A DNA stretch of 64,000 bases from Myxococcaceae bacterium (GCA_017500825.1 JAFVYB010000111.1:1-64000); one strand, 5' to 3'; shown: positions 1 through 64,000, counted from the stretch's first letter. Made by a program: numbers and translations. Notes: generated by a model from the letters alone, not told the origin.

Positions 1-375
1 CGCGTGTTTGATGGAATATGCGTTTTTGTCGCGCCTTTCTGCCGCCCATGCGCCGAATCTGGCCCATCGAGGCGTTCAAAATTAAATCGAGCAAATAAAA
101 AAGGCCATTGAGGCGCTTAGGGCGGGCATTTGTCCGGCGGCCCGCAGCCGGCCCCACCTTTGGTGGGAGCGAGGACCGACGGTTGCGTAAGGAAAAGGGA
201 GAGCGCGAGAGGGAAAAAACATGGGTTTTTCCCGCTCGCACAATAACGAACTAAATTCGGCCGTTCGGGGCAGAGCGGGCGCCGACACGCCAATGTCAAT
301 TCAAGACTTTGACCTGCCAATGTCAATTCAAGACTTTGACGTATCGACATGAAATGTCAGAGCGAATCCACCCCA
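1..375. other. Non-coding flank downstream of res
   Basis: No convincing gene is seen in this stretch; the short open frames lack recognisable domains and good ribosome binding sites. It contains the duplicated motif at 290-340. The composition is mixed, with an A-rich patch around 78-105. It lies beyond the 3' end of the restriction gene, so it may be a junction of an acquired island, but no integrase, tRNA or target-site duplication is visible. Confidence 0.5.
290..340. repeat. 24-bp direct repeat, two copies, IS21-end-like
   Basis: Positions 290-313 and 317-340 carry the same 24 bases, separated by 3 bp (core AATGTCAATTCAAGACTTTG). On the - strand each copy reads GTCAAAGTCTTGAATTGACA. Closely spaced repeated terminal motifs of this style resemble, from memory, the multiple end repeats of IS21-family elements. 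No istA or istB gene is present, so if the resemblance is right this is a solo end or decayed remnant. It could equally be a regulatory repeat. The repeat itself is certain; its identity is inference. Confidence 0.6.
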
Positions 376-3087
376 TCATTCAATATATTTTTTTATAATC
401 CCATCCACATCGGCGACACTGAACGAAATATCGTGGCACCATTGACCGTATTCCCCGAGCGCGTTGACCGCCTGGACCCATTCGGACAAAGCCGCGCGCT
501 TGGCCCTGTCTTTTTCTGTCTCGCGCCCCTTGGTTTCGAGAATCAAAATCCTGCCGTTGTCCAGTTTGATCAAAAAATCGGGCGTGTATCTATGGATGAC
601 GCCATTGAATGAATAAACGATCTCGAACCCGAGGTGATCGTTTTTGGCCCAGGCGAGGACATGGGGATTTTTTTCGAGGACATAGCTCTCGGTGCTTTCC
701 CAGGCGCTGTCGAACACGCCATGGCTGATCTGGCTTTTTTGAGTAATCGCGCAGGGCTTTGTCGTCCACCATGTCGGCATATCCGCGGTGGAACGCGCGC
801 GCCTGTTATTATCAAAAACAGGAAAGAGTTTTTCGGTGTTTTCCAGCTGAATGGCGCCCCAAATATGCTGAACGATCCTGTTCATGTTCAGAATATACAT
901 GAGCTTTTTGCGGGTGGGGTTCACGTTGAACAATGGTGGCACGATTTCTATCTTGCCGCCTTCAATATATTTTTGCACGAGAGCGATGACCTGGCCCAAC
1001 AAAGCGAATTTGGTCGATTCACCCTGCCATGTGGCCCGCATTTGTTCGTAGACCTGGACAGAAGCGGTGAAAATCACTGTCTGCATGCGCAGTTCTTCAT
1101 TCAGCTTTTGCAGATCGATTTCCGTGCATTTGGTGAGATCTGTCTTGCCATCAATCATGGGCGCGAGATCGGCGCGCAAGCGCGTGTCCGCGGCGTCCAG
1201 AGTCAATGGTTTGAGTTTGGATGGATCGAGCGACAGTTTGGGCTGACATACGCGATCGAGTCGAATGATGTTGGGCCATTGAATTTCGTATTCCGAACGT
1301 TCCTTGAGCGATTCGATTTGTGTCTTGGGCCTGGGATCGACAGGTCTGCCCTCCCCTTCGGATTCATGAGGCAGGAATGAAAACGGAATGCCGAAGATAT
1401 TGACATATTCGGGCGTGAACATGTCGCTGCCAGCTTCAAGGTCATAACTTGTTCTGCGAAGGCCCCGGCCGACGACTTGTTCGCACAAAAGCTGGGAGGA
1501 AAAGGCGCGCAGGCCGAGAATATGCGTGACCGTCTGCGCGTCCCAACCCTCCGACAGCATGCCGACGGAAATCACATTGCGGATTTGTTCGCCGGGCAGG
1601 CCTTTTTTGCCGACAGAATCGACGATTTCGCGAAGCGCGTCGCTGTCCTCTGTTTTTTCCAGAATTTTTGAATCAATCTCGATGGTCAAATTGGGATCGC
1701 AGAGTTCTTCGATATCAATCCTGTGATGATCAAAGGCGTATTTAATTCTCGCGGCGGTTTCTGTTCTGTTCGCGACCGTAATCATGACGGGCGGGACAGA
1801 CGCGCCCGCGGCCTTCCACTGGTGATAAAGGTGCTGCCAGTCCTTTCCGAGAAGATAATAAGCCTGAATAATTAAATCGGGCAAAGGGGTTTCGGCCGAG
1901 GCTTTTGTGTTGACATCGTCTTTAACGGTCGCGTCCGCGTAAATATGATACAGCTTGGATTTAAAAGTCGAAGCGTTGGCCTCGCCATCGTCGCGAATAA
2001 CGACGCGCGGCGTTTTGACGAGTCCGGATTCGATGCCGTCATTGAGGCCAAAGTCGCTGACAATCCAGCCAAACAACGCCTCCTCGTCGTTCTTTTTGCC
2101 GGATGGCGCAAACGGCGTCGCGGAAAAGTCGTAACAGGTCAGAATTCGCCTTGTTTTATGAATGCGATCCAGCCCGCTGATCCAGACGGTGGCCTCTTCT
2201 TCTGCTTCTTTTTGTTCTTTTGTCAGTTTCAGTTTGCTTTCTTTGTTTTTGCGCCACGCGTGATGCGCCTCGTCATTGATGACCAGGATATTCTGGGCGT
2301 TTGACATCTCGCCGAGAATTTCCCGCGTGTAGGCCTCGTCGCTTTTGGCGCCGCGTTTGTCGACGCTCTTTTTTCTGGCCAAAACTTCTTCAGAATCCCA
2401 GGCGAGCATTTGCCAATTGACGATCAGCACCTTTCCCTGATGGAGTTTATCCATCAATCCCGCGGGCACGATATTAAACTGCGCGTAATAATTGTCCGCG
2501 CCGCCCGTCCGCAGCACACGAAGCCGACTTTTGACCGTCAGACCGGGCGCGACGATCAATGCAGCTTTGGAAAACCGCTTATCGTTGGGATAGGTGGCTT
2601 TATTGCAGAACATCCAGGCGATCAGCATGGCCATGACAGCTGTTTTGCCGCCGCCGGTGCACAGTTTGGTGCAAATTCGCTTAAAATCGCCGCCATCGCC
2701 GGGCAGATGAACGCCCACTTTGTCCGCCGCGGGCGCCTCGGTTAACCAGATAATGGTCTCGATGGCGTCGAGCTGACAGAAAAAGAATGGATGCAGGCGC
2801 ACAGACGGATCGTTCCAATGTTCCAGGAGTTTTCTCGTCACGCCTGTCACGCCGGGATAGCCCGCCGCGCGCCAGGCTTTGACGCGGGGGCGGATTTGAT
2901 TGACCAGCGGCAGTTCGATGAATTGCCCGAGGTCGTTGTATTGATTGCTCCCCTGCCCGGCGATGAAATAGCCCGCGGGCCGCCGACCCTCTTCCCGGAC
3001 AAAAGACTGAGAATGAAAATCATGGCGCCAATGCGAGGTGGGCTCGCGAAAGGCGGAATTGATGATGAGTTTTTCGATGCCTTTCAT
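376..3087 (-). CDS. Type III-like restriction endonuclease, Res subunit (DEAD/DEAH helicase-nuclease)
   Basis: 903 aa. A superfamily 2 helicase fused to a nuclease, expected to translocate on and cut DNA lacking the modification made by the adjacent methyltransferase. Visible motifs are a Walker A loop TGGGKT (residues about 144-149), a DEAH box (about 272-275), helicase motif VI QVVGRGLRR in the middle third, and a C-terminal PD-(D/E)xK site with PDF at about 836 followed by ETK at about 851. The length fits the large Res proteins paired with about 900-residue methyltransferases. The start codon lies 2 bp after the stop of the upstream mod gene, so the two are cotranscribed and probably translationally coupled. 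No frameshift is seen. Base composition is less GC-rich than most of the window, consistent with transfer. Confidence 0.9.
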   Translation of the reverse strand: MKGIEKLIINSAFREPTSHWRHDFHSQSFVREEGRRPAGYFIAGQGSNQYNDLGQFIELPLVNQIRPRVKAWRAAGYPGVTGVTRKLLEHWNDPSVRLHPFFFCQLDAIETIIWLTEAPAADKVGVHLPGDGGDFKRICTKLCTGGGKTAVMAMLIAWMFCNKATYPNDKRFSKAALIVAPGLTVKSRLRVLRTGGADNYYAQFNIVPAGLMDKLHQGKVLIVNWQMLAWDSEEVLARKKSVDKRGAKSDEAYTREILGEMSNAQNILVINDEAHHAWRKNKESKLKLTKEQKEAEEEATVWISGLDRIHKTRRILTCYDFSATPFAPSGKKNDEEALFGWIVSDFGLNDGIESGLVKTPRVVIRDDGEANASTFKSKLYHIYADATVKDDVNTKASAETPLPDLIIQAYYLLGKDWQHLYHQWKAAGASVPPVMITVANRTETAARIKYAFDHHRIDIEELCDPNLTIEIDSKILEKTEDSDALREIVDSVGKKGLPGEQIRNVISVGMLSEGWDAQTVTHILGLRAFSSQLLCEQVVGRGLRRTSYDLEAGSDMFTPEYVNIFGIPFSFLPHESEGEGRPVDPRPKTQIESLKERSEYEIQWPNIIRLDRVCQPKLSLDPSKLKPLTLDAADTRLRADLAPMIDGKTDLTKCTEIDLQKLNEELRMQTVIFTASVQVYEQMRATWQGESTKFALLGQVIALVQKYIEGGKIEIVPPLFNVNPTRKKLMYILNMNRIVQHIWGAIQLENTEKLFPVFDNNRRARSTADMPTWWTTKPCAITQKSQISHGVFDSAWESTESYVLEKNPHVLAWAKNDHLGFEIVYSFNGVIHRYTPDFLIKLDNGRILILETKGRETEKDRAKRAALSEWVQAVNALGEYGQWCHDISFSVADVDGIIKKYIE

Positions 3088-3089
3088 GA

Positions 3090-5759
3090 TTAGTCCCCAA
3101 TCTTGATGATTTTGAGGCTCTCGATGCCCCGGTCATCGATAATTTTGACGGCGATATTTGTTCCGGGCGCGGCCTCAAACCACAACGACTCGTTGCCGGC
3201 GTATTGTTCGACGAGATCCTGATCGATTTCGGCCTTCAGTGTTTTAGCGAGTTTGTTCCAGCCGTCTTTTTGGCCGCCCATGGGAAAAAAGACCTGATGC
3301 GGCTCGACGCACATGCCGTCATAATCGCGATCGAGCATCCACATGGCAACGCGGCTCACGGAACCGGACTCGACCATCCCTTTTTTGACATTGTAATAAT
3401 CAAATCCATTGACGCGGACTTTGTATTTGTTTTTATTTTCGCGATCCTGAATCAATTCGACATCGGGCTGACCGACGAGCCAGAAGGATTGATCGGAAGA
3501 TCGCTTCTTTTTGAGATCATCGGTCATCAGATCGGTGTTCATCTGCGCTTTTAAAAGCGTCACGCCGGGCCAGTTGGCATCGTCGATCATGCTGGCCGCG
3601 GTCGGATCGAATTGAAAGGCGGCGAAGACAATGATCTGGGGTTTGGGCCTTTGTTTTTCGGCCTCGTCGAGCGCCATTTCGACCATGCGGGCGTCGAGCG
3701 GCTTGGTTTCACCGCTAAAACAAACGACGGCGCGGCGCGGGCTGTCCTCTTTTGTCTCGGCCTCGGCCTGCAGATAGCGCGTGCCCTGAATGAGCTCGAC
3801 GCGGGAAAACAGCAATCGCTGGCCGCCACGGCCCAAAATGCCCGTGGCCAATAGCTGCGCGCACCAGTCCATTTGTTTAGCGCTGAAAGTCGTTTCAGTG
3901 TCGCCGCTCCCGTCGAGGGGGCGAACCACTGGCGCGGGCAAAGCTTCGACCGTGAAGGGGCCGGTGACGCGGGCTTTGTTTTTGTCGATCAATGGCTGAT
4001 CATACAGGGTTTCGGTGGCGGGCGGCTCATTGTTGGCAATGGATTTCAGTGTGATGTGAGGAACAGTTTTATAGATAAACCCACTGCCAACGCCCTGCGC
4101 CTCGTGGGCCAATTTATAATAATCAAAGGTCGCGGTCATCAGTCGCTGTTTGGCCAATGTCAGCGCGACTCGTGAAGTATCACAGGTGATCCAGCGGCGA
4201 CCCCATTGCTCGGCGACATAGGCCGTCGTGCCACTGCCACAGGTAATATCAAGAACAAGATCACCGGGGTCGGTGGTCATGAGCATGCAGCGTTGGATAG
4301 CTTTGGTTGATGTCTGAACAACATATATTTTATCTTCAGTAAAACCTGTCATCTTAACATCTGACCAAATATTGGCGATTGGAGAAACAGGAAAATCATC
4401 AAGCATTCTCTTATACATTAGCGTTAACCCGATCGCCTTAATACGATTTCTCCTTTTAAGCATATCAAATCCGATTTTCCCCGTTTTCCAGCCGCCTTTT
4501 GAGATACAATATTCTATTCCATCCAGCTCAACCGGAAATCTGGAATTATCGCCTCCAGATTGACTCGTCAGGTTGTCACATGCAAATACTTTCCAGCCAG
4601 AAGGAATTAGTTGTGGATTATTTCTTTCCTCAGGTGTCATTCTGCGCTCTGTTTTTCCATCTGCTGATTGAATCCACACATATTGCGTTGTTCCATCCTT
4701 TCCTAATGTTTTTTTCTTGAACAGCTGATTATATTTCATCAGCGCCTTATCCTTGGAGTACCAAAGAATAATATCGTATATGTTTGATAATTCATTCACT
4801 GTGGCACTGGAAGTTTTTTCGTAAGCAATCATACTTACAAAATTCTCACACCCAAACACCTCATCACACAATTCCCTTACATGATGAACATTCTCATCAC
4901 TGATCTGCACAAACACGCTGCCGCTGTCGGCGAGCAATTCGCGGGCTAAAAGCAGGCGGTCGCGCAGATAACTCAGATAAGAATGAATGCCCAATTCCCA
5001 AGTATCGCGGAATGCTTTGATCATTTCCGGTTCCTGGGTCAGGTCTTCGTCTTTTTTGTCCTTGACATCGCGCCTGTCGACAAATGGCTGGAAATTGGAG
5101 CCGTATTTAATGCCGTAGGGCGGGTCGATGTAGACCATCTGCACCTGCCCGGCCATGCCCTCCTTTTCCAGCAGGGAATTCATGACGACGAGGCTGTCGC
5201 CGGCGATCAGGCGGTTGGTCCATTTGTTTTGATGCTCGTAAAATTCGATTTCCTGGCGGCGGCGCTGCATGCGTTCGAGCGGCGTTTCAAAGAAGCTCAG
5301 CTGGCCGTAAGCCTTATCGCCTTCGCCAATGCTTTGGATGGAGCGAATGATTTTGTGGGGTTTGATGGATTCGTGAATGTGAATGGAGGAAGTGGGGACA
5401 TCAAACGAGGTGTGTTCCTGTTTGCCTGCCCAGTCGAGCCGGGGCGACAAATGCGGATCAAACGAATACGCCTTGCGCGATTCAGCGGCTGTGTCGCGGT
5501 GCGCGAGGCCTGCCTTGGGGTTATTCACCCGCGTTTTGTCGTCGTGTGAATAGGTGTCGACTTCGCGGCAGGAAGAAACATCGACAATGGATTTGGGGTG
5601 TTTGGGAGAACGGGATTTGGATTTGGGTTTAGTCGGTGGATGATTTGAGGATGATTGGGCGGGAGAACTGGAAGAAGGGACGGAAGTGAACAGGCGCTCC
5701 TGAGTCGGCTCCTTACAGGGGGCGTTTATCAGGGGGCGTTTATCAGGGGGCGTTTTCAT
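3090..5759 (-). CDS. Type III-like site-specific DNA methyltransferase (Mod), probable phase-variable gene
   Basis: 889 aa. An amino-methyltransferase of beta-class order: catalytic DPPY at about residue 212, then the AdoMet-binding motif DITCGSGTT at about 501. It modifies and specifies the target for the Res protein encoded 2 bp downstream. The start is strongly supported by AAGGAG at 5765-5770, 5 nt upstream of the ATG. The first 90 or so residues are low-complexity and not recognisable. A 14-bp tandem repeat (5716-5755) begins 1 base after the start codon, and gain or loss of one unit gives an immediate stop. Between the two catalytic motifs, about 4310-4870 is distinctly AT-richer than the flanks; this is where the target-recognition domain lies in this class. 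Both features point to switching and specificity exchange. Confidence 0.9.
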   Translation of the reverse strand: MKTPPDKRPLINAPCKEPTQERLFTSVPSSSSPAQSSSNHPPTKPKSKSRSPKHPKSIVDVSSCREVDTYSHDDKTRVNNPKAGLAHRDTAAESRKAYSFDPHLSPRLDWAGKQEHTSFDVPTSSIHIHESIKPHKIIRSIQSIGEGDKAYGQLSFFETPLERMQRRRQEIEFYEHQNKWTNRLIAGDSLVVMNSLLEKEGMAGQVQMVYIDPPYGIKYGSNFQPFVDRRDVKDKKDEDLTQEPEMIKAFRDTWELGIHSYLSYLRDRLLLARELLADSGSVFVQISDENVHHVRELCDEVFGCENFVSMIAYEKTSSATVNELSNIYDIILWYSKDKALMKYNQLFKKKTLGKDGTTQYVWIQSADGKTERRMTPEERNNPQLIPSGWKVFACDNLTSQSGGDNSRFPVELDGIEYCISKGGWKTGKIGFDMLKRRNRIKAIGLTLMYKRMLDDFPVSPIANIWSDVKMTGFTEDKIYVVQTSTKAIQRCMLMTTDPGDLVLDITCGSGTTAYVAEQWGRRWITCDTSRVALTLAKQRLMTATFDYYKLAHEAQGVGSGFIYKTVPHITLKSIANNEPPATETLYDQPLIDKNKARVTGPFTVEALPAPVVRPLDGSGDTETTFSAKQMDWCAQLLATGILGRGGQRLLFSRVELIQGTRYLQAEAETKEDSPRRAVVCFSGETKPLDARMVEMALDEAEKQRPKPQIIVFAAFQFDPTAASMIDDANWPGVTLLKAQMNTDLMTDDLKKKRSSDQSFWLVGQPDVELIQDRENKNKYKVRVNGFDYYNVKKGMVESGSVSRVAMWMLDRDYDGMCVEPHQVFFPMGGQKDGWNKLAKTLKAEIDQDLVEQYAGNESLWFEAAPGTNIAVKIIDDRGIESLKIIKIGD
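5716..5755 (-). repeat. 14-bp tandem repeat at the 5' end of mod (2.9 copies)
   Basis: Units at 5716-5729, 5730-5743 and 5744-5755 (12 of 14 bases); read on - the unit is CCCCCTGATAAACG. It lies inside the coding sequence directly after the start codon. The unit length is not a multiple of three. Worked out by hand, two units put TAA in frame at codon 11, and four units put TGA in frame at codon 15. The present copy number leaves the gene open. Confidence 0.85.
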
Positions 5760-6006
5760 CTTGTCTCCTTGTTGGTGCGACGATTTTCGCGCATGAAAAA
5801 AGCGCGTCTTTCAATCGCGCGCTCAAAATGCATTATACTTCCTATAAACAATTCGCCTGTCAACGGGGAATTTGTAAGTTTTTAAACTTTGGCGCGTTTC
5901 CAGGCCTGTTTGGGGGATGGTTGTGGCCGTTCATATTAAAATTCAATCGAGCGGGTCTGGCGTCGGGCAGAAAAAAACGCATTAAAAAAGCGAACAGGCG
6001 GAATCG

Positions 6007-6065
6007 AGCAGAGCAGAATGCACTGAAAAACCAAGGCGATGAATTCAAGCAGAGCAGAATGCACT
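6007..6065. repeat. 18-bp direct repeat
   Basis: AGCAGAGCAGAATGCACT occurs at 6007-6024 and again at 6048-6065, 23 bp apart, just beyond the terminator hairpin at 6070-6097. This looks like a local duplication. No function can be assigned. Confidence 0.7.
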
Positions 6066-6069
6066 AAAA

Positions 6070-6097
6070 AACCCGCTGAAAATGAATTCAGCGGGTT
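6070..6097 (-). terminator. Rho-independent terminator of the TolC-like gene
   Basis: A perfect 11-bp stem pairs 6070-6080 with 6087-6097 around a 6-nt loop. Read on -, it is followed by six T. It lies 26 bp past the stop codon of the outer-membrane efflux gene. Confidence 0.85.
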
Positions 6098-6122
6098 TGG
6101 CGTCGGAGGGGGATTTGGGGTG

Positions 6123-7778
6123 TCAGGGAGTGGTTGAGCTGTCGGGTGTCGAGGGGTTGGTTTGATTGTCGGCGTCTTTGTCGGCGTTGGTTTTGGGGTC
6201 GAAGAGGCCGGCGGCTTTGACGAGGGTGAGGGCGGAGATTTGGGCCTGGAGGGTTTGGGCGATGAGGTTGAGTTCGGCGCCGATGAGGGTGGTGTTGGCG
6301 TCGGAGACGTCGAGCTGGGTGGCGACGCCGGCGTTGAAGTTGACGCTGACCATGTCGCTGTTTTCGCGGGCGAGGCGGAGCTGTTCCTCGGCGTTGACGA
6401 TGTTGGACTGGGCGCTCTGAAGGCTGACGATGGCGCTTCGGACCTCTTCGCGCACGGAGGCTTCCTTGGCGCGCAAGGAGGCTTGAGCGGCGGCGAGTTT
6501 GGCCTCGTTTTCTTTGAGGGTGACCTCGCGCAGACCGCCGTCCCAGATGGTCCAGCTGAGGGCGAGGCCGATGTTCCAGGTCTGCGACCATTTGTCGGAC
6601 TCTTCGAGAGAGGTGCCGCTCATCTCCATCATGGCCTGCATGGAGTCGGAGATCTCATAGGAGGGGCGCCCCCACTGGTAGGCGGCGGTGAGGAAGAGGT
6701 TGGGCAGGTAGGCGAGGACGGCCTGATCCATGGCGTATTCGGCGACGGCGATGTTGTCGCGGGCCGAGAGGAGGTCGGGGCGTTTTTCGGCGGCCATGGC
6801 GACGAGGTCGTCTTCGGAGCCCTGGGGGATTTGGACGGGCGCGGGCTGTTCGACGTCGAACTGGACGTTGTCGCGGGCGAGAAGCGTGGCGAGGGAGAGC
6901 TTGGCGGTGAGGTAGCTGTTCTCTGCCTGGAGGACCTGCTGCTGGGCGCTGATGGTGTCGATCTGGGCGCGGACGAGCTGGATCTTGGGGATGGTGCCGG
7001 CCTCAAAGCGGACGCGGGCGTCTTTTTCGTGGGCCTCGGTGTTGGCGAGCATGCGCTTGCGGACGTCGACGGTCTCTTTGAGGGTGACGGCGCCGAAGTA
7101 GAGCTGGGCCACGCCGAAGAGCAGTTCGCGGCGGGCGTTTTCGATGGTGAGGTCGACCATGCGCTCGGCGATGTAGGTGCTCTTGATGGCGGCCCAGAGG
7201 CTGGGGACGATCAGTGCCTGCTGGAGCGAGACCTGGGCGCCGAAGATGTCCTGGCCGACCTCCATGCGGTATTCGCTGTTGGCGTCGGAGAAGGCGATGC
7301 CGCTCATGGTGGCGGGGTCGGTGATCTGGACGGTGGAGGGGGTGACAGTGGTCGAAGGGGCGCTGTTGTGGGTGTAGGAGGCGCCGACGCTGATCTGGGG
7401 CAGGTAGTTGGCCCAGGCCTTGCGCGAATAGAGCTGTGCCTGCGCGAGCTGGGTGCGGGCCTCTTCGAGGGAGGGGTTCTTTTCCTCTGCCTCTTTGAGG
7501 GCGTCGGCGAGGGTGAGGATGGGCAGATCGGACGAGGCGGTGGCGCCGTTGTCCTGGGGCGCGGCCATGGCGGACATCGGCGGCTGAAGCTTGAGCTGGA
7601 CAGGGTCGGGCGCGGGGCTCGGCGAGGTGGCGGGCGACTGGGCGGCGGCCGTTGGCTGGGCAGAGGGGGCGGCGGCGCTCGTCTGGGCGGGCGAGGCAGG
7701 CGCTGTTTGTTCTGGAGTGGCCGCGCTGTCGGCGGTTTGGGCGAGCAGTGCCGTGAGCAGAAGGGCTTGTGCGATCAT
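6123..7778 (-). CDS. TolC-family outer-membrane efflux protein
   Basis: 551 aa from the preferred start. Expected to form the trimeric outer-membrane and periplasmic channel of a tripartite exporter. The open frame runs to 7844, but the ATG at 7778 has AGGTG upstream and begins a normal signal peptide (MIAQALLLTALLAQTADSA), so it is preferred. The signal is followed by a Pro/Ala-rich linker of about 50 residues, then two repeated long helical OEP blocks. Helix-forming, Ala/Gln/Glu-rich stretches such as EEARTQLAQAQLYSRKAWAN and LREVTLKENEAKLAAAQASL are typical of TolC. The C-terminal tail is rich in Asn, Asp, Ser and Thr. No RND pump, membrane-fusion protein or type I ABC transporter is adjacent, so its partner must be encoded elsewhere. 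Confidence 0.9.
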   Translation of the reverse strand: MIAQALLLTALLAQTADSAATPEQTAPASPAQTSAAAPSAQPTAAAQSPATSPSPAPDPVQLKLQPPMSAMAAPQDNGATASSDLPILTLADALKEAEEKNPSLEEARTQLAQAQLYSRKAWANYLPQISVGASYTHNSAPSTTVTPSTVQITDPATMSGIAFSDANSEYRMEVGQDIFGAQVSLQQALIVPSLWAAIKSTYIAERMVDLTIENARRELLFGVAQLYFGAVTLKETVDVRKRMLANTEAHEKDARVRFEAGTIPKIQLVRAQIDTISAQQQVLQAENSYLTAKLSLATLLARDNVQFDVEQPAPVQIPQGSEDDLVAMAAEKRPDLLSARDNIAVAEYAMDQAVLAYLPNLFLTAAYQWGRPSYEISDSMQAMMEMSGTSLEESDKWSQTWNIGLALSWTIWDGGLREVTLKENEAKLAAAQASLRAKEASVREEVRSAIVSLQSAQSNIVNAEEQLRLARENSDMVSVNFNAGVATQLDVSDANTTLIGAELNLIAQTLQAQISALTLVKAAGLFDPKTNADKDADNQTNPSTPDSSTTP

Positions 7779-8081
7779 CTGGGCATTCACCTGTGAGAGC
7801 TGTGGAACGATTCCCTGAGGCGTCTGGGGGCAGAGCGCCCCCAAAACGGCGCGGCGCTTTCGATTTTTGGCGCCGGGGGTGTCAACGGCTTTCTTGTGTA
7901 GGATTCCGTCGCCTCAAGGCGCCTGCAATTGCATCAAAAACATCAATAAAATCAATGACTTAGACTAGAATCGCGGAAGGGTAAGGAAGGCGGGCAAAAG
8001 CGCGGGAAGGCCGTGAAGAGACAAAGAGACAACATTGGGCCGGCGGTGGCGGCGGGCGCGCGGCGGCTGTGTGGCAAAGGC

Positions 8082-9509
8082 TCAGCCGATGAAGATGTTT
8101 TCCTGGGCGGGGCGGTAGCGGGCGAGGGAGGCGTTCCCGCGCAGGGAGAGGGTCGAGAAGAAGGCGAGCAGGCCGACGCGACCGATGAACATGAGGACGA
8201 TGAGGACGCATTCGCCGGCGGTGCTCAGGGGGCAGGTCAGGCCAAGGGAGAGGCCGACGGTGCTCAGGGCGCTGACAGTCTCGAAGAGGAGGGGCAGGAA
8301 GTTTTGGCGCGAGGCGGTCAGGTCGTCGCCGCAGCCCTGCTCGGTGAAGCCGAGGATGAAGACGACGGCGGAGAGGATGAAGAAGGCGATGAGGACGATC
8401 GAGGCGGCGCGCTGGACGATGGAGTCGGGGATGGCGCGGTCGAAGAGGCTGACGTAGCGGCGCCCGCGGATGCGCGCCACGGCCTGGGCCACGAGCACGG
8501 CGAAGGTGGTCGTCTTGATGCCGCTGGCGGTCGAGCCGGGCGAGCCGCCGATGAACATGAGGAGGATCGTCAGGTAGGCGGTCTCGTTCGACACCAGGCC
8601 ATAGTTGATGGTGGCGAAACCGGCGGTGCGCGACATGGCGGACATGGCGAAGGCGTTCGTCAGCTTGTCGACGACGCTGAAGTCAGCGAGCACGCCCGAC
8701 CACTCGAAGGCGAGGAAGAAGGCGAAGCCAAGGAAGAGTAACGCGGCGGTGGTGACGCAGACGGTGAGCGTGTGGGTGGAGAAGCGCTGATGGCCGCGGA
8801 AGCCGCCGTTCTGCCACCAGCGGGTAATCTCCTCGAAGGCGAGGAAGCCGAAGCCGCCGAGGATGGCGAGCAGGCACAGGGGCAGAAGGACGAAGGGCCG
8901 CTCGGCGAAGGTGGAGAGCGAGTTGGAGTAGAGGGTCAGGCCGGCGTTGCAAAAGGCGGTGATGGCGAGGAAGACGGCGTTCCACAGCGCGTTGAGGACG
9001 CCCTCTGCGGTCCATTTTTCGATGAGCTGGGGCCAGAGGACAGCGGCGCCGACGCCTTCGAGCAAAAAGGCGAAGCGGGCGACGTTGCGGGCCAGCGAGG
9101 AGACGCCCTTGTTGCGCGTGCGGCCTTCGAGCGAGGTGCTGGTGAGCAGTTCGCTGCGCAGCGACAGGCGGTGGCCGAGCGCGCCGATGATGAGGGTGGA
9201 AAAGGTGAAGAACCCGAGGCCGCCCAGCTGGATGAAGAGGAGAATCCACAGCTGCCCGAAAAAGGTGAATTCCTCGGTGATGTCGAACACCGTCAGCCCG
9301 GTCAGGCAGACCGAATGGGCCATGGTGAACAGGGCTTCGAAAAATGGATGGCGCTCGTGGACGTAAAGGCCTGGCAAAAGCATCAGACCCGCAGTGCCCA
9401 GCGCGATGAGGAGCGCGAAGCTGGCGACAAAAAGCCCTGGCAGCGACAGGCTGCGCCACCAGAGGCGAATCCGCTGAATGGGATTGAGCCGGTATTTCCA
9501 GATTCTCAT
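8082..9509 (-). CDS. trkH: TrkH/KtrB-family potassium transporter, channel subunit
   Basis: 475 aa. An inner-membrane K+ uptake channel made of four repeated membrane-pore-membrane units. All four selectivity-filter segments can be read: TGLTV (near residue 73), CNAGLTL, TAGFATI and STVGLSLG. The third repeat is followed by the family-typical GGSPGSTASGIKTTT. The length is normal and no frameshift is seen. The N-terminus MRIWKYRLNPIQRI is basic before the first membrane helix, supporting this start. The cytoplasmic NAD-binding regulator (TrkA or KtrA) that gates such channels is not next to it, so it must be elsewhere. It is transcribed toward the TolC-like gene, which lies about 300 bp further on the same strand. 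Choice between the TrkH and KtrB subfamilies is not certain. Confidence 0.93.
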   Translation of the reverse strand: MRIWKYRLNPIQRIRLWWRSLSLPGLFVASFALLIALGTAGLMLLPGLYVHERHPFFEALFTMAHSVCLTGLTVFDITEEFTFFGQLWILLFIQLGGLGFFTFSTLIIGALGHRLSLRSELLTSTSLEGRTRNKGVSSLARNVARFAFLLEGVGAAVLWPQLIEKWTAEGVLNALWNAVFLAITAFCNAGLTLYSNSLSTFAERPFVLLPLCLLAILGGFGFLAFEEITRWWQNGGFRGHQRFSTHTLTVCVTTAALLFLGFAFFLAFEWSGVLADFSVVDKLTNAFAMSAMSRTAGFATINYGLVSNETAYLTILLMFIGGSPGSTASGIKTTTFAVLVAQAVARIRGRRYVSLFDRAIPDSIVQRAASIVLIAFFILSAVVFILGFTEQGCGDDLTASRQNFLPLLFETVSALSTVGLSLGLTCPLSTAGECVLIVLMFIGRVGLLAFFSTLSLRGNASLARYRPAQENIFIG

Positions 9510-9821
9510 GAGGGCGCGCGCCTTTAGCGATCCAATTTTATGAAGGCAAGCGGAACAGATCCGCGAAAAACAATAAAAACAAACACCGCCGCGCTGATTT
9601 ATCTGTCGACGTTCAACACGCCGATTTAATTTATTTATTCAATCGTCGCGCGAACACATCAGACACGCACCAGCGAACAGGCCGCCCCAAAACATCTGAA
9701 TTAAAATCCCCGAATTGGCGCTGGAAATTTCCCTGTTTTATCGGCAGTTCACGCGCGTTTTTATTTTGGAAATGGCGGACAAAAATCCCGGACAAAACAA
9801 AGACCAAGGCGCGGAGAAGCG
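9510..9821. other. Divergent intergenic region, trkH / tlpA-like
   Basis: 312 bp between two divergently transcribed genes, so promoters for both should lie here. The sequence is A+C-rich and poor in G and T on the + strand. No clear -35/-10 pair, tRNA or small gene is seen. Confidence 0.5.
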
Positions 9822-10466
9822 ATGCACGCGGTGACAGACGACCAGAGACAAGAAGCGACTGAGAACGCGAACCTGTGTTTCTTTGGGCGGCGCGTTCCGA
9901 ATGGTCTCCCGCAGCGCCACGCGGATGGTCTCACGCAACGCCCTTGGGCCCGCCTGTGGATGGGCGCTCTTGTGGCCGCGATTTTGACCCTTCAGGGCTG
10001 CGCTTCGAGCGGGCCCGCTGTCCGTGGCGACAATCTGCGCGGCATGGTGCTCTCGGACGCGGAGGGGCGGGCATTCATGCTGGGCGATGGACGCGGCCAG
10101 GTGCGCCTGATCCACTTCTTCGCCACCTGGTGCTTCACCTGCCTCATCGAGACGCCGGTCCTCGAACAGCTCTCGCGCGAATTTGCCCCCTGCGGCCTGT
10201 CGATCATCGGCGTTGGCATGGACCTCGAAGGCGCCGCGGTGCTCGCCCCGTTTGTCCAGATGCATGGCCTCGACTTTCCCGTGCTCGTCCCCAACGCGTC
10301 GCTGCGCGAGGGCAAGAGCGCCTTTGGTCCCATCCGCCAGCTGCCGACGACGTTTCTCTTCGACCGCGACGGCGCGCTCGTCGAACGATGGGAAGGCCCG
10401 GCCGAGCCAGCCAGACTGCGCGCGCTCGTCCAAAAGGTGCTCGGCGACTGCCCTGCCGACAAATAA
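9822..10466 (+). CDS. TlpA-like thioredoxin-fold lipoprotein
   Basis: 214 aa. A predicted envelope-anchored thiol-disulfide protein. A hydrophobic segment (residues about 47-58) ends in the lipobox LQGC (Cys60), followed by a redoxin domain. The active site is WCFTC within HFFATWCFTC, the fold has FPVLVPN, and the cis-proline segment is LPTTFLFDRDGALV. Family members reduce or isomerise periplasmic disulfides, for example in cytochrome c maturation. The N-terminal extension before the membrane segment is unusually long for a lipoprotein and contains an imperfect 24-bp duplication (9901-9948), so the true start may be internal; the ATG at 9960 would leave only 13 residues before the lipobox and no basic n-region. 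No cytochrome genes are nearby. Confidence 0.8.
   Translation: MHAVTDDQRQEATENANLCFFGRRVPNGLPQRHADGLTQRPWARLWMGALVAAILTLQGCASSGPAVRGDNLRGMVLSDAEGRAFMLGDGRGQVRLIHFFATWCFTCLIETPVLEQLSREFAPCGLSIIGVGMDLEGAAVLAPFVQMHGLDFPVLVPNASLREGKSAFGPIRQLPTTFLFDRDGALVERWEGPAEPARLRALVQKVLGDCPADK
9901..9948 (+). repeat. Imperfect 24-bp tandem duplication in the tlpA-like N-terminus
   Basis: Two adjacent 24-bp units (9901-9924 and 9925-9948) both begin ATGGTCTC and share CGCARCGCC. The period is in frame and adds eight residues to the region before the lipobox. It may simply be a slippage duplication. Confidence 0.5.
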
Positions 10467-10944
10467 ATCAAATCCATCAACAGACAGACGCCGGAACAAA
10501 TCGCGAAAGGCGCGTTCAGCGATAACATCGAACAAACAAATCCGCACTCAACACAAAAAACGCCCTCGAAATAAAAATACACAATCAATAAACCGCATTT
10601 ATCTCTGCGAATACGACAAAACTGGAACGCTAAAAAAACAAAACGCATTCAATTCATTTTCGGGGCGATCGCGCTGGCCTGTCCGGCGCGCGGAAATTCG
10701 AGATTCCACCCCCGCTCCGGCGCGCGAAATCGCGAAATACCCGAGGCGATCCGGGCGTTCGCGGACCGTGTTTGTCGCGGCCTTTCAGGCATTGCCAATC
10801 CGGGGGGTTTGGTGCTAAGGGGCGGCGCTTTTTGGGGGCCAATGTCTTACATTGTTGCCACTGTAGTCCAAGGTGCAACTTTCTGACATCCTGCGGCCCG
10901 GTTTCGCTCCATTCACCAGAGTTTGTTTCGATGATGAGGATGTC
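10467..10944. other. Intergenic region before the PfkB kinase
   Basis: 478 bp without a supported gene. From 10467 to about 10660 the + strand is A+C-rich and very poor in T and G; GC-rich sequence follows. A short perfect inverted repeat, CAATGT-CTT-ACATTG (10840-10854), lies about 90 bp before the kinase start and could be an operator. There is no clear sigma-70 promoter. Confidence 0.45.
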
Positions 10945-11907
10945 ATGAGTGTGCTCGTGGTCGGTTCTGTGGCGCTCGACACGGTGGAGACGCCGTTTGG
11001 GGCCCGGGAGGAGGTCCTGGGAGGCTCGGCGACCTACTTCTCGATGGCGGCGTCGTATTTCACGCCGGTCCAAGTCGTGGGCGTGGTGGGGCGCGACTTT
11101 CCCGAGCGCCATTTCGATCTCCTCAAGAGCCGTCGCGTGGACCTCGACGGGCTGACACGCGCCGAGGGGCGGACGTTTCGCTGGCGCGGGCGCTACTGCA
11201 ACCAGATGAACGAGGCGCAGACGCTCGACACCGAACTCAATGTCTTTGAGCAGTTCAACCCGGTCCTGCCCGCCTCCTTTGTCGACGCGCCGTTTGTCTT
11301 TTTGGGCAACATCGACCCCACGCTGCAGTGCCGCGTGCTCGATCAAATCGCGCATCCGCGACTGGTGGCGGCCGACACGATGAATTTCTGGATCAACCGC
11401 AAGGCAGAGGCGCTGCGGGAGACGCTGGCGCGCATCGACCTGCTCTTTGTCAACGACGCCGAAGCGCGATCGCTGAGCGGTGAGACGAGCACGGTGCGCG
11501 CCGCCAGACAGATCCTGCGCATGGGGCCGCGCGTCGTGGTGATCAAACGCGGCGAATACGGCGCCCTCTTGCTCGACGAACAGGGTTTCTTCGCCGTGCC
11601 CGCCTTCCCCACGGCCGATGTCCGCGATCCGACTGGCGCGGGCGATTCGTTCGCGGGTGGGTTTATGGGCTTCCTCGCGCGCGTTGGCGAAGTGACGCCG
11701 AGCACCCTCCGGCAGGCCGTGGCCATGGGCACGCTCCTGGCGTCGTTCACCGTCGAGGGGTTCAGTCTGGAGCGGCTGAGCGACGTGACGCCGACCCAGC
11801 TTTTGGAGCGCTTCAACCGCCTGCGCGCGATGACCAGCCTGGAGCCGCTGCCCGACGACTTGGCGATTTTTGAAGACGCCTGCGCCGCGCGACTGCTCGA
11901 AGGCTGA
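10945..11907 (+). CDS. PfkB-family sugar (ribokinase-like) kinase
   Basis: 320 aa. Phosphorylates a sugar or nucleoside hydroxyl with ATP; the substrate cannot be told from the sequence. The N-terminal strand MSVLVVGSVALDTVETPFG begins the ribokinase fold. The first family signature lies around GGSATYFSMAA, and the second is DPTGAGDSFAGGF near residue 230, containing the catalytic Asp of the GAGD anion hole. An ATP-site strand, VVVIKRGEYGALL, precedes it. The frame is open from 10873, but the ATG at 10945 has GAGGA just upstream and gives the usual family length. Related proteins are often annotated as sugar kinases or adenosine-kinase-like. The gene stands alone on the + strand, with a PilZ gene beginning 88 bp after its stop. 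Confidence 0.88.
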   Translation: MSVLVVGSVALDTVETPFGAREEVLGGSATYFSMAASYFTPVQVVGVVGRDFPERHFDLLKSRRVDLDGLTRAEGRTFRWRGRYCNQMNEAQTLDTELNVFEQFNPVLPASFVDAPFVFLGNIDPTLQCRVLDQIAHPRLVAADTMNFWINRKAEALRETLARIDLLFVNDAEARSLSGETSTVRAARQILRMGPRVVVIKRGEYGALLLDEQGFFAVPAFPTADVRDPTGAGDSFAGGFMGFLARVGEVTPSTLRQAVAMGTLLASFTVEGFSLERLSDVTPTQLLERFNRLRAMTSLEPLPDDLAIFEDACAARLLEG

Positions 11908-11995
11908 CTCGCAACGCGCGAGCGAGTTCCGCATCCGACACCGCCGCCCCGGTTCAGAGAGGCAAGCACCGACGCCAACCAAGAGGCACTCACGC

Positions 11996-12376
11996 ATGGT
12001 CGAGGAGTTCCCCGCGATGTTTCCCGCAACGTTCAAAGAAGCGCGACAACACCCGAGAGTCGAACACAACGGCCGCTGCTGGCTGGAATCGGGGAAAGTC
12101 ACGCTCTACGCGCCGCTCGGCAACGTGTCCGAAGGTGGCGCCTTTCTGCGAACGGGCGTGCCACTCGCGCCGGGGGATCGCGCCAGACTGCGCTTTCAGC
12201 TGGACGAGCGCGTGGGGGCGCCGCTGGAGGTGGAGGCAGTCGTCGTCTGGAAGCGGGAGCTCGACGAAGCCTGTGGCGGCTCTCTGCCGGGGATGGGGCT
12301 TCGGTTTGTCGCATTGGGCGAGCTGGAAACGCGCACTGTTCGCGGTTTTGTCGCGCACCGGCTCAAGCCCTCCTGA
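11996..12376 (+). CDS. PilZ-domain protein (predicted c-di-GMP receptor)
   Basis: 126 aa from the chosen ATG (the frame is open from 11870, which would overlap the upstream kinase). A single PilZ domain: the RxxxR-type segment ARQHPRVEHNGRCWL is followed by the NVSEGGAFL motif (D/NxSxxG), the two signatures that bind cyclic di-GMP. The rest is a short beta-barrel ending in GMGLRFVALGE. Stand-alone PilZ proteins of this size act as adaptors controlling motility, pili or polysaccharide. The spacing within the first motif (RQHPR) is one residue short of some consensus versions or begins at an adjacent Arg, so nucleotide binding should be viewed as likely rather than proven. AGAGG upstream supports 11996. 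Confidence 0.82.
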   Translation: MVEEFPAMFPATFKEARQHPRVEHNGRCWLESGKVTLYAPLGNVSEGGAFLRTGVPLAPGDRARLRFQLDERVGAPLEVEAVVVWKRELDEACGGSLPGMGLRFVALGELETRTVRGFVAHRLKPS

Positions 12377-12469
12377 GCTCGACGCCTCTCTGAAGGCAGT
12401 CGTCTGAATCAGGCCCGCGCCTTGGACGCCGCCTGGGACGCCGCTTTGGGTCGACGCGCCCCCAAGGAT

Positions 12470-13108
12470 TCACAGGCCGATGGCGCCCGGCGTTTGTTCG
12501 GCCGCCGTCCGCCCGTTCTCTGTTCGAGACAGCGACTCGATGAGCGACTCGATCTCCTGCCGCGCCATGCCCCAGGCCTTGAGGCCCGCGCGATCGATGG
12601 TCAGTGGCGTCGAGGAAAACAGGGCGATGGCGAGGACGATGGCGCCCGGCGCTGTGAGAACGCGCGTCCCCGAAGGCATTCTCACGTGAAGGCTGCCGCG
12701 CGAATTCAGGGGTTGAGGCGTTTCGATCCGCACCTTTTCCAGGCGTCCGCCCAGGGCGTCGATGAGCGCGAGGAGCACCCCGTCGGCGGTGAAGGCCGGG
12801 CTTTGGTCCGCCTCTGCGTCCGATTGATGGAGCGCCTCGACGAGCGCCTCAGCCTCGAAGGGATGGATGAAGACGGGCAGCAGTGGCTCGCCAGAGGCCG
12901 GGGCCAAAAGAACGGCGCATGGTCCCTCGGGTGGTTGGATGATGGCTCTGGGCGTCACCTCGACCTCGGCCGCATCGGGCGCGACTTGCTCACTGGCCGC
13001 GCCTGTCAACGCGCCAACGCCGTGCGCCCAAAAGCGCGGAACACTGACGGCGACTCCAAAGGCGAGCGCCGCACACGACACCACCAACAGACCGCGCATA
13101 GCCGCCAC
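12470..13108 (-). CDS. Exported bifunctional-nuclease (BFN/DUF151) domain protein
   Basis: 212 aa. An N-terminal hydrophobic segment (MRGLLVVSCAALAFGVAVSV) looks like a signal peptide or membrane anchor. Residues about 60-175 match the DUF151/BFN fold: a strand ending in LPVFIHPFEAEALVEAL, then LIDALGGRLEKVRI, a strand with LHVRM, and the closing helix GAIVLAIALFSSTPL. Cytoplasmic BFN proteins have nuclease activity in plants and are widespread in bacteria. The helix usually reads RPSDAIALAL; here the Arg/Ser/Asp positions are TAPGAIVLAI, so the expected acidic residue is missing. With the signal peptide, this suggests a periplasmic, possibly non-catalytic member. It stands alone, convergent with the PilZ gene. 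Confidence 0.7.
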   Translation of the reverse strand: MAAMRGLLVVSCAALAFGVAVSVPRFWAHGVGALTGAASEQVAPDAAEVEVTPRAIIQPPEGPCAVLLAPASGEPLLPVFIHPFEAEALVEALHQSDAEADQSPAFTADGVLLALIDALGGRLEKVRIETPQPLNSRGSLHVRMPSGTRVLTAPGAIVLAIALFSSTPLTIDRAGLKAWGMARQEIESLIESLSRTENGRTAAEQTPGAIGL

Positions 13109-13239
13109 CTCCGCCCGCCCCGCCCATATCCCTCTGCAAAACTAGTCATCGCCCGACGAGGACGGCCAGGCCGGGCACCCTCTGACAGAGGCACTGAAGA
13201 AACTTGGCGTGGCGTCGGCGCGTGCTATCAGGCGCGCCC

Positions 13240-13578
13240 ATGCGAGCGGACGGAGTGAAGAGCGACGCGCCACGGGCGCTTTCGGCGCGGGAAAAAGCGC
13301 GGGCCCGGGGACTCAGGCTCATCCATGGCGGCGGTGAGGGACGCGACGCGACACTGCGCGATCGCAACGACGTGGCCCGACTGCTCGCCGCCTCCGCGGC
13401 CGACCTGCTCCTGCACCGCATCTCGACCGCCCGTGCCAGCGAGATCGAAGAACGCGTCAACCGCGCCCTCAGGCTTTTCGACCGCGCGAGAACCGAGCCC
13501 CTCGCCCGCCCCATCCTGCGGCGCGAGCTCGATCAGCTGGAGGCCATCTGGCGCGAAGGACGAGAGGCCAGGCGATAA
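13240..13578 (+). CDS. Hypothetical protein, 112 aa, charged helical
   Basis: No family is recognised. From the ATG at 13240 (the frame is open from 13204) the protein is Arg/Ala/Leu/Glu-rich with helix-forming stretches such as RNDVARLLAASAADLLLHRI and ARASEIEERVNRALRLFDRA. There is no signal peptide or membrane segment. A longer frame lies on the opposite strand but overlaps the ketoacyl-synthase gene, so this strand is preferred. It is divergent from the BFN-domain gene and 166 bp before the synthase. Whether it is truly expressed is uncertain. Confidence 0.42.
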   Translation: MRADGVKSDAPRALSAREKARARGLRLIHGGGEGRDATLRDRNDVARLLAASAADLLLHRISTARASEIEERVNRALRLFDRARTEPLARPILRRELDQLEAIWREGREARR

Positions 13579-13744
13579 GCGCGCCTTCCAGAGCCGACTG
13601 TCGCCGTTCGCTCTGCCCCGACGCGTCTGAAGGCCTGTCCGCGCGCCCGATTTCTGGCGACGCCATGTCCGAAACCTGCCCGCGAAAGATCGCCGCGCCC
13701 CGAGCCGACACGCCATCGCGCCCCCCCATGAGAGACCCGACGCC

Positions 13745-14935
13745 ATGAACCACGACCACGCCAGCGCGCCATTCTTTGGTCCCCGCCCGCTGCCCATCAC
13801 GGCCTTTGCCCTGACCAACGCCCTCGGACGCACGACGGACGAAGTGCTCGACGCCCTGTTCGCCGGGAGGACGGGCCTTGCGCCCTGCCGCCTTCCCCTG
13901 CCCTTCCCGACTTTTGTCGGCGAGGTGGCGGGCGAACTCGACGCGGTCCATCCCAAGGCCTTTGACAGCAGAGCGGCGCGCATCCTCGCGCGGCCACTTC
14001 TGGAGCTCTCGGACGCCATCGCGCGGGCCATCGAGCGCTGGGGCGCGCGTCGCGTCGGTCTTGTCCTGGGCACGAGCACGGGCGGCATCGCCGAGACCGA
14101 GGCCGCGTTCGAGGCATTCTCGCAAACTGGCGCGCTTCCCACGGACTTCGACTTCGAGCGCCAACACGCCTTTCACGGACTCGTCGAGTTCGCCCGCCTG
14201 AACACGGGCATCGCGGGCCCCTCGTTCGCCCTGTCCACTGCCTGTTCATCGAGCGGCAAGGTCTTTGGCAGCGCGCGACGACTCATCGAAAGCGGCCTGT
14301 GCGACGCTGTCCTCGTGGGTGGGGCCGACTCGCTCTGCCAGACCACTTTGCGCGGTTTTGGCAGCCTGCAGGTCGTCTCCGCAAAGCGCTGCCGCCCCTT
14401 CTGTGCCGATCGCGACGGGCTCAACATCGGCGAAGGCGCGGCGCTGCTCCTTTTGGAACGCGAGGGCGAGTGTGAGTCGCGCCTCTACGGTGTGGGTGAA
14501 AGCGCTGACGCCCACCACATGAGCCATCCGCACCCCGAGGGCCTGGGCGCACTGGCAGCCATGCGGGGCGCGCTCGCGCAGGCGAGTCTGAAGCCCGAGG
14601 ACATCGACCACATCAACGCCCATGGCACCGGGACGCGCGCCAACGACCTCATCGAAGGCCGCGCCATCCGCCAGCTCTTCGGCAGCGCCGTGCCCGTCGT
14701 CTCGACCAAGGCCTACACCGGCCACCTTTTGGGCGCGGGCGGAGCCACCGAGGCCATCTTCGCCTGCGCCGCCATCGCGAGAGGCCGCATCCCCCAGGCG
14801 CTCGACACCGCGCCGCTCGATCCCGAACTCGACCTCTTTTTGCCTGCCCAGGCGCGCGACACGCATCCCCGCGCCGTCCTCAGCAATTCATTCGCCTTTG
14901 GCGGCAGCAACGTGAGCCTCGTCCTGGGCCGCTAG
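13745..14935 (+). CDS. Beta-ketoacyl-[ACP] synthase (FabB/FabF family)
   Basis: 396 aa. Condenses an acyl thioester with malonyl-ACP. The thiolase-fold triad is complete: nucleophile Cys167 in STACSSS, His293 in NAHGTGTRAND, and His327 in KAYTGHLLGAGG with Lys322. The C-terminus SNSFAFGGSNVSLVLG carries the usual glycine-rich loop. The length is slightly short for FabF (about 410). The N-terminus PLPITAFALTNALGRTTDEV fits the family start. No acyl carrier protein, ketoreductase or dehydratase is adjacent, so this is not part of a fab operon here. It may serve a specialised lipid or polyketide, or act as a second synthase beside one elsewhere. The GC content is high like its neighbours. Confidence 0.9.
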   Translation: MNHDHASAPFFGPRPLPITAFALTNALGRTTDEVLDALFAGRTGLAPCRLPLPFPTFVGEVAGELDAVHPKAFDSRAARILARPLLELSDAIARAIERWGARRVGLVLGTSTGGIAETEAAFEAFSQTGALPTDFDFERQHAFHGLVEFARLNTGIAGPSFALSTACSSSGKVFGSARRLIESGLCDAVLVGGADSLCQTTLRGFGSLQVVSAKRCRPFCADRDGLNIGEGAALLLLEREGECESRLYGVGESADAHHMSHPHPEGLGALAAMRGALAQASLKPEDIDHINAHGTGTRANDLIEGRAIRQLFGSAVPVVSTKAYTGHLLGAGGATEAIFACAAIARGRIPQALDTAPLDPELDLFLPAQARDTHPRAVLSNSFAFGGSNVSLVLGR

Positions 14936-15064
14936 CGACCAAAAGACAGCAAGCGCCCCGAGCCCTTCCTCCCCTCTTCCGCATTTCCCCGCGCCATTCA
15001 CCTCGACGAGCCACGCCCGCCGCGCCAAGTGTTCCGCGACGCCCAAATGTTTCTGGGCGCAACG

Positions 15065-15100
15065 CAAAAAAAGGCCCGGCGCCACAGGGGAGCCGGACCT
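15065..15100 (-). terminator. Rho-independent terminator, possibly bidirectional
   Basis: A 9-bp stem pairs 15072-15080 with 15092-15100 (one G-T-type mismatch position) around an 11-nt loop. On - it is followed by seven T. It lies 48 bp past the stop of the P-loop gene at 15148-16137 and faces the ketoacyl-synthase gene, so it may insulate both. Confidence 0.75.
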
Positions 15101-15147
15101 CTTTCAACGCGGCAAACGCGGATGGTCGCCACTTGGGCGGGAATCCA

Positions 15148-16137
15148 TCAACCGCGGGCCTTGGCCAGGCGCTGGAAGGCGTCGGACAGGCCCTTGTGCA
15201 GCGCGTCGACGTCCTCTGCCTTCCACTCGCTCTTGTCAGCGCGGACGAACGTCGTCTTGTCCTCGCGGTTATCGAAGCGGGCCACCGGCAGGAAGTAGGT
15301 CTTGCCGTGCGCCTCGATCTTCACGCAGTCCTCCTTGCCCGAGGTCTCAAGCAGGTAGGCCATGTCGTCGCAGCCGTATTCGTTCATCATCACGGCCATC
15401 GGCACGCCGTGGTTGAGCGAGAGGAAGGTCGAGGCGGCCTTGGTCGGCTTGGCGCGCTCGGTGTTCTTGCGGCGGCTCTCCTCGGGGGTGACCCAGATGT
15501 AGCAAATGCCGGCGCGCGAGAGGATCGCGTCGGAGAGCTGGCCAATCGAATACTGGTAGCCGTAGGGCGCCGCGAGGGGCATCGAGGCGCCGTCCTTGCC
15601 GCCGCGCGCGGCCTCGATGACGATCGTCTTGCCCTCGGTGTCCTGGATGGTCGCGTTCTTGTCGCGCAACAGCTCCTTGGCCTCCTCCACGAACGGCGCG
15701 GCCTTGAGCAGCTTGGCCTTGGTGTCGGCGTCCATGTTCTTGAAGGCCTCGGGGGCGCCGACCTTGGCGCGCGCGGCGTCGAAGCGATCGAGGATCCACT
15801 GGGCCGGATCTGCGATGTCGAGGTGCTTCTTGGCCATCAGGTCGTCGAAGTCCTCGTTGACGAGGTGGATCAGCGTCCCCCAGTCCTTGCCCTCCTTCAT
15901 CGGCAGGGAGTCGTCATCGAAGAAAATGCCGTCGGCCCCGATCTTCCTGAGCTCCTGGCTGATGGTCCGCATGATGTGGACGTAGGGGTAGTCGTCGAGC
16001 TGAACCGTCGGCCCCATCATGAAGTCGTCGCGGCATTTGTCGGCGGGCAACTGTCCTAAATACTTGCGGACTTCGGACTTGCCGGACGCGGGGAGGGCGA
16101 ACAGGAGGAGGACATCGATCAACTGGGACATGGGCAA
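15148..16137 (-). CDS. Unknown protein with N-terminal P-loop (LPASGKSE)
   Basis: 329 aa. I do not recognise the family by name. The N-terminus, IDVLLLFALPASGKSEVRKYL, is a beta-strand followed by a Walker A loop of the kinase type (residues about 16-22), suggesting a nucleotide-binding or phosphotransferase role. Further conserved-looking acidic clusters are VQLDDYPYVH and IFFDDDSLPM. The middle contains AAPYGYQYSIGQLSDAIL and YIWVTPEESRRKN. The C-terminal half has NHGVPMAVMMNEYGCDDMAYLL and a short domain with FLPVARFDNREDKT. There is no signal peptide or membrane helix, so it is cytoplasmic. It is a single-gene unit with its own terminator, next to phosphofructokinase on the other strand. 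Confidence 0.65.
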   Translation of the reverse strand: MPMSQLIDVLLLFALPASGKSEVRKYLGQLPADKCRDDFMMGPTVQLDDYPYVHIMRTISQELRKIGADGIFFDDDSLPMKEGKDWGTLIHLVNEDFDDLMAKKHLDIADPAQWILDRFDAARAKVGAPEAFKNMDADTKAKLLKAAPFVEEAKELLRDKNATIQDTEGKTIVIEAARGGKDGASMPLAAPYGYQYSIGQLSDAILSRAGICYIWVTPEESRRKNTERAKPTKAASTFLSLNHGVPMAVMMNEYGCDDMAYLLETSGKEDCVKIEAHGKTYFLPVARFDNREDKTTFVRADKSEWKAEDVDALHKGLSDAFQRLAKARG

Positions 16138-16366
16138 ACCTCGTCTTTGGCGTGTGAATGAAAAACCGGACTGGCGGGAGGGCCAGCCCGGAGGGGGGAA
16201 ACAGCGGCGGCCTTATAGCGCCCCGCCCGGCCGCTTCAATGCGCGATTGCCCAGGAAAAATTCGATTGAAAATTTTCGCTTTTGGGCCATGGGCGCGCGC
16301 CCTTCTCGCGGGGAGGCTCGACCGTCATCACCTCGACGGGACGCCTTCCGAACCAAGGGCCACGCC

Positions 16367-17695
16367 ATGAATTATTGCGACGTTCTCGAACACCCCGGGC
16401 GCTACGACTTCACCGTCTCCACCCTGGGAATGCCGACCCTGCCCTCGCCCATCAAAGGGCGCGGCTTCATCGCCGACGACAGGCGCATCGCCTTTGCCAC
16501 GCGCGAAGGCGACCTCAGGCGGCTCATCTCCACCCCGGGCCCCTTCCCCGCCTTTGAGGAGGCGGGACCGCGCGAACGCATCTTTCACGACCCTGCCTGG
16601 ACGCGCGCCGCCATCCTGACCGCGGGCGGGCTCTGTCCCGGACTCAACGATGTCATCAAGGGCATCGTCGAAACGCTCTGGTTCGCCTACGGCGTGCGCA
16701 ACATCTTCGGCCTGCGCTACGGCTATCGCGGCCTCAACCCCGCCTACGGCTACACGCCGCTCATGCTCGACCCGGAAGTCGTCGACACCATCCACGAGGA
16801 CGGCGGCAGCATCCTCGGCTCCTCGCGCGGCAATCAGGACATCGCGGTCATGGCCGACACGCTGCAGCGGATGAACATCGGCACGCTCTTCTGCATCGGC
16901 GGCGACGGCACGTTGCGCGGCGCCACGCGGCTGGCCGAGGAGATCAAACGGCGACACCTGGCGATCAACGTCGTGGGCGTGCCCAAGACGATCGACAACG
17001 ACCTGAGCTTCGTGGGGCAGGCCTTCGGCTTCGAAACAGCGGTCGCCGCCTGTCACCCCATCATCACGGCGGCGCACATGGAGGCAAAGGGCGCCTACAA
17101 CGGCATCGGCCTCGTCAAGCTGATGGGGCGCGACTCCGGCTTCATCGCCGCCCACGCCGCGCTCTCCAATCCGGTGGTCAATTACTGCCTCGTTCCAGAG
17201 GTGGATTTTAATCTGGAGGGAGAGGGTGGTCTTCTCCCGCGCATCGAGCGCCGCCTGCGCGCGGGCAAGGGTCACGCCATCGTCGTCGTGGCGGAAGGCG
17301 CGGGGCAGAAATTCTTCAGGGATTGCCCCGAGGTGCGCGACGCCTCCGGCAATGTGAAAAAGCACGACATCGGCGAACTATTGCGCAGCGCCATCCCCGA
17401 ATACCTCAGCGCGCGCGGCGTCGAGTGCAACGTGCGCTATTTCGACCCGAGCTATCTCATCCGCAGCGTCCCCACGCGCGGCAACGACGCCATCTTCTGC
17501 TACCAGCTCGCCGAAAACGCCGTTCACGCGGCCATGGCCGGCAAGACCGACATGGTGATCGGCAAATGGGGCGCGCATTTCACCAACGTCCCCATCCCGC
17601 TCGCGGTGATGAGCCGCCAGAAGATCGACCCCGAAGGCAGCCTCTGGCAGGCGGTTCTCTCTGCCACGCGGCAAAACCGCGAATACGGCGTCTGA
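16367..17695 (+). CDS. pfkA: ATP-dependent 6-phosphofructokinase (plant/trypanosome-type)
   Basis: 442 aa from the chosen ATG (the frame is open from 16019, but upstream residues do not match the family). Phosphorylates fructose 6-phosphate in glycolysis. Motifs are TAGGLCPGLNDVIKGIV near residue 85, GSILGSSRGNQD, GGDGT (178-182), PKTIDND (206-212) and MGRDSGF (253-259). A Gly after GGD, together with Lys in PKTIDND, is the combination seen in ATP-using enzymes of the long plant/trypanosome group; pyrophosphate enzymes have GGDD. The N-terminal extension of about 80 residues also fits that group. It is probably cytoplasmic and monocistronic. Phosphoryl donor is inferred from motifs only. Confidence 0.92.
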   Translation: MNYCDVLEHPGRYDFTVSTLGMPTLPSPIKGRGFIADDRRIAFATREGDLRRLISTPGPFPAFEEAGPRERIFHDPAWTRAAILTAGGLCPGLNDVIKGIVETLWFAYGVRNIFGLRYGYRGLNPAYGYTPLMLDPEVVDTIHEDGGSILGSSRGNQDIAVMADTLQRMNIGTLFCIGGDGTLRGATRLAEEIKRRHLAINVVGVPKTIDNDLSFVGQAFGFETAVAACHPIITAAHMEAKGAYNGIGLVKLMGRDSGFIAAHAALSNPVVNYCLVPEVDFNLEGEGGLLPRIERRLRAGKGHAIVVVAEGAGQKFFRDCPEVRDASGNVKKHDIGELLRSAIPEYLSARGVECNVRYFDPSYLIRSVPTRGNDAIFCYQLAENAVHAAMAGKTDMVIGKWGAHFTNVPIPLAVMSRQKIDPEGSLWQAVLSATRQNREYGV

Positions 17696-17870
17696 ATTTA
17701 GCGGCGAATCAATGGCGCGACGCGTTTCCCAAAACACGCGCAATCAAAATCAATCCTTTTGTTTACGCTTTGGGCCATCGCCACTTGAATGTCAGCCCAA
17801 TGGCCAAACGACCAATTCCCAGAGAAAAAAACACATCGCGCGGGGCCTTTTTTTCGCCTTTTTCCCTCTA

Positions 17871-17899
17871 TTGACAGCCCTGCGGCGAGCCCCTAGAAG
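17871..17899 (+). promoter_or_regulatory. Sigma-70-like promoter of the Cys-repeat lipoprotein
   Basis: TTGACA at 17871-17876, a 17-bp spacer, then TAGAAG at 17894-17899. The -35 is perfect, the spacing ideal, and the -10 matches four of six. It lies about 90 bp upstream of the start at 17990, which has its own AGGAGA. No other gene could use it on this strand. Confidence 0.7.
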
Positions 17900-17989
17900 G
17901 CGCCGCCTTTTTATGCGGCATAACATCGAGCAACTGTTTTTTAGTCGCTCATCACCAATGTCGGGCAATCCCGACAGGAGAACATCATC

Positions 17990-19891
17990 ATGACGAAACG
18001 CCTTTCATTGATTTTAGGTTTGTCCGCCGCGCTCTCCGTGGGCGCCCTGGCCTGCGGCGAAGAAGAAGAGACTTCGGACATCGAATGCACTTCGGACGCG
18101 GATTGCGCTGGCAATACCGATGGAAAGACCACCTGCGACACGGCCAACAACGTCTGCATCGCGCCTGTCGCCACGGGGTGCACCTCGGACGCTGACTGCG
18201 CTGGCAATACCGACGGTAAGACCACCTGCAACACGGCCACCGGCGCCTGCGTCGTGCCCGCCAACGGCGGCTGCGCCACGAACGAGGACTGCGCCTCCGG
18301 GCTCTGCGAAAACAGCGTCTGCGCGACGACGAAGCTCGCCAATTGCACCGATCCTCAGATTGAGAACGCCACCGCGAGCACGGAATCGATGGTTCAGGTG
18401 ACCTTTGACGCGGCGACGAACACCTGGAGCGAGGCGGCCGCCTGCCCCTGGCTTTGCAACTTTGGCTACGAGAAGAATGCCGACGAGACTGCCTGCGAGG
18501 AGCTCCCCAAGTGCAAAAGCAATGAGGACTGCAACTCGAAGCTGTGCGACACCGATAACGGCTACTGCATGTTCCAAAAGACCGATCTCTGCGAGCCCTA
18601 CAGCGAGACAGAGCTGGCCGAGCTCAACGCGACGGCGCAGGACGAGACGACGCAGGTGTCATGGCACTACATCGAGTCGGCCAACGGCAATGCCAACTGG
18701 GTCGCCGAGCGCGGCTGCGCGCTGACCGGCTGCGTCGAGGGCTATGACTATCAAGAGGTGACCAACACCTGCGAGGCAGAGGTGACGGTCTGCAGCACGA
18801 ACGCGGACTGCGCGGACAACGGCACCAAGACCTGGTGCGAAGTTCCTGACGGCCAGAACGAGGGCGTCTGCATCGCGCCCGAATGCCAGACCTCGGCGCA
18901 GTGCACAGACGAGACCAAGCCCTACTGCGACCCCTACACCTTCAAGTGCACCGCCACGTGCCTCACGGACGAACAGTGCGTTGACATTCACGGCGAGGGG
19001 ATGATCTGCAACTGGGACACCACCACCGAAAATTCCTACACCTGCATTGCGGCGGAATGCGAAGCGGGCGAGTGCTCGGCTGACCTCCAATCGGAATGCG
19101 TCAATGGCCGTTGGTCGGAATGCAAGTCAGGCATGCAGTGTCTGGAAAGCGGCAGCGAAGGCCATCGTGGTTCCTGTCAGATTATGACCTCTGACCTGTG
19201 CGATCCTGCGTGCACTAACGATCAATTCTGTCGCGACAATGGCGAAACATCCGCTGAGGAGCGCTACACCTGCGAATGGGTCGACTCACAGCAGACAGCG
19301 CCTAAGCTCCGAATCAGCCAAGTTTACTTTGGTGGTTATGGCCATCTGAACACAGCCACCTATACGAACGGCTTTGTTGAGATTTACAATTATGGATCCG
19401 ATACAATCAATCTGGGCGCCAGCAACCTGGCCATGGTCCGGGGAACTCGTAATGGTGGTTTCCAGATTTGGGTGGACTTCCAAAATGCCTGCTCCACAAA
19501 AACCTGCGAAGTCGCCGCCAAGAGCTACTTCCGCATCAAGATCGACACCAACAATGTAGATAGCGCCACACCTCTCACCAACAACGATCTCGAAATCAGC
19601 GATAAGCCCAGCATTGACGGATCGCTGGCAATCATTACCGACAGAACTAAAGATCTGACCGGTATCAGCTGTCACGAGATCAAATCGCTCTCCGTCGATC
19701 TCATCGGTATGTCGAGCGTCTTCTGCGCTGAGGATCGCCCTGCGGTTGGCATTCCCGGCGATGTCGCATCGGGCGAGGAAGGCAATCGCGGCACGCACTC
19801 GTATCAGCGTAACTCCAGCCTGGACGACACGGGCGACAATTACACCGACTTCGAGGTCAAGCCCGTCGCTCCCGGCAAGCCGCTTAATTAA
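17990..19891 (+). CDS. Secreted Cys-rich repeat lipoprotein with lamin-tail domain
   Basis: 633 aa. The signal peptide ends in the lipobox GALAC (Cys at about 22), followed by an acidic spacer EEEETSD. The next 400 residues are a string of short Cys-rich modules of the form CxxDxDC...C..., including two adjacent 31-residue copies. Residues about 440-600 match a lamin-tail (LTD) domain: LRISQVYFGGYGHLNTATYT, then FVEIYNYGSDTINLGASNLA. LTD domains are common in large secreted bacterial proteins, often beside nucleases or adhesins; here no enzyme is attached. The protein is probably on the outer membrane or cell surface, cross-linked by many disulfides. It is flanked by its own promoter and terminator. 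The LTD part is less GC-rich than the Cys-rich part. Function unknown. Confidence 0.82.
   Translation: MTKRLSLILGLSAALSVGALACGEEEETSDIECTSDADCAGNTDGKTTCDTANNVCIAPVATGCTSDADCAGNTDGKTTCNTATGACVVPANGGCATNEDCASGLCENSVCATTKLANCTDPQIENATASTESMVQVTFDAATNTWSEAAACPWLCNFGYEKNADETACEELPKCKSNEDCNSKLCDTDNGYCMFQKTDLCEPYSETELAELNATAQDETTQVSWHYIESANGNANWVAERGCALTGCVEGYDYQEVTNTCEAEVTVCSTNADCADNGTKTWCEVPDGQNEGVCIAPECQTSAQCTDETKPYCDPYTFKCTATCLTDEQCVDIHGEGMICNWDTTTENSYTCIAAECEAGECSADLQSECVNGRWSECKSGMQCLESGSEGHRGSCQIMTSDLCDPACTNDQFCRDNGETSAEERYTCEWVDSQQTAPKLRISQVYFGGYGHLNTATYTNGFVEIYNYGSDTINLGASNLAMVRGTRNGGFQIWVDFQNACSTKTCEVAAKSYFRIKIDTNNVDSATPLTNNDLEISDKPSIDGSLAIITDRTKDLTGISCHEIKSLSVDLIGMSSVFCAEDRPAVGIPGDVASGEEGNRGTHSYQRNSSLDDTGDNYTDFEVKPVAPGKPLN
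18086..18271 (+). repeat. Two tandem 93-bp coding repeats
   Basis: 18086-18178 and 18179-18271 encode near-identical 31-residue units starting CTSDADCAGNTDGKTTC. The copies differ mainly at third bases and in the last ten codons. The repeat is in frame, so copy number could vary without disrupting the lipoprotein. Confidence 0.8.
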
Positions 19892-19923
19892 AAAACAATC
19901 GGCGTCTCGCCACTCAACCAAAC

Positions 19924-19956
19924 AAACCGATGTCCTTTAGAGGGCATCGGTTTTTT
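19924..19956 (+). terminator. Rho-independent terminator
   Basis: A 12-bp stem (19924-19935 with 19942-19953, one T-G pair) is closed by a 6-nt loop and runs into six T (19951-19956). It lies 33 bp after the stop of the Cys-repeat lipoprotein and separates it from the PqqD cassette. Confidence 0.9.
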
Positions 19957-20086
19957 ATTTTCATCGATAAAAACAATTCTCTGTGATCCCTATTCAGCCA
20001 TGCCCGTATCGCCTCTTGCTCCCCCTCTTCGCGCGCCCCACCTGCCCCCTTGCTTTTCATCGATGAAAAACTAAAACGCGCGCCCC

Positions 20087-20419
20087 ATGTCCTCCCCCAC
20101 CCCTCTCCTCGACAGATTTCCGCGGCCAACGCCCTCGGCGGCGCGGGAGACGGTCGATGGGCACAGCATGATCGCCACCGAAGCGGGCGATCTCCTCTCC
20201 TTTTGGAGAGACGCGGGGGATGACGACGCCAGCGCCGTGGCGGAGTGCGCGCTCGAACTTGCGGATGGCTCGCGCTCGATCCGTGACATCGCCGCCCGCG
20301 TGAGCGCTGAGTTTCAAGTGAGCGAGGCACGCGCGCAGGAGGATTTGTGCGCGTTCTTTCTCGATCTCGAAAACGCCCAGGCCTTTGTGCTTGGGGACGC
20401 GCCCTCCAGCCACGCCTGA
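20087..20419 (+). CDS. PqqD-family peptide-binding (RRE-like) protein
   Basis: 110 aa. The core from about residue 20 to 98 has the PqqD layout: a beta strand (ETVDGHSMIATEAGDLLSFW), a helix with AVAECALELADGSRSIRDIA, then ARVSAEFQVSEARAQEDLCA and a closing helix to LENAQAFVL. PqqD-like domains bind leader peptides and deliver precursors to modifying enzymes (PqqA in PQQ synthesis, lasso B1 proteins). There is no signal peptide, so it is cytoplasmic. It opens a + strand run that also contains a small YxxPxL peptide, an HPr-kinase-like protein and an S26-type peptidase, which is why a RiPP-like role is suspected. No radical-SAM PqqE or asparagine synthetase is in the window. Confidence 0.75.
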   Translation: MSSPTPLLDRFPRPTPSAARETVDGHSMIATEAGDLLSFWRDAGDDDASAVAECALELADGSRSIRDIAARVSAEFQVSEARAQEDLCAFFLDLENAQAFVLGDAPSSHA

Positions 20420-20502
20420 CCGAATGACGGGAGCGGTGGAGCCGACAACGCACGGCCATCCAGCGCCCCACCCTTGTCTCTGCCCAGAAAGAGAAGCCCG
20501 CG

Positions 20503-23500
20503 ATGATGACTCGACGACACCTCAGCTCTCTGTTCACCCTGCTGTGCATCGCCTCCAGCGCGCTTGTCGCCGCCTGTTCGCGCGACACGCCGACCGAGCT
20601 CCGCGTGCCAGCCATCGAGTTTATCTCCCCCACGGACGGCGCCGCGCTCTCCTGGAACGACGACACGGGTCTGACGACTGCGGGCTTTCAGATCGACATC
20701 GCCGGGGTGCTGAGCGGGTTCGACAGCCTTGAAGGCGCCGCCCTCAGCCTCGCGATTGACGGCCAAACGAGCGCCGCGCGGGCCACGCTCAGGGGCGACG
20801 CGTTTGCCTTCGAGCAGGTCACGCTGGCAGGCGGCACGCGAAAAATCGCCGTCTTTGCGCACACCGCGCGCCAAAACGCCTCGGCCGAGATCACCGTCAC
20901 GGTTCCCGAGGGTGAGCCGACGGGCGAGGCTGCTGTCGAAATCCTGACGCCTGAGAGCGGAAAGCTCTTTGCCTGGAGCGAGGACAGCGATGTCGAAGCG
21001 GCGCGCTTCCAGTTCAACCTCTCGGGCAAGCTGCACAACATGCCGATCGGCGAAGCGGCACCAACGGTGAGTGTCAAGATCGATGGCGCGCTCATCGAGA
21101 CGACGGTCAACGTCACGCCCGCAGAGGACAGCGCGTCGAGCCATTTCAGCGCCCATGGCGTCACGATCGACCCCGGGGTTCATCAGATTGTCGTCGAGGC
21201 AGCCCAGGGAGAACGCCGCGCCTTTGCCCAAATTTACATCGCGCTCTCGCCCGCATCGGACAGCGTCGAGGACGCCTACGCGATCGCGATCGATTCGCCC
21301 CAAAACGGCGCTGTTCTCGACTGGAGCCAAGACGCGCAGAGCGAGGTGTCGGGCTTCCAACTCGATGTGGAGGGCACCCTGCGCGGCTTTGGAGCCGAGG
21401 CCAGCGTCACCATTTCCCGCAACGGACTTGCGATCGAGGCCGTTCCCTTCCGCAACAGCGAGGCGAGCTACAGCTTCCCCGCCATCTCCCTGCCCGCCGG
21501 CCAGCAAGTGCTCATCGTCACGGCCAGCGAGACGATCGAGGGACAGCAGGTCCAGCGCGAGGCACTCGCCGTGATCGCCGTGCCCGAACAGCGTCCGATC
21601 GAGGGACTCGCCGTCGAGATCTCCTCCCCGACGAACAACGCCTCCCTGGCGCTGTCCGAGGACGCCGATCCCGCGCTCGACGGGTTTCAGATCGACATCG
21701 CGGGCACCCTGCTGACGACCGTGGCGGCGATGAATGAGACATCGCTCTCGCTGCAGATTGACGGTGTGAATCACGAGGGCGTGATCGCGACCATCGAGGC
21801 GGCCAGCCAGGACGGCGAGCCTCTGCCGCCAGAGGACACGGAAATCGTCCGCGCGTTTCGCTTCGCCAACGTCACCCTGCCGAGCGGAATCCACGAGATT
21901 GTCGTGCTCGCCAGCCAGAAGGAGACGCAGGCGCTCGATCAGATCACCATCGCCATTCCCGCGTCGATCAGTGGCCTGCCCGCTGGCGAGATCACCTCGC
22001 CTGTCAACGGCACCGCGCTGAGCCTGACGGACGGCCGCGCCCGCGTCGATGTCACAGGTGTCTACACAAACGCACAGACACTCACCCTTCTTATCAACGG
22101 CCAGCCGAGCGGCACGGTCGAGGCAGCCATGCCCCAGGGCGGCACCTTCACCTTCCCCGGCGTCGAGCTGGTCGAAGGCATGCACGCGCTGCAGGTGCAG
22201 GTCAGCGGTCCGTCGTATCAGGCGTTCACGGAGACGGTGATTGTCCACGTCGCCGCCTTTGACATCCGCGTCTACTGGCCCACGGACATCGCGGCGATTT
22301 ACGCCAACGACTTGGGCGAGGCGGCGATCGAACTCGTGGGACAACTCCTCGGCTGCGATGGCTGTCTGGGCGCTCCCAGCATCACGGCCCACATCGAGAA
22401 TAGCGACGGCATCCAGAGCGAACATTCCCTTTCGCTCGACGCCAACCGCGCCTTCCGCCAGGCGCTGACCTTCTCCGCCGCCCATGGCAGCGCCACACTC
22501 GTCGTCCGCGCGCGCCAATCCATGCAGAGCGCTGACACTGGCGACACCTCGCCGACCTTCGAGGTCGAAAAACGCGTCGAGCTGACCATTCTCGCCGCCG
22601 ATCAAAAGCCCGCCTTTTCACTCACCATGACCTCGCCCTCCGACGGCAGCGTGCTGACCTGGCGCGACAACACCTCGTTCACGCAGGAGGACTTCCAGAT
22701 CAGCGTCGAGGCCAACGTCGCGGGGATGAACATCGGAGACGCGGACTTCGCGCTCTACGTCGACGGCGTTCAGCAGAAGAGCGGCACCTCGCAGGACTGC
22801 GCCCTGACGACCGACGATCAGTCTGTCATCGCCATCACCTGCCACCGCGTCGCGCTTCACAGCGGCACACGTCTCATCTCGCTCACCGCCACGGCCAAAT
22901 CCAACGGCAGACAGGTTGAGTCGCACGCCCTTGTCACTGTGCCCGAGCTCAGCGGCGAGAGCGCGTCCGAGCGCGTGATCATCGCCTTCCCCAGCGAAGG
23001 GACTGCGCTCCTCTGGTCGAGCGATCGCGCCTTTACCAGCGGCTTTCAGACCGACATCAGCGGCCGCTTCACAGGCTTCGGCAGCGATGTCGCGCTCACC
23101 CTCGCCATCGACGGCGAGAACAGCGACGCTGTGGCCGCGATCGGCGCCAACGTCTTCACCTTCCGCGATGTCACCCTGCCAAGCGGCAGCCGCACCCTGA
23201 AAGTCACCGCCAGGCAGGGCAGCGGCGAGAGCGAGCTTGTTGCCAGCGACGAGATCACCGTGGTGGTCCCTGACCCGCAATCGATCGAGCTCACCAGCGA
23301 GCGCATCGAAGGCGACGAATCGTCCCGGGGCACCCGCCTGAACGGCACGCTCGTCAACTTCAGCGGGGAGGCCATGTTTACGCTCGACGTCTATGTCGAC
23401 GGCGTCCGGGCCATGGAGCGGACAGATGCGCTGACAGCGGAACAAATCGCCGTCGGCACGTTCGATCTCACGCTGCCGGACAGCGAGCTGAACCTCTCCA

Positions 23501-26085
23501 GCGAGGGCGACTGCCACTACCTCACCTTCGCGCTCGCCGGCACCGAGGGGCAAAACGAGAGCACGGCCGTGACGAACCTGGTGGTCGGCGACTGCGAGAC
23601 AACCCCCAAGGTGATCCTCATCACCAGCCCCCACAACGGCAGCGAGCTGCGCATCGCCAACAGCAACAGCGTCCTCCTGGCCGTCACAGGCGTCCTGCTC
23701 GGCTATTCGGATGAGGAGCTGCAGACGCTCCAGCTCACGCTCGGCGCCCACGAGTGCCAGATCGTCAGTGGGACAAGCGCCTTCAACTGCACGGCGGACT
23801 TCGCGGTTGGCCCGAACCAGATCACCGTCAGCGACGCGGCCAATGGCATCCACTCGGCATCGATCGACATCCAGGTCACGAACTCCACCGGCTGCCCAGT
23901 GACGCTCGCGCTCGACAACCTGCCGATCAACGAGGCCGGCGTGATCGAGTTCAATCGCCAGACCTCGGGCATCAGCCTCTTCCACGACCAGGGCGCGACC
24001 AAAGCCAGCTACCTCTTCTTCGGCAGCGTTCCGTCCGAGTGCGCCGGCGGCAGCGTCACCGTCCTCAAAAAACTGAGCGGCGGCAGCTACGAGACCGTCG
24101 AGACATCCCCCCACATCCAGGCTGACGGCAGCTTCGCCTACCGCGCCACGCTCAACGACGCGGAGACCGACGCCGAGCTCGCCTTCTCGGTCAGCATGGA
24201 GCACTTCGCGGCGGCCAGCGGCGCCCAGCTCACCTACACGGCCGACTTCACCGTCCCCCTCCTCATCGCTGGCGAGGGCGACACCTTCCAAATCGGCGCG
24301 ATGAACGCCCTGTCCCTGCGCCACGAAAGCGATCTCAGGGATGGCGGTCTGAAGGCCCGCGTCTCCACGAGCGACAACGGCGATGTCCTCGGCACCTTTG
24401 ATCTGACCTTCACGGCGCAGGGGCTCAGCCAGGACAGCATGACCGCCGACACGCTGACCATCGCCTACGACGGCAGCTCGACGCCCCTCCTCAGCGAGTC
24501 GATTCACCAGACAGCGGCAGGCGACAGCGAGCAGTTCACCCGCGCGATTTCCCTGCCCGAGGGCGACTGGACGATCTCAATCACCCTCGCCGACGCGGTC
24601 GGCAACAAGAGCACGGCCAGCTTCCCGATCCACGTCGATCTCGGCTGCAACGTGGCGCTCACCTCTCCCTTGCCCAACTCGGCCATCGCCATCGACGCCA
24701 ACACGCAACTCACCCTCAGTGGCACCTCGACCTGCGCCAGCGTCGCCTACGGCCTGCGCGTTGGAGCTGGCAGCGAGCCGACGAGCTGCGATCCCTCTGC
24801 TGAAACGGGCGACTTCAGCTGCGCGGTGGCATTGCCCGAAGGCCTGGGGATGCATGAAGCCGTCGAGGTCGCGCTCATCGCGCCCAACGGCGCCGAGCAG
24901 ACCGTCCGCGTGTTCCAGCACACCCTCAGCCAAGGCATCCAACACACCGCGCCAGTGCTGAAGGACAACGGCCTCGTCGTCGTTTCCCCGCACAACCGGC
25001 ACTGCGCCACCATCGACGAGACCACAAGCGCTTGCGCCACCGAGGGCTACGCCGCCGATCTCACCCCCGAAGACGACACCCAAGGCACCTTCCAGCTCAC
25101 CCTCACCGCCAGCGCGCCCACCGCCGGAAACGATGGGGAGAGCGGCGAGGCGAGCGACGAGTCTCAGGAGGGCGAAGGCACGCCAGTGCTGCCGTCAAGC
25201 GGCGACTACGACCAATTCAACTGCCGTTACCTGCTCGGCGACAAAGTGCTCGACATGACGAACTGCGAAATCTCCGCGGAAGGCGTCATCAATCAGCGGG
25301 TGAGCCTGCCTCAGGGCACGGTCGACGAATTCAGGGTCGAAATCACGGCCTCGCACAGCGAGAGCGGGCTTTCTGCCACCCTTCAGCTCAACTTCGGCGT
25401 CACCATCGCCTCACAGCGCCCGGCCAAGCCCGTCTTCCAGCTGCCCGAAGGCGGCGCCGTGGTCGACTGCGAGGAGGAAAGCGGCGCCTCCGTCACCTGC
25501 ATGCGCGACCGTCACCAGGGCGTCCTTGAGGTGTGGCTCGACGAAACCGCGCCCGGCATCACCCGCAAACGCGGCTTTGCGACGGGAACGGCCATCGCCA
25601 TCAACCACCCCAACAACAACACCGAGGCCTTTGACGATACGACCTTCAACGAAGGCACGCTGATGCATTGGTTCAGCGCCATTCCCATGGAAATCGACTC
25701 GCTCGAAACGCAAACATTGAATGTCACGCCGATGAATTACATCCACCTCGGCGCCCAGGACGAAGACGCCCACGGCAACTATTCAGAAATCGCCATCGTC
25801 AAGAGCGTCGATATGTTCTGGAATTCATTCAAGCGGACCTTTAGCGAGGAAAATGCGGCAATGAACATTATTTCCGACGCACCTGCTTCAGGATTGGAGT
25901 TTGCTCGTAAGATGGCCACTGGCGATCTGAACGGCGATGGCGTCGATGACATTGTCGTCTCCGCGCCCAATGCAACGGATTCATTCCTGATGATCTATTA
26001 TGGCTCCACGGCCAGGGCATCACCGCCGACGCAAACAAAAAACAAATCATCAACCCAGACGAAATATATTTTGGCACAGCATTAA
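20503..26085 (+). CDS. Giant Ig-like repeat lipoprotein, N-terminal part, frame ends early in an FG-GAP domain
   Basis: 1860 aa. The signal peptide ends in lipobox LVAAC (Cys25), so the protein is lipidated and outside the cytoplasm. At least seven repeated beta-sandwich-like units of about 110-120 residues start near 35, 144, 259, 369, 494, 706 and 824; they share a pattern like ISPTDGAALSW followed by GFQIDIAGTL. Later repeats are more divergent. Near residue 1800 an FG-GAP/integrin-like repeat begins (GDLNGDGVDDIVVSAP), then the frame ends in an unrelated tail, STARASPPTQTKNKSSTQ. The FG-GAP sequence continues in the -1 frame to 27200. A full product would be about 2230 aa. Likely a surface adhesin or scaffold. 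It follows the PqqD gene by 83 bp. Confidence 0.85.
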   Translation: MMTRRHLSSLFTLLCIASSALVAACSRDTPTELRVPAIEFISPTDGAALSWNDDTGLTTAGFQIDIAGVLSGFDSLEGAALSLAIDGQTSAARATLRGDAFAFEQVTLAGGTRKIAVFAHTARQNASAEITVTVPEGEPTGEAAVEILTPESGKLFAWSEDSDVEAARFQFNLSGKLHNMPIGEAAPTVSVKIDGALIETTVNVTPAEDSASSHFSAHGVTIDPGVHQIVVEAAQGERRAFAQIYIALSPASDSVEDAYAIAIDSPQNGAVLDWSQDAQSEVSGFQLDVEGTLRGFGAEASVTISRNGLAIEAVPFRNSEASYSFPAISLPAGQQVLIVTASETIEGQQVQREALAVIAVPEQRPIEGLAVEISSPTNNASLALSEDADPALDGFQIDIAGTLLTTVAAMNETSLSLQIDGVNHEGVIATIEAASQDGEPLPPEDTEIVRAFRFANVTLPSGIHEIVVLASQKETQALDQITIAIPASISGLPAGEITSPVNGTALSLTDGRARVDVTGVYTNAQTLTLLINGQPSGTVEAAMPQGGTFTFPGVELVEGMHALQVQVSGPSYQAFTETVIVHVAAFDIRVYWPTDIAAIYANDLGEAAIELVGQLLGCDGCLGAPSITAHIENSDGIQSEHSLSLDANRAFRQALTFSAAHGSATLVVRARQSMQSADTGDTSPTFEVEKRVELTILAADQKPAFSLTMTSPSDGSVLTWRDNTSFTQEDFQISVEANVAGMNIGDADFALYVDGVQQKSGTSQDCALTTDDQSVIAITCHRVALHSGTRLISLTATAKSNGRQVESHALVTVPELSGESASERVIIAFPSEGTALLWSSDRAFTSGFQTDISGRFTGFGSDVALTLAIDGENSDAVAAIGANVFTFRDVTLPSGSRTLKVTARQGSGESELVASDEITVVVPDPQSIELTSERIEGDESSRGTRLNGTLVNFSGEAMFTLDVYVDGVRAMERTDALTAEQIAVGTFDLTLPDSELNLSSEGDCHYLTFALAGTEGQNESTAVTNLVVGDCETTPKVILITSPHNGSELRIANSNSVLLAVTGVLLGYSDEELQTLQLTLGAHECQIVSGTSAFNCTADFAVGPNQITVSDAANGIHSASIDIQVTNSTGCPVTLALDNLPINEAGVIEFNRQTSGISLFHDQGATKASYLFFGSVPSECAGGSVTVLKKLSGGSYETVETSPHIQADGSFAYRATLNDAETDAELAFSVSMEHFAAASGAQLTYTADFTVPLLIAGEGDTFQIGAMNALSLRHESDLRDGGLKARVSTSDNGDVLGTFDLTFTAQGLSQDSMTADTLTIAYDGSSTPLLSESIHQTAAGDSEQFTRAISLPEGDWTISITLADAVGNKSTASFPIHVDLGCNVALTSPLPNSAIAIDANTQLTLSGTSTCASVAYGLRVGAGSEPTSCDPSAETGDFSCAVALPEGLGMHEAVEVALIAPNGAEQTVRVFQHTLSQGIQHTAPVLKDNGLVVVSPHNRHCATIDETTSACATEGYAADLTPEDDTQGTFQLTLTASAPTAGNDGESGEASDESQEGEGTPVLPSSGDYDQFNCRYLLGDKVLDMTNCEISAEGVINQRVSLPQGTVDEFRVEITASHSESGLSATLQLNFGVTIASQRPAKPVFQLPEGGAVVDCEEESGASVTCMRDRHQGVLEVWLDETAPGITRKRGFATGTAIAINHPNNNTEAFDDTTFNEGTLMHWFSAIPMEIDSLETQTLNVTPMNYIHLGAQDEDAHGNYSEIAIVKSVDMFWNSFKRTFSEENAAMNIISDAPASGLEFARKMATGDLNGDGVDDIVVSAPNATDSFLMIYYGSTARASPPTQTKNKSSTQTKYILAQH
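26037..26043 (+). other. In-phase slippery heptamer A_AAA_AAC
   Basis: In the reading frame of the giant lipoprotein, codons ACA AAA AAC (26035-26043) form a canonical -1 slippery heptamer 40 bases before the zero-frame stop at 26083-26085. A -1 slip here continues directly into the FG-GAP frame (CAA ATC ATC AAC). No strong downstream pseudoknot was recognised by eye. The site may be chance; see findings. Confidence 0.45.
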
Positions 26086-26162
26086 GCGTTCTTGATATCG
26101 ATCACGATGGTTACGACGATCTCGTCGTCACAGCGAATTATTTCCAAAAAATCTTCATTTAT

Positions 26163-27200
26163 TTGGGCTCTTCGTCAGGCATCTCTGACGCCGCATTAAC
26201 TATTAATTCCCAATATTGCCATAACCCTGACTACTGCTATGGATTTGTAAACGTCGAAAAAATCAGTGACATCAACCGCGATGGTTACCCTGATCTCGTG
26301 TTTTCCGAAGCGACACTGTATCCTCTTACAATGAACAATACATTCGTCGTCACGACAAAACCGGAATTGCGCAATCAATTAGCCGCTACAGCTGCCACTC
26401 TCAGTGATATTGGCGAATACATGATCGCCAGCAATACAACTGAAGGACTCGGCTATGCCTATACCGAACTTGTCGGACATAACATCGCCAGCTTCAAAAC
26501 GCCTCAACATGCAACGAGCGATGGCTTAATTATCGGCAGTTATTTTGGCGACGATCAAACGGGGCACAATGTTTATTTCTTTGATGGCGCGACACTGACC
26601 GAAAAATGCGCGATTCATATTGACGTCGACAGCGGCAATTCCTTCGGATGCACGACAGCGGATGCGACGCAGGTCATCGCCAAGCCGGAAAACAGCGCAA
26701 CGCAAAAGTTTGGCCGGGCGCTCGCCGTGCTCGATTATAATAATGACGGCCTCGACGATCTCTTCATCGGCATGCCTTCTGAAGATTCCCAGGACAGTAA
26801 TTTTGTCTTCGACAACGACGTGGTCCTGGCGCAGGCAGTCGCCAATGAATCGGGATTCACCTTTAATTCGCCCGTTCAGTTCAATGCTGCCGATTTCGAT
26901 CGCGGTTTCTTTGGCGAAAATCTCATTTCCGCCAATTTGCTTGGCGATGGTTATGAAGCGTTGATCGTCGGCGGCTATTCCTCGGTCGACGACCGTCTGC
27001 ACATCTTCTGGAACAATGCAGCCAATGGGCTCAGCCGCGATTACGGTTCCATCATCGAGGGCCCGGCCACCTTTGGCTATTCACTGGCGACCGGCGATTT
27101 CAATGGCGACGGCAGGCTCGATCTCGTGGTCGGCGCGCCGAGTTATGAGAATTTTGGTGGTTCTGGCGATAAGAATGGAGAATTCCATGTCTATTACTGA
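26163..27200 (+). CDS. FG-GAP repeat continuation of the giant lipoprotein (frame -1)
   Basis: 345 aa counted from a TTG, but the coding frame is open and FG-GAP-like from about 26001, so this is not a separate gene. The part before 26163 reads ALSVLDIDHDGYDDLVVTAN and so already contains a complete calcium-binding FG-GAP loop. Further copies are DINRDGYPDLVFSEA, DYNNDGLDDLFIGMP and DFNGDGRLDLVVGAP. There is no ribosome binding site, signal peptide or ATG. Together these form a beta-propeller typical of integrin-like and polysaccharide- or protein-binding surface domains. It probably belongs to the protein starting at 20503, by programmed frameshift, recent mutation or sequence error. Base composition is more AT-rich than the repeat region upstream. 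The end overlaps the following small gene by 14 bp. Confidence 0.75.
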   Translation: MGSSSGISDAALTINSQYCHNPDYCYGFVNVEKISDINRDGYPDLVFSEATLYPLTMNNTFVVTTKPELRNQLAATAATLSDIGEYMIASNTTEGLGYAYTELVGHNIASFKTPQHATSDGLIIGSYFGDDQTGHNVYFFDGATLTEKCAIHIDVDSGNSFGCTTADATQVIAKPENSATQKFGRALAVLDYNNDGLDDLFIGMPSEDSQDSNFVFDNDVVLAQAVANESGFTFNSPVQFNAADFDRGFFGENLISANLLGDGYEALIVGGYSSVDDRLHIFWNNAANGLSRDYGSIIEGPATFGYSLATGDFNGDGRLDLVVGAPSYENFGGSGDKNGEFHVYY

Positions 27201-27390
27201 GACAATGCGCCTAGCGAATGACGCCGATACATTGGCGCCGCAGGAACAATTCATGCGACGTCCCTATGCGCGGCCAGTCCTCCACCGCGATCAGCTTCTC
27301 GGCCCCATCCTCTGCGCCTCTCAGGGACAGGGCCATCAGCCGGACGCGGACACCCCTTGCCTGCCGCCCGGCGCGCCCTGGTGTCAGTGA
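27187..27390 (+). CDS. Small peptide with YxxPxL motif, candidate RiPP-like precursor
   Basis: 67 aa, too short for a recognisable domain. GGAG at 27177-27180, 6 nt before the ATG, supports translation; the gene overlaps the end of the FG-GAP frame by 14 bp, and its TGA overlaps a GTG start of the kinase (GTGA), a coupling arrangement. Residues 25-43 read RRPYARPVLHRDQLLGPIL with Tyr27, Pro30 and Leu32. YxxPxL is the leader signature recognised by PqqD-like RRE proteins in lasso peptides. The C-terminal part contains Cys43, Cys58 and Cys66 and ends TPCLPPGAPWCQ. A PqqD gene lies upstream, and a kinase and a peptidase follow directly. Being a precursor is inference from motif and context; it could also be a short regulatory or non-functional frame. 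Confidence 0.5.
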   Translation: MSITETMRLANDADTLAPQEQFMRRPYARPVLHRDQLLGPILCASQGQGHQPDADTPCLPPGAPWCQ

Positions 27391-28208
27391 CGCGCGTCGA
27401 TATGTCACCTCAGATATTGGCCCTCTTCCCGCAATTGTCGCTGCGGGTCGAAGCGCCGACAGAGCTCACGCCCTCCTGGCCGGTTGTCGCCGATCAGGGG
27501 GGCGGTCTTTGTCTGGGGGCAGCGCTGCGGTTGTTCGAGACGGGAAAGGCCTGTCCGAACGATGGACACTTGCTTGAGGCGCGCGAGCCAGAGCTCGGTT
27601 GGTATCGCCTGATCAGCCGGGCCCCGCTCTCTGTCGAATGTGGCGTGGGCGAAAACGTGCCCCGGGCCATCGACACCGCGGTGCGCCTCTGTGCGCTTTT
27701 ATGCGTCTGGACGCGTGGCGGATTGCTTTTGCACGCGGCGGCGCTCGCGCGCGATGGCCGGGCGTTTTTGTGCCTGGCGCCTTCTGGCGGTGGGAAGTCG
27801 ACCTTGACGACGCTCGCCGACGGCTTCGAGAGCCTGAGCGACGAGACCGTGGCCATTGTGCCGTCAGAAGACGGGAAAACCTTCACGTGTTGGGCGACCC
27901 CCTTTCGCAGCGCCTCCCCTCGCCCGCCCCAACCGATTGTCGCCGCGCTGGACGCCCTGCTCGTGCTCGACAAATCGCCTCTGCCGCGCGTCACGCCCCT
28001 CAACGGCATGGTGGCTCTCCAGGCGATCCTGCAGCAGGCCTACACCGTGCCACCGCTGGTGGGCGATCCGCCTTCGCTCCTCCGCCGCGCCGCGCGCATC
28101 GCCGCCGTTGTTCCGGCCCATCGCTTCCAGTTTCCCAAGTCTGAAGCGGCGCGCGCTCTCCTCGACGACATCGCCGCCGGACGTGTCGCCCCCCAAACGC
28201 TGACATGA
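27387..28208 (+). CDS. HPr-kinase-like P-loop serine kinase
   Basis: 273 aa from the GTG that overlaps the previous stop; an ATG at 27402 is the alternative. The C-terminal two thirds resemble the HprK/PCK-type kinase core: LLLHAAALARDGRAFLCLAP leads into the Walker A loop SGGGKST (about residues 133-139), followed by LSDETVAIV. This short form lacks the N-terminal HprK regulatory domain. Relatives occur in RiPP clusters, including the kinase that phosphorylates the paeninodin lasso peptide, and in other PqqD-linked cassettes. The substrate here is most likely a peptide or protein serine, perhaps the 67-residue product. It is cytoplasmic. Its TGA overlaps the ATG of the peptidase by 4 bp, so the two are cotranslated. 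Confidence 0.78.
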   Translation: MTRVDMSPQILALFPQLSLRVEAPTELTPSWPVVADQGGGLCLGAALRLFETGKACPNDGHLLEAREPELGWYRLISRAPLSVECGVGENVPRAIDTAVRLCALLCVWTRGGLLLHAAALARDGRAFLCLAPSGGGKSTLTTLADGFESLSDETVAIVPSEDGKTFTCWATPFRSASPRPPQPIVAALDALLVLDKSPLPRVTPLNGMVALQAILQQAYTVPPLVGDPPSLLRRAARIAAVVPAHRFQFPKSEAARALLDDIAAGRVAPQTLT

Positions 28209-28651
28209 CGCGATCCACGGACAAGGCGCCACTCGACGCGCTACGGGAGGCGATTTCGGGCGGTGGATTTGTGCGCGAGATCACGACGGGGAGCATGGCC
28301 CCTGTCCTTGTGCCGGGCGATCTCGTGCGCTTCACGCGTGGCGTGAGACTCCCTCGGGTGGGCGAAATCTGGGCCTTTGAATCGACCTCGCGCGGTCATC
28401 ACATCGCTCACCGCGTGATTGGCCGACGCGCTGACGGACGCGTGTTGATGAAGGGCGACAACCTCCTCTGGCCAGATGGCTGGATCGACCAGAAACGCCT
28501 CTTTGGTCCGGCTTTGGAGCGCCGCCGCGATGGCCGCTGGCAATCTCTGACAGGCCGACGAACGCGGGCACGGGGACTTGTTCGCTCAGCGCTGGGCAGC
28601 CTGCGGCTCGTGCTCGCCAAGGTGGCAGCTCTGGCATCGCCGACGCGCTGA
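28205..28651 (+). CDS. S24/S26-family peptidase, SipW-like Ser-His type
   Basis: 148 aa. The catalytic serine is in TTGSMAPVLVPGD (Ser30), the usual SMxP box of signal peptidases. The second box is HIAHRVIG (His69) followed by VLMKGDN and WPDGW, which matches the Ser-His arrangement of SipW and ER-type signal peptidases rather than the Ser-Lys dyad of LepB. No N-terminal membrane anchor is present; a weakly hydrophobic stretch occurs near the C-terminus (SALGSLRLVLAKVAALA). It starts inside the stop codon of the HprK-like gene (ATGA), so it works with it. In this cassette it may cleave a leader peptide or a modified precursor. The Arg-rich tail RRRDGRWQSLTGRRTRARG is unusual. Confidence 0.78.
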   Translation: MTRSTDKAPLDALREAISGGGFVREITTGSMAPVLVPGDLVRFTRGVRLPRVGEIWAFESTSRGHHIAHRVIGRRADGRVLMKGDNLLWPDGWIDQKRLFGPALERRRDGRWQSLTGRRTRARGLVRSALGSLRLVLAKVAALASPTR

Positions 28652-28803
28652 AACGCGACAGTCGCGAGAGCGAGACCTGCGCCACCCTGGTTTCATCAGG
28701 CGCGACAGAATCCCTGCCGTCACCGCCCACGAACGCCTCCCCGGCGACACGGGGCGCGCGAGGAGGCGAAGCGGGTCAACGGCCGCGGAAACGGGCGCTC
28801 GAC

Positions 28804-29376
28804 TCAGTGCAGCTGACGAGACTCGACTGGCAGCGGCTTTTCCCTGCCGATGGTCTGCGCGAGCGACTTGGACTTCTTCAGTTCGTCAGTCGAACGCGGC
28901 AGTCCCAGTCGTTTTTTCCGCATCCGCGTCGCGCCAAACGCGATGGCGCCGAGCCCGAGCAAAAGGTGGGCCCCGGCAACGATGAGAAACGACGCCCAGA
29001 TCGGCAGAGCCAGCGCCAGCGCCGCCACCGCCGCAAACATCAACAACAGGTAGCCGATGAGGGCGATGGGAACGCCGACGAGCTCCATGGCCGCGTCGCG
29101 AGCCACTGCCCTGACCTCCTGCCTCATCTCGGCGCGCGCGAGCATGAACTGGCCGCGGATGAGCGCGCTCAAGCCCTCGGACAAATCGCCAAGCGCCTGC
29201 GCCGCTGTCCTGGGCGAATGCGCCTTCCGACTCTCGCTGCGTTCGCCCTCGCGCACAGGATCGACGCAGACCTCCTCGCGAACCGACGCTTCCTTGTCAT
29301 GACGGGCCAAAGACACCTCCCCCGAGCATCGCTCTGGCTTCAGACGGCTCGCCGCGAACCGTCCGATTTCCGTCAA
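28804..29376 (-). CDS. Phage-holin-family (YqjE-like, holin III) membrane protein
   Basis: 190 aa. Two closely spaced membrane helices (LVGVPIALIGYLLLMFAAVA and ASFLIVAGAHLLLGLGAIAF) are preceded by an amphipathic helix, ALGDLSEGLSALIRGQFMLA, the layout of the Phage_holin_3_6/YqjE family. Despite the name these are common chromosomal inner-membrane proteins, often beside YqjD-type membrane-ribosome proteins; there is no phage gene nearby. The N-terminal 60 residues are charged and not conserved-looking, so the true start may be internal. It ends 152 bp from the S26 peptidase, on the opposite strand. Function in the cell is not established. Confidence 0.72.
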   Translation of the reverse strand: MTEIGRFAASRLKPERCSGEVSLARHDKEASVREEVCVDPVREGERSESRKAHSPRTAAQALGDLSEGLSALIRGQFMLARAEMRQEVRAVARDAAMELVGVPIALIGYLLLMFAAVAALALALPIWASFLIVAGAHLLLGLGAIAFGATRMRKKRLGLPRSTDELKKSKSLAQTIGREKPLPVESRQLH

Positions 29377-29548
29377 AATCTAATCACCCGTCGCCGCGAT
29401 GAGCACCGCACGTCCCACCCATGCCGAAGGCCGCGACTGATCTCAGCGCACGCCGCGTCGGGACCGCTCCCTGGCGAGACCGCATCCAGGGCTGCCACTG
29501 GGAGAGACGGGCGCTCGCGACAGCGGCCGGACGATAGATACGCGCGAC

Positions 29549-30424
29549 TCACCGGCCCTGTTCAGCCATCAGGGCGTCGTGCGCCTGACGCGCCGCCGCC
29601 TGCTCCGCCGCTTTTTTGGAGGCGCCCTCCCCTCGCCCCAGCACCACCCCGGCCACCTCGACCTCGACGCGGAAGGTCTTGGCGTGATCCGGCCCCTCGG
29701 CCGACACGACCCGATAGCTCGGCGTCACTTTGCTTTTCCCCTGCGTCAGCTCCTGCAGCCGCGACTTGTAATCGCCGCCGACCTCGCCCGGGCGGACGCG
29801 CGCGAAGTTTGGGGCGAAGTGGCGATCGACCAGCCGCAGCACTTCATCGATGCCCGCCTCAAGAAAGACGGCGCCAAAGACAGCTTCCATGGCGTCGGCG
29901 AGCAGGGATGGCTTGTCGCTTCCGCCGCTCAGAGCCTCGCCCCGTCCCAGTCGCAAGAGCGCCCCCAGCCCCAGCCGCCGCGCGACTTGAGACAGCCCGC
30001 GTTCGTCAACGATCTCAGCGCGCATGTGCGAGAGCGCGCCCTCGTTCGCCTTCGGATACAGGCACATCAGGCGCATGCCCACGGCCAGGTCGAGGACCGC
30101 GTCACCGAGAAATTCGAGGCGCTCGTTGTCGGCGATACCCGCCCAATCCCGGTGCTCATGCAAAAAGCTGCGATGCGTCAGCGCGCTCAGGGCCCGCGCC
30201 CGATCGGTGAAGCCAAAGCCAAGGCGACTCTCCAGCGCTGAGAGGCGATCCTCCCCCCAGCTCCTCTTGAAGACATCCCCCGCGTCGCTGTCACCGCCCG
30301 CCCAGACACGCTCGTTCGCTTTGTCGCCCGCGCCCGGCTTGACGCGTTCGCCCGCCCCACCGCCTTCGCCCGACTTCAGCCCATCACCGCCGCCTCGCGC
30401 GCGCGACTGCCTGTCGTTCTTCAT
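29549..30424 (-). CDS. rnc: Ribonuclease III
   Basis: 291 aa. Cleaves double-stranded RNA in rRNA and mRNA processing. The catalytic domain carries the RNase III signature NERLEFLGDAVLDL (with the acidic Glu/Asp cluster) and the second metal site DAMEAVFGAVFLEAG. A C-terminal double-stranded-RNA-binding domain runs from about residue 215 (DYKSRLQELTQGKSKVTPSY) to KKAAEQAAARQAHDAL. The N-terminus has about 55 extra residues, Gly/Arg/Lys-rich and disordered, longer than the usual 225-240 aa enzyme, so a downstream start is possible. The usual partners (lepB, era) are not adjacent; an uncharacterised membrane protein lies upstream on the same strand with 47 bp between. Confidence 0.95.
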   Translation of the reverse strand: MKNDRQSRARGGGDGLKSGEGGGAGERVKPGAGDKANERVWAGGDSDAGDVFKRSWGEDRLSALESRLGFGFTDRARALSALTHRSFLHEHRDWAGIADNERLEFLGDAVLDLAVGMRLMCLYPKANEGALSHMRAEIVDERGLSQVARRLGLGALLRLGRGEALSGGSDKPSLLADAMEAVFGAVFLEAGIDEVLRLVDRHFAPNFARVRPGEVGGDYKSRLQELTQGKSKVTPSYRVVSAEGPDHAKTFRVEVEVAGVVLGRGEGASKKAAEQAAARQAHDALMAEQGR

Positions 30425-30471
30425 CAGTCACCCCGGACCCTGCCGCGCCGCCAGGCGCGCCCCAGCCGCCC

Positions 30472-31440
30472 CTACTCCTCGCTCTCGATGATGCGCCGCT
30501 CGGCGTCCTTCCACTCGCGACCGGCCGGCAACTTCAGCTCGCTCGGCATCTCGGCCATCTTCCAGACGAAACTGCCCAGCACCTCCTGGCCGCTGACGAC
30601 GGAGCGCGTGCCGATCTGAAAATTCATCTCCAGCGCGGCGACCTCGGGAATGCGCGGAATCTCGTAGTAGCCAACGACCATCGCCGGCGGGAACTCCTCG
30701 ATAAAGCGCTCGGGGTGGTTGACGTTGAAGGGCTCGCCGCTGCCGAGACTCATCTCCAGTTTGGGCTTGCCCGCCTCGTCGCGTCCGTCGACGCGAAACT
30801 CCTCATAGCGCGCGTTCACCCTCATGCGCAGGAGGCGCCCAGAGTTCGACTGCTCCTCGGTCCACTGGCGCTGGACGCCGTAGAGGGCGAAGTGCAGCCG
30901 GACCGCGGGCTCGCCATCGAGCGTCGTCGTCTCCATGCGATAGATGTCGAAGCGCAGGCCCTGATCATAGGCGGTAAAGACGGGAATATATTTGCCTGCG
31001 GAAATCATTTCCCAGAACGACTTAATAATCTGATAGCGCTTTTCATAAGGCGCGGCTTTGTCGCCCCCCATTTTACCTAATTCTTTTTCAAAACGCGCAT
31101 AATCCAGATGCTCCGGATATTTATTATAATGCGTGGTCAGGGCATTCAGATACCATTTAAACAACGCCCGGCGCTCTTCCTCGTAACGCCCCGGATCGAC
31201 CATCGTCAGCGCCAGAGGCGCCCGTTCCAAATACTCGCGACGGATTTGATCGATCGATTGCTGGCGCGCACCCTCGACTTTGACCGCATCGATCTGGGTG
31301 TAGGCGACAAAGCCAAGCGCGGCCAAAAGAATCACGCCGACGCCGACGAGGAGTGTGCTCCTGCCGCCTGACTGGCCCGATTGCGGCGGAGGGGCAAAAT
31401 CGTCGTCCTGGAGTGGCATCAAGGGCTGAGTGTCGTTCAT
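30472..31440 (-). CDS. Unknown single-span membrane protein
   Basis: 322 aa from the ATG at 31440 (the frame is open to 31467). It has a short cytoplasmic, Pro/Asp/Gln-rich N-terminus, one membrane helix (STLLVGVGVILLAALGFVAY, about residues 27-46) and a large periplasmic part. The latter includes LKFKWY-like helical residues around RALFKWYLNALTTHYNKYPE and then beta-rich sequence with LHFALYGVQRQWTEEQSNSG. I do not recognise the family. It precedes the RNase III gene on the same strand, 47 bp away, so the two may be cotranscribed. Codons in about 30970-31250 are AT-richer than in the flanks. No catalytic motif is visible. Confidence 0.62.
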   Translation of the reverse strand: MNDTQPLMPLQDDDFAPPPQSGQSGGRSTLLVGVGVILLAALGFVAYTQIDAVKVEGARQQSIDQIRREYLERAPLALTMVDPGRYEEERRALFKWYLNALTTHYNKYPEHLDYARFEKELGKMGGDKAAPYEKRYQIIKSFWEMISAGKYIPVFTAYDQGLRFDIYRMETTTLDGEPAVRLHFALYGVQRQWTEEQSNSGRLLRMRVNARYEEFRVDGRDEAGKPKLEMSLGSGEPFNVNHPERFIEEFPPAMVVGYYEIPRIPEVAALEMNFQIGTRSVVSGQEVLGSFVWKMAEMPSELKLPAGREWKDAERRIIESEE

Positions 31441-31704
31441 GGGCGGCCTCTTCTCATGGGGAAACAACTCATAGGGGGGGGGACACCGCGCTCGAGCGCG
31501 GTCTGCGGCATGGCTCTGGCATTCAGGGTTTCAACGCATTCGGCCGTTCAATCATTGAAAACAATTATTTAAACATCCGATGTTTCCAGCCGCCCGGCCT
31601 CTCCAGACATTCAACGCGTCCGGGCACTCAATCAATTCAATCAACCAATTCTTCCGGGCGTTTTATAAAATCAAATCATTAAAACATTCAATCCATTCAA
31701 AGAC

Positions 31705-32595
31705 TCAGGGCTTTTTGGCCGGTGGCGCGGGCGACTCTTCGCAGGCGAGCTGATCGAGGATCTCCTGAAGCGCCTTTTCCTGGCGCAGCTGGTCCCAGCC
31801 CGGCTTCGCCAGATCGGTGCACTTGATGTGGCCGAACTTGGCGCAGCGGTTGAGGTGCAAGATCGCCTGATGGACATGCGAGGTCTGAGCGTGGAGGTGC
31901 GCCAGAATGCACTCGGCGAATTCGTCTTTGTGGCTGTGGGCCACGTCTTCGTAGAGCCGAATCGCCTCCTCCAGCGCCTCGGGCGTTCCCTGAATCTGGA
32001 GCAGGTGCGCCTTCAGGTGGGCGAGCTCGATCTCTCTGGGGTGTTCCTCCATCAGCGCGTCGATCTCCTGTTCGAGCGCCGAGATGTCCTGGCCTTTGGT
32101 CATGGCGTTCATGCGCTTGTCCAATGCCGCCACCTTCCGGCTCAGGCGCTCCTCCTGGCAGTCGACCACCTCCAGGCTGACGCGATGGCTTGTCACCTGC
32201 GGCGTGAAATTGCTCAGCGCGCAATCCTGCTCCGGAGCGATGCCGACGAGATCGATGCGGTTGTCGTTGTCGGAGACGAGCCCCATCTCCAGGGTCCATA
32301 AATCCCCGTCGCCCAGGCACGCCTTCGGCGCGCAGACACGGCGCTGGCCGATCCAGACGCCATCCTCGTCGAGTCGACCGCGGATGATTTCGTCGCACAT
32401 CTTGAACCCGCAGGCGGGCTGATCCTCCAGGAGGACCGCGACGAGTTCGCCACCGCGATGGACGAACTGAACCGCCCCGTAGGAGCTCTGCCAGCGTCCC
32501 GCCATGTGTTCCGCAGCGCGACCGGTCGACGGCCCAAAGGCGGCCACAACCACTGCCCAGAGCAGCACCGCCTTTGCTGTGAACATTCCGCGCAT
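31705..32595 (-). CDS. Exported protein with C-terminal helical repeats, unknown
   Basis: 296 aa from the ATG at 32595, which gives a clean signal peptide (MFTAKAVLLWAVVVAAFGPS, cleavage near GRAAEH); the frame is open to 32625. The mature N-terminal half is a beta-rich domain with several Cys residues (DQPACGFKMCDEI, RRVCAPKACLG, CALSNF) that may form disulfides, and the start MAGRWQSSYGAVQFVHRGGE suggests a lipocalin-like or similar sandwich. The C-terminal half looks like tetratricopeptide or coiled helices (ALEQEIDALMEEHPREIELA, then LLQIQGTPEALEEAIRLYED). It is periplasmic or secreted. No named family is recognised. It stands alone between the membrane protein and the agmatinase gene on the same strand. 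Confidence 0.62.
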   Translation of the reverse strand: MRGMFTAKAVLLWAVVVAAFGPSTGRAAEHMAGRWQSSYGAVQFVHRGGELVAVLLEDQPACGFKMCDEIIRGRLDEDGVWIGQRRVCAPKACLGDGDLWTLEMGLVSDNDNRIDLVGIAPEQDCALSNFTPQVTSHRVSLEVVDCQEERLSRKVAALDKRMNAMTKGQDISALEQEIDALMEEHPREIELAHLKAHLLQIQGTPEALEEAIRLYEDVAHSHKDEFAECILAHLHAQTSHVHQAILHLNRCAKFGHIKCTDLAKPGWDQLRQEKALQEILDQLACEESPAPPAKKP

Positions 32596-32756
32596 CGGCA
32601 CCCGCCTTGTCCTTGAGGAGCGCATGGAGACACAAAAAGAGGCCGCGCGTTAGGGCAGCGACGGCCGTTCTTCAACCGCGACAAAAAAGAAATTTCCGGG
32701 CGCGACCAAACATCGTCGGCCAATAACACGCGCCGGGCAGCACATCGCCCCACGCC

Positions 32757-33806
32757 TCACGACCGCTGACTTCGGCGTGTCCAGCCAATGAGTTTGTAGA
32801 GGGCGCGCGCGCCGACATTGGCGTCCCACTCGTCCGCGGCGTCCTCGGAGGGCGCGACTTCGGTCAGGTCAAAGCCGACAATGCGCCGACCGGAATCGAC
32901 GAGGACTTCCAGCAGGTGCTGCAGCTCTTCGAAGGAAAGCCCTCCCGGGACTGGCGTGCCCGTATGCGGACAAAGCGCCGGATTGAGCCCGTCGATGTCG
33001 AGCGACACGTAAACTTCACGCGGAAGCGCGGCCACGACGCGTTCACAGAGCGCCTGCCAGCTCGTTCCCCGGCAGAGTTCACGCTTGAGCGCGGCGTCAA
33101 AGTGCGCCTCGATTCGTCCGCCAGAGCTCTGAATGAGCTCGAACTCGGCCTCGCAAAAGTCGCGAATGCCGACCTGGACGATGCGCGAGATGCCGCTCAG
33201 GCGTCTGAAGGCGTTGAACATGATCGAGGCGTGCGACCAGGTGAACCCCTCGAAGGCCTCGCGCAAATCGGCGTGGGCGTCGATGTGGAGGATGCCCATG
33301 CCCTGAAAGCGCGCCGCGTGGGCCGCGATGGCACCAAAGGGCGTGGCGTGATCGCCGCCGATGAGCCCAACGATTTTGCCCCTGTCGAGCAGGGCGCCGA
33401 CCTCTGCCTCGATCTGATCGTTGAGCGCGGCGCAGATGGCGTCGATCTCTTCCAGAGCGAGCGCGTTTTCGGCGGAAACAGCGCCGCCGACATCGATGAT
33501 CGGCTGGGCCAGCTCTCCGGCGCGCGCGTTCCAGGCCAAAAGGCGCGCCTCGTCTTCGTCCGAGCGCTCCCACAGGGCGATGCCGTCCTCGTAGACGCGG
33601 CCCAAATCGAGATCGAAGAGGTCGATCTGGCGGCTGGCCTCCACGATGGCCAAAGGTCCGCGCGAGGCGCCCTTGCGATAGGAGGTCGTCGCGTCAAAGG
33701 GCACCGGCACGAGCACCACCCGGGCGTCTTCCGGCGTGTCTGACAGGCCGAAAATGCCCGAATCGGGCGCGGCGGCGGCGTTGGGATCAAAGTGGGGGGC
33801 GGTCAT
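32757..33806 (-). CDS. Agmatinase/arginase-family ureohydrolase
   Basis: 349 aa. A binuclear manganese hydrolase that removes urea from guanidino compounds, probably agmatine (giving putrescine). The metal-binding motifs are intact: GGDH (about residue 148), ILHIDAHADLR (about 172) and VSLDIDGLNPALCPHTGTP (about 270), the last typical of agmatinase-type enzymes. There is an N-terminal segment DARVVLVPVPFDATTSYRKG. Substrate specificity among agmatine, guanidinobutyrate and formiminoglutamate cannot be settled by eye. Product putrescine would feed the polyamine genes speD and speE at 57.8-62.2 kb, but no arginine decarboxylase is in the window. It is upstream of, and on the same strand as, the exported protein at 31705-32595. 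Confidence 0.88.
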   Translation of the reverse strand: MTAPHFDPNAAAAPDSGIFGLSDTPEDARVVLVPVPFDATTSYRKGASRGPLAIVEASRQIDLFDLDLGRVYEDGIALWERSDEDEARLLAWNARAGELAQPIIDVGGAVSAENALALEEIDAICAALNDQIEAEVGALLDRGKIVGLIGGDHATPFGAIAAHAARFQGMGILHIDAHADLREAFEGFTWSHASIMFNAFRRLSGISRIVQVGIRDFCEAEFELIQSSGGRIEAHFDAALKRELCRGTSWQALCERVVAALPREVYVSLDIDGLNPALCPHTGTPVPGGLSFEELQHLLEVLVDSGRRIVGFDLTEVAPSEDAADEWDANVGARALYKLIGWTRRSQRS

Positions 33807-33818
33807 GGGCGCGCGCCT

Positions 33819-34409
33819 CTAGCGATCTGGGCGCGGGCGGTCAATGGCGACATTCGCGGCGTCTTTTGGCGATTTTTCGCTCTCCACTGGCCTCTTCAGC
33901 GCCTCTGTCGACGGCTTCGCGGCGCGCTTTGACGTTCTGGAACCGTTCTCTCGGCCCGTTGCCTGCGCAGCGTGTCCGGCCCTGGCTGTTCTGCCCGATG
34001 TCGACGCGCGAACCGCGCTTTGCCGCCCCGCTGACTTCCGCGGCCATTCCCCATCCAGCGATTGCAAGAGCGCCTTCGGCGCGCTGGCCCCGGGGTCAAA
34101 GGCGATGGCCTGCCTGAGCCAGTGTCGCGCCTGTCCGCGATCGCCTGACTGAAGCGCGCGCAGTCCCATGAGAAAGGCCTCGTAGGCATGGCTGGAGGCG
34201 ATGCGGCGCTCGTGGCGATCCGGCGCGCTGGCTTCGGCCAGGGCCTCGGCGTCAACCCCCTTCATGGGGCGCGTGGACGTCTTCCCCGCTCCCCCCCCCT
34301 CAGAAGGCGCCTCTGTGGCGAACGCGGGCAGCGACGCGAGCAGAAGCGCGACCAGGGCAACCTTCGACCGCCTCACCCAATCGACGCCAGAACGCGCTCG
34401 CCCGACCAT
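33819..34409 (-). CDS. Small exported protein, Ala/Arg/Lys-rich tail, unknown
   Basis: 196 aa from the ATG at 34409 (the frame is open to 34439). An N-terminal signal segment (SKVALVALLLASLPAFATEA) is followed by a short helical, TPR-like stretch with YEAFLMGLRALQSGDRGQAR and HWLRQAIAFDPGASAPKALL. The rest is a basic, low-complexity tail (SKRAAKPSTEALKRPVESEK). It is probably periplasmic, perhaps binding peptidoglycan or acidic surfaces through the tail. It is 12 bp upstream of the agmatinase-family gene on the same strand and likely cotranscribed. No family name can be given. Confidence 0.55.
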   Translation of the reverse strand: MVGRARSGVDWVRRSKVALVALLLASLPAFATEAPSEGGGAGKTSTRPMKGVDAEALAEASAPDRHERRIASSHAYEAFLMGLRALQSGDRGQARHWLRQAIAFDPGASAPKALLQSLDGEWPRKSAGRQSAVRASTSGRTARAGHAAQATGRENGSRTSKRAAKPSTEALKRPVESEKSPKDAANVAIDRPRPDR

Positions 34410-34856
34410 GATCCATCCCTCGTTTTCATTCCAGCGCACGCTATCCAGGCGCGTTCCAAATCATTCCCAACCAAAGAAACTCGACGCGCTCAAACGGCGT
34501 CCCCAAACCCGGGCCTTTTCAGTCAATTCGCGGCGCCTGTCCACCGCCCCATTTTGAATCCGCCCATTCATCGGACGCTCAAACACGCAAGTTTAATTTT
34601 TATAATTTATCAAAAAAAATAAAAATATCGCTTTATTAAAAAACAAAACAAAAACCACATCCGTCCGCCCAATTTAATCATTTAATCCAATAATTTAAAC
34701 CCGCGTGTTTCAGCGTTCACAAGGGTTCCAAACGGGCACTGGGCGCCGTCAAAATCGCGCGTATCTTCGCTCGCCTCTCGCCCTGGCGAGGCCACGCGGC
34801 CAGACGGACGCGCCGCGCGTTCAACCGACGACATCATTAATAATAAGGAGACGCAC
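34410..34856. other. Divergent intergenic region before peroxiredoxin
   Basis: 447 bp. A strongly AT-rich core at about 34580-34690 contains several A tracts. A ribosome binding site AAGGAG precedes the peroxiredoxin ATG. Promoters for both directions must be here, but no consensus pair is convincing. No gene is seen. Confidence 0.5.
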
Positions 34857-35555
34857 ATGGACGACAAGACGACGCCCAGCCATATGCCGCTCATCGGCGA
34901 CACCGCGCCCTCGTTTCGCGCCGAGACGACGCACGGGCCCATGAGTTTTCCCGAGGATTACAAGGGAAAATGGGTCATTCTTTTTAGTCACCCGGCCGAT
35001 TTTACGCCGGTCTGCACCACCGAATTTATGACGTTCGCCACCATGGCCGAACAATTCCATGCCCTGGGCGCTGAATTGATTGGATTATCCATCGACAGCA
35101 AGCAGAGCCATATCGCCTGGGTGCGCGCCATTCAGGAAAAAGCCGAGTTTCAGGGCATGAAAAACGTTTCGGTGAATTTCCCCATTATTGACGACATCGG
35201 CATGAAGGTCGCCAAAGAATACGGCATGATTCATCCAAACGCCTCTAACACGAGCGCGGTGCGCGCCGTTTTCTTTATTGATCCCGAATCAAAAATCCGC
35301 GCGATTATTTATTATCCGCTCACCAATGGCCGCAATTTCCAGGAGCTCAAGCGGCTGCTCATCGCCATGCAGACGAGCGACAAATACGGAGTGGCCACAC
35401 CCGCCGACTGGCAGCCCGGCGACGAGGTCATCGTCCCGGCGCCCAAAACATCGCAGGAGGCCTGCCAGCGCGTCGCCCAGAGCCAGGACGAGAGCGGACA
35501 GGATTACAGGACGGTCGACTGGTATCTCTCGTTCAAGCCCGCGCCCTCTTCCTGA
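34857..35555 (+). CDS. Peroxiredoxin, Prx6 (1-Cys) type
   Basis: 232 aa. Reduces hydrogen peroxide and organic peroxides. The peroxidatic site is HPADFTPVCTTEF with Cys53, after FSHP, exactly as in Prx6/AhpC. The C-terminal extension with KIRAIIYYPLTNGRNFQELK and RLLIAMQTSDKYGVATPADW is characteristic of the Prx6 subfamily, and the length is typical. A further Cys near residue 200 (QEACQRV) may act as resolving thiol, as in archaeal members. AAGGAG lies 8-9 nt upstream of the ATG. It is a single gene with an AT-rich upstream region and a GC-rich hairpin downstream; likely induced by oxidative stress, although no OxyR or PerR box is recognised. Confidence 0.94.
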   Translation: MDDKTTPSHMPLIGDTAPSFRAETTHGPMSFPEDYKGKWVILFSHPADFTPVCTTEFMTFATMAEQFHALGAELIGLSIDSKQSHIAWVRAIQEKAEFQGMKNVSVNFPIIDDIGMKVAKEYGMIHPNASNTSAVRAVFFIDPESKIRAIIYYPLTNGRNFQELKRLLIAMQTSDKYGVATPADWQPGDEVIVPAPKTSQEACQRVAQSQDESGQDYRTVDWYLSFKPAPSS

Positions 35556-35584
35556 TCCACGGCGGACGCGCGCCCGCCCTCAAG

Positions 35585-35609
35585 CCCCGTCTCGCCCGCC
35601 GAGGCGGGG
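35585..35609 (+). terminator. GC-rich hairpin after peroxiredoxin
   Basis: A 10-bp stem pairs 35585-35594 with 35600-35609 around CCCGC (one T-G pair), about 30 bp past the stop. There is no T run, so it may be a weak or Rho-assisted terminator or an mRNA-protecting 3' structure. Confidence 0.45.
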
Positions 35610-35799
35610 TGGACAGCGCGGCAGCGGCGATGAAAAGGCGGTCGCCATCCTGACAAAAACGACACAACCCATTGAAATCATTGAGGAATTTTTAATCGTT
35701 CAAAAAAAATCAAGGCGCGCCGTCAGATAGCTCACAGGCCGTCTTCGAGGGGGGGTGAAGCCCTTGCGTTTGCCGCGCCGCCGAATAGGTTGCGCCGCC

Positions 35800-38094
35800 A
35801 TGTTTACCCCCGCCTCCCATCGTCCCCTGTCCGCCCTGCTGGCTTTTTTCCTGCTCATCCCTTTCGCCCTGCTGACGGCCTGCGGCGAAAACAACAACGG
35901 CCCCGATGATTCCGGGGAGGGCAATGGCGGCGATCCGACGACGCTCTGCCCAGCCTCTTTTCAGTATCGCCCCCAGACGCGCGCCAACAGCGTCTACGTC
36001 GTCGGCAGCTGGAACGATTTCGACCGCACGGCGCACGCGATGAGTGGTCCAGACGCCACTGGCACCTGGTCGGCAGAGCCGCAGATTCCGGCCGGCGAGT
36101 GGGGTTATTTCTTCCTCGTCGACGGCGCTGAGGTCGACGATCCCGACGCCACCTCGCAGATCACGCTGGATGGCAAGAGCTACGCGCGCGTGGAAGTCGT
36201 CTGCGACGGCGGCTCGGCGGCCAGCGTCAAGCTCTCTGTCCAGTCCGGGTCCCTGATCATCGACCGCGCGGCCGAGGGCCAGGGCGCGCTGACCGCGACG
36301 CTCGAACTCGTCAGCCTGGGCAGTCTGGAGGGCGTGAACGTCACCGGCACGCTGCGCGCGACCGACGGAACGACGCGTGAACTGAGCGCTTCTGAACTCT
36401 CCCTCTCGGAGGACCGCAGCCGCGTCGAGGTGGCGCTGAACAATCTGGCAGACGGCAAATACACCGTCTTTGTTCAGGCCGAGAACGGGCCCTACGCCGA
36501 CGACATCGCCCTCCCCTTCTGGATCGAGGCCGAGCCGTTCTCCTTCTACGACTCGCCCATCTACATGGTGATGGTCGACCGCTTCCGCAACGGCGACACC
36601 TCCAACGACAGCCCGATCGCGGGCAGCGAGACGCCGGCCAACTTCCAGGGCGGCGACCTCAACGGCGTCACTCAGGCCATCGAGGAGGGCTACTTTGACG
36701 CACTTGGCGTGCGCACGCTGTGGCTCTCGCCCTGGCAGACACAGCCCAACCGCGCCCACGCGGACACGATCTCAAGCGAACTGACCGTCCATGTCACCGG
36801 CTACCACGGCTATTGGCCGATCAAGGCGCGCGAGGTCGAACCGCGCTTTGGCGGCGAAGAGGCGCTGCACCAGATGGTGAGGGCGGCCCACGCGCGCGGC
36901 ATGCGGGTCATCATGGACACTGTGCTCAACCACGTTCACGAGGACCACGAATACGTCGCCGCGCATCCCGAGTGGTTTCGCACCAGCGTCAACTGCAAGG
37001 ACAACAACGGCTGGGGCTGGGACAACGCGCCGATCACCTGCACGTTCAACACCTACATGCCCGACGTGGACTGGACGAACACCGCGGCCGCCACCCAGTT
37101 CCTCGACGATGTTGAGTGGTGGGTCGAGACGTTCGACCTCGATGGCCTGCGCCTCGACGCGGTCAAGCACATGGAAGACGACGTGATGGGCAAGCTCGGC
37201 ACGCGGATGCGCCAGCGATTCGAGACGGCCGGCACCGACTTCTACATGTTTGGCGAGACCTACGACGGCAATCCCGATTTGCTGAACAAATACATCGGCA
37301 ATGGCCAGCTCGACGGGCAGTTCGACTTCAAGCGCTACTTCGACGGCGCCAACCAGGCGTTCCTCAGCGACGGCAGCGGCCTCGGCCAGGTCAACGACGC
37401 CACCTGGGGCTCCATCAACGCCTTTGGCGAGGCGATGATGGTCACCTTTATCGGCAGCCACGACGTGCCGCGTGTCATCTCCCGATCGGACAACGCCAAC
37501 CGCGATCTGACCGGCTTCACCTGGGGAACGGGGCTGCCGCAGATCTCGACCGACCAGCTGGCCTATGACCGCGTGTGGATGGCGATGTTCCACATGATGA
37601 CCACGCCGGGCGTGCCGCTCATCTACTACGGCGATGAATACGGCGAGCATGGCGGCAGCGACCCCGACAACCGCCACTTCATGAAGACGAGCGCCGAGAT
37701 GAGCGACCAGCAACGCGCGCAACTGGCCCGAATGCAAAAGCTGGGCGAGGCGCGAGAGACACTGCGAGGCCTGAGGCGCGGCGCGTTTGACACGATGTGG
37801 GTCAACGATGCGGCCTGGGGCGAGGGCAGCGGCAACCTCTGGGCCTACGTCCGCAAGGATCCCGAGGGCGATCCCAGGCAGTCGGCTGTGATGGTGCTGA
37901 ACCTGAAGGACACCGACTGGAGCGGCGACAACGGCGTCGAGCTCCATTCGCGGGACGCGCTCAAGCTCACCGATCTCGGCTGGACGAGTGGCACGGTCTA
38001 CGACCTCCTCACCGGCAACGAGTGGCCGCTCAGCAATGGCGCTGTGACAATCGATGTGCCCGCGCGCGGTGGCGTGATTCTCAGCCTGCGTTGA
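35800..38094 (+). CDS. Secreted GH13 alpha-amylase lipoprotein with N-terminal starch-binding-like domain
   Basis: 764 aa from the ATG at 35800 (the frame is open from 35755). The signal peptide ends LLTACG, a lipobox, so it is lipid-anchored. A glycogen-binding/CBM48-like domain follows (VYVVGSWNDFDRTAHAM...GYFFLVDG), then a beta-rich spacer. The GH13 barrel starts at IYMVMVDRFRNGDT (about residue 252), with DTVLNH, nucleophile Asp in GLRLDAVKH (about 452), acid/base Glu in FGETYDG (about 485) and the third Asp in GSHDVPRV (about 554). All catalytic residues are present. It cuts internal alpha-1,4 bonds of starch or glycogen at the cell surface. It heads a + strand series with a debranching enzyme, porin-like protein and another GH13, a glucan-utilisation locus. 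Confidence 0.92.
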   Translation: MFTPASHRPLSALLAFFLLIPFALLTACGENNNGPDDSGEGNGGDPTTLCPASFQYRPQTRANSVYVVGSWNDFDRTAHAMSGPDATGTWSAEPQIPAGEWGYFFLVDGAEVDDPDATSQITLDGKSYARVEVVCDGGSAASVKLSVQSGSLIIDRAAEGQGALTATLELVSLGSLEGVNVTGTLRATDGTTRELSASELSLSEDRSRVEVALNNLADGKYTVFVQAENGPYADDIALPFWIEAEPFSFYDSPIYMVMVDRFRNGDTSNDSPIAGSETPANFQGGDLNGVTQAIEEGYFDALGVRTLWLSPWQTQPNRAHADTISSELTVHVTGYHGYWPIKAREVEPRFGGEEALHQMVRAAHARGMRVIMDTVLNHVHEDHEYVAAHPEWFRTSVNCKDNNGWGWDNAPITCTFNTYMPDVDWTNTAAATQFLDDVEWWVETFDLDGLRLDAVKHMEDDVMGKLGTRMRQRFETAGTDFYMFGETYDGNPDLLNKYIGNGQLDGQFDFKRYFDGANQAFLSDGSGLGQVNDATWGSINAFGEAMMVTFIGSHDVPRVISRSDNANRDLTGFTWGTGLPQISTDQLAYDRVWMAMFHMMTTPGVPLIYYGDEYGEHGGSDPDNRHFMKTSAEMSDQQRAQLARMQKLGEARETLRGLRRGAFDTMWVNDAAWGEGSGNLWAYVRKDPEGDPRQSAVMVLNLKDTDWSGDNGVELHSRDALKLTDLGWTSGTVYDLLTGNEWPLSNGAVTIDVPARGGVILSLR

Positions 38095-38305
38095 CCGCTC
38101 TCCACGCCGCGTCAGGCGCCTTGGTGACACCTGAGTCCCGATGCGTCTTGCTGCGCCCTGCGCCTGTCGGAAGCGCCTCCGCGCTCAAGCGCTGCCCTCG
38201 TTGATTCGACTTCCCCTCACTGACCGAACCACGCCCGCGCCGCGGCGTTCCCGGTTCACTCACCTCTACGACACCCTCTTCCTCTCCTCCCCAAGCGAGG
38301 CTCTC

Positions 38306-40876
38306 ATGCACAAACACTCAAGGCGCCTTCTGGCCTTTGCCGTCCTGCCAGCCCTGGCCCTCGCGCCGCTCGGCTGCAGTCCGGATGACAGCCAGCCCAG
38401 GCTCTACAACCACACCGTGCTGCCGCCTGAAGGGCTCATCGCCCCTCTCCCGCCAGCGCTCTATCACCTTGGCACCTCGGCGAACGACACGGTGGCCATC
38501 ACCAAGGGCGCGATCGAGGAGATGAGCTTCCTCGGGCCGACCATCCTCAAGGACGCGGATGGCAACCACCGCGGCGTCAACTTCAGCGTCTTCTCCAACC
38601 GCGCCTCGAAAATTCGCCTGCTGCTCTTCGACAACCCCGAGAGCGACAAGGCGACGCGCGAATTCGAGATGACGCGCCTGCCCGGCACCGACGTGTGGAA
38701 CGCCTTTGTCGAGGGCGTGGGGCTCGGCCAGCACTACGGCTACGTGGCTTGGGGTCCGAACTGGCCCTACGACGAGGCCTGGTATCCGGGCTCGATCCAC
38801 GGCTTCAAAGCCGACGTGGACAACCAGGGTAACCGCTTCAACCCCAACAAGCTGCTTCAGGACCCCTACTGCAAGGCCATCCACCGCGACTTCGACTGGG
38901 GCAAGGGCAACCTCGGCACGGGCGCCAACCGCGCGACGCTCGGTTATGGCGCGGCAGGCAAGTGCGTCATCGTCCAGAGCCAATACGAGTGGAGTGAGCA
39001 CGAGGCCGAATGGCGACGGCAGCGCATGGACGGCACGCTCCCGGGACACGGGGACAACGAACTCATCATGTATGAGGTCCACCCCAAGGGCTTCACCGCC
39101 AACTCCTCTTCCGGCGTGCTCCATCCGGGCACCTTCCGCGGCTTTGGCGAAAAGGCGGCCTACTTCAAGGAGTTGGGCATCACCGCAGTGGAGATGCTGC
39201 CGCCCTACGAGAAGCCGGCCGACGCTGGCTACTGGGGCTACAACAACCTCTCCTACTTCGTCCCCGAGAATACCTACGCTGCCAACCAAGAGCGCGAGGA
39301 GATCATCGACGAGTTCAAGTGGATGGTCGACCAGCTGCACCAGCACGGCATCGAGGTGATCGTCGATGTCGTCTACAATCACACCGGTGAAGGCGGCCTC
39401 TGGCGCGAGAAGATCAACGCCAACGACGGCGCGATCTGGAACCTCGACCCCGAAGAAACGGCCAGTCTCTTCTCGTATCGCGGCCTCGACAACGACGCCT
39501 ACTACGCGCTCGACCCTGGCAACGGTAAGCGCACCTACCTGAACTACACCGGCGTCGGGAACACGGTTCGCTGCAACAACCCGCCGGTGAAGCGCCTGAT
39601 CATCGACTCGCTGCGCTACTGGGTCGAAGAACTGCACGTCGACGGTTTCCGCTTCGACCTGGCCCCCGCGCTCGGTCTGCTCGACGATGACTACGCCAAC
39701 GGCCCGCAGTGGCGCCCCAACGAGACGGTCGTCCAGGAGATCGCCAACGATCCCGTCCTGCAGCGGCACAACACGCGCATCATCGCCGAGCCTTGGGGGG
39801 CCGGGCATTACGGCATCGGCATGTTCACCAAGGCCACAATCGACGCGGCGGGCAACGGCGCCGTGCAGCGCGGCTATGGCTGGAGCGAATGGAATGGCGC
39901 CTATCGCGACTGGTGGCGCTCATTCGTCAACGACTTCGACGTGGACAGCGCCTCCGCCCCCATCCCGGTCAACAGCAAGACCTATTACGGCCTGCTCGAC
40001 GGCGGCGGCACGCTCACCGGATCAGCGGCGCTCTACAAAGACAACATCCGCAACGACACAGGCCACGACACGAACAATGGCGGTCGAAGGCCCTACCACT
40101 CGGTCAACCTCGTCACGGTCCACGATGGCATGACCATGTATGACCTGGTGACCTACGAGACGAAGGTCAACGGCTGCGGCCCGCTCAACCCCATCTGTTG
40201 CACCTCTCCAGAGAGCGTCTACTGCAACGAGGCCAAGAACTCTGGCGAGGACCACAACCGCTCCAAGAACTGGGGCGATGAGGCGATGAAGCGCCAGATC
40301 ATGCGCAATTTCTTCGCCGCGATGCTCGTCTCCCACGGAACGCCGCTCCTCTTTGGCGGTGACGAGTGGATGCGCACCCAGCTCGGCAACAACAACACCT
40401 ACACGCCAGAGGCGGACAACGCCTACAGCTGGCACGACTGGGGCACCTGGGACGCGAAGAGCGAGCGGCGGCGCATGTTCGACTTCGTCAAAAAGATGAT
40501 CCAGCTGCGCAAGGAGCGTCCGGCACTCTCGCCCTCGACTTTTGAGGAGAGCGGCGCGTCCTTCCGCTGGATCGGTCCAAACGGCGATCCCGACTGGAAC
40601 AGCCAGACCATCGGCATGCTCTATCCCGACGCTGGTAACGGTCGCAGCCTGGCGGTGCTGATCAACATGGGCTCAAGCGATGTCACCTACGCGCTCTCAG
40701 GCAGCAACTGGGTGCGCCTGGTGGACACACAGTCCTACTTCGACACCGACAACTATCTGAACGGCCAGCGGCTCAGCCTTGATCTGTCGGCCAATGCCAA
40801 CCTCGACACCCCTGAGGTCATCGGTTCGAGCTACGGCGTCAAATCCAAATCCATCGTCATCCTGGAGGCGCGCTGA
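38306..40876 (+). CDS. Secreted isoamylase/GlgX-type debranching enzyme lipoprotein
   Basis: 856 aa from the ATG at 38306 (the frame is open from 38141, but the signal peptide starts here). Lipobox LAPLGC. An N-terminal CBM48-type domain (GVNFSVFSNRASKIRLLLFD) is typical of isoamylases and GlgX. The GH13 motifs are DVVYNHTGEGG, nucleophile Asp in FRFDLAPALG (about 450), Glu in IIAEPWGAG (about 493) and Asp in VNLVTVHDGM (about 606). The order and loops fit alpha-1,6 debranching of glycogen or amylopectin. GlgX is normally cytoplasmic; this one is lipidated and so extracellular or periplasmic, fitting nutrient use rather than storage turnover. Its stop TGA overlaps the ATG of the porin-like gene (TGATG), so the two are translationally coupled. 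Confidence 0.92.
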   Translation: MHKHSRRLLAFAVLPALALAPLGCSPDDSQPRLYNHTVLPPEGLIAPLPPALYHLGTSANDTVAITKGAIEEMSFLGPTILKDADGNHRGVNFSVFSNRASKIRLLLFDNPESDKATREFEMTRLPGTDVWNAFVEGVGLGQHYGYVAWGPNWPYDEAWYPGSIHGFKADVDNQGNRFNPNKLLQDPYCKAIHRDFDWGKGNLGTGANRATLGYGAAGKCVIVQSQYEWSEHEAEWRRQRMDGTLPGHGDNELIMYEVHPKGFTANSSSGVLHPGTFRGFGEKAAYFKELGITAVEMLPPYEKPADAGYWGYNNLSYFVPENTYAANQEREEIIDEFKWMVDQLHQHGIEVIVDVVYNHTGEGGLWREKINANDGAIWNLDPEETASLFSYRGLDNDAYYALDPGNGKRTYLNYTGVGNTVRCNNPPVKRLIIDSLRYWVEELHVDGFRFDLAPALGLLDDDYANGPQWRPNETVVQEIANDPVLQRHNTRIIAEPWGAGHYGIGMFTKATIDAAGNGAVQRGYGWSEWNGAYRDWWRSFVNDFDVDSASAPIPVNSKTYYGLLDGGGTLTGSAALYKDNIRNDTGHDTNNGGRRPYHSVNLVTVHDGMTMYDLVTYETKVNGCGPLNPICCTSPESVYCNEAKNSGEDHNRSKNWGDEAMKRQIMRNFFAAMLVSHGTPLLFGGDEWMRTQLGNNNTYTPEADNAYSWHDWGTWDAKSERRRMFDFVKKMIQLRKERPALSPSTFEESGASFRWIGPNGDPDWNSQTIGMLYPDAGNGRSLAVLINMGSSDVTYALSGSNWVRLVDTQSYFDTDNYLNGQRLSLDLSANANLDTPEVIGSSYGVKSKSIVILEAR

Positions 40877-42405
40877 TGCGAACGGAACGCTTCGTCAAAT
40901 CCCTTGCGCGGGGGTTCGCCCGGCTCCTCGCCGTCCTCTGCCTCGCCGCCATGTTCACGCCAGCCCAGGCTCAGGCCGAGGCCGCGCGCGATCGCTTCAA
41001 CGCCGGCGGTTACTTCCGCATCATGACACGCCCCGACTTCCAGGGCGGCGACGGCAAGCTCGGCTACTGGAACCTCTATGGTCGCCTGCTCAACGAAGGC
41101 CCCTGGGGCACGCTGGCGCTCAAGCTCGACCTCGTCCAGAACGCGGTGAAGAGCGATCCCTACGCCACGGTCGTCGCCCAGATTGAAGGCGGCTCCTTCC
41201 AGAACACCGACGTCAACATGGGATCGCTCGGTGTCTTTGCCCTGACGCGGCTCTACATCGAGGCGGGCAACATCTTCACGCCTGACCTCGTCTTCCAGAT
41301 CGGCACTCTGGAAAAGCGCTTCGGCGACTTGGGGCTCTACGACATGTGGCCGGCGGAGATCTTTGCCGACACGGTCGGTCTGTCGGCCCGCTACGACACA
41401 AAACACGTCGAAGTGCTGCTCGGCGTTGGCGATGCTGGTTTTGCCACGCGCAAGGGCGACTACTCGACCATCCTCTCGATGGGCGGCACGCTGAAGTTCA
41501 AGCTCGGCGGCCACCTCGAAATCGGCGTCGGCGGACAGTTCCGCTACGAGCCCGAGGTCAGCGGCAACAAGAACGCGCCCTATGTGACGCCCGGCGTTGC
41601 CTACGAGGACTTTCGGCGCCGCGAAGTGGTCTCCAACTGGTTCGACGCGCACCCGGGCATGGACTTCATCCACGACAACCTGCCCCAGTCGACGAGCTCG
41701 ACCTCTTACAAGGTGATTGGCTACGTCGGCTTCGGCAACCTCGGGCCGCTCAAGTGGAACAACCTCTTCGTCAACTACCTGCGCTCACATCCGCTGAACT
41801 TCTACACGGAGAGCTACGGTGGCACGGACTACACGGTCTACATCAAGGAGCTGACCGACGAGCGCCACCAGGTCAACCTGGGCAATGAGATGCAGCTGAC
41901 GCTCGTCCCAGGCTGGCTCGACGCGACCTGGTCGATCCTCTTCGGCTACCACTTCGACAACGACAACGAGATCGCCCCAGACGACTTCAACCGCACCTAC
42001 ATTTCGACCGTTCTGCGCCTGCAGGCCTATGTGACCAAGGTCGTCCACGTGCTCGCCGAGACGAGCCTCGCGCGTGAAAAATCACACAACGGCAACCTCT
42101 ATCGGCAGCACTTCGATTCGGTCTTCGCCAACACGCACGGTCTGGCCGACTCTCGCGGCTTCGAGATAGGCGACAGCGACACGCGCGACACCTGGCAGCT
42201 GAAGGCGGGCATCGTGCTCAATCCCAATGGACGCGGCATCTTCAACCGGCCATCGCTGCGCCTGCTCTATGGCCTGCAGTATTCGAGCCAGAATCAGGCC
42301 TGGGGCAACGCCTTCTCGGACAGCCTGGACCAGTACAACATCTTTTCCGGCACTGAGCGCCACTGGCACTCGGTGATCGCCATCGAGGCCGAAGCATGGT
42401 TCTGA
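40876..42405 (+). CDS. Carbohydrate-porin-like outer-membrane beta-barrel
   Basis: 509 aa. A signal peptide (LLAVLCLAAMFTPAQAQAEA) is followed by a long series of short amphipathic strands, many with Gly/Tyr/Phe alternation, such as RFNAGGYFRIMTRPDF and LGYWNLYGRLLNEGPW, and a C-terminal aromatic residue (EAEAWF), as in outer-membrane barrels. Aromatic-rich turns and the locus suggest a maltoporin-like channel that takes up maltodextrins released by the neighbouring amylases, but I see no clear LamB signature, so the substrate is inferred. It overlaps the debranching-enzyme gene by 1 bp and the next lipoprotein by 10 bp. No frameshift is seen and the length is usual for such barrels. Confidence 0.75.
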   Translation: MRTERFVKSLARGFARLLAVLCLAAMFTPAQAQAEAARDRFNAGGYFRIMTRPDFQGGDGKLGYWNLYGRLLNEGPWGTLALKLDLVQNAVKSDPYATVVAQIEGGSFQNTDVNMGSLGVFALTRLYIEAGNIFTPDLVFQIGTLEKRFGDLGLYDMWPAEIFADTVGLSARYDTKHVEVLLGVGDAGFATRKGDYSTILSMGGTLKFKLGGHLEIGVGGQFRYEPEVSGNKNAPYVTPGVAYEDFRRREVVSNWFDAHPGMDFIHDNLPQSTSSTSYKVIGYVGFGNLGPLKWNNLFVNYLRSHPLNFYTESYGGTDYTVYIKELTDERHQVNLGNEMQLTLVPGWLDATWSILFGYHFDNDNEIAPDDFNRTYISTVLRLQAYVTKVVHVLAETSLAREKSHNGNLYRQHFDSVFANTHGLADSRGFEIGDSDTRDTWQLKAGIVLNPNGRGIFNRPSLRLLYGLQYSSQNQAWGNAFSDSLDQYNIFSGTERHWHSVIAIEAEAWF

Positions 42406-42995
42406 AAACGCGTCCTCTCCTCCCCCTCCACACGCTCGCACTTTTGGCCGCGCTCGCGTTCGCGGCGGGCTGCGTCAAAACCGCCCCTGTCGTCAAACTC
42501 CCAGAGAAGACGCCAATCGCCGTGGCCTTTGTGCTCGACGACGACCACCAGGGACTGGTCGGCGAGGTCCCCGAGGCGCTCAAAAAAGAAGTCAGCGCGG
42601 TTCTGGCCGAACGCAACCTCGATCTCTTCGAGATCCCCTTCGCGAGCTATGCCGAGGTCTTTGTGCCAGTTCGCGACAGCCAGCGGCGTCTGGCCCGCCT
42701 GACAAACAGCGAGGCGCCACTGACACTGCTCGTCGAGACAAAGGCCGTTTATTTTGCCCAGCTCTCCGGCCGCTACCGCTGGACCGTCAGCCTCAACCTG
42801 AGTGTGGCGCGCAAGGATGGTTCCATCGAGCCGCTCAGCAGCGCCTCCGACCTGTCGACCTTCGTCGACTTCGAGCACCAGAAGGAGCCGGCGGTCATCT
42901 CGTCCATCGCTTCTGATCTGGCGCGGCGAGTGGGCGCACTTCTCGACGAGTTCCTCAGCGCGGGCGACCTCGTCGAAAAAAAAAATCCCTCCTGA
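42396..42995 (+). CDS. Small lipoprotein, probably the N-terminal part of the downstream amylase
   Basis: 199 aa. Signal peptide with lipobox AAGC (Cys27), then an alpha/beta domain beginning TPIAVAFVLDDDHQGLVGEV, with KKEVSAVLAERNLDLFEIPF and a beta-rich part TLLVETKAVYFAQLSGRYRW. No named family is recognised; the fold resembles small periplasmic LpoB-type modules only loosely. It ends DLVEKKNPS just after a run of ten A (42976-42985). In the -1 frame the sequence stays open and leads straight into a GH13 enzyme that lacks its own start, so this may be the membrane anchor of that enzyme. It overlaps the porin-like gene by 10 bp. Confidence 0.75.
   Translation: MVLKTRPLLPLHTLALLAALAFAAGCVKTAPVVKLPEKTPIAVAFVLDDDHQGLVGEVPEALKKEVSAVLAERNLDLFEIPFASYAEVFVPVRDSQRRLARLTNSEAPLTLLVETKAVYFAQLSGRYRWTVSLNLSVARKDGSIEPLSSASDLSTFVDFEHQKEPAVISSIASDLARRVGALLDEFLSAGDLVEKKNPS
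42976..42985 (+). other. Run of ten A, in-phase A_AAA_AAA slippery site
   Basis: The lipoprotein frame reads GAA AAA AAA AAT here. Either a -1 ribosomal slip, or one extra A from transcriptional slippage or from a sequencing miscount, switches to the frame of the GH13 enzyme. It lies 7 bases before the zero-frame stop at 42993-42995. See findings. Confidence 0.55.
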
Positions 42996-43069
42996 GTCCG
43001 GCCCCTGAGGCACCTTCGAAGGAAAGCGCGGCGACACGGGCCGCGCACGGCGACGCCATCTACTTCGCG

Positions 43070-44710
43070 ATGGTCGATCGCTTCGCTAACGGCGACACCA
43101 ACAACGACGGCGACATCGCGCTCGACGATCCTGCGGCCTTCCACGGCGGCGATCTCCAGGGCGTGATCGATCACCTCGACGAACTCAAAGAGATGGGCGT
43201 GGGCACGATCTGGCTCTCGCCCATCTTTGCGATGCGCACCGAGAAGTTCTTCGGGCACGGCGCCTTCCACGGCTACTGGGTCGAGGATTTCACCCGCGTT
43301 GAACCGCGCTTTGGCGACGAGGCATTGCTCGCTCGTCTCTCCGACGAGTTGCACCGACGCGGCATGAAGCTCGTCCTCGACATCGTGCTCAATCACGTGG
43401 CCATGGACTCGCCGCGCGTGCGCGAACAGCCCAACTGGTTCCATGGCAAGGGGCCGCTCAAAGACTGGAGCGATCCTGTCCAGCTGACGACGCACGACGT
43501 TCACGGCCTGCCCGACCTCGACCAGTCGAAGCCCGCCGTCTACGACCACCTGTTGTCGACTTCGCTCAAGTGGATCGCGCTCGCCCGGCCCGACGGCTTC
43601 CGCCTCGATGCGGTCAAGCACATCGGCAACGACTTCTGGGCCCGCTACAATGGCGCCATCCTGGAGGCGACTTCGCCCGACTTCATGTTGCTCGGCGAGG
43701 TGCTCGACGGCGATCCGCGCCAGATCGCCCAGACGCAGCGCGACGGGAAGTTCAACGCCATGTTCGACTTCCCGCTCTACTTCTCGCTGATCGACGTCTT
43801 CTGCCGCGGCCAGTCGCCAGCCAAGCTGGGCGCCGTCTTCTCCTCGGACCGCATCTACGATCGCCCCGAGACACTGGTGACGCTGCTCGACAACCACGAT
43901 CTGCCGCGCGTCGTCTCCGACTGCGGCGGCGATTTGGACAAGGTCCGGCAGGCGCTGACATTCCAGCTCACCTCTCGTGGCACGCCCGCCATCAACTACG
44001 GGACCGAGGCCGCGCTCGAAGGCGCCAAGGAGCCAGAGAACCGCGCCGACATGCGCTTCGAGACGCAACCGCTCAGGCCTCACATCGAGAAGCTGATGCG
44101 CCTGCGCGCCACACACACCGCGCTCAAAACCGGTGCGCCGATGCTGCTTTTCGCCAGTCAGGATCGGTTGATTTACGCGCGCGTCGACGCCCGGGAGGTC
44201 GCCGTCATCGCCGTCAACGCCTCGGACGCGGCGCATAACTTCGCGTTCCCAGAAGCGCTGACAAAGGCGCGCCTCGTCGACGCCCTGAGCGGCGCCGAAC
44301 TCGCCCCGGGCGCGATTCACCTCAAGCCGCGCTCGACGAGCCTGTTCATCCTCACGCCAAACACCTCTGTTGGCTTTGCCGATCTGGCGGCGACGGCCCA
44401 CGCTCAGTGGAAACATGGCACGCGACAGCGCGAGGTGCGGTTTCAGGCAGAGGGGCTCAAGCTGAAGAAGGGCGACGAGGCCTTCATCGTCGGCTCAGGG
44501 CTGGAGGTCGGCGTCTGGAAGCCGGAAAACGGGCTTGGTCCGCTCGATCGCCACGGCCGCCTGAGCGCGCGCCTGCCTGTCGCCAGCGCCTATGAGCTCA
44601 AGCTCGTCATCCGCGCGAAGAACGGCGAGGTGCGCTGGGCAGAAGGCGCCAACACCGCGCTCTTTGTCCCCGAAGGTGACGCGCCGCTCGATGTGACGCT
44701 CTCTTGGTGA
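43070..44710 (+). CDS. GH13 alpha-amylase-family enzyme with C-terminal CBM20, 5' end joined in frame to upstream lipoprotein
   Basis: 546 aa from an ATG that lies inside the first barrel strand: the conserved IYFAMVDRF starts seven residues earlier in the same frame, so this is not the natural start. The upstream frame is open through 42986, and no ATG is available. Catalytic motifs are complete: DIVLNH, nucleophile Asp in GFRLDAVKH (about 181), Glu in LLGEVLDGD (about 209), Asp in LLDNHDLPRV (about 276). The last 100 residues match a CBM20 starch-binding domain (EAFIVGSGLEVGVWKPENGL, then VRWAEGANTALFVPEG). With the small lipoprotein in front, the joined product would be a 771-residue surface amylase. 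It is the last gene of the alpha-glucan locus. Confidence 0.88.
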   Translation: MVDRFANGDTNNDGDIALDDPAAFHGGDLQGVIDHLDELKEMGVGTIWLSPIFAMRTEKFFGHGAFHGYWVEDFTRVEPRFGDEALLARLSDELHRRGMKLVLDIVLNHVAMDSPRVREQPNWFHGKGPLKDWSDPVQLTTHDVHGLPDLDQSKPAVYDHLLSTSLKWIALARPDGFRLDAVKHIGNDFWARYNGAILEATSPDFMLLGEVLDGDPRQIAQTQRDGKFNAMFDFPLYFSLIDVFCRGQSPAKLGAVFSSDRIYDRPETLVTLLDNHDLPRVVSDCGGDLDKVRQALTFQLTSRGTPAINYGTEAALEGAKEPENRADMRFETQPLRPHIEKLMRLRATHTALKTGAPMLLFASQDRLIYARVDAREVAVIAVNASDAAHNFAFPEALTKARLVDALSGAELAPGAIHLKPRSTSLFILTPNTSVGFADLAATAHAQWKHGTRQREVRFQAEGLKLKKGDEAFIVGSGLEVGVWKPENGLGPLDRHGRLSARLPVASAYELKLVIRAKNGEVRWAEGANTALFVPEGDAPLDVTLSW

Positions 44711-44931
44711 CGCGCATTGAAGAACGCGCTTGTGAGGACGACGACTGCAGGCCGACGACGAGCCAGGGACGCGACGCCATTGGCGCCCTCTCCTTGTCGG
44801 CCTCCCCAGGATTCTCCCCTCCCCGAGCGCTTCTTCCTGTGCGTTTTCGCCCGCGCGCTTGACCACGCGATGCCTGCCGACGCCCACGCGCGGCGTTGTT
44901 CCATCCCCTCAAAAGTGCTTTTGCCGCCGCC

Positions 44932-46230
44932 ATGAGAATCCGCGACCCCGCCCACGGCACCATCCACGTCGACGACGACGATGTCGCGCTCGTCGACAGC
45001 CCCTTTTTTCAGCGACTGCGCTTCATCAAGCAGCTCGGCTTTGGCGAGATGGCCTTCCCCGGCGCCACGCACACGCGCCACGCGCACTGTCTCGGCGCCA
45101 TGCACCTGGCCACGCGCATGTTTGACGCGGCCTTTGCCAAGTCGCGCATCGCCATCGACGCCCCATCGCTCGCCCGAATGCGCAAGGCCGTCCGCGTCGC
45201 CGCCCTCTGCCACGACATCGGCCACATGCCGCTCTCACACGCCTCGGAGAAGGTGGCTCCGCAGCGACGACTGCTCGAACTGCCCGACTGGCTCAGGCGC
45301 ACCGGCGCCTCCGAGGACGAACGCGCCGCGCACGAGGACTTCACCGCCAAAATCCTCCTCGGCTCCAGCTTTCGCGCGCCGCTCGAAAAGGCGCTCGCGC
45401 CATACGACCTCACGCCCGAGGCCATCGTCTCGCTCATCCTGGGACGCGCCCCGCCAGCAGGCTCCGCCTTTGTCCACGGCGGCAGGGACTACGCGCCAGT
45501 GCTGCGCCAATTCGTCGCCGGGGAGCTCGACGCCGACCGCCTCGACTACCTCCGGCGCGACTCGCTCTACACCGGCGTCAGCTACGGCCACGTCGACCTC
45601 GATTGGCTGATCGAGAACATCATGCCGATCGAAGTCGGCGACGCGGTGCTGCTCGGTCTGTCCAACGCCGCCATCTTCGCCTTCGAGGACTTTCTGCTCT
45701 CGCGCTTCCACATGTTCGTCTCGGTCTACTTCCACCACACGAGCGTGAACTTCGACGCCATGCTGGCGCGCTTCCTCAACGAGGCCAAAGGCGAGTTCGA
45801 GATCCCCACCGATCCGGAGCGATTCGCCTTCTGCGACGACGTGGCGCTGTTTTACGCGCTGCGCCATTCGAACAACCGCTGGGCCCGCCGCATCGTCCAG
45901 CGACAGCCTTACCGGCTCGTCGTTCAGGCGACCGAGCTCGACAAAGGCTATGACATGGCCGAACTGACGCTCGCGCTCGAACAAGAGGGCATCGACCACT
46001 TTGTCCGCGAGTCGGTGGGCCTGCTCTCGAAGCAGCGCGGTCTGAGCGCCATCCCGATGCACGTCGTCGACCTCAACACTGGCACGACCACGCCCATCGC
46101 CGACTACACGCCGCTCTATCGACGCTACGCGGGCGCGCTCCACTTCAAGCGCATCTACTGCGACCCGGCGCACGCCGTCCGCGCCAGGCAAATCGTCTCT
46201 GGTTGCCTGCAAAATGCCGCCGCGATCTGA
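44932..46230 (+). CDS. HD-domain phosphohydrolase (dGTPase/SAMHD1-like, COG1078)
   Basis: 432 aa from the ATG at 44932 (the frame is open from 44896). The N-terminus RDPAHGTIHVDDDDVALVDS, followed by FFQRLRFIKQLG and FPGATHTRHAHCLGAMHLA, is typical of the HD superfamily that includes SAMHD1 and bacterial dNTP triphosphohydrolases. The metal site is ALCHDIGHMPLSH (His94, Asp95), with a further Asp in GELDADRLDYLRRDS. Such enzymes hydrolyse dNTPs or related nucleotides; the exact substrate is unknown. It is cytoplasmic. It begins 221 bp after the amylase with no operon-like spacing, and precedes a secreted hydrolase. The stretch 44711-44931 between holds nothing recognisable. Confidence 0.88.
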   Translation: MRIRDPAHGTIHVDDDDVALVDSPFFQRLRFIKQLGFGEMAFPGATHTRHAHCLGAMHLATRMFDAAFAKSRIAIDAPSLARMRKAVRVAALCHDIGHMPLSHASEKVAPQRRLLELPDWLRRTGASEDERAAHEDFTAKILLGSSFRAPLEKALAPYDLTPEAIVSLILGRAPPAGSAFVHGGRDYAPVLRQFVAGELDADRLDYLRRDSLYTGVSYGHVDLDWLIENIMPIEVGDAVLLGLSNAAIFAFEDFLLSRFHMFVSVYFHHTSVNFDAMLARFLNEAKGEFEIPTDPERFAFCDDVALFYALRHSNNRWARRIVQRQPYRLVVQATELDKGYDMAELTLALEQEGIDHFVRESVGLLSKQRGLSAIPMHVVDLNTGTTTPIADYTPLYRRYAGALHFKRIYCDPAHAVRARQIVSGCLQNAAAI

Positions 46231-46367
46231 CGCCTCAACAGGCCCTGCCCGCCACGCCGTGGACACTGGACAAGAGGCCTCTTTCGCGCCAAGCCCCGCG
46301 CCCTTTCGACACACCGCGTCACATCCCTTCACGCCCTGCCCCACTCTCTTTTCGCGAGGTCTTCGCC

Positions 46368-48896
46368 ATGAAACGCATCGCACTTCCGCCCCTCACTGCC
46401 TGCCTTCTCAGCCTGTGCGCCGCCTGCGGTGACAACAGCGCGAACAACAGCACGCCCGACCCCATCCTGCCCGACGCTGGGCCTGTCACCGATGCCGGAA
46501 CGCGCCCGGACGCGTCCACCTGGCCCGAAGACCTCTGGGACGCCGCCGAGCCCGACGAGGGGGACGACGAAAGCGACGCGGGCGCCGACGCCAGCGAGCC
46601 GGAACCCGAAATCGACCCGTGGGAATTCGACGACGTCGAAAAAGAGTTGAACGACGAGAGCGATCTGAGCGGTCCGCGCGCCCACTTTGATCCCAACCTG
46701 ATCGACGTGGCCGAGGGCGCGAGCGCCACCCCGGCAGAGTTTCTCGCCTTCCCCTTCCCCGCCGATCACCGCCGCCACAGCGACGGCAAGGTGCGCTTCG
46801 ACGACTTCCCAAGGCCCGAGTCGCTGGCCCAGAGCGTCGGCGACAAGCTGCTCGACCGCTATCTTTCGCCCACGGGCGGGGTCGACGGCTTCTCGCTCAA
46901 CGGCGCGGTCCACGTGGCCTTTGACGCACCGCTCAATGTGGGCGCTGTGCCGACTTCGCCAGACGCCTTCCTGGAGGCGGACGCGGTCTTCAAGATCGTC
47001 GACATCGACCCCAAATCGCCCGAGCGCGGTGAGGTGCGCCCCCTGCGCTGGGAGTATCAGGCGACGGAGGGCGCCTACGCGGCCAAGAACAGCCTGGCCA
47101 TCGCGCCTGCCTGGGGCTTTCCGCTGCGCGAGGGCACGACCTACGCGCTCGTCATCACCGACACGACCATCGTCGGCGCCAATGACGGCATGCCCCTGCG
47201 CCAGCCGCGACTCCTCTCCGCCCTGCTCGCCAACCGCGCCGAAAAGCCCGAGGGCTTAAGCCACGTGAGCGCCGACCTCTACGAGACGATGCGCGCGGCC
47301 TACGCCCCCCTGCGACAAACCCTCAACTACCTCAAGGTCGACATCGACGAGGTCGCGGCGGCCACGGTCTTCACCACGCAAAACGTGACGAACAACCTGC
47401 GCCGCATCCAGAGCCACCTGTCGAGCGACATCAAGAGCGGCAAATGGGTGCCCGAGGCGACCTACGCGAGGACAGAGACCTCTTATTGGTATTCCTCGAT
47501 GTGCAGCCGCACCCCGAGCAGCGCCACCTGGGCCACCTGCATCTGGAACGGCGTTCCCGAGGCCACGCTCTACCAGCTGGCCGCGACCTTCAACGGCCGC
47601 AACTACCAGCAGGGCACGGTCCCCTACCTCCTCGATGGCGGCAACTTCCGCTTCAGCATCTCCAACGAGCCGCTCAACTACGCCGATGAGACACTGACCC
47701 TGGTGGTGACGGTCCCGGAGACGCCAATGGTGACGGCCGACGGCTGCGTGCCCATCGTCGAAATCGCCCACGGCACGGGTGGCGACGCCTACAGCGGCCT
47801 CGGTGACAGGACTTCTTCCCGACTGGCGGCGCGCGGTCTGGCCTCGGTCGGCATGGACCAGCCGCTCCACGGCGATCGCTTCGACGCCACGGGCTACATC
47901 GAGAACGGCCAGTTCCCCACGGACGGCCTCCTCGGCATCCTGCTCGGAACAGCGTTTGGCGGCGTGGACGCGCTCGACGAGGACCTGTTGCTCAGCCTCG
48001 TCAACTTCAACTTCCTCAACCTCGACTCGGCGCGCTCCAGCATGCGGCAGTCGGCGATCGACACCATGGCGCTGACCCACCTCATCGCCAGAGGCGGCCT
48101 CGATGTCCCGGCAGAGTTCAGTCCCACAGGCGCGCCCATCCGCTTCTGCCGCGACAAGATCGGCTTCTTTGGCCACTCGCAGGGCGGGCTGAGCGGCGCC
48201 ATTGCCGCGGGCATCGAACACCGCATCGGCGCCTACATGCTCTCGGCGGGCGGCGGCGGGCTCGGCATCACCATCCTCGACCGCAAGGACTTCGGCGACT
48301 TCCCCTCGATCCTCGGCATGCTCTTTGGGCTGAAGACGAGCGACGGCGAGACGCTCACCGAGCTGCACGTGCTGATGAGCGTCATCCAGACCGTCGTCGA
48401 CGTGACCGACCCCATCAACTACGCGCCCTTCTGGCGCCGCGACACCAAGCTGGGCGAACCCACAAGTCAGCTTCTGACGAGCGGCCTCGATGACTCGATG
48501 ACCCCCCACCGCACGGCGCGCGCCCTGGCCACCTCGGCCCGCTTAAGCCCCATCAACCCCCTCATCCTCGACTTGCCCGAGTTCGACTGGGCGGGCGTGC
48601 CAGCCCTCAACGCGCCGATGAGCGGCAACTACGGCACCACGACGAACGCCTTCATCCAGTGGGACAACAGCGACATGCCCGCGAGCGAGACACTGGAGCG
48701 CTGGAGCGGCCACTTCCTCGTCTACCACCGGCCCGAGGCCATCAACGCCTCGATGCGCTTCCTTCAGACTTACTTCGCCCCCGAGACCGCCGACGGCCTG
48801 CCGCTGATCGAGCGCGATCCGACGGCCACGGTGAAGGCCTCCAAGGGAAACACGGCTCAACAGCGCCTCAAGGTGTCGCGCCTCCCCTCGCCGTGA
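46368..48896 (+). CDS. Large secreted alpha/beta-hydrolase lipoprotein
   Basis: 842 aa from the ATG at 46368 (the frame is open from 46203, but the signal peptide starts here). Lipobox LCAACG, then an acidic, Asp/Pro-rich linker of about 80 residues. The N-terminal domain resembles the beta-sandwich region found before bacterial lipase-like hydrolases (LAFPFPADHRRHSDGKVRFD). The hydrolase core has EIAHGTGGDAYSG (oxyanion region) and the nucleophile elbow GFFGHSQGG with Ser at about 603; a candidate Asp lies in LLTSGLDDSMTPHRTARALA, and a His in the same stretch or near ERWSGHFLVY. Substrate could be a lipid ester or another ester or amide. Surface-located, probably monocistronic; a weak hairpin follows. 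Confidence 0.8.
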   Translation: MKRIALPPLTACLLSLCAACGDNSANNSTPDPILPDAGPVTDAGTRPDASTWPEDLWDAAEPDEGDDESDAGADASEPEPEIDPWEFDDVEKELNDESDLSGPRAHFDPNLIDVAEGASATPAEFLAFPFPADHRRHSDGKVRFDDFPRPESLAQSVGDKLLDRYLSPTGGVDGFSLNGAVHVAFDAPLNVGAVPTSPDAFLEADAVFKIVDIDPKSPERGEVRPLRWEYQATEGAYAAKNSLAIAPAWGFPLREGTTYALVITDTTIVGANDGMPLRQPRLLSALLANRAEKPEGLSHVSADLYETMRAAYAPLRQTLNYLKVDIDEVAAATVFTTQNVTNNLRRIQSHLSSDIKSGKWVPEATYARTETSYWYSSMCSRTPSSATWATCIWNGVPEATLYQLAATFNGRNYQQGTVPYLLDGGNFRFSISNEPLNYADETLTLVVTVPETPMVTADGCVPIVEIAHGTGGDAYSGLGDRTSSRLAARGLASVGMDQPLHGDRFDATGYIENGQFPTDGLLGILLGTAFGGVDALDEDLLLSLVNFNFLNLDSARSSMRQSAIDTMALTHLIARGGLDVPAEFSPTGAPIRFCRDKIGFFGHSQGGLSGAIAAGIEHRIGAYMLSAGGGGLGITILDRKDFGDFPSILGMLFGLKTSDGETLTELHVLMSVIQTVVDVTDPINYAPFWRRDTKLGEPTSQLLTSGLDDSMTPHRTARALATSARLSPINPLILDLPEFDWAGVPALNAPMSGNYGTTTNAFIQWDNSDMPASETLERWSGHFLVYHRPEAINASMRFLQTYFAPETADGLPLIERDPTATVKASKGNTAQQRLKVSRLPSP

Positions 48897-49259
48897 CCCA
48901 AGCGCGCCCAAGCGACCACTGAAGCAGACCAACCGCCCCCTTCGCGATTTCGCGACAGGGGGTGTGTTTTCGAGAGAGGCCATTTCTAAAGCCGCTCAGT
49001 CACCCGCGCCGATCCATTGACCAAAATCAAACGCGACCAAAACACGCGCCAAAGCCATCAACGTCCCCAAACAAATCCCGAACAAAAAACAAATCCACCC
49101 CATCGAACACTTCAAAACGCGAATTTTAATTTGCCCCCAAAATTAAATTAAAAACCAGACTCCAACGCCAAAACACCAAATCAGCCGGGATCAAACTCAA
49201 CAAAACGCAATTAAATTTAAATCGAGCTGTCCTCCGAAAATCCCCGAGGCAATGATTTG
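48897..49259. other. Intergenic region, A+C-rich
   Basis: 363 bp with no supported gene. From about 49010 to 49210 the + strand is overwhelmingly A and C. A weak hairpin lies at 48936-48962. GAGG at 49246-49249 serves the following gene. No promoter consensus is evident. Confidence 0.5.
48936..48962 (+). terminator. Weak terminator-like hairpin
   Basis: CCCCCT (48936-48941) pairs with AGGGGG (48957-48962), with an inner CGCG/CGCG helix, followed after four bases by only four T. It lies 40 bp past the hydrolase stop. Probably a weak terminator. Confidence 0.45.
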
Positions 49260-50012
49260 ATGAACCGCCGCCACTTCCTGCAAACCCTGGCCCTGGGCGC
49301 CATCAGCGCCTGCCTGCCCACTCGCGCCCATGCCTTTGGCCAGAGCTCGCAGTTCATCCCGGCCGTGGCCCGCCATGGCGGCGACTGGGACGCGCGCCTT
49401 CTGGCGCTCAAATCACTCTGCTGGGAGATCTCCTCGCGCACCAGCATCCGCGCCTTTCCCGAGCCGCGCCCGGTCGCGCTCGACTCGCGCGAACTCTTCA
49501 ACTTCCCCTTCCTCTACATGGGCGGCAGCCGTGAGTTCCCCCCTCTCGCCGAGGCCGAAATCGCCTCCCTCAGGCGCTTTCTCACCTTTGGCGGCTTCCT
49601 CCTCGCCGACGCGGGCGACGGATCGAACGGCACAGGCTTTGACCTGTCGTTCAGGCGCGAGGTGGCCCGTCTCTTTCCCGACCGCGCGCTCACGCGGCTT
49701 GGCGCCGATCACGTGATCTTCAAGAGCTTTTACCTGCTCGACCGCCAGGCAGGTCGGCTCGCCACCCGCCCCTTCCTTGAGGCGCTCACCGGCGACAGCG
49801 GCCGCGCGCTCATCGTCTACTCGCAAAACGATTTGTGCGGCGCCTTCCAGCGGGACGAACTCGGCGAGTGGGCCTTTGAGGTCACAGGCGGCGGCGCTTC
49901 ACAGCGCGAGGTGGCCCTGCGCATGGCGATCAACCTCGTCATGTATGCCTCCTGCCTCGACTACAAAGCCGACATGCTCCACCTGCCCTTCCTGATGAAA
50001 CGGCGGCGATAG
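49260..50012 (+). CDS. DUF4159 protein with Tat signal
   Basis: 250 aa. It starts MNRRHFLQTLALGAISACLP, a twin-arginine (RRxFLQ) signal peptide, so the protein is exported folded. The frame is open to a TTG one codon earlier; the ATG is preferred, with GAGG upstream. The mature part matches DUF4159: FLYMGGSREFPPLAEAEIAS, LRRFLTFGGFLLADAGDGSN and the C-terminal ALRMAINLVMYASCLDYKAD. The domain resembles glutamine-amidotransferase-like folds without clear catalytic residues. In many bacteria it sits beside MoxR-ATPase, DUF58 and VWA proteins; here a VWA protein follows at 50420, but the others are absent. Function unknown; envelope-located. Confidence 0.85.
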   Translation: MNRRHFLQTLALGAISACLPTRAHAFGQSSQFIPAVARHGGDWDARLLALKSLCWEISSRTSIRAFPEPRPVALDSRELFNFPFLYMGGSREFPPLAEAEIASLRRFLTFGGFLLADAGDGSNGTGFDLSFRREVARLFPDRALTRLGADHVIFKSFYLLDRQAGRLATRPFLEALTGDSGRALIVYSQNDLCGAFQRDELGEWAFEVTGGGASQREVALRMAINLVMYASCLDYKADMLHLPFLMKRRR

Positions 50013-50419
50013 GCGGACGAAGGCGACAGCTGGGCAAATCAACGCGACGGCAGGGCGAATTGAGGGCGCGGCGCGACAGCGCAAGGTATTGCCGGGCGAT
50101 ACGAATCAATATCAGCGGATATAAAATGTTTTCGCCCAACACGCCCTTAACCGCGACAGCCGTTTTGATTTCCGAGAAACCAAACAAATCAAGCGATGCG
50201 AACAGCATAGTTCAAAAATCAAATCGAGCAATTAAACCAACCAAATCAATCAAATTAAATTAAATCAATAAAACCATTCACCAGACAAAACAACGTCATC
50301 CCAGGCGCTCATCCATTCCAGATGGCCGCGCGGCCAATGAGCGCATCCCAACCCCCGACGCCAGAGACACCTCCTCCAGCGCTGCCCCCTTCCGAGATCC
50401 CCCGCCCAGAGAGCCCCCC
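50013..50419. other. Intergenic region, AT-rich
   Basis: 407 bp between the DUF4159 and VWA genes. Around 50200-50290 it is very A-rich with short repeated AAATCAA-type words. A 90-residue frame at 50322 overlaps the next gene in another frame and has no support. No promoter is recognised. Confidence 0.45.
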
Positions 50420-52708
50420 TTGGACGCCCCGCTCTACAACGACTGGCAGTTTGTCAGCCTCTCGCCCTTCCCGCCCTGGGCCCTCGGCCTCTTCGCGATC
50501 ATTCTCGTCCTGGCGCTCGGCCTCTCGCTCACCGCGCTCTCGGGAGAAACGCGCCGCGGCCGCCGCCTCACCCTTGGCCTGTTGCGCGCCGTGAGCGCCT
50601 GCTGCCTTTTCGCGCTCCTCCTCGAACCTGGTCTGCGCCTGATGCAGACCTCGCGCGCCAAAAACCGCGTCGCTGTCCTCATCGACCGCTCGGCCTCGAT
50701 GGCGCTTCCCGCCGCGCCGGACGGCTCGACGCGCTTTGAGAAGGCCAAGGCCATCGCGCGCGCCTCCAAGCCGCTGTTCGACGAGCTGGCCGACAACTTC
50801 ATCGTCGAGCTGTTCACCTTTGGCGAGGCGCTCGAACCGCTCCCCTCGCTCGACGCGCTCGACGCTGTCCCGCCCACCGACGGCTCAAGCGATCTGCTCG
50901 GCGCTCTGGAAGACGCGAAAAAGGGCAAGGGCGCCCAGGCCTCGCGCAAATTCTCCGGCGCCATCGTCCTCACCGACGGCGCGGACAACCGACGCCTGAA
51001 CCACGCACCCGACAGCCGGGCCAAAGACGCCCTGGAGGCCCTGGACGCGCCGATCACCACCGTCCTCGTCGGCGAGGCGGGCGCGCGCGATGTCTCAATC
51101 GACCGCGTGGCCGTCGACGACTTCGCCTTTGTGCGCAACAGCCTGACCATCACCGCCTTTGTCCGCGCCCCGGGCTTCGAGGGGAAAGAGCTGCCCGTCC
51201 ATCTCAAGGTCGACGGACGCGTCCTCACCTCGCGCAACCTCCGCGTCACCGGCGGCGAGACGCCCATGGCCGTCGACTTCACCTTTGCCCCGGACCGCAC
51301 CGGCCACTTTGCCTACACGGTCGAGATCCCGCCGCAGGAGGGCGAAGCCATCGCCGCGAACAACGCGCTCTCGTTCCCGCTCAAGGTCATCCGCGACCGG
51401 GTGCGCGCGCTGCATGTGGCTGGCCGCCCCTCGTGGGACATGCGTTTTTTGCGCGGCCTGCTCAAGGACGACCCCAACATCGACCTGGTGAGCTCCTACA
51501 TCCTGCGCGACCTCACCGACGACCCGAAGACGGTCAGCGACGGCGAGCTCTCGCTCATCCCCTTCCCCATGCGCGAGATCTTCCACGAGCAGATTCACAC
51601 CTTCGACGTGATCTTCATCCAGAACTTCGCGCACGAGGAACGGGCCTACGCGATGGGGCAATACCTCGACTCGATCGCCGACTATGTGCGCGGCGGTGGC
51701 TCGCTCGTCATGCTGGGCGGCGAGAACGGCTTTGGCGAGGGGCACTACGAGCGGACCGTGCTGCAGAACATCCTGCCGGTGACGCCGACCTCGGAACCGC
51801 CGCTGCAGGACGCCTTCCAGGCCCGCCTCACGCCTCAGGGACGGCACCACCCAATCACGCGCATCGCCGGGAGCGACGAAGCCAGCGACAGCATCTGGCG
51901 CGCGCTGCCGCCCATCGCCGGCGCCCATGTCACGCGGGCCAAGCCGGGCGCGCAGGTCATCCTCGACCACCCCTTTGCCGCGCGGGAAGGCCAGAACATC
52001 CCGCTCGTCGTCCTGGGCGAAGCGGGCGAGGGGCGCGTGATGACCGTCCTGAGCGACGGCACCTGGCAGTGGGCCTTCAGCGCAGACGAGGCTTTTTCCA
52101 ACGCGCGCCTCTACGAGCGCTTCTGGGCACGGGCCATCCGCTGGCTCATCCGCGATCCCGAACTGACGCCGGTCAACCTCACGCTCGACAAATCGGCGCT
52201 CGAACCAGGGGAGGCGCTGGCCATTCAGGTCGAGGTGCGGCGGCGCGACTACACCCCGGCCAAGGCGGCCGAGATCGAGATCGAGCTGACCGACGCGAGC
52301 GACGGCGCCGTGGTGATGCGCGAAAGGGCGATGGCCGGTCCAGAGGGCATCCTGAGGCGCGAGCTGACGGTCGACAAACCTGGCCCCTACAAGATCCGGG
52401 CGCGCGGCTTTGAGGCGGGTCAGTCGCTCGGCGAGGATCAGAGCGCGCTGGCGGTCCACGCTTCCGGACCGGAGAAGTCAGACGCCGCTGTCCGGCCAGG
52501 CCTCCTCGAAGAGATCGCCCAACTGACAGGCGGCCTTTTTGAGGACAACCCCGAACACCTCTCCAAGGCGCCCCTGAACGACCCCGAAATCGTCGAGATC
52601 GGGCAGCGCCGCGATGAGCCGCTCGCGCACCAGGCAATTTTCCTCGCCGTCATCGCCCTGTGCTGCGCCGCCGAATGGGTCCTGCGCCGCCGCTGGGGCT
52701 ACCCCTGA
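50420..52708 (+). CDS. Membrane-anchored VWA / glutamine-amidotransferase-like protein
   Basis: 762 aa from a TTG start; no ATG is available in this frame before the first membrane helix, so the start is uncertain. Two or three N-terminal helices (WALGLFAIILVLALGLSLTA and VSACCLFALLLEPGLRLM) precede a von Willebrand A-type domain with the metal site VAVLIDRSASMAL (DxSxS) and LTDGADNR. The centre (about 370-570) looks like a class I amidotransferase-like fold (YVRGGGSLVMLGGENGFGEG) without an obvious Cys. A last membrane helix, AIFLAVIALCCAAEWVLRR, ends the protein. This architecture accompanies DUF4159 in MoxR/BatA-type loci. It is inner-membrane with the large part periplasmic. Its role is unknown. 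Confidence 0.82.
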   Translation: MDAPLYNDWQFVSLSPFPPWALGLFAIILVLALGLSLTALSGETRRGRRLTLGLLRAVSACCLFALLLEPGLRLMQTSRAKNRVAVLIDRSASMALPAAPDGSTRFEKAKAIARASKPLFDELADNFIVELFTFGEALEPLPSLDALDAVPPTDGSSDLLGALEDAKKGKGAQASRKFSGAIVLTDGADNRRLNHAPDSRAKDALEALDAPITTVLVGEAGARDVSIDRVAVDDFAFVRNSLTITAFVRAPGFEGKELPVHLKVDGRVLTSRNLRVTGGETPMAVDFTFAPDRTGHFAYTVEIPPQEGEAIAANNALSFPLKVIRDRVRALHVAGRPSWDMRFLRGLLKDDPNIDLVSSYILRDLTDDPKTVSDGELSLIPFPMREIFHEQIHTFDVIFIQNFAHEERAYAMGQYLDSIADYVRGGGSLVMLGGENGFGEGHYERTVLQNILPVTPTSEPPLQDAFQARLTPQGRHHPITRIAGSDEASDSIWRALPPIAGAHVTRAKPGAQVILDHPFAAREGQNIPLVVLGEAGEGRVMTVLSDGTWQWAFSADEAFSNARLYERFWARAIRWLIRDPELTPVNLTLDKSALEPGEALAIQVEVRRRDYTPAKAAEIEIELTDASDGAVVMRERAMAGPEGILRRELTVDKPGPYKIRARGFEAGQSLGEDQSALAVHASGPEKSDAAVRPGLLEEIAQLTGGLFEDNPEHLSKAPLNDPEIVEIGQRRDEPLAHQAIFLAVIALCCAAEWVLRRRWGYP

Positions 52709-53041
52709 GCGCGAACACGCCTTCTGGCGACAAGAATGCGAGCGACGCGCCCTGTCCCTGTTCCACCGCCACCGGCACAAGTCGCCGACGCCGATAAAAG
52801 TTCGCGTCCGAGGGAATCTGGCGTGGCGGGCGGAAGCCCTCTGGGGCATGGTGCGCCGCCCTTTAAGAGCGACCTGGCCAGCCGCCTGAGCGCGCTTTTG
52901 ACCGCGCGTCCCTGACAGCGAGAACGCCCCGCGCCGCTGTCAAAGCCGTTGCCGACACCGGATGGGGCGCGCCGCCTGTCGCCCTGAAGCAATCCCCTCA
53001 CCTGTCCATCCATCCACCCACACCCCCAGGAGCCCCCTGCC
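52709..53041. other. Intergenic region before pepD
   Basis: 333 bp, GC-rich. Only unsupported short frames are present. AGGAG at 53028-53032 is the ribosome binding site of the dipeptidase. No terminator with a T run and no clear promoter were found. Confidence 0.45.
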
Positions 53042-54574
53042 ATGAGCCAATCGATCGCCGACCTGAAACCCGCCCTCCTGTTCAAGCACTTCGACGCCCT
53101 GACCAAGGTGCCGCGTCCCTCCAAGAAGGAGGAAAAAGTCATCGCCTGGCTGCAAAAGACCATCGAGGCGCTCGGCTACGAGCCCTTGGTCGACGAGGTG
53201 GGCAACATCGTCGTGCGCAAGCCCGGCTCCCAAGGCCACGAGGACGCGCCGCGCCTGCTCCTGCAGAGCCACGTGGACATGGTCTGCGAAAAGAACCGCG
53301 ACACGGCGCACGACTTCGAAAACGACCCCATCGACGCCTACATCGACGGCGAGTGGATTCGGGCGCGCGGCACCACGCTGGGCGCGGACAACGGCATCGG
53401 CGTGGCGGCGGCGCTGGCGCTCCTCGAAGCCAAGGACCTCGTCCATCCACCGCTCGAAATGCTCTTCACCATCGACGAGGAGACCGGGCTGACCGGCGCG
53501 GGCGCGCTCAAGGCCGAGCAGATCGAGTCGCGCCGCATGATCAACCTCGACTCCGAAGAGGAAGGCATCGTCTACGTCGGCTGCGCGGGCGGCTGCGACA
53601 CCTCGGGACGCCTGGAGGTCGACTTCGAGGACCTGGAAGAGAAGGGCTACGTGCCGCGCCTGCTCCTCGTCAGCGGTCTCAAGGGCGGCCACTCGGGCAC
53701 CGACATCGACAAGGGCCGCGGCAACGCCATCAAAATCCTCGGCCAGACCCTGCGCGCGCTCTTTCGCGACGTGCCGGGCACGCGCGTCAGCACGCTTTCC
53801 GGCGGCAGCAAGCGCAACGCCATCGCCCGCGAAGCCGACGCCCTCATCCACCTGCCCGAGGCTGATCTCGACAAGGCGCAGTCGGTCGTCGAGGCCATCG
53901 AGGCCGAGGTCAAAGCCGCGCTCGCCCCCGTCGAACCCGACCTCAAAATCGCGCTCGGCCAGCCCTCGCCCGACAGCGAGCCGCGCGCCAAGACCCGCTC
54001 CTTCCAGTTTGGCCCGCTCAAGGTCGACATCGAGCTCTCGCAGGAGCCCAAGATCCTCAAAAAGAAGCACATCCGCCGCGTGCTCGACGTGATCCAGGCG
54101 CTGCCGCACGGCGTCTTGCGCATGAGCTCGGACATCGAGGGCCTTGTCGAGACCTCGACCAACCTCGCGACCCTGACGATGGACGGCGACGATTTGACCA
54201 TCGGCACGAGCCAGCGCAGCCTCATCGACAGCGTCAAGGCAGAGGCCGTCGCCCAGGTGCAGGCCGTCTTCCGCCTCGCCGACTTCAAGGTGAAGAGCGG
54301 CGCCGGCTACCCCGGCTGGAAGCCCAACATGGACTCTGCGCTCCTCGCCGCGTTCAAGGCGGCCTACGCCGAGATCGAGGGCAAAGATCCAAAGGTCCTG
54401 GCCATCCACGCCGGATTGGAGTGCGGCCTGATCGGCGAAACCGTGGCGGGCATGGACATGATTTCGGTCGGTCCCACCATCCTCGACCCCCACTCGCCGG
54501 ACGAGCGGCTGCACATCGGCGACACGCAAAAATTCTGGAACGTGCTCACCAAACTCATCGAGCGCCTGGCCTGA
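53042..54574 (+). CDS. pepD: Aminoacyl-histidine dipeptidase (M20C, PepD)
   Basis: 510 aa. A zinc metallodipeptidase of the M20 family that hydrolyses a broad range of dipeptides, including Xaa-His. The metal and catalytic positions are visible: His77 and Asp79 in LQSHVDMV, Asp116 in LGADNGIGVAAAL, the catalytic Glu146 and neighbouring Glu147 in TIDEETGLTGAGAL, and the C-terminal His in DPHSPDERLHIGD. A dimerisation lid domain lies between, with SGLKGGHSGTDI. The length (about 490 in the family) is normal. AGGAG lies 9-10 nt before the ATG. It is cytoplasmic and monocistronic, with a good terminator at 54611-54648. Confidence 0.95.
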   Translation: MSQSIADLKPALLFKHFDALTKVPRPSKKEEKVIAWLQKTIEALGYEPLVDEVGNIVVRKPGSQGHEDAPRLLLQSHVDMVCEKNRDTAHDFENDPIDAYIDGEWIRARGTTLGADNGIGVAAALALLEAKDLVHPPLEMLFTIDEETGLTGAGALKAEQIESRRMINLDSEEEGIVYVGCAGGCDTSGRLEVDFEDLEEKGYVPRLLLVSGLKGGHSGTDIDKGRGNAIKILGQTLRALFRDVPGTRVSTLSGGSKRNAIAREADALIHLPEADLDKAQSVVEAIEAEVKAALAPVEPDLKIALGQPSPDSEPRAKTRSFQFGPLKVDIELSQEPKILKKKHIRRVLDVIQALPHGVLRMSSDIEGLVETSTNLATLTMDGDDLTIGTSQRSLIDSVKAEAVAQVQAVFRLADFKVKSGAGYPGWKPNMDSALLAAFKAAYAEIEGKDPKVLAIHAGLECGLIGETVAGMDMISVGPTILDPHSPDERLHIGDTQKFWNVLTKLIERLA

Positions 54575-54610
54575 GGCGACGAGACGCCGAGGGACAGACC
54601 AACCACCCGC

Positions 54611-54648
54611 GAAAAGCGCCGCGCGCCCCACAGGCCGTGGCGTTTTTC
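54611..54648 (+). terminator. Rho-independent terminator of pepD
   Basis: A 10-bp stem, GAAAAGCGCC (54611-54620) with GGCGTTTTTC (54639-54648), one G-T pair, encloses a GC-rich 18-nt loop; five T lie in the 3' arm. It lies 37 bp after the pepD stop. Confidence 0.75.
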
Positions 54649-54720
54649 ATTGCCCGCAAGGCTTCCCCGCGCGGCCACGCGCCCGAGCGCAGAGAGCCTG
54701 AAGTCAGAGGGACGAACGCC

Positions 54721-55203
54721 ATGACCATCACCGCCGATGACATCCGCCAAAAGCGGTTCACCGCGAGCGCCAACGGCCTGAACGCGACCGAGGTGCGGGC
54801 CTTCCTGGAGGCGATCGCCGATGCCTACGCGGCGCTCGAACGCGACAACGCGCACCTGCGTTCGACTCTGACCGCGGCGCCAAGCGACCTGGTCGGAGCG
54901 AGGGATGACAGCCCCATCGCCCGGACCAGCCTCGCCGCCGAGGACAGGGCTCACGGCAAAAACGACGCGGCGCCGGGCGAGGCCAGAGCCGCTGTCCGGC
55001 TGCGACGGCTCATGGACGACATCAACGAACTCAAGCGCCAGCGCCTGCAATTCGAATCCCAGCTGGAGGCGCTCCTCACCGAGCATCTCAAACTGCTCGC
55101 GGCCACGCGTTCGAGCGCGTCGCAAATCGATGTCGAGGCGGCCTTTCCCGCCGCGGACCAGGCGGGCGCCGACAATGGCGACAGCGCCGGGAGTGACAGC
55201 TGA
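54721..55203 (+). CDS. DivIVA-domain protein
   Basis: 160 aa from the ATG at 54721 (the frame is open from 54421 but overlaps pepD). Residues 1-45 match the N-terminal membrane-binding part of DivIVA/GpsB: ITADDIRQKRFTASANGLNA, then TEVRAFLEAIADAYAALERD. A coiled-coil stretch (LRRLMDDINELKRQRLQFES) follows after a variable linker; the tail is Ala/Asp/Ser-rich. Such proteins bind curved or polar membrane and guide growth or division factors. It lacks the long coiled coil of Bacillus DivIVA. The stop overlaps the ATG of the DUF167 gene by 1 bp (TGATG); the pairing of DivIVA-type and YggU genes is common. Confidence 0.82.
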   Translation: MTITADDIRQKRFTASANGLNATEVRAFLEAIADAYAALERDNAHLRSTLTAAPSDLVGARDDSPIARTSLAAEDRAHGKNDAAPGEARAAVRLRRLMDDINELKRQRLQFESQLEALLTEHLKLLAATRSSASQIDVEAAFPAADQAGADNGDSAGSDS

Positions 55204-55505
55204 TGGCGGCGCCTCCCTACCTCTGCGCGTCGAGTGACGGCGTCGAGCTGATGCTTCACATCCAGCCGCGCGCCTCCAAGACCGGCTTTCAGGGCGAACA
55301 TGACGGTCGCCTCAAGATCCGGCTGGCGGCGCCCCCTGTCGATGGCGCGGCGAACGACGAGTTGACGCGTTTTCTGGCCGCGGCCTTTGGCGTGCAGCGG
55401 CGCGCGGTGGCGATCGTCTCGGGCGAAAGCGGTCGGCGAAAGCGGGTGCGCATCGCGGGCGTCGACTTGGAACAGGCCGAAAACATCCTGCGCGATCTCA
55501 TCTGA
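55203..55505 (+). CDS. DUF167 (YggU/UPF0235) protein
   Basis: 100 aa. Matches the small UPF0235 family: LMLHIQPRASKTGFQGEHDG, then LKIRLAAPPVDGAANDELTR and VSGESGRRKRVRI. The characteristic PRASK, PPVDGAAN and SGxxGRxKxV stretches are all present, and the size is typical. The biochemical role is unknown. It starts on the last base of the DivIVA-domain gene's stop and is therefore translationally coupled. Convergent with the ABC exporter gene, with 136 bp of AT-rich sequence between them holding no clear terminator. Confidence 0.93.
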   Translation: MAAPPYLCASSDGVELMLHIQPRASKTGFQGEHDGRLKIRLAAPPVDGAANDELTRFLAAAFGVQRRAVAIVSGESGRRKRVRIAGVDLEQAENILRDLI

Positions 55506-55641
55506 AAACGCCCTTTGGCCGCGCGTTCCAGCGTCGGGCAAGCCCGCGCCAAACCGCCTAACCCCGCGAAATCATTAAAAAATTTTGATTTTAAATATTT
55601 GACAGGCCTGCGCCGCGCGGGGCGTCCTTGGGCAAACGAGC

Positions 55642-57492
55642 TCAAGCGTTCGACGCCGTCCGCGCCTCCCCTTCAGCCTCGGTGCCCACCGCTTTCTCGA
55701 CCACCTGGTCCCCTTCGCGCGACTGGGCCGCCCACAGCCGGGCGTAGAGGCCATCCGCGCGTTCGAGGAGCGTGGAATGCGTCCCCCGCTCGGCGATCCG
55801 CCCCTTGTCGAGGACGACGATCTCGTCGGCGCGCGCCACAGTCGTCAGCCGATGGGCGATGATCACCGCCGTGCGCCCCTGCATGAGCCGTTCGAGCCCT
55901 TCTTGCACCTGGCGTTCGCTCGCGCTGTCGAGGGCGCTCGTGGCCTCGTCGAGCAGGAGGATGGGCGCCTGTGTCAAAAAGGCCCGCGCGATCGACAGCC
56001 GCTGCCTCTGGCCGCCGGAAAGTCCCTGCCCCCGCTCGCCGATGGGCGCGTTCAGCCCACCCATGGCCTCGACAAAATCGAGCGCGTTCGCCGCTTCGAG
56101 CGCCGCGCGCATCTTCTCCCCGTCGATGTCTCGCCTGCCGCAGCCGATGTTGTCGGCCACGCTGCCGGCGAAGAGCACCGGATCCTGCGGCACATAGGCG
56201 ATGAGGCGCCTCAAATCGCGCACGCGCAAGGCGCGCACGTCCACGCCGTCGAGCCGGACCGCGCCCTTCTGCGGATCAAAGAAGCGCAACAGCAGGGCGG
56301 CGATGGTGCTCTTGCCCGAACCGCTCTCGCCGACGATGGCCACCTGACGCCCCTTGGGGATGGCGAGCGAGAGATTGTCGAGCACGCGCGCGCCGCGTTC
56401 GCCCTCGTAGGAAAAGTCGACCGCGTCGAGCTCGATCGCGCGTTCAAAGGTGGCCGTGGCGGGACTGGGCGGATCGGCGACGGCGTCGACGGCGTCGAGC
56501 ACCTCGAAGATGCGCTGGGCGCCGGCCTGTCCCTGGATGACCTGCTGGCCTGTGTGCGCCAGCTCCTTGAGCGGCCGATACATCAGCATCAGCGCCGCGA
56601 GAAACGAGAGCAGCGCCTCGGGCGCGAAGCCCTCTCCCACGAGCGACGAGCCGGCAAAAAAGAGCATGGCCGCGATGCCGAAGACGCCGAGCATCTCGAC
56701 CATCGGCGAAAAAGCGCCGCGCAACAGGTGCGAGGTCTTCATCAGGTCGAGATAGCGTTCCTGCGTCGCGTCAAAGCGACTGAGCTCGCCCGCCTCGCCG
56801 CGAAAGGCCTGGACAACGCGGATGTTGGCGACCGCCTCGCCGACCTGGCTTGAGAGCGTTCCCTGCAGCGCCTGGCCCTCGATCGTCACCCCGCGCAGAC
56901 GACTGGCGAATTTGAGGACGACCGTGACCGTCACCGGCGCCGCGCACAGGGCCGCGAGGAGCAGACGCCAGTCGAGAAAGGCGCAGACCAGCATCAGGGC
57001 CGCGATCTGCAGCGTGTCGCGGACGTAGCTTGAAAACGCCACGGTGAGCGCCTGCTCCACGGACTGAACGCTCATGCCAAAGCGCGCGATGAGGTCGCCC
57101 GAGTGCTGGCGGTTCATCCAGGCCTGCGGCAGCTCGAGATAGCGCGCGTAGAGGGTGCGCCGGATGGAGGCGATGACGCGCTGGCCGGTCGATTCCATCA
57201 GATAGGTCTGCAGCGCCTGCGCACTGGCGCGCATGAGGGCCACGGCGACGAGGCAGAGCGGCAGGGCGATGAAGAGTTCCTCTGTCGAAAAGCGCGTCAA
57301 AAAGTCGGCGCCGCTCACGCGGGAGGCGCCACCTGTCAGGAGCATCTTGAGCAGAGGGCCGATGAGCCAGGCGTAAAGCGCGGTGGCCACGGCAAAGACG
57401 AGCGAGGCGAGCACCGCGGCGCACAGGCGCAGGCGGAACGGGCGCAGGAACTTGAGAAGTCGGCAGTAGGGAGAGAGCGGCGCGTGTTCCAT
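55642..57492 (-). CDS. MsbA-like ABC exporter (fused permease-ATPase)
   Basis: 616 aa. An inner-membrane half-transporter working as a homodimer, probably exporting lipid A-core or another lipid. The N-terminal half contains about six membrane helices starting LRLCAAVLASLVFAVATALY. The C-terminal nucleotide-binding domain has Walker A VGESGSGKST (about 385-393), signature LSGGQRQRLS (about 488), Walker B ILLLDEATSALD (about 507-518) and the switch His in VIIAHRLTTV. Length and layout fit MsbA (about 580) with a short acidic tail. Substrate is inferred; no lpxK or kdt gene is adjacent. No frameshift. The start at 57492 precedes the first helix by about 15 residues. Confidence 0.9.
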   Translation of the reverse strand: MEHAPLSPYCRLLKFLRPFRLRLCAAVLASLVFAVATALYAWLIGPLLKMLLTGGASRVSGADFLTRFSTEELFIALPLCLVAVALMRASAQALQTYLMESTGQRVIASIRRTLYARYLELPQAWMNRQHSGDLIARFGMSVQSVEQALTVAFSSYVRDTLQIAALMLVCAFLDWRLLLAALCAAPVTVTVVLKFASRLRGVTIEGQALQGTLSSQVGEAVANIRVVQAFRGEAGELSRFDATQERYLDLMKTSHLLRGAFSPMVEMLGVFGIAAMLFFAGSSLVGEGFAPEALLSFLAALMLMYRPLKELAHTGQQVIQGQAGAQRIFEVLDAVDAVADPPSPATATFERAIELDAVDFSYEGERGARVLDNLSLAIPKGRQVAIVGESGSGKSTIAALLLRFFDPQKGAVRLDGVDVRALRVRDLRRLIAYVPQDPVLFAGSVADNIGCGRRDIDGEKMRAALEAANALDFVEAMGGLNAPIGERGQGLSGGQRQRLSIARAFLTQAPILLLDEATSALDSASERQVQEGLERLMQGRTAVIIAHRLTTVARADEIVVLDKGRIAERGTHSTLLERADGLYARLWAAQSREGDQVVEKAVGTEAEGEARTASNA

Positions 57493-57819
57493 GTGTCTTG
57501 AGGCAAAAAAGTGATGGGCGGGCGTTCACAAGCCCCCTCCCAAAGAGCTGTCAGGGCAGTGGCGACGGCGGGCTTTCGAACAGGCGCTCAATGCGGTCAC
57601 CTGTGGCGAGCGGACGCACTCGGACAGAAGGCAGAACCAAAGGCGTCTTGTCCGGCTCGTTTGGGGAGCCGCTGAACAGCGGGCGCGGGGCGGCGATTTT
57701 GGTGGCGGACCTGACAGCCGCAAACGCCTCCTCGGCATGAAAAGCGCCTGAAGAAGCCTCGCCCAAACGCCCACAGACCAGAGCGACACCCGCGCGGCCA
57801 GAAGCTTGGCGCGGCAGGC
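57493..57819. other. Intergenic region, possible small frame
   Basis: 327 bp between the exporter and the SpeE-like gene. An open frame on - (57551-57766, 71 aa) has moderately high third-position GC and ends RVRPLATGDRIERLFESPPS, but no family, no clear ribosome binding site and overlapping frames on the other strand. I cannot call it a gene. Promoter of the exporter is expected here but no consensus is evident. Confidence 0.35.
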
Positions 57820-59319
57820 TCAGTTCCAGCGCCGCCAGTCGTCCTCGTAATACTGAACGAGGCTCTGGTTGTTGAGGTGGTTGGCCTCCACCGGGAGGGG
57901 CGCCATGTCCGGCGTGAAGAGGAAGAGCGAGGGCATGTTGGCGTCGGTCAGGTAGCGCAGGCCATCGACATGGAGGCGGCTGGGGACCTCAAAGGGCCTG
58001 TCGAGCGCCAGCGCGAAGCCCCACTCGCCAAAGGACGGCACAAAGGCGTGGTAGGGGCGCACCTCGAAGCCGACCTCCTCCATCGTGCGCACGATGCACC
58101 AGAAGGCGGTGCGCGACATCAGGGGCGAGGTGCTCTGGACAGCGACCGGCGCGCCGGGGGCGAGCGAGAGGCGCAGCTGTCGGTAAAAGTGCGCCGTGTA
58201 GAGCTTGCCGAGGGAGAAGTTGTTGGGGTCGGGGAAGTCGATGATGACCGCGTCAAAGGGACCGCGCTTCTCATTCAGCCAGACGTAGGCGTCGTCGTTC
58301 ACCACCTCGACCTTGGGCGAGTCGAATGCGCCCTCGTTGAGCGAGCGCACGAGGGGGTGGGTGCGCGCCATGGCCGTCATCTCCGGGTCGAGATCGACGA
58401 GCGTGATCTTATCGATGGCCGGGTAGCGCAGCAGCTCGCGCACGGCCAAACCATCGCCGCCGCCGAGGACGAGCACGTTCTTCGCGCCAGGTCTGAGCGA
58501 GAGCGCGGGGTGAACGAGCGCCTCGTGGTAGCGATACTCGTCGACCGAGGAAAACTGCAGGTTGCCGTCGATGTAGAGCTGAAAGCTGGCGCGGCTGCGG
58601 GTGATGACGAGGCGCTGATGGGGGCTCGAACGGGCGTAGACGATCGGGTCGGCATAGACGCCCTCCTCGGAGATGCGCGTCAGCTGCTCAGAGGCGAAGA
58701 CGCCCGCGAAGAGGAATAGCAGCGTGAGGATGGCCTGCGTCCTGAGGAGCGCGACGCGGTGGAGCATCGGCCGAAGGAGCCAGGTGCAGGACAGGGCCAC
58801 GATCGCGTTGAGCGCGCCGACGATCAGGCTGGTGCGCACAAGCCCCAGCCTGGGCACGAGGAGCAGCGGGAAGGCCAGCGAGGCGATGAGGCCGCCGACA
58901 TAATCAAAGGAGAGCACCCGCGCGACCAGCTCCTTGAAGGTGAGCTGGTCCTTGAGCAGCCGCAACAGCAGCGGGATTTCCAGGCCACCGAGCACGCCGA
59001 TCATCGCCACGACGCCGTAGAGCAGCACCTGAAAGCCCGCCAGGCGCGCGAAAGCGATGAAGAACAGCGGCGCCGAGATGCCGCCGAGCAGCGCGACGAG
59101 GATCTCGATCTCGATGAAGCGGCGCGCCAGCTGCCTCTCGATGAACTTCGACAGGTAGGAGCCGATCCCCAGCGCCGAGAGATAGACGCCGATCACCGTC
59201 GAAAACTGCGTGATGGAGTCGCCGAGCAGATAGCTGGCGACACTGCCGGCGAGCAGTTCGTAGACGAGCCCGCAGGTGGACAGGACGAAGGTGATGACGA
59301 GCAGCGGCAGCGGGGTCAT
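57820..59319 (-). CDS. speE: Membrane-bound polyamine aminopropyltransferase (spermidine synthase-like)
   Basis: 499 aa. The N-terminal half has about six or seven membrane helices (PLLVITFVLSTCGLVYELLA, LLAGSVASYLL and on), and the C-terminal half is a spermidine-synthase fold. The AdoMet-type binding loop is VLVLGGGDGLAVRELL (about residue 285), followed by ITLVDLDPEMTAMA and the catalytic region AVIIDFPDPNNFSLGKLY (about 355), where the family has D-x-x-DP. It would transfer an aminopropyl group from decarboxylated AdoMet (made by SpeD in the same cluster) to an amine acceptor, at the membrane. The acceptor is unknown. It is the last gene of the - strand cassette; the DUF350 gene lies 29 bp upstream. 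Confidence 0.9.
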   Translation of the reverse strand: MTPLPLLVITFVLSTCGLVYELLAGSVASYLLGDSITQFSTVIGVYLSALGIGSYLSKFIERQLARRFIEIEILVALLGGISAPLFFIAFARLAGFQVLLYGVVAMIGVLGGLEIPLLLRLLKDQLTFKELVARVLSFDYVGGLIASLAFPLLLVPRLGLVRTSLIVGALNAIVALSCTWLLRPMLHRVALLRTQAILTLLFLFAGVFASEQLTRISEEGVYADPIVYARSSPHQRLVITRSRASFQLYIDGNLQFSSVDEYRYHEALVHPALSLRPGAKNVLVLGGGDGLAVRELLRYPAIDKITLVDLDPEMTAMARTHPLVRSLNEGAFDSPKVEVVNDDAYVWLNEKRGPFDAVIIDFPDPNNFSLGKLYTAHFYRQLRLSLAPGAPVAVQSTSPLMSRTAFWCIVRTMEEVGFEVRPYHAFVPSFGEWGFALALDRPFEVPSRLHVDGLRYLTDANMPSLFLFTPDMAPLPVEANHLNNQSLVQYYEDDWRRWN

Positions 59320-59348
59320 GGCGGGCGCGTCGGCTTGGTTGGGCCGCC

Positions 59349-59561
59349 TCAGTTGATGGAGACGGCGATGATGATCGACAGGCCGATGATGACCGAGCCG
59401 ATGATGATGCCGAGCGAGATGTTCTGATCCTCCTCGATCTCTTTCTTGAGAGAGAAGGGCGAGACCTTGACGATCCCGAGGAAGGCGGCGCCGAAGACGA
59501 TGACGCCGACGAGAGAGAAGACGAGGGATTCGACGATGCCCTGAAGCAGATGTTCGAACAT
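59349..59561 (-). CDS. DUF350 small membrane protein
   Basis: 70 aa. Two hydrophobic helices (LVFSLVGVIVFGAAFLGIVK and SLGIIIGSVIIGLSIIIAVS) flank a charged loop (KKEIEEDQN). This is one DUF350 (YjfL-type) repeat, usually present twice in longer proteins. Such proteins sit in the inner membrane, and in other genomes they accompany polyamine and DUF4178 genes. The ATG is immediately adjacent to the stop of the small lipoprotein gene upstream, so the two are coupled. Function unknown. Confidence 0.8.
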   Translation of the reverse strand: MFEHLLQGIVESLVFSLVGVIVFGAAFLGIVKVSPFSLKKEIEEDQNISLGIIIGSVIIGLSIIIAVSIN

Positions 59562-59756
59562 CTATTTTCCTCCGCGAAAGCCGCCGGACCAGAAGGAGCC
59601 TGAGCGGCGGTAGTAATGCCCGCCCGTCGCGTGTCGCGCCGAGATGGGCTGTTGGATCTCATCGGTGGCTGGCGAGAGTTCGCAGCCGAAGAAGCCGACG
59701 ACGGCGTAGAGCGCCACGGCGGCCACGGTCACGATCTTGAAGGTCTTCATCAGCAT
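59562..59756 (-). CDS. Small lipoprotein of the polyamine cassette
   Basis: 64 aa from the ATG at 59756, which has GGGGAG seven bases upstream; the frame is open to 59789. The N-terminus MKTFKIVTVAAVALYAVVGF leads to lipobox GFFGC. The mature part is only about 43 residues, with HYYRRSGSFWSGGFRGGK at the end, rich in Gly, Ser, Arg and aromatics. No family is recognised. Conserved position between DUF4178 and DUF350 genes suggests it is part of the same membrane complex. Its stop directly abuts the DUF350 ATG. Confidence 0.65.
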   Translation of the reverse strand: MLMKTFKIVTVAAVALYAVVGFFGCELSPATDEIQQPISARHATGGHYYRRSGSFWSGGFRGGK

Positions 59757-59795
59757 GGCCGCGCTCCCCACTCTCCCAAGGCCGTCCACTCAAGG

Positions 59796-61793
59796 TCAGT
59801 CGTCATCGTCGTCATCGCTGCCTCCGAAGGGGTTGAAGTCGCTCTCGCGCCAGCGCTCCGTCTCAAAGCGGGCGTTGCGGTAGACGCAGAAGGCCGGGAA
59901 GGCGAGGAGCACGAGAACGACGAGGAAGAAGTGGAGAAGGCGCGGCACCCCCTGCGTCAGCTTCACATCGATCACAGGCGCCGCCTTGCCCGGCGCCCAG
60001 GCAGATTCGACGCTCAGGACGTAGCGCCCCGGCTCGACGCTCGAACGGTAGGTCGACGCCTTGCGGCTGCCTTCGGTCCAGTGCTCGCCACCCTCGACGC
60101 CGTAGTAACGGGAACTCTCCAGCTGGCCGACGAAGACGCGTTGCTGCGTTGTCTGGTTGACGAGCCAGGCGCTGACGAGGGCCCACGACTGGTCCACGTT
60201 GGAGTCGATGGCCAACTCGAGGTTGCGCCAGCGGTGCTCGATCTCGAAGGGGGCGCTCTCATTGACGGCATGCGCCTTTTCCGCCGGAGATGGGCGCAGG
60301 CCTTGTCGCTGCACAGAGGCAGAGGCGCGCGAATCGCGAGGCGAGACAGTGGGGAAGCGGCTTTCGACGAGCACCTGCCCCGGCCCCCGCATGGCGAAGA
60401 GGGCGAAGAGAACGGCGGCGGCGGCGAGGCACTTCAGGCTCCAGATGACACTGCGACTGACATCCTCGGCATGAGGCGAGGGCATGAGCGGCCCCACGCT
60501 GCTCGGCAGGATCGGCGCTTCCTTGGAGCCATAGGCGGCCCAGACCTCCTCGGGCTGCAGATAGACCTCGTGCGCCCAGGTGATCTCATCGGCTGTCTGC
60601 TCAAAAGAGAGGCCCTCAGGCGGCGCGATATAATCCGAACAGAGAGCGCCATCGCCGAGGCGGACCGACCAGAAGAACTCGCCGAGGACAGCCGTGACCC
60701 GGGCGCGGTCCATGGCGAAGAGTTTGAAGTTCTTGTCCCGGTAGCGGACCTGGTTGTCGACGCGGACCACGTCGCCCGCCGCGATTGGCGTGGAAAAGGA
60801 CCAATGCCCCGACTCGGTGCACAGGAAGCGGTAGCTCGTGCTCGCCTCGTCGTAGAGCAGATATTCCTCCCAGAACCAGGTCTCGCCGTCCGACTCACCG
60901 CTGCGCCGCATCCAGCCGATGGTCAGGTAGTCGACGCCAAAAAAGGTGCAGCGCTGGCCGAGCCACTGCGGGCGCCATTTGGGCAGCTGCTGGAGGTAGC
61001 GCAGAACGCCCTGAGACGTGTCGAGCAGGGCGTTGCAGTAGGAACAGGTGACCTGCTTGGCCATGGCCGCGTTCTGCAGGGAGACCGGGCCGCGGCACTG
61101 GGGGCAGACGAGCGCCGAGACGTCGATTTTGGGGCCCGGGGGCGTCACCTCATTCAGGTGGTCGGTGCGCAGTTCGAGATCGCTCAGCGTCACCTCGCGA
61201 CCGACAAAGATCGTCGGCACCTCGCCCTCGCTGTAGTCGAGCGTGGCGTAGAGCCCGTCCTGGCCTGAGAGATCCGCGTAGCGCGACACGGCGCCGTTCT
61301 CGACGCGTCCCGGCAATTGCCCCGCGGCCGCGATCTGCCGGGCCTGACGCACCTCGGTGACGACAAAGCGCCGATAGCCAGCCAGGAGCACCGAGCGACC
61401 GACGCGCAACACTTCCCAGCGCGGAGTGGGCCGTCGGTGGACCTGAAAACTGACGAAGTAGCGCCCGTCGTCCTCGGCGAGCCAACCCCAGCGGCCGTCA
61501 TCGAACGCGATGTGCCACTCGTCCCAGACGCCCTGTTCCCAGCCGAGCTGCTGCCGGCCGACGACGGTGAAGCCCACGCCCTCGTGCTTTCCGCGCGCCG
61601 AAAGCGCGATGCGCGCGCCCGTGGGGACGAGATCGGCGACCTTGCCCAGGTTTTCGAAGCCCAAATCCGTCCGGCCAACGGCGTAGCTGCAGTGATCGCA
61701 GACGACGACGCGGGCGCTGCCGACCTTGAACGCGAGCGTGGCGCCGCAGCCTGGGCACTTGGCCCGCCTGGCGTTGAAAGCGGTGTCGTTCAC
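59796..61793 (-). CDS. DUF4178 protein with zinc ribbons and a C-terminal membrane helix
   Basis: 665 aa from the GTG at 61793, whose GTGA overlaps the speD stop; the frame is open to 61928 inside speD. It opens with a zinc ribbon (CPGCG at about 13-17 and CDHCS at about 33-37), then a DUF4178 domain (RQQLGWEQGVWDEWHIAFDD). A second ribbon (VCPQCRGPVSL, CSYCNALLD) is followed by another DUF4178 domain (YLTIGWMRRSGESDGETWFW). A membrane segment (LKCLAAAAVLFALFAM) and a beta-rich periplasmic domain end near a second helix (LLHFFLVVLVLLAFPAF) and an acidic tail. Biochemical role unknown; in other genomes DUF4178 accompanies DUF350 and polyamine genes. Core of the cassette by size. Confidence 0.82.
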   Translation of the reverse strand: MNDTAFNARRAKCPGCGATLAFKVGSARVVVCDHCSYAVGRTDLGFENLGKVADLVPTGARIALSARGKHEGVGFTVVGRQQLGWEQGVWDEWHIAFDDGRWGWLAEDDGRYFVSFQVHRRPTPRWEVLRVGRSVLLAGYRRFVVTEVRQARQIAAAGQLPGRVENGAVSRYADLSGQDGLYATLDYSEGEVPTIFVGREVTLSDLELRTDHLNEVTPPGPKIDVSALVCPQCRGPVSLQNAAMAKQVTCSYCNALLDTSQGVLRYLQQLPKWRPQWLGQRCTFFGVDYLTIGWMRRSGESDGETWFWEEYLLYDEASTSYRFLCTESGHWSFSTPIAAGDVVRVDNQVRYRDKNFKLFAMDRARVTAVLGEFFWSVRLGDGALCSDYIAPPEGLSFEQTADEITWAHEVYLQPEEVWAAYGSKEAPILPSSVGPLMPSPHAEDVSRSVIWSLKCLAAAAVLFALFAMRGPGQVLVESRFPTVSPRDSRASASVQRQGLRPSPAEKAHAVNESAPFEIEHRWRNLELAIDSNVDQSWALVSAWLVNQTTQQRVFVGQLESSRYYGVEGGEHWTEGSRKASTYRSSVEPGRYVLSVESAWAPGKAAPVIDVKLTQGVPRLLHFFLVVLVLLAFPAFCVYRNARFETERWRESDFNPFGGSDDDDDD

Positions 61794-62176
61794 TTCTCCC
61801 CCTCGGTGGCAAGGCCGGGGCGCGGGCAGGCGCGCACCTCGACACGTGAGGCCCCCAGCGCGGTGGCGAGGCGTTCTGGCCAATTCCAGGCCGCCCGTGG
61901 CCGACAGCAATAGAGGTTGAGCGCGCACAGCCCCGTCTCGGGAAAGGTGTGGCAGCTCAGGTGCGACTCGGTCAGCATCAACAGGCCGCTGATGCCGCCC
62001 GGCGCCGGAAAGACGTGGAAGCGCGCCTCGCCGATCGGGTGGAGCTCAAGCTCGCGCACGATCTGTTCGAAGAGCGCGCCGATCGTCCGCTCACTGCGCA
62101 ATGCCTCGGGGCTGCAGCCGTGGGCGTCGACGATCCACTCGATGCCGCTTTTGCTGTGTGACGTGTCCGGGTCCAT
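61790..62176 (-). CDS. speD: S-adenosylmethionine decarboxylase proenzyme
   Basis: 128 aa. A small bacterial pyruvoyl enzyme that makes the aminopropyl donor. Self-cleavage is expected at Glu70-Ser71 in LTESHLSCHTFPE; His76 and Cys91 sit at the same spacing from the serine (5 and 20 residues) as the catalytic residues of Thermotoga SpeD (Ser63, His68, Cys83). The usual HTWPE is HTFPE here, and the following strand reads LCALNLYCC, where many homologues have Asp before the Cys strand. The four-base overlap GTGA with the DUF4178 gene indicates tight coupling. It starts the - strand polyamine cassette that ends with the membrane SpeE. Confidence 0.92.
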   Translation of the reverse strand: MDPDTSHSKSGIEWIVDAHGCSPEALRSERTIGALFEQIVRELELHPIGEARFHVFPAPGGISGLLMLTESHLSCHTFPETGLCALNLYCCRPRAAWNWPERLATALGASRVEVRACPRPGLATEGEK

Positions 62177-62322
62177 GAGGGCGGGCGTTCAAGTCACGTT
62201 ACAGTCTGACAATCAACAGCTCCGGCGCGCTTTTTTCCCCCTCGCGCACGGCAGGCGCCAACCCGCCAAATCCCCACATTTGCCCCCAGCGCCCTACCCT
62301 CGTCTCCCCTCCCCCGGCACGC

Positions 62323-63708
62323 CTACGTCGAGGCCATCTGCGCGGCGATCGAGGCCCGCTTTCGCCACCGTCCAAAGCTGAAGCAGAGCGAAAGCCCGAT
62401 GCCCTTGAGCGCCGTGCTGCCGGCGATCGTCCACCACACGGCCGGGACGCCGAAACCCAAGTGGATGGCGAAGAACCACGACACCGGGATGCGCAGGAGG
62501 GTGAGCGGCGTGGCCACGAAAAAGGCCAGTTTGGAGGAACCCACCGCGCTCAGCGCCTCCTCGAACATCGCCTCCCAGCCCATCAGGATCTCGAAGAGCG
62601 CGATGATGCTGAGGTAGCGCACGCCCTCGGCGACGACGGCCGGATCGTCGGTGAAGACCGCGATCATCGGCGCGCCCAACGTCAGAAAGATCAGACTGAC
62701 GGCGAAGAGGAGCGCCGAGAGCCATCCGGTGAGCTGCCAGATCTTGCGCCGTGCCTCTTCGTGGCGCGCGGCGCCGACCAGTTGTCCGGCCAGGGCCGCG
62801 CCCGAGACGCCAAAGCCGACGCAGGCGAACCAGCCCAGGTTTTCCAGCCGGTGGACGATGCCGAGCGTGGCCACGGGCACAGTCCCGAAGTCGGAGAGGA
62901 TGCGGATCAGCGCCAGATAGACGCTGGAGAAGAAGGCGCCGTTGAGCGCGATGGGCAGGCCGACAGCCGCCACCTTCTGGACGAGGCGCGCCATGGCCCG
63001 ATCGAACCGCCACTCGCCAAAATCGACGAGGCCACGCCGCCTGAGGATGACGAGAAGTCCCAGGCTGAAGCCCGCCTTGCAGACCGCCGTGGCCAGCCCC
63101 GCTCCAAAGAGCCCCAACCCCGGCAAGGGCCCCAGCCCGAAGATGAAGAGCGGGTCGAGGATGGCGTTGAGGCCCAGCGCGGCGGCGAGGAGGAGCGCCG
63201 GCGTGCGCGTGTCGCCGTGCGCGTGGAAGGCTGCCATCGCCACCATGCCCGGAAAGTAGAGGAACATCCCGGCGAGGAACGGGTGGAGGTAGTCGCTCGC
63301 GCCCTGCGCCACTTCTGGCGTCAGGCTCATCGCGTCGAAGATGGCGCGGTCGAGGAAGAAGAGCGGCGTGAGCACGATCACGGCGACGCCAAGGTGCAGC
63401 GCGAGGGCGGCGAGGACACTGCGGCGGGCGAGCCTGTCGTCGCCAGCGCCCACGGCCTGAGAGACGAGCGCCTGGCAGCCGATCTGGCCCAGGGATCCGA
63501 CCGAATAGAGGATCCAGGTGAAGATGCTGGCCGAGGAGAGCGAGGCCATCGCGTCGGTGCCGAGCTGGCCGACGAAATAGGCGTCGATCAGGTTGAAGAA
63601 GGTGTTGAGCATGAAGCTCGCGGTCGCAGGCAGCGCGACCAGCCAGACGACGCGGGCGGCGGAGAGGTCGAGGAGCGAGGAGGCGCGCTTGGCGGCGGGA
63701 TGGCTCAT
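62323..63708 (-). CDS. MATE-family efflux transporter
   Basis: 461 aa. An inner-membrane antiporter with about twelve helices in two homologous halves. The N-terminal half has LPATASFMLNTFFNLIDAYF, followed by VGQLGTDAMASLS, typical of the family, and QIGCQALVSQAVGAGD; the second half has ALNGAFFSSVYLALIRIL. The length is normal. Exports drugs or metabolites using Na+ or H+; substrate unknown. It lies between speD and a RimK-like ligase on the same strand, 40 bp after the ligase, so it may export the product of that neighbourhood, but this is inference. Confidence 0.92.
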   Translation of the reverse strand: MSHPAAKRASSLLDLSAARVVWLVALPATASFMLNTFFNLIDAYFVGQLGTDAMASLSSASIFTWILYSVGSLGQIGCQALVSQAVGAGDDRLARRSVLAALALHLGVAVIVLTPLFFLDRAIFDAMSLTPEVAQGASDYLHPFLAGMFLYFPGMVAMAAFHAHGDTRTPALLLAAALGLNAILDPLFIFGLGPLPGLGLFGAGLATAVCKAGFSLGLLVILRRRGLVDFGEWRFDRAMARLVQKVAAVGLPIALNGAFFSSVYLALIRILSDFGTVPVATLGIVHRLENLGWFACVGFGVSGAALAGQLVGAARHEEARRKIWQLTGWLSALLFAVSLIFLTLGAPMIAVFTDDPAVVAEGVRYLSIIALFEILMGWEAMFEEALSAVGSSKLAFFVATPLTLLRIPVSWFFAIHLGFGVPAVWWTIAGSTALKGIGLSLCFSFGRWRKRASIAAQMAST

Positions 63709-63747
63709 GGGGGTGTCGGGCGGGGAGGTGGGGACGCGGCGCCGCGT

Positions 63748-64000
63748 TCAGGAGGTGGGCACGGCGGATGAATCCGTCGACTCGGAAGGCACCTGGGAGG
63801 CGCGCTCGCTCAACCACAAGAGGCCATGGGCGACGATGGCGTCGGCGATGTCGAGATGGGTGGCCGCCTCCAGTCCCTCGAAACCAGGGCTGGAGTTGAT
63901 CTCAATCAGCATGGGGCCGCGGCTCGACGTGATGAGGTCGACGCCAGCGATCTGAAGCCCCACCGCCTGGGCCGCGCGCACAGCGAGATCGGCGATGTCG
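63748..64000 (-). CDS. rimK: RimK-type ATP-grasp ligase, C-terminal part (runs off the window)
   Basis: Only the last 83 or so codons are present; the gene continues past 64000 (- strand, so the 5' end is outside). The visible part, AVRAAQAVGLQIAGVDLITS, SRGPMLIEINSSPGFEGLEA and ATHLDIADAI, matches the end of RimK/glutamate-ligase ATP-grasp domains, with the Mg-binding Glu and Asn of IEINSSPG. RimK adds glutamates to ribosomal protein S6, and relatives make other amide links. The stop is 39 bp before the MATE gene. A short Ser-rich tail (SQVPSESTDSSAVPTS) follows the domain. Confidence 0.85.
   Translation of the reverse strand, partial: DIADLAVRAAQAVGLQIAGVDLITSSRGPMLIEINSSPGFEGLEAATHLDIADAIVAHGLLWLSERASQVPSESTDSSAVPTS

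Follow-up and report, generated by a model that had tools for sequence, protein, structure and literature searches.

A probable LPP-like RiPP cassette paired with a giant surface lipoprotein gene in Myxococcales

Introduction

What does a bacterium make from a cassette in which a PqqD-fold protein, a giant lipoprotein, a small peptide, an HprK-like kinase and an S26 peptidase are encoded one after another? This question was raised by a 64-kb stretch of Myxococcaceae DNA (hereafter the window), in which a sequence-only reading had proposed an undescribed RiPP-like system with new chemistry. Linear Polyphosphorylated Peptides (LPP; lppA, K, B, S, D and N) have been described experimentally, and the family was regarded by its authors as restricted to Bacillota (Popov et al., Nat Commun 2026, PMC13381572). 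Since LPP already shows Ser polyphosphorylation and RRE-dependent leader cleavage by a SipW-type peptidase (PMC13381572), the claim of new chemistry is not supported. We consider it probable that the cassette is an LPP-like RiPP system, with a chemistry that is probably already known and a lineage, architecture and surface-protein partner that are new.

Results and discussion

Layout of the cassette

The cassette consists of five genes arranged head to tail on the plus strand (20087-28651). The precursor start overlaps the stop of the giant gene by 14 nt in the window and has GGAG on its 5' side, the kinase GTG at 27387 overlaps the stop codon of the peptide (GTGA), and the peptidase ATG at 28205 overlaps that of the kinase (ATGA), so that the one-strand layout and both overlaps described earlier are seen in the sequence.

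A gene for a Cys-rich lipoprotein lies upstream (17990-19891), with a weak match to a lamin-tail domain and 43% identity to a gene upstream of the RRE in genome G002. Between this gene and the operon there is a terminator-like hairpin on the plus strand (19924-19953) whose 13 pairs precede a T-rich tail, although the region as a whole is no better than the shuffle expectation. We did not include this gene in the operon, because a homologue upstream of the RRE was found only in G002, which belongs to the same genus, and because the hairpin intervenes.

The precursor peptide and its predicted core

The precursor gene (27187-27390, plus strand) encodes 67 amino acids including a YARPVL motif, and starts with ATG behind the GGAG ribosome binding site, as had been claimed. 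We looked for the kinase in 117 relatives and examined 36 regions of up to 20 kb, which together with the window gave 37 loci. In 26 of these, a small ORF with the pattern Y..P.[LIVM] lies upstream of the kinase, versus 18 of 3420 control windows (0.5%). Hand inspection allowing variant motifs placed a precursor ORF in 34 of the 37, and all nine kinase loci found later by profile (9/9) also carry a YxxPx[VLI] ORF. The control windows and the later loci rule out a chance peptide ORF. Homologous YxxPxL peptides, whose absence beside orthologous kinase and peptidase genes was to count against the sequence-only reading, are present.

The aligned peptides show the leader trend Y-x-x-P-x-[VLI]-x-[ST]-E-x-[LI]-[LF]-x-[PA]-x-[LA] when counted from the Tyr, with YxxP in 26 of 27, and the window peptide reads Y27ARPVL32. 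Cleavage of LppA falls 16 residues past its Tyr-16, and the phosphate is placed on Ser3 of the core (PMC13381572). In the LppA register, the window peptide would be cleaved after L42 to leave the core CASQGQGHQPDADTPCLPPGAPWCQ, with S45 as the predicted phosphosite; S45 lies exactly at Tyr+18 and is core position 3, like Ser3 of LppA. A Ser or Thr stands at Tyr+18 to +20 (core positions 3-5) in 25/27 peptides against a shuffle mean of 9.8, and at core positions 3-4 in 22/27 against 7.0 (12/17 against 4.8 in a hand-picked reduced set); only position 3, at which 11/27 peptides have Ser or Thr, had been predicted beforehand from LppA, while positions 4-5 were spotted before their test. Around the predicted cleavage site, position -3 is Pro or Ala in 23/27 peptides and position -1 is Leu or Ala in 24/27, and one clade has A-L-A (AxA) there. 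Signal peptidases favour AxA-type residues at -3/-1.

At least two Cys residues occur in 23/27 cores. This raises the alternative that phospho-Ser is only an intermediate, whose elimination gives dehydroalanine that a core Cys captures in a lanthionine-like manner, as in class III/IV lanthipeptides. The conserved Ser/Thr beside Cys in the cores would suit such a route, but the cassette has no conserved lyase or cyclase gene and LppK leaves the phosphate on Ser (PMC13381572), and we regard lanthionine formation as very unlikely.

The leader-binding protein

The first gene encodes a discrete RRE, a PqqD-fold leader-binding protein of 110 aa (20087-20419, plus strand). Its match to Pfam PF05402 at 27.6 bits, above the cut-off of 23.4, bears out the earlier assignment to the PqqD fold. 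The family profile matches the solved lasso B1 proteins TbiB1 and TfuB1, PqqD, and LppB (9x8z), with TbiB1 as the best structure. The AF2 model (pLDDT 83) adopts the TbiB1 fold with a TM of 0.82 by target, and Foldseek gave an E of about 2e-3 yet a probability of 1.00 for this small domain. The residues D86 and F90 are near-invariant and align with the D-x-x-x-F of LppB (D70/F74). In LppB the leader Tyr is bonded by D70, and its Pro is packed against F74. Profile, fold and the D86/F90 pair all support the earlier idea that this protein is an RRE with the peptide as its likely ligand.

The kinase

The kinase gene (27387-28208, plus strand) encodes 273 aa, which match the NCBIfam families HprK_rel_A at 34 bits (cut-off 200) and ScmC at 33 bits (cut-off 125), both far under the cut-off. 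The AF2 model (pLDDT 90) matches PEPCK and HprK structures, and H116, the P-loop residues G136, K137 and T139, and D152 and E153 are invariant. The protein thus has the PEPCK/HprK fold with a P-loop, and its earlier description as an HprK-like kinase is sound, while HprK relatives may have other substrates. The nearest named relatives in a profile search of genome contigs, made with a 5-row kinase alignment, were Myxococcales MAGs such as Hm464_bin50 and UBA1203, and a plasmid search with the kinase gave no match.

The peptidase and its fusions

The last gene (28205-28651, plus strand) encodes a putative leader peptidase of 148 aa, of the S26 SipW/SEC11 type (archaeal-type SpI). TIGR02228 was matched at 1.4e-6, and the family profile matches SEC11A/C at 2.4e-10. 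In the family alignment the Ser-His-Asp triad is intact (S30, H69 and D85), in agreement with the earlier S26 assignment; the triad of LppS is S29, H68 and D93 (PMC13381572). The highest 19-residue hydropathy is 1.46, so that a clear membrane anchor is lacking.

The position of this gene varies among the loci. It adjoins the kinase gene in the family of the window and in G005, lies 5' of the RRE in loci of a second architecture, and is fused to the kinase in G012 (L047, G012:C109). In many other loci, a GNAT acetyltransferase protein encoded downstream of the kinase carries the peptidase as its N-terminal domain. The peptidase is a core part of the cassette, and the GNAT fusion suggests that the freshly cut core may be N-acetylated in a step coupled to leader removal.

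Some further features of these proteins were observed. The peptidase domain of the GNAT fusions (L036-L046 and L050) is S24-like. The kinase fusion of L047 contains an S24-type peptidase with Cys replacing the nucleophile Ser (GTCMW), and Cys is likewise found in L055 (GACMW).

Comparison with known peptide systems

The combination of leader motif, RRE and HprK-type kinase is also that of paeninodin-type phosphorylated lasso clusters, and the best structure for the RRE profile is a lasso protein. The locus could on this account be a degenerate or minimal lasso cluster of the paeninodin kind, with its cyclase and B2 protease elsewhere in the genome. Several observations are at odds with such a cluster. 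First, neither a cyclase nor a B2 protease was found among the window neighbours or the sampled genes of the relatives' loci. Second, the peptidase is of the SEC11 type, another class than in paeninodin-type clusters. Third, the core has no obvious lasso register, that is, Gly1 with Asp or Glu at 7-9. Finally, paeninodin leaders carry WxxP, while 26/27 peptides here have YxxP. We therefore rejected the lasso assignment for want of a cyclase and a B2 protease among the genes sampled, and consider a lasso product extremely improbable. The earlier statement that a lasso cyclase, a B2 protease and a radical SAM enzyme are missing holds for the window cassette, and for the cyclase and the B2 protease also for its neighbours.

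Other systems share single parts with the cassette. The kinase weakly resembles HprK_rel_A and ScmC and the RREs weakly resemble PqqD families, as in the SynChlorMet (ScmA-F)/HprK-rel-A systems of NCBIfam, but all scores are far under the curated cut-offs and the window cassette has no radical SAM gene. The PqqD fold is common to PqqA/PqqD of PQQ biosynthesis, whereas no PqqE or PqqC adjoins the cassette and the window peptide has no Glu/Tyr crosslink motif like that of PqqA. A PQQ-type or radical-SAM peptide was rejected because the window cassette has no rSAM gene. rSAM-SPASM genes were seen only in some distant loci (L048, L061, L065 and L066).

The closest likeness is to LPP. Both systems have a discrete PqqD-fold RRE, a YxxPx[V/L] precursor (in the window with a Ser at Tyr+18, as in LppA), an HprK-like kinase (recognised here by its fold, with weak matches to sequence families), and a SipW-type SpI leader peptidase with a Ser-His-Asp triad, and neither has a macrolactam cyclase. 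Since this four-part set is known from LPP, the chemistry of the cassette is probably not new. There are also differences. Of the LPP precursor consensus YxxPxVLxHQxIxFETxxS, YxxPx[VLI] and a Ser at Tyr+18 are present here, HQxIxFET is absent, and the stretch LxHQxIxFET behind YxxPxV is not conserved. LPP clusters include an MsbA-like exporter and an NTP transferase, whereas the myxobacterial cassette has neither nearby: ORFs with ABC-transporter signatures were found in none of the 37 loci, no NTP transferase was seen among the annotated neighbours in the window and the relatives' loci, and the genes flanking the window cassette are ordinary, with no exporter. The cassette was accordingly classed as an LPP-like variant rather than as a full member. 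It further differs from LPP in belonging to Myxococcales instead of Bacillota, in its tie to a giant surface lipoprotein, in its peptidase-GNAT and kinase-peptidase fusions, and in looking vertically inherited rather than patchy.

Pairing with the giant lipoprotein

The giant lipoprotein gene (20503-27200, plus strand) was recognised by its lipobox (LVAAC), its repeats and its homology, and encodes Ig-like repeats and C-terminal FG-GAP repeats. Although a giant surface lipoprotein had been correctly placed here, its gene is not a single ORF. Translation in frame 1 ends at 26085, and further FG-GAP repeats are encoded in another frame as far as 27200, which indicates one frameshift at about 26,000-26,015 that splits the gene into ORFs 20503-26085 and 26163-27200. 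The same-genus homologues (L031 and L032, in genomes G001 and G002) are unbroken and read through. Because the assembly of the window organism is a draft, 89% complete and in 125 contigs, the frameshift is possibly an assembly error, or else a real lesion.

The suspected tie between the peptide and this lipoprotein is in keeping with a constant gene pairing. Both genes could be placed in 26 loci, and in 25 of them no more than 32 nt separate the precursor start from the stop of the giant gene, the exception being L062 (+75); no giant gene was called in L061. The pairing holds for two types of giant protein, namely Ig-like/FG-GAP lipoproteins and proteins of about 1000 aa with a BamB/PQQ-like propeller. 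Since the precursor gene overlaps or abuts the giant gene in nearly every locus, we infer that the most likely site of action of the peptide product is the cell surface, in concert with the giant lipoprotein.

In L054, L056, L058, L059 and L062-L064, a paralogous order was observed: peptidase, RRE, a small protein, the BamB/PQQ-like propeller protein of about 1000 aa, the precursor (WEQPFVALA) and the kinase. Both architectures co-occur in some genomes (G006, G067 and G112).

The same spacing, kept across the FG-GAP and BamB-like propeller families, could also mean that the cassette modifies the giant lipoprotein itself, either by attaching the processed peptide or a phosphate to it or by using the peptide as a maturation factor, so that no free product is made. 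However, no transpeptidase or ligase genes were seen in the cassette, and the enzymes look cytosolic, in contrast to the exported lipoprotein. We consider modification of the lipoprotein unlikely.

Distribution and inheritance

Kinase profile matches were found in 133 of the 195 genomes of the phylum, although the weaker matches may represent other kinases. The tree of the kinase tracks the taxonomic families and requires no extra change. EamA and metallo-beta-lactamase genes flank the cassette in several relatives, and the genus of the window lacks these flanks. The cassette appears to be vertically inherited, in contrast to LPP, whose history in Bacilli is one of patchy, unstable gain and loss (PMC13381572).

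LPP-like modules seem to exist in Fermentibacterota too. Seven loci from Candidatus Aegiribacteria, Sabulitectum and Fermentibacteraceae (L074, L076, L078, L083, L085, L086 and L089) have an HprK-like kinase followed by an S24/S26-type peptidase, and most of them have one or two small ORFs with Y.KP.L...GW.AxC downstream.

Proposed pathway and implications

Gene order, homology, folds, catalytic residues and conservation were observed directly, and the LPP-like pathway that we propose would run as follows. The RRE would bind the precursor leader via Y27-x-x-P30-x-L32, and the HprK-like kinase would phosphorylate a Ser or Thr near the start of the core, here S45. The SipW/SEC11-type peptidase may then cut the RRE-presented leader about 16 residues past the Tyr, after L42. 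The predicted product, about 25 aa long, is a linear phosphopeptide that contains Cys and would act at the cell surface with the giant lipoprotein.

These results take an LPP-like set beyond the reported Bacillota limit, to much of an order of Gram-negative bacteria, and provide two clues to its function: the constant association with a giant surface propeller protein, and the agreement of the kinase tree with families. They also offer predictions, namely the phosphosite, the cleavage site and, for one clade, acetylation of the N terminus by the peptidase-GNAT fusion. More tentatively, and as a possibility that we would not yet favour, the cassette might be a vertically inherited, core-like myxobacterial RiPP system. 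Its peptide, phosphorylated and in some clades perhaps also N-acetylated, might bind the co-translated giant beta-propeller surface lipoprotein as a ligand, tether it, or tag it for maturation, in which case the peptide would serve the surface of the producing cell rather than act as a secreted antibiotic.
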